Shown: positions 1 to 7,331 of the stretch, in pieces
Numbering within the stretch: position 1 is the stretch's first letter
How the letters are laid out: every line of letters starts with the position of its first letter
Assembly: GCA_040752395.1 (NCBI GenBank)
Contig: JBFMHD010000140.1
Location: forward strand, 1 to 7,331
DNA from: JBFMHD01 sp040752395 [NCBI: Candidatus Hydrogenedentota bacterium]
Lineage (GTDB): Bacteria > JBFMHD01
Direction of reading: 5' to 3'
DNA: 7,331 bases
Translations under genes and position numbers: made by a program
The notes under the pieces: model-generated
What the model saw: the letters and a program-made list of their open reading frames with translations, nothing else
What the model was told of the DNA's origin: nothing
The model's database searches: none

Positions 1-35
1 AGAAGCAAGAAGCAAGAAGCAAAAGGCAAAAAGTA
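1..35. repeat. Heptamer tract (AGAAGCA unit)
   Basis: Five 7-bp units fill this stretch: AGAAGCA at 1, 8 and 15, then AAAGGCA-like at 22 (AAAGGCA) and AAAAGTA at 29. The first three are identical. The tract probably continues left of the window. No gene is seen here. Confidence 0.85.
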
Positions 36-48
36 GATGATATGTTGG

Positions 49-118
49 CTTCGGACTTCGGACTTCAGGCTCCGGGTTCCAGCCGGCTGTAATCCGTAGC
101 CTGTAGCCTGTAGCCTAA
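49..118. repeat. Degenerate heptad-phased tract, ten units
   Basis: Ten consecutive 7-bp units start at 49. The first two are CTTCGGA and the eighth and ninth are AGCCTGT; the units between change gradually. Column 4 is C in all ten and column 6 is G in nine of ten. The tract is far more GC-rich than its surroundings and contains the palindrome at 80-89. Confidence 0.8.
73..96. repeat. Imperfect 24-bp palindrome, left copy
   Basis: The core CAGCCGGCTG (80-89) is a perfect 10-bp palindrome. Arms 73-79 and 90-96 pair further: C73-G96, G74-C95, G75-C94, G76-T93 wobble, T77-A92, T78-A91, with one mismatch at C79/T90. A second copy lies at the right edge of the window. Confidence 0.7.
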
Positions 119-123
119 AACCA

Positions 124-154
124 ACTTCCTTTAAAAAATTCGGAATTCGGAAGT
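124..154 (-). terminator. Weak hairpin downstream of the gene, possible terminator
   Basis: ACTTCC (124-129) pairs with GGAAGT (149-154), a 6-bp stem with a 19-nt loop. On the minus strand it lies about 37 nt after the stop and is followed by TGGTTTT rather than a clean T-run. It is the only terminator-like candidate in the downstream flank, and it is weak. Confidence 0.2.
137..150. repeat. Two AATTCGG heptamers
   Basis: AATTCGG occurs twice in tandem (137-143, 144-150), again with a 7-bp period. It lies between the heptad tract at 49-118 and the octamer tract just downstream of the gene. Confidence 0.75.
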
Positions 155-186
155 AATCTTTGAATCTTTCAATCTTTGAATCTTTT
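155..186. repeat. Octamer tract (AATCTTTG unit), four copies
   Basis: Four 8-bp units, AATCTTTG at 155, AATCTTTC at 163, AATCTTTG at 171 and AATCTTTT at 179, lie directly after the stop codons of the gene. The inner part (167-186) is the exact reverse complement of 7135-7154. Confidence 0.85.
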
Positions 187-190
187 ATCA

Positions 191-3100
191 TCATTGTTTT
201 ATCACTGCTATTGGTTTAGTTATAATTTGTGTCGATGTTCCTCGAACAATCTCAAGACGGTAGATATAAAGACCGCTACCCACAAATCTACCTGCATTGT
301 TATCTGCAAACCAGGTTATGTTGTTACCTGAATTCTGATGATATTCAAACGCAAGTTTGCCAGATAAAGTATGGATGTATAAATGTATAGCTGTTATGGT
401 TGCTGGATTATCAAATGAAAATGTAGTGCCATTTTCCGGTGTTACTGGATTATTTGATATATATACTCTCACAGCAGTAGAGCCAGCTCCCATAAGCGTG
501 AATAAACCTAAATGATTAACTGAAGCTGTTATTATATTATTTATAACATTAACCGAGCTTACCTCCTCAATCCATTCATAACCATTATAGTAATATATTT
601 TTAAATCAGCCTCTGCTACTTGATTGCCGTACTGGTCTATTAAATCATTATGGGTATATGGTATAGCTATGGTTACCGGTCTTTGAAGCTGGATATTAGA
701 AGGGGTGAATTTTCTTGTTACCTTTATTGTTCGCTGTGTGTTATCACTTACCGGCGGGATAGAACTAATATCAGGAATAGTTATTGTGACAAGTGTCTGA
801 TCAGTAAAAGCGCCAACTGGCGCTGAAATATAGGTACTATCCTGGGCATATAAAGTGCCACCAGAAGGCCCGAGATAACCGCTTGCCTCAGGCTTTAGAT
901 AATAAATATTTATACTTAAAGTCGTACTATTACCTGCTTCATCACGCGCTATACAAGTTAAAGTATTTGTACCTGGTTTTAAATCTGCAAGTATGGTGAT
1001 AGTTTCACCAGGATTACCTCCATAGACCTGACCTGCTACAAGTTCACTTGAAAAAAGAATCTCAATAGCATTAGAATCATTTACAATAATATCGAGTTGT
1101 ACTTTATCACTAAAAACCTGGTTTTGATATTGATACGAGACTGTTTCGGGCGATAAAGTAACACTCCCGAATGATGGCGGAAGAGTATCAACAATAATAT
1201 ATACCGAGGCTGAGCCTGTATTACCCGCAATATCTGTAACAGTAAGAGTTATCGTATTCCCACCATCTCTTATGCCGCTATCAATCCCAACGTAAAAATC
1301 AAACGGCTCCACCATCTCGTTCCAGGAACCGTCAAGCGGAGATGCACTCGAGTTCATGTTTACAAAACTGTTTATCACATTAACATTCATACTGCTAAGA
1401 TTTACAGCCACATCCTGGGCATAACCTTTAATATTTATATTTGTATAATTTAAAATGCTGTTATTGGAGGGTGAATTAATGACTACGATAACCTGTGCAC
1501 GTGCTACCTGGAAATTTACAATGAGTAGATTGCTAAAATTGCCGTATGTATCATTACTGATAATGAATAAAGAATGGTTCTCATTTGATAAACCTGAGGT
1601 TCTCACAACCGTGGTTCCGAGAGTAATCGAGCCAAAAACAGCTTTTGAGTCAAACCCTGTATCCTGACCAGGATATGCATCAATAGTATATTGTATAGTG
1701 TCCACAGGGAAAGAATAATCCTCGATTTTAACAACTATTAATAAAGTATCAGTTGCAGGATCAGGATTTTTGAGTAACAGAGTTATGGTTCCGCCTGTTT
1801 GAAAGACTGTAAAGTTTCTTGAAGCTACATTACTCCAGTTACCAAGAGTGTCCACACCCGCAACATATAATGTGTGATTGCCCTGTAATAGAGTTCTTAC
1901 AATAATTTGAGCAGTACCATAAGTGGTGACCCCACTTACTACCCACGTATCGAAAATAACAGCCGTGCCCGGATAAGCATCAAGATAGTAATAAATAGTA
2001 TCTATCGGGAAATCATTATCAGTTATACTCACAATGACAGTTATAGAATCCGGTGCAGGATCAGGTGTTAGAGAGATTATAGTCATTGTACCGCCACTCT
2101 GTGAGACTGTAAAAGACTGAGTGACTACATTGCTTGTTTCACCCGCGGTATCTACTGCAAGAGCGTAAAGTGTATGATTACCCTGACTTAGACTCAAAAC
2201 ATTCACTATTGAGGTACCAAAAGTGATGGTGTCTGCTGGAAGAACAGGAACTATTGTATCAATGCCATACGCGGTGGATGGATAAGCATCTATATAATAC
2301 AAAATTGTATCAATAGGATAAGAATAATCATAAACCATAAAAACTATTAGAAATGAATCTGCACTTGGGTCTGGAGTAGGCGGAGTAGAAACAACGATAC
2401 AGACCCTGTTTTTTAGCTCAACAAAGGTCTTTTGTGAGACAGAATTGCCAGCAGTATCATAAACTGTTATATTAACTTGATACACACCATTGGGACGGGA
2501 ATTAGCAAGACTGATGTAATAAGTTATTGTTCCACCATTATTAACTGCTTGATAAGTATCCATTGTCTCAGAGAACATTGAATCAAGATTAGAGAAATCA
2601 CCCTCAATCCGTGCTAAAGCCCCGGTATTCGTAACTGAGATAATCACAGTCTCGCCATTTCTGTAATTAGCCTGTAGAACAGTTAAGGTTGGTGTATCAG
2701 GCGGTGTGTTATCAAGTGCTACAAAAATAATAATACTATCACTGTTAAAAGCAGCATCTCGTAAAAGTATTATAAGATAATATGTCTCAGCATCAGGATT
2801 AGCATTATTCTGCGAAATTTTATAATAAATGGTGCACCCATTTGTGCCCTTGTTTATTACAGAATCACCAGGATATAAAGAATCTATGGTCGCTTGTTCT
2901 ATTGATACTGTAAGCGGACTTGAATCAGACCCGTATGAGATAAAAATACTGATCGTTTCGCCATCTCTATATATTGTATCAGCATCAAGAATTGTGTAGC
3001 CTGTGATATCAGGTGGTGTACTGTCAAACTGAACTATTGCGATCTGCGAATCAATAAGAGAACCACCATTATAAACAAGCACTTTAATCTGGATATAAGG

Positions 3101-6100
3101 TGAATCCGAAGCCTGATTTAAATTGCTTATTGTATGTTCATAACAATATACCGCATCGCTAGGTCTCGTATCACCGAGACCACCAGTATCACTTAATTGT
3201 ATAGTATCAGATTTTGTAGTATCGAGATTTACGAATGTGGTTGTATCAATAACAACATATAAACCAGGTCCGTAACCATAATATCTAATATAAACGCTAT
3301 CTCCATTCTTGAACACAGTATCCCCATCACTCCCGATAATAATAAAGCTACTATCAGGAGTATTTGAATGATATTTAGTATCCCAGCCGATATTTCCAGC
3401 TTTATCTGCTATCTGGACTGTTATATAAGGATCTCCTGAAACGCCAGATGGAACATTAACAATCGCTGAGTCAACTGTTCCATAAGTATCGCTAATACTA
3501 TTATAATTTAATGTAGCAGCATTGATACCATCGATCTTAACTGAGACAGGTGACAGATTCGCGATACCTGATAATGTATCTGAGGCATATATTGACATCG
3601 TAACGATTTGACCGGCTGCAACAACTCCTGAAAGACCTGTAATAATAATACGTGGACGAGTTATATCTACATTCAGAGTTACAGTATCAACACCTGAGAT
3701 ACCACCCTCATCAGTTATGCGAACGCTTACAGAAATAACACCCTCTGTATAAGAACTACTCGATAGTATCACAACACCGCTACATTGACCTATACCTGTA
3801 ACACTATCACCTGTATATCTAATCGTATGATAGGTATCATAAGGTATAATTGACCCATTCCCTGTAACAGTTGCAGATTCACCATTAGGTATGATTGTTT
3901 GTGTTCCGTAATCAGTAACTGAACATAAAAACCAGATGGGATAATCAAGCGGTACCCATTCATTATCAACTGGTGTTAGTATTGTTAAAGTAATCTGATT
4001 AGAACTCTGATAGAATATCGTAATAAAAGTATCAGTAATAGGTCCTGTGTTTAATGCGTTATCTGCAATCGAATCGGTCTTAATAAGAAAAGTATAAACA
4101 CCCTGTGTGTCAGTATCCTTCACTCTATATATAGCTCTCCACATCCCGTTACTGCCTGTGTAATAAATAGTTACAGGTGTTGTATCAATTGCTGAGGTTG
4201 TGTCATCTGGGTTTATTGGTTTGATTATTAATATAGTATCTGTGGTATCAGTATTTTCTTGATTTGTAACAATTTGGCCTGTCTCATAAATATATGTTAA
4301 TTTAAAATCAAGAATAATCTGGTTTGAGTCAGCAGGTGCAAGATATGAGATAGATGTACTTAATTGGGATACCACAATTTTTGCTGTGTCTATTTGAACC
4401 ATATCAAATGGCGGGTTAACAGGGAAAGAATCTACATCATTTGTATTGCCATAAGGGTCTATTAAACTATTTGTCTCAATCTGTATGTCATAGCTCGTGG
4501 CTTCTGTATCATACCGTGTATAAAGTGGTAATCGAAAAGTACTATCAGTAGCAATAATAGTTGGATTATATACAATATATGTATAGGTATCTTCTCCACC
4601 ATTTTTTATTAGTTGTATAGTAATCTGGCTGAGATTAGTAACCGTATCTCCTGTGGGATAAAATGCGCGGACCCGAACATAAATCGTATCAGTTCGCTGT
4701 ATCGGTGAATCTTCAACATAAACCGTATCTATCTCAATAGATGCTGTATCAAGCAGTACACTATCACTAAAATTAACCCAGGAACTGATAAGAGACGTAT
4801 CACCTGAGTACGGGAAATAAGGTCGAGAATCTGTTATAGAGAAGGTCTCTATTATAAGTGCATAATATCCTGAGGTATCAGAGATAGAAGTCGCAAAAGC
4901 AAATCTAATCAATGTATCACCAGGCCCGATTGAGGTATCGCCATAACTGAAAATAACAGTTGTTTCACCTGCACCACCAAGATGGCGCATTATTAGTATC
5001 GCTGTATCGATTACACCAAGATAGGTCCCATCAACAAAACGTAAAGCCACACCAACCCATACTGTGTCACCTTTCTCTACACTCTCTGAATCAAAATAGA
5101 TGTCAGCTATATACCAGCCTGATAAATGTGTTGAATCAGATGAAGTATCTGTGAGGTATAAAGTACCGTCATACGAATCACTTATTAAATTAGCAGGGAA
5201 TACAAGGATGAAATAGCCAGGGGAATCAAAACGCGTGGTATTAAAAACTATTATAAAAGTATCAGAGTTTGTCCCTGTTTCAAGATAATTATTAGTAGAT
5301 ACTATTTTATAATCAGGTGTATCAGGAACTGGTGTAATCGGCACAAGATATATATAAGCGGTATCAAGTACTCTGACATTTATATCTGTCCCGCCAGGTG
5401 TACCAAGACCATTTGTATCATATCTCGCTTCAAAATATGCATAAACGTCACCCGTGATACCAGTATCAAGAGTTATGAATCCTGAATCAAAAATAATAAT
5501 CGGCACATAAACATAAACACTATCGCTTGAAAAAGTTTGAGTTAGAGGGCCTGTATTAGTATTATTGAGTGGTAATCCTGGATAAGTATCAGCTATCGCA
5601 CCGGTTTCTATAAGTATTCGCCAGTATGAAGTTTTTGTGTCAAGCCAGGTTATAATAAAAAGAACATAGGTATCGTTATTAATCTGGGTATCCATACCAG
5701 TTGGCTGCTGTGGATCAAATGTATGAATAGTTGAATCACCCGGGTTTTGTACGTTCTGTAGATATACAGTTAAGGTATCTAAATTCAAGACAGGAACAGG
5801 TGTTGAATCAGGATACAGAAGCCGCATCGTGACTTTTACAAAATTAGTCTTTATTACTGAATCAGCACCTGTGTTAGAATCAGAAAGCGTAATATCAACA
5901 GGTATTATATAAGCAGGTAGTATTGTCACAGTGTCCCAACCAAGAGTAAGGGTATCGTTTTGAGGCCCTTCTGCTACCTTATTACCACCAGGCTCTGATT
6001 TGAAGGAATTTGCTCTAATATATAATATATAATCCCCGGTCGGCGTATCAACATCAGTAAAGAAATAAAAAGTATATACTCCATCAGAGCTTGAAACATC

Positions 6101-7048
6101 TGTTAAAGATTGTGAATAGATAGTGTCAGATGTTCCTGGTCTTGCAAGCATCAGTGTATATTGAGTTGTTAAAAGCGTAACAGGGTTTTGCTCTGCGTTA
6201 ACAAGTTTAACTGAAACCGTGATGGTCTCTGTTCTATAGACCTGAGACTGGACTATATTCATTGAATCAACATTGATGATTTGTTTCAGGACAGCATCTA
6301 CTGATTGGCCGTCAATTTTATTACTGCCATTACTATAATCATTAACAGCTGCTTTGTCTCTACTTAAAGTAATATATCTTGAATCATCATTAATTGTATA
6401 TCCGAAATCAGCGACAGGCGCTGTTGAGATTTCTTCATCGAGAAATATAATAAGTGCATAACCAAGTGTATCAGTTTTTTGCAATCCGCTCAGGCTATCA
6501 GTAAGTGTAACAGTACAGCCACCTACTGGTGACCGCTTATTTGCATCAGTGAAACTGCTAAAACCACGGATATCAAACGCTATGTCTGCAGAAGAATGGT
6601 TCAGGATTTGTAAATATTTGGTATCAACAGCTGAAGAAGTAAAATATGCAACAATGGTCCATGTCTCTATGCCTGGTAAATCAGATGCATTACCATCAGG
6701 CTGAAAATCCTCATCACCGCCACCAATAATCCCGCCTCCTGTGGCACGATAAATTATCGCTGAATCGCCTTGAATAGTTGTAGTCTCCTCAACGGCCCAT
6801 CCAGCAGGCGGCGCTATATCACCTGTAAAATCTATACTTCCTGTTTTTGGGGCGATTATAACTATTCTTGTACAAGCATTCGTACCATTATTTAGCACAT
6901 TAATTGATACTAAATTATTGCTATTAACAGGGACGTAGAGTAGACGCGAGTAATTAGTTGCATCAACACTGATTGTATCCGCAGAATATAGAGGTATTGT
7001 TAGCAAAAGGGTTATAGAGATACAGATGAATAGTCTCTTTATACTCAA
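191..7048 (-). CDS. Giant secreted multi-Ig-domain surface protein with FlgD-like/T9SS-type C-terminal domain
   Basis: This is a 2285-residue open frame without interruption. Residues 1-23 form a Sec signal peptide, followed by a chain of beta-sandwich modules, a ZU5-like segment (2053-2186) and a C-terminal domain resembling FlgD-like/T9SS sorting domains (2187-2285). The start is TTG at 7048-7046: the frame has a TAA stop two codons upstream, the signal peptide begins directly after the TTG, and GAGGT sits 7 nt upstream. The protein is rich in Asp and Thr (about 64 DT dipeptides by hand count) and very poor in Cys, as expected for an extracellular, possibly calcium-binding beta-rich protein. 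The frame ends in three consecutive stops, TGA TGA TAA. I see no enzymatic motif. The likely role is adhesin, stalk or matrix protein; that is inferred from architecture only. It stands alone with its own promoter. A structural subunit of a cell-surface layer is an alternative. Confidence 0.93.
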   Translation of the reverse strand: MSIKRLFICISITLLLTIPLYSADTISVDATNYSRLLYVPVNSNNLVSINVLNNGTNACTRIVIIAPKTGSIDFTGDIAPPAGWAVEETTTIQGDSAIIYRATGGGIIGGGDEDFQPDGNASDLPGIETWTIVAYFTSSAVDTKYLQILNHSSADIAFDIRGFSSFTDANKRSPVGGCTVTLTDSLSGLQKTDTLGYALIIFLDEEISTAPVADFGYTINDDSRYITLSRDKAAVNDYSNGSNKIDGQSVDAVLKQIINVDSMNIVQSQVYRTETITVSVKLVNAEQNPVTLLTTQYTLMLARPGTSDTIYSQSLTDVSSSDGVYTFYFFTDVDTPTGDYILYIRANSFKSEPGGNKVAEGPQNDTLTLGWDTVTILPAYIIPVDITLSDSNTGADSVIKTNFVKVTMRLLYPDSTPVPVLNLDTLTVYLQNVQNPGDSTIHTFDPQQPTGMDTQINNDTYVLFIITWLDTKTSYWRILIETGAIADTYPGLPLNNTNTGPLTQTFSSDSVYVYVPIIIFDSGFITLDTGITGDVYAYFEARYDTNGLGTPGGTDINVRVLDTAYIYLVPITPVPDTPDYKIVSTNNYLETGTNSDTFIIVFNTTRFDSPGYFILVFPANLISDSYDGTLYLTDTSSDSTHLSGWYIADIYFDSESVEKGDTVWVGVALRFVDGTYLGVIDTAILIMRHLGGAGETTVIFSYGDTSIGPGDTLIRFAFATSISDTSGYYALIIETFSITDSRPYFPYSGDTSLISSWVNFSDSVLLDTASIEIDTVYVEDSPIQRTDTIYVRVRAFYPTGDTVTNLSQITIQLIKNGGEDTYTYIVYNPTIIATDSTFRLPLYTRYDTEATSYDIQIETNSLIDPYGNTNDVDSFPVNPPFDMVQIDTAKIVVSQLSTSISYLAPADSNQIILDFKLTYIYETGQIVTNQENTDTTDTILIIKPINPDDTTSAIDTTPVTIYYTGSNGMWRAIYRVKDTDTQGVYTFLIKTDSIADNALNTGPITDTFITIFYQSSNQITLTILTPVDNEWVPLDYPIWFLCSVTDYGTQTIIPNGESATVTGNGSIIPYDTYHTIRYTGDSVTGIGQCSGVVILSSSSYTEGVISVSVRITDEGGISGVDTVTLNVDITRPRIIITGLSGVVAAGQIVTMSIYASDTLSGIANLSPVSVKIDGINAATLNYNSISDTYGTVDSAIVNVPSGVSGDPYITVQIADKAGNIGWDTKYHSNTPDSSFIIIGSDGDTVFKNGDSVYIRYYGYGPGLYVVIDTTTFVNLDTTKSDTIQLSDTGGLGDTRPSDAVYCYEHTISNLNQASDSPYIQIKVLVYNGGSLIDSQIAIVQFDSTPPDITGYTILDADTIYRDGETISIFISYGSDSSPLTVSIEQATIDSLYPGDSVINKGTNGCTIYYKISQNNANPDAETYYLIILLRDAAFNSDSIIIFVALDNTPPDTPTLTVLQANYRNGETVIISVTNTGALARIEGDFSNLDSMFSETMDTYQAVNNGGTITYYISLANSRPNGVYQVNITVYDTAGNSVSQKTFVELKNRVCIVVSTPPTPDPSADSFLIVFMVYDYSYPIDTILYYIDAYPSTAYGIDTIVPVLPADTITFGTSIVNVLSLSQGNHTLYALAVDTAGETSNVVTQSFTVSQSGGTMTIISLTPDPAPDSITVIVSITDNDFPIDTIYYYLDAYPGTAVIFDTWVVSGVTTYGTAQIIVRTLLQGNHTLYVAGVDTLGNWSNVASRNFTVFQTGGTITLLLKNPDPATDTLLIVVKIEDYSFPVDTIQYTIDAYPGQDTGFDSKAVFGSITLGTTVVRTSGLSNENHSLFIISNDTYGNFSNLLIVNFQVARAQVIVVINSPSNNSILNYTNINIKGYAQDVAVNLSSMNVNVINSFVNMNSSASPLDGSWNEMVEPFDFYVGIDSGIRDGGNTITLTVTDIAGNTGSASVYIIVDTLPPSFGSVTLSPETVSYQYQNQVFSDKVQLDIIVNDSNAIEILFSSELVAGQVYGGNPGETITILADLKPGTNTLTCIARDEAGNSTTLSINIYYLKPEASGYLGPSGGTLYAQDSTYISAPVGAFTDQTLVTITIPDISSIPPVSDNTQRTIKVTRKFTPSNIQLQRPVTIAIPYTHNDLIDQYGNQVAEADLKIYYYNGYEWIEEVSSVNVINNIITASVNHLGLFTLMGAGSTAVRVYISNNPVTPENGTTFSFDNPATITAIHLYIHTLSGKLAFEYHQNSGNNITWFADNNAGRFVGSGLYIYRLEIVRGTSTQIITKPIAVIKQ
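194..490 (-). other. C-terminal FlgD-like/T9SS-type sorting domain (residues 2187-2285)
   Basis: The last 99 residues carry the usual elements of this family in order: VRVYISNNPVTPENGTTFSF (compare '..NPFNPETTIRFSL'), a strand LYIHTLSGKLAFEY (compare 'IYDLTGRLVR'), NITWFADNNAGRFVGSGLYI (compare 'WDGRDDNGRPVASGVY'), YRLEIV, and a terminal KPIAVIK. In Bacteroidetes such domains direct proteins through the type IX secretion system; in other phyla the closely related FlgD-like Ig fold is often called by the same models. Whether this organism uses T9SS cannot be decided here. Confidence 0.8.
491..892 (-). other. ZU5-like domain (residues 2053-2186)
   Basis: The segment GPSGGTLYAQDSTYISAPVG followed by AFTDQTLVTITIP matches the characteristic 'GGxL......I.VP.GAL...T.I.I' opening of ZU5-like domains. 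It continues through a strand-rich stretch (RPVTIAIPYTHNDL) to YYYNGYEWIEEVSSVNV and an FTLMG ending. The latter part resembles the 'YYDG..W..V..' region that closes such modules in bacterial surface proteins. The function in bacteria is unclear; it is probably a structural module next to the sorting domain. Confidence 0.65.
893..1504 (-). other. Two bacterial Ig-like modules (residues 1849-2052)
   Basis: The first module begins VIVVINSPSNNSILNYTNIN and ends TLTVTDIAGNTGSASVYIIV. The second begins after the DTLPPSF linker at residue 1954 and ends TLTCIARDEAGNSTTLSINI. Both show the 'N.P..N......I.G.A.D' opening and 'G.N.ITLTVTDIAGN' closing patterns of bacterial Ig-like (glucodextranase-B-like/Big) domains. 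They sit directly before the ZU5-like segment. Confidence 0.7.
1505..2404 (-). repeat. Three tandem ~100-aa beta-sandwich repeats with 'NHTLY..DTxGNxSN' signature (residues 1549-1848)
   Basis: Units are about residues 1549-1651, 1652-1751 and 1752-1848. Equivalent points in units 2 and 3 lie exactly 300 bases apart, and units 1 and 2 lie 309 bases apart. Each unit contains, in order: PDPxxDS/T, an Asp-Tyr/Asp-Phe turn (YSYPIDTILYYIDAYP, DFPIDTIYYYLDAYPG, SFPVDTIQYTIDAYPG), a TxGTxxV strand, GNHTLYxxxVDTxGxxSN (third copy ENHSLFIISNDTYGNFSN), and an FxV ending. The closing segment is the fibronectin-III/Ig-like type common in adhesins. The higher similarity compared with residues 257-1018 points to a younger duplication. 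Confidence 0.75.
2405..3364 (-). repeat. Three tandem surface-protein modules with 'xGDxV..I' start and 'xTPPD' linkers (residues 1229-1548)
   Basis: Units are about residues 1229-1341, 1342-1445 and 1446-1548. The linkers NTPDSS, DSTPPD and DNTPPD mark the boundaries. After each linker comes a strand with a Gly-Asp/Gly-Glu turn (KNGDSVYIRYYG, YRDGETISIFIS, YRNGETVIISVT). The second and third units then carry a 'TIDSLYPGDS' or 'NLDSMFSETM' segment, TxYYIS, and a closing 'DxAxNS' strand. This is a module often seen in large bacterial surface proteins. Units 2 and 3 are the most alike; unit 1 is diverged in its second half. Confidence 0.6.
3365..3994 (-). other. Two bacterial Ig-like modules (residues 1019-1228)
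   Basis: The first module starts at ITLTILTPVDNEWVPLDYPI and ends with SVSVRITDEGGISGVDTVTL. The second starts at DITRPRIIITGLSG and ends with VQIADKAGNIGWDT. The 'V.I.D..GN/GG......' closing strand before a 'D.T.P' linker is typical of bacterial Ig-like modules found in large adhesins. They most likely act as spacers. Confidence 0.6.
3995..6280 (-). repeat. Six divergent protein repeats of 120-140 aa (residues 257-1018)
   Basis: Approximate units are residues 257-376, 377-516, 517-644, 645-769, 770-889 and 890-1018. Each repeats the same order of elements: an opening strand with xxDTIxVxVxL, a YPDGT/YPTGD-like turn followed by VTxL, a strand with TIxL, a middle DTxxxF strand, a (D)TxxGxYxIxIETxSI strand and a closing Asp-rich segment such as DTVxI. 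Unit 5 is the clearest (TDTIYVRVRAFYPTGDTV, later SYDIQIETNSLIDPYG). The 'GxYxFxF...DxPTGxYxLxI' signature recalls MG2-like/bacterial Ig domains (alpha-2-macroglobulin family), but sequence identity between units is low. The repeat is seen at the protein level only; the DNA units have diverged. Confidence 0.6.
6281..6535 (-). other. Carboxypeptidase-regulatory-like segment with weak dockerin-like motif (residues 172-256)
   Basis: The string SPVGGCTVTLTDSLSG followed by TDTLGY resembles the 'PVSGVTVTLTGT...DTTDSTGYY' pattern of carboxypeptidase-regulatory-like/prealbumin-fold domains. It then runs into NDYSNGSNKIDGQSVDAVLK (residues 236-255). This looks like one half of a dockerin-type calcium loop plus helix, preceded by a 'GYTI.DDS' stretch. 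The loop is longer than the canonical 12 residues and lacks some of the expected Asp ligands, so binding of calcium or a cohesin is doubtful. The call rests on pattern resemblance only. Confidence 0.35.
6536..6979 (-). other. N-terminal extracellular domain of unknown family (residues 24-171)
   Basis: The mature N-terminus has alternating beta-strand character (LLYVPVNSNNLVSINVLNNG, then RIVIIAPKTGSIDF). It includes a Gly-rich loop (GGGIIGGGDEDF, around residue 105). The pattern of NNG followed by hydrophobic strands resembles domains of the type that describe non-ideal or 'no-pileup' beta sandwiches, but I do not recognise the family. It is not clearly homologous to the repeats that follow. 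Confidence 0.45.
6980..7048 (-). other. Sec signal peptide (residues 1-23)
   Basis: MSIKRLF gives a short positive n-region. It is followed by a hydrophobic core (ICISITLLLTIPL) and a likely signal peptidase I site after Tyr-Ser-Ala (YSA|DT). There is no lipobox cysteine, so this is a plain secreted precursor rather than a lipoprotein. It fits with the C-terminal sorting-type domain. Confidence 0.88.
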
Positions 7049-7055
7049 ACATTAA

Positions 7056-7060
7056 ACCTC
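7056..7060 (-). promoter_or_regulatory. Ribosome binding site GAGGT that decides the TTG start
   Basis: On the minus strand GAGGT (7060-7056) lies 7 nt before the TTG at 7048. An ATG at 7052-7050 is only 3 nt from it, in another frame, and opens a frame of 29 codons that stops quickly. Spacing and the reading frame of the signal peptide therefore both favour TTG. Confidence 0.7.
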
Positions 7061-7093
7061 ACGATATATTTTGACAAAAAACCAACTTATATT

Positions 7094-7122
7094 ATTATAA
7101 CTTTATAATTAAAATAAGTCAA
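7094..7122 (-). promoter_or_regulatory. Sigma70-type promoter of the giant surface-protein gene
   Basis: Read on the minus strand, TTGACT (7122-7117) is followed by a 17-bp AT-only-but-one spacer and a perfect TATAAT (7099-7094). This is five of six at -35, six of six at -10, with ideal spacing. The start would be near 7087, giving a leader of about 39 nt to the TTG start codon. The spacing and match make this one of the clearest signals in the window. Confidence 0.8.
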
Positions 7123-7134
7123 GTTTTAGATTTA

Positions 7135-7154
7135 AAAAGATTCAAAGATTGAAA
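7135..7154. repeat. Right arm of a perfect 20-bp inverted repeat bracketing the gene
   Basis: This stretch (two octamer-like units, GATTCAAA at 7139 and GATTGAAA at 7147, preceded by AAAA) is the exact reverse complement, 20 of 20, of 167-186. The match ends sharply on both sides. It lies 12 bp upstream of the -35 element, so the pair encloses the promoter and the whole gene. Confidence 0.8.
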
Positions 7155-7181
7155 TTTTTTCTGATACTTCTTACTTTCAAA

Positions 7182-7213
7182 GGCACAGAGGCACAGAGGC
7201 ACAAAGGCACAAA
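7182..7213. repeat. Octamer tract (GGCACAGA/GGCACAAA), four copies
   Basis: GGCACAGA occurs at 7182 and 7190 and GGCACAAA at 7198 and 7206. The four tandem 8-bp units show one substitution that has spread to two adjacent copies, as expected from duplication of neighbours. Confidence 0.85.
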
Positions 7214-7222
7214 GTATGAAAA

Positions 7223-7250
7223 GAGTCACAAGTCGCAAGTCGTGAGTCAA
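7223..7250. repeat. Heptamer tract (GAGTCAC/AAGTCGC), four units
   Basis: Four 7-bp units: GAGTCAC (7223), AAGTCGC (7230), AAGTCGT (7237), GAGTCAA (7244). AGTC is constant at columns 2-5. A 5-bp interruption separates it from the next tract. Confidence 0.75.
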
Positions 7251-7255
7251 AACAG

Positions 7256-7331
7256 GACTCGAGACTCAAGACTCAAGACTCAAGACTTTTCAGCAGGCTT
7301 TGGGCTTTTGGCTCCAGCCGGCTGTAGTCCG
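7256..7331. repeat. Heptad-phased tract running to the window edge (GACTCAA unit, then degenerate)
   Basis: It begins with GACTCGA (7256), three GACTCAA (7263, 7270, 7277) and GACTTTT (7284). It then continues in the same 7-bp phase through degenerate units at 7291, 7298, 7305, 7312, 7319 and 7326, where column 6 is G in all six and column 4 is C in four. The last three units match the left tract around 77-96. The tract is cut by the end of the window. Confidence 0.75.
7308..7331. repeat. Imperfect palindrome, right copy
   Basis: The core CAGCCGGCTG (7315-7324) is identical to the left copy. Flanking pairs T7313-A7326, C7312-G7327, G7311-T7328 wobble and G7310-C7329 hold, with the same single mismatch next to the core (C7314/T7325). 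The 18 bp at 7314-7331 match 79-96 at 17 of 18 in direct orientation. Confidence 0.65.

What the first reader, a model, noticed from the sequence alone, without database searches (positions are those of the whole stretch)
49..118. Hidden heptad phase with two nearly invariant columns in a drifting intergenic tract
Divided into 7-bp units from position 49, the tract has C in column 4 in 10 of 10 units and G in column 6 in 9 of 10. Yet the unit changes from CTTCGGA at one end to AGCCTGT at the other. Simple slippage followed by random drift would not be expected to keep two fixed columns. Either the two positions are under selection (for example contacts by a protein that reads one site per 7 bp) or units are continually copied with mutation at the other columns. 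Heptameric short tandem repeats (STRRs) are known from cyanobacteria, but this gradual change with fixed columns is not something I recognise.
Basis: partly seen in the sequence, partly recalled or inferred. Interest (0 to 1): 0.6.

Follow-up and report, generated by a model that had tools for sequence, protein, structure and literature searches.

The report
Imperfect hairpin built from heptad repeats
The "drifting repeat with two fixed columns" is the two complementary arms of one long imperfect hairpin made of 7-base repeats, a kind of intergenic repeat already described in other bacteria, so the fixed columns need no special protein to explain them.

Summary
The counts are right: C in column 4 in 10 of 10 units, G in column 6 in 9 of 10. 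The interpretation misses the main feature. The tract lies inside an inverted repeat, 44-125, axis 84.5, no spacer: 30 of 41 Watson-Crick pairs plus 3 G-T. About that axis column 4 pairs with column 6. A C-x-G rule in one arm therefore reappears as C-x-G in the other, while columns 1-2 change from CT to AG. The unit does not drift; it flips to its diverged reverse complement halfway. In arm frame, column 2 is as conserved as 4 and 6, and column 1 is always C or T.

Palindromic order exceeds what the heptads alone give (2 of 1000 unit-order permutations). Two columns at 19 of 20 is unremarkable for a tandem heptad array of this similarity. A second core copy at 7298-7331 keeps G6 but has T in column 4 in 2 of 5 units.

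Heptads with fixed and variable columns, and inverted pairs of them, are published for Xanthomonas (PMC4692102); I also found them in Acidobacteriota genomes. Best reading: a heptad-armed hairpin beyond the 3' end of the long minus-strand gene; function not shown. New member of a known kind.

The parts
44..125 (.). Whole inverted repeat (imperfect hairpin or cruciform), axis 84.5, GTTGG/CCAAC clamp at its base
   Evidence: I1: 41-nt arms, 73% complementary, 0 nt between; 30 Watson-Crick + 3 G-T of 41; the next best zero-gap palindrome with 41-nt arms in the window has 23; RNA fold of 40-129: minus strand -39.7 kcal/mol, z -5.18, plus strand -34.2, z -3.63; as DNA z -2.55
49..84 (+).
   Evidence: T2 5/5, C4 5/5, G6 5/5, C1 4/5 in units 1-5
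85..118 (+).
   Evidence: A1 4/4, C4 4/4, G2 3/4, G6 3/4 in units 7-10
7298..7331 (+). Second copy of the core in the same heptad phase, cut off by the window end (left arm, axis and start of right arm)
   Evidence: ungapped 27 of 34 identical to 63-96; 0 of 1000 shuffles of 7281-7331 align as well; 18-mer core 7314-7331 differs at 1 base from 79-96
7221..7290 (.). Another heptad hairpin, AAGTCGC...GAGTC / GACTCAA..., 14-nt loop
   Evidence: 28-nt arms, 71% complementary; AGTCGCA and GACTCAA arrays; fold of 7130-7331 minus strand z -3.91
191..7048 (-). 2285-aa ORF; the hairpin lies 66 to 147 nt beyond its stop codon on the same strand
   Evidence: Pfam Big_13 (bacterial Ig-like) E 1.2e-12

Best explanation
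Positions 44-125 are one imperfect inverted repeat whose arms are tandem heptads. It arose from tandem heptad growth plus inverted copying (or selection for pairing), and if transcribed it would fold into a long hairpin with mismatches recurring about once per heptad. The fixed C and G columns are paired partners across the axis, so they look invariant through the tract while other columns change letter at the axis. Shown: the inverted symmetry, the column mapping, the predicted fold, a second copy of the core, similar heptad hairpins in other bacteria. Inferred, not shown: that it is transcribed beyond the 3' end of the minus-strand gene and acts there, if at all, as an RNA hairpin (3'-end protection or a weak transcript-end signal); it may equally be a passive repeat. 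The confidence given is for the structural reading, not for a function.
For: Inverted repeat. Palindrome score 15 against mean 7.6 for unit-order permutations (2 of 1000 as good) and 6.9 for column permutations (0 of 1000). A pure tandem model with about the observed lag-7 identity gives 24 or more of 34 pairs, the observed number, in 0.06% of 10,000 runs. Minus-strand fold z -5.18, 0 of 200 shuffles as good. Elsewhere: in genome G394 heptad arms in reverse-complement order give 207 counted matches (overlapping registers included) and the opposite arm order 0; the variable heptad column pairs across arms in 26 of the 32 printed sites against 13.7 expected. Published precedent: PMC4692102 section 10 (read).
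Against: Folding energy of 49-118 alone is not exceptional against unit-order permutations (77 of 1000 as good on the plus strand, 287 of 1000 on the minus strand) or column permutations (58 and 122 of 1000). The outer heptads pair poorly (3 and 4 of 7). With one sequence, selection for pairing cannot be told from inverted copying. In the inverted model two columns at 19 of 20 occur in 0.2-19% of runs over the settings tried, 7-19% at 10% unit divergence, the settings nearest the observed lag-7 identity, so inversion alone does not force the rule. No terminator-like site in 1-400, no Rfam match in the window. No transcript data. The source genome is not held.
Confidence: 0.85

Rival explanations
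1. A protein reads one site per 7 bp, touching the C and the G, so that only these columns are kept.
For: C4 10/10 and G6 9/10; G6 is 5 of 5 also in the second copy at 7298-7331 (units printed).
Against: Column 2 is as conserved and column 1 nearly so once the arm is taken into account. C4 is T in 2 of 5 units of the second copy. Columns 4 and 6 are palindrome partners, and the rule's only exception sits at a mismatch.
Confidence: 0.06
2. Passive heptad microsatellite: slippage plus template switching on a quasi-palindrome makes both arms, without any function. This is compatible with the structural reading above.
For: Several different heptad and octad arrays in the same intergenic stretches. 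Heptads are reported over-represented among simple repeats in many bacterial genomes and as the most abundant class of 5-11 nt repeats in most genomes, with polymerase slippage proposed as the reason (PMC4692102, PMC4679880; passages). Energies of 49-118 alone are within unit permutations.
Against: Fold of 40-129 minus strand z -5.18. In G394 arm order is one-sided and the variable column pairs across arms although loops are unrelated; slippage alone would not be expected to give the same heptad at unrelated loci (inference).
Confidence: 0.4
3. Intrinsic transcription terminator of the minus-strand gene.
For: It starts 66 nt after the stop codon on that strand and folds well there.
Against: No terminator-like site in 1-400 on either strand; what follows the stem on that strand is ATATCATCTACTTTTTGCC, no immediate T run. 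Of 17 heptad hairpin sites in G394 and G374, 8 lie between same-strand ORFs, 3 between divergent, 1 between convergent and 5 inside a crudely called ORF.
Confidence: 0.1

Closest known systems
GGGAATC heptameric repeats of Xanthomonas and GGGGA(C/T)T of Nostoc (PMC4692102; section 10 read in full, other passages seen)
   Same: Intergenic heptads with conserved positions (1-4 and 6) and variable ones, (GGGANTN)n; 70 cases in Xcc and 75 in Xac of two tracts in convergent orientation close together, noted there as possible stem-loops or cruciforms.
   Different: Here the unit is not G-rich; the arms abut without a loop and have diverged from each other.
Tandem heptanucleotides of cyanobacteria such as Calothrix
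   Same: Tandem heptanucleotides in several sequence versions.
   Different: As far as I recall they are described as direct arrays; the inverted arrangement is the main feature here.
TAACTGA repeats of Beggiatoaceae (PMC4679880, abstract and passages seen)
   Same: Dispersed, mostly intergenic heptamers, suggested role at RNA level.
   Different: Direct repeats of one heptamer; 169 direct sets and one inverted case.
Heptanucleotide elements of Geobacter metallireducens (PMC2700814, passages seen)
   Same: Dispersed elements of four (49 places) or five (15 of 16 sites) tandem heptads, proposed there as regulatory elements.
   Different: Other sequences, fixed number of units; whether these classes are inverted I did not see.

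Membership tests
Heptameric intergenic tandem repeat (simple-repeat type) | Head-to-tail 7-bp units in non-coding DNA | tested here: met
   arrays at 1-33, 49-66, 96-116; lag-7 identity 42/63 in 49-118; outside the long ORF (an unsupported 64-aa open frame overlaps it)
Heptameric intergenic tandem repeat (simple-repeat type) | Many copies dispersed in the genome | tested here: inconclusive
   Second core copy at 7298-7331 in the window; source genome not held
Inverted heptad pair (as in Xanthomonas) | Two heptad tracts as reverse complements, close together | tested here: met
   (diverged: 30 of 41 Watson-Crick)
Inverted heptad pair (as in Xanthomonas) | G-rich unit of the type GGGANTN | tested here: not met
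   1 of 10 units holds GGG; so it is arranged like, but is not a member of, the GGGAATC family
Rho-independent terminator | GC-rich stem followed at once by a T run | tested here: not met
   0 found in 1-400
Known structured RNA family | Match to an Rfam model at gathering score | tested here: not met
   0 matches in the window
REP/MITE-type mobile hairpin | Conserved ends, target-site duplication, partner transposase | not tested
   source genome not held

The most novel reading that the evidence does not exclude
The tract belongs to an unrecognised, cross-phylum class of heptad-armed hairpins: arms of genome-specific heptads in a fixed left-right order, unrelated loops, and a variable column that pairs across the arms. 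In one Acidobacteriota-group genome (G394) one such pattern has 207 counted matches (overlapping registers included) in one arm order and none in the other, which would point to a shared recognition or copying machinery rather than to local slippage.
Probability: 0.25. Interest if true: 0.6.

Novelty: new member of a known kind. Interest (0 to 1): 0.3.

Why it matters
It removes a puzzle: an apparent position-specific constraint disappears when the tract is read as two arms of one hairpin. The check is general: before inferring selected columns in a drifting tandem repeat, test for an axis of inversion. The wider pattern (same heptads at unrelated loci, one arm order only, different loops) is in print in part for Xanthomonas, but I saw no explanation of its cause, and genomes such as G394, with 32 sites printed in one capped listing, would let it be tested.

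Tried and rejected
Search for the 18-mer core CCAGCCGGCTGTARTCCG in genome contigs: 21 stretches, none in a heptad context (lag-7 identity 0.20-0.35 in 21 of 21), so treated as chance. Pattern GTAGCCTGTAGCCTGTAGCC in 198 genomes of the phylum of G015: 0. Window 40-129 by BLAST in 148 genomes of the phylum of G013: 0, and the tool warns that such an empty answer shows nothing. A CTTCGGA hairpin pattern in viral contigs: 0. A palindromic core pattern in viral contigs: one place, with no heptad array in the 211 bases read around it. Plasmids: weak matches in 3 records, all to the AGAAGCA array at 1-34, none to the tract; none for 7120-7331. Eight paper searches showed nothing closer than PMC4692102; the library lacks most subscription journals. 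Terminator and Rfam ideas rejected.

Limits of counts. One search scanned the window and L032-L071 but for six loci (L035, L037, L038, L039, L054, L060) that I took for duplicates; L045 and L046 look like reverse copies of each other and were both kept. Of its 57 tracts, 10 had palindrome z of 5 or more (mononucleotide shuffles, 30-nt flanks included), and two of those (L049, L053) look due to other palindromes. L068 passed no tract threshold. In one search the backwards control pattern also matched, in G007 (10) and G008 (8), because it is itself a heptad pattern. One search used 87 of the 100 places printed (13 intermediate places of one array on contig C14 left out), of 126 + 136 counted. 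One search used the 32 sites printed, of 207 counted matches. The arm-order patterns allow loops of 0-24 nt only.

Full report
What was checked. Shuffles almost never reach this (0 of 20,000 at period 7 in each of two kinds). Lag-7 identity is 42 of 63, with echoes at 14 (33 of 56) and 21 (23 of 49).

What it is. The repeat finder shows an inverted repeat with arms 44-84 and 85-125, 41 nt each, 73% complementary, nothing between them. I paired every base x with 169-x: 30 Watson-Crick pairs and 3 G-T of 41. No other zero-gap palindrome with 41-nt arms in the window has more than 23. So a left arm of type CT-C-G gives a right arm of type AG-C-G: the C and the G stay in place because they swap with each other, and columns 1 and 2 appear to change. 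Left units 1-5 have T2 5/5, C4 5/5, G6 5/5, C1 4/5; right units 7-10 have A1 4/4, C4 4/4, G2 3/4, G6 3/4. Folding both arms into one frame (five left units and their mirrors) gives T2 10/10, G6 10/10, C4 9/10, C1 7/10 (T in the other 3), column 5 always A or G, and columns 3 and 7 mixed. The change from CTTCGGA to AGCCTGT is therefore mainly a flip at the axis, not a gradual drift. The one exception in column 6 (A117) faces C52 as a mismatch.

Controls. Permuting the order of the ten units keeps both fixed columns but mostly loses the palindrome (score 15 against mean 7.6, 2 of 1000 as good); permuting columns gives 0 of 1000. Against this, the folding energy of 49-118 without the GTTGG/CCAAC clamp is not exceptional against unit permutations (77 and 287 of 1000 as good, plus and minus strand) or column permutations (58 and 122 of 1000). 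With the clamp, 40-129 folds at -39.7 kcal/mol on the minus strand (z -5.18, 0 of 200 dinucleotide shuffles as good) and -34.2 on the plus strand (z -3.63, 2 of 200). In simulations a plain tandem array at 20% divergence has about the observed lag-7 identity and reaches two columns at 19 of 20 in 51% of runs, but reaches 24 of 34 pairs (the observed number) in 0.06%. An inverted array at 10% unit divergence reaches 24 pairs in 71-100% of runs and the two columns in 7-19%; at higher divergence the two columns are rarer, down to 0.2%. So two near-fixed columns are ordinary in a tandem heptad array; the palindrome is the unusual part.

Second copy. The end of the window, 7298-7331, aligns without gaps to 63-96, 27 of 34 identical, same phase (0 of 1000 shuffles align as well). 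Its units are CTTTGGG CTTTTGG CTCCAGC CGGCTGT AGTCCG: G6 in 5 of 5, C4 in only 3 of 5. A further heptad hairpin lies at 7221-7290 (GAGTC/GACTC type).

Surroundings. The tract is outside a 2285-aa minus-strand ORF (191-7048) with a bacterial Ig-like domain, and the hairpin starts 66 nt beyond its stop. No terminator-like site in 1-400, no Rfam match. No genome is held for the window, so the organism and the genome-wide rule could not be tested.

Elsewhere. The pattern GACTCNNGACTCNNGACTC was found in 2 of 21 genomes reached through unrelated loci (G008, G015); its backwards control, itself a heptad pattern, matched in 2 of 21 (G007, G008). Heptad tracts were also found in viral contigs, often with some columns fixed and others variable. 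In G008, 3 of 9 fetched tracts (L062, L064, L070) have palindrome z of 5 or more. G008 holds L008, titled a Terriglobia MAG, a class of Acidobacteriota. Of 60 genomes of that phylum, 2 (G374, G394) hold GAGTCNNGAGTC-loop-GACTCNNGACTC and 0 of 60 hold the opposite order. The related pattern CTGAGNNCTGAG-loop-CTCAGNNCTCAG, seen as the backwards control, matched in 3 of 60 (G374 2, G394 207, G407 4); in G394 the opposite order has 0. Among 57 tracts made from printed GAGTCCTGAGTCCTGAG places of G394, all 10 close pairs on opposite strands have the same order. In the 32 sites printed no two loops are identical or share a 9-mer, and the variable heptad column pairs across arms in 26 of 32 (13.7 expected, 0 of 20,000 shuffles). 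All 26 are two combinations, A-T and C-G (13 each), so this may reflect two subfamilies rather than many independent changes. Crude ORF calls around all 17 sites gave 8 between same-strand ORFs, 3 divergent, 1 convergent and 5 inside a called ORF, which does not favour a terminator.

Literature. PMC4692102 (section 10 read in full; passages elsewhere) describes heterogeneous (GGGANTN)n heptads with conserved positions 1-4 and 6, and 70 and 75 convergent pairs in two Xanthomonas genomes that could form stem-loops or cruciforms. PMC4679880 and PMC2700814 (passages) describe other dispersed heptads. So heptads with fixed columns, and inverted pairs of heptad tracts, are both in print.

Judgement. 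Most likely this is a heptad-armed hairpin, either passive or acting at RNA level; which of the two is not decided here.

Noticed in passing
167-186 and 7135-7154: A 20-nt stretch TTTCAATCTTTGAATCTTTT just beyond the stop of the long ORF recurs as its exact reverse complement just upstream of the ORF (octad arrays): the ORF is flanked by an inverted octad repeat.
   Followed up: partly
7178-7214: Octad array CAAAGGCA, 4.6 copies, beside the heptad tracts: period 8 and period 7 arrays occur side by side.
   Followed up: no
1-33: A separate heptad array AGAAGCA, 4.7 copies, beginning at the window start.
   Followed up: no
L083-L095 (genome G394): Many heptad hairpins with one arm order, unrelated loops and a variable column that pairs across arms.
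   Followed up: partly
L056:52-233: Viral contig with long GAAGTCC heptads interrupted by a recurring CTGGAATAC unit, palindrome z 13.7.
   Followed up: no
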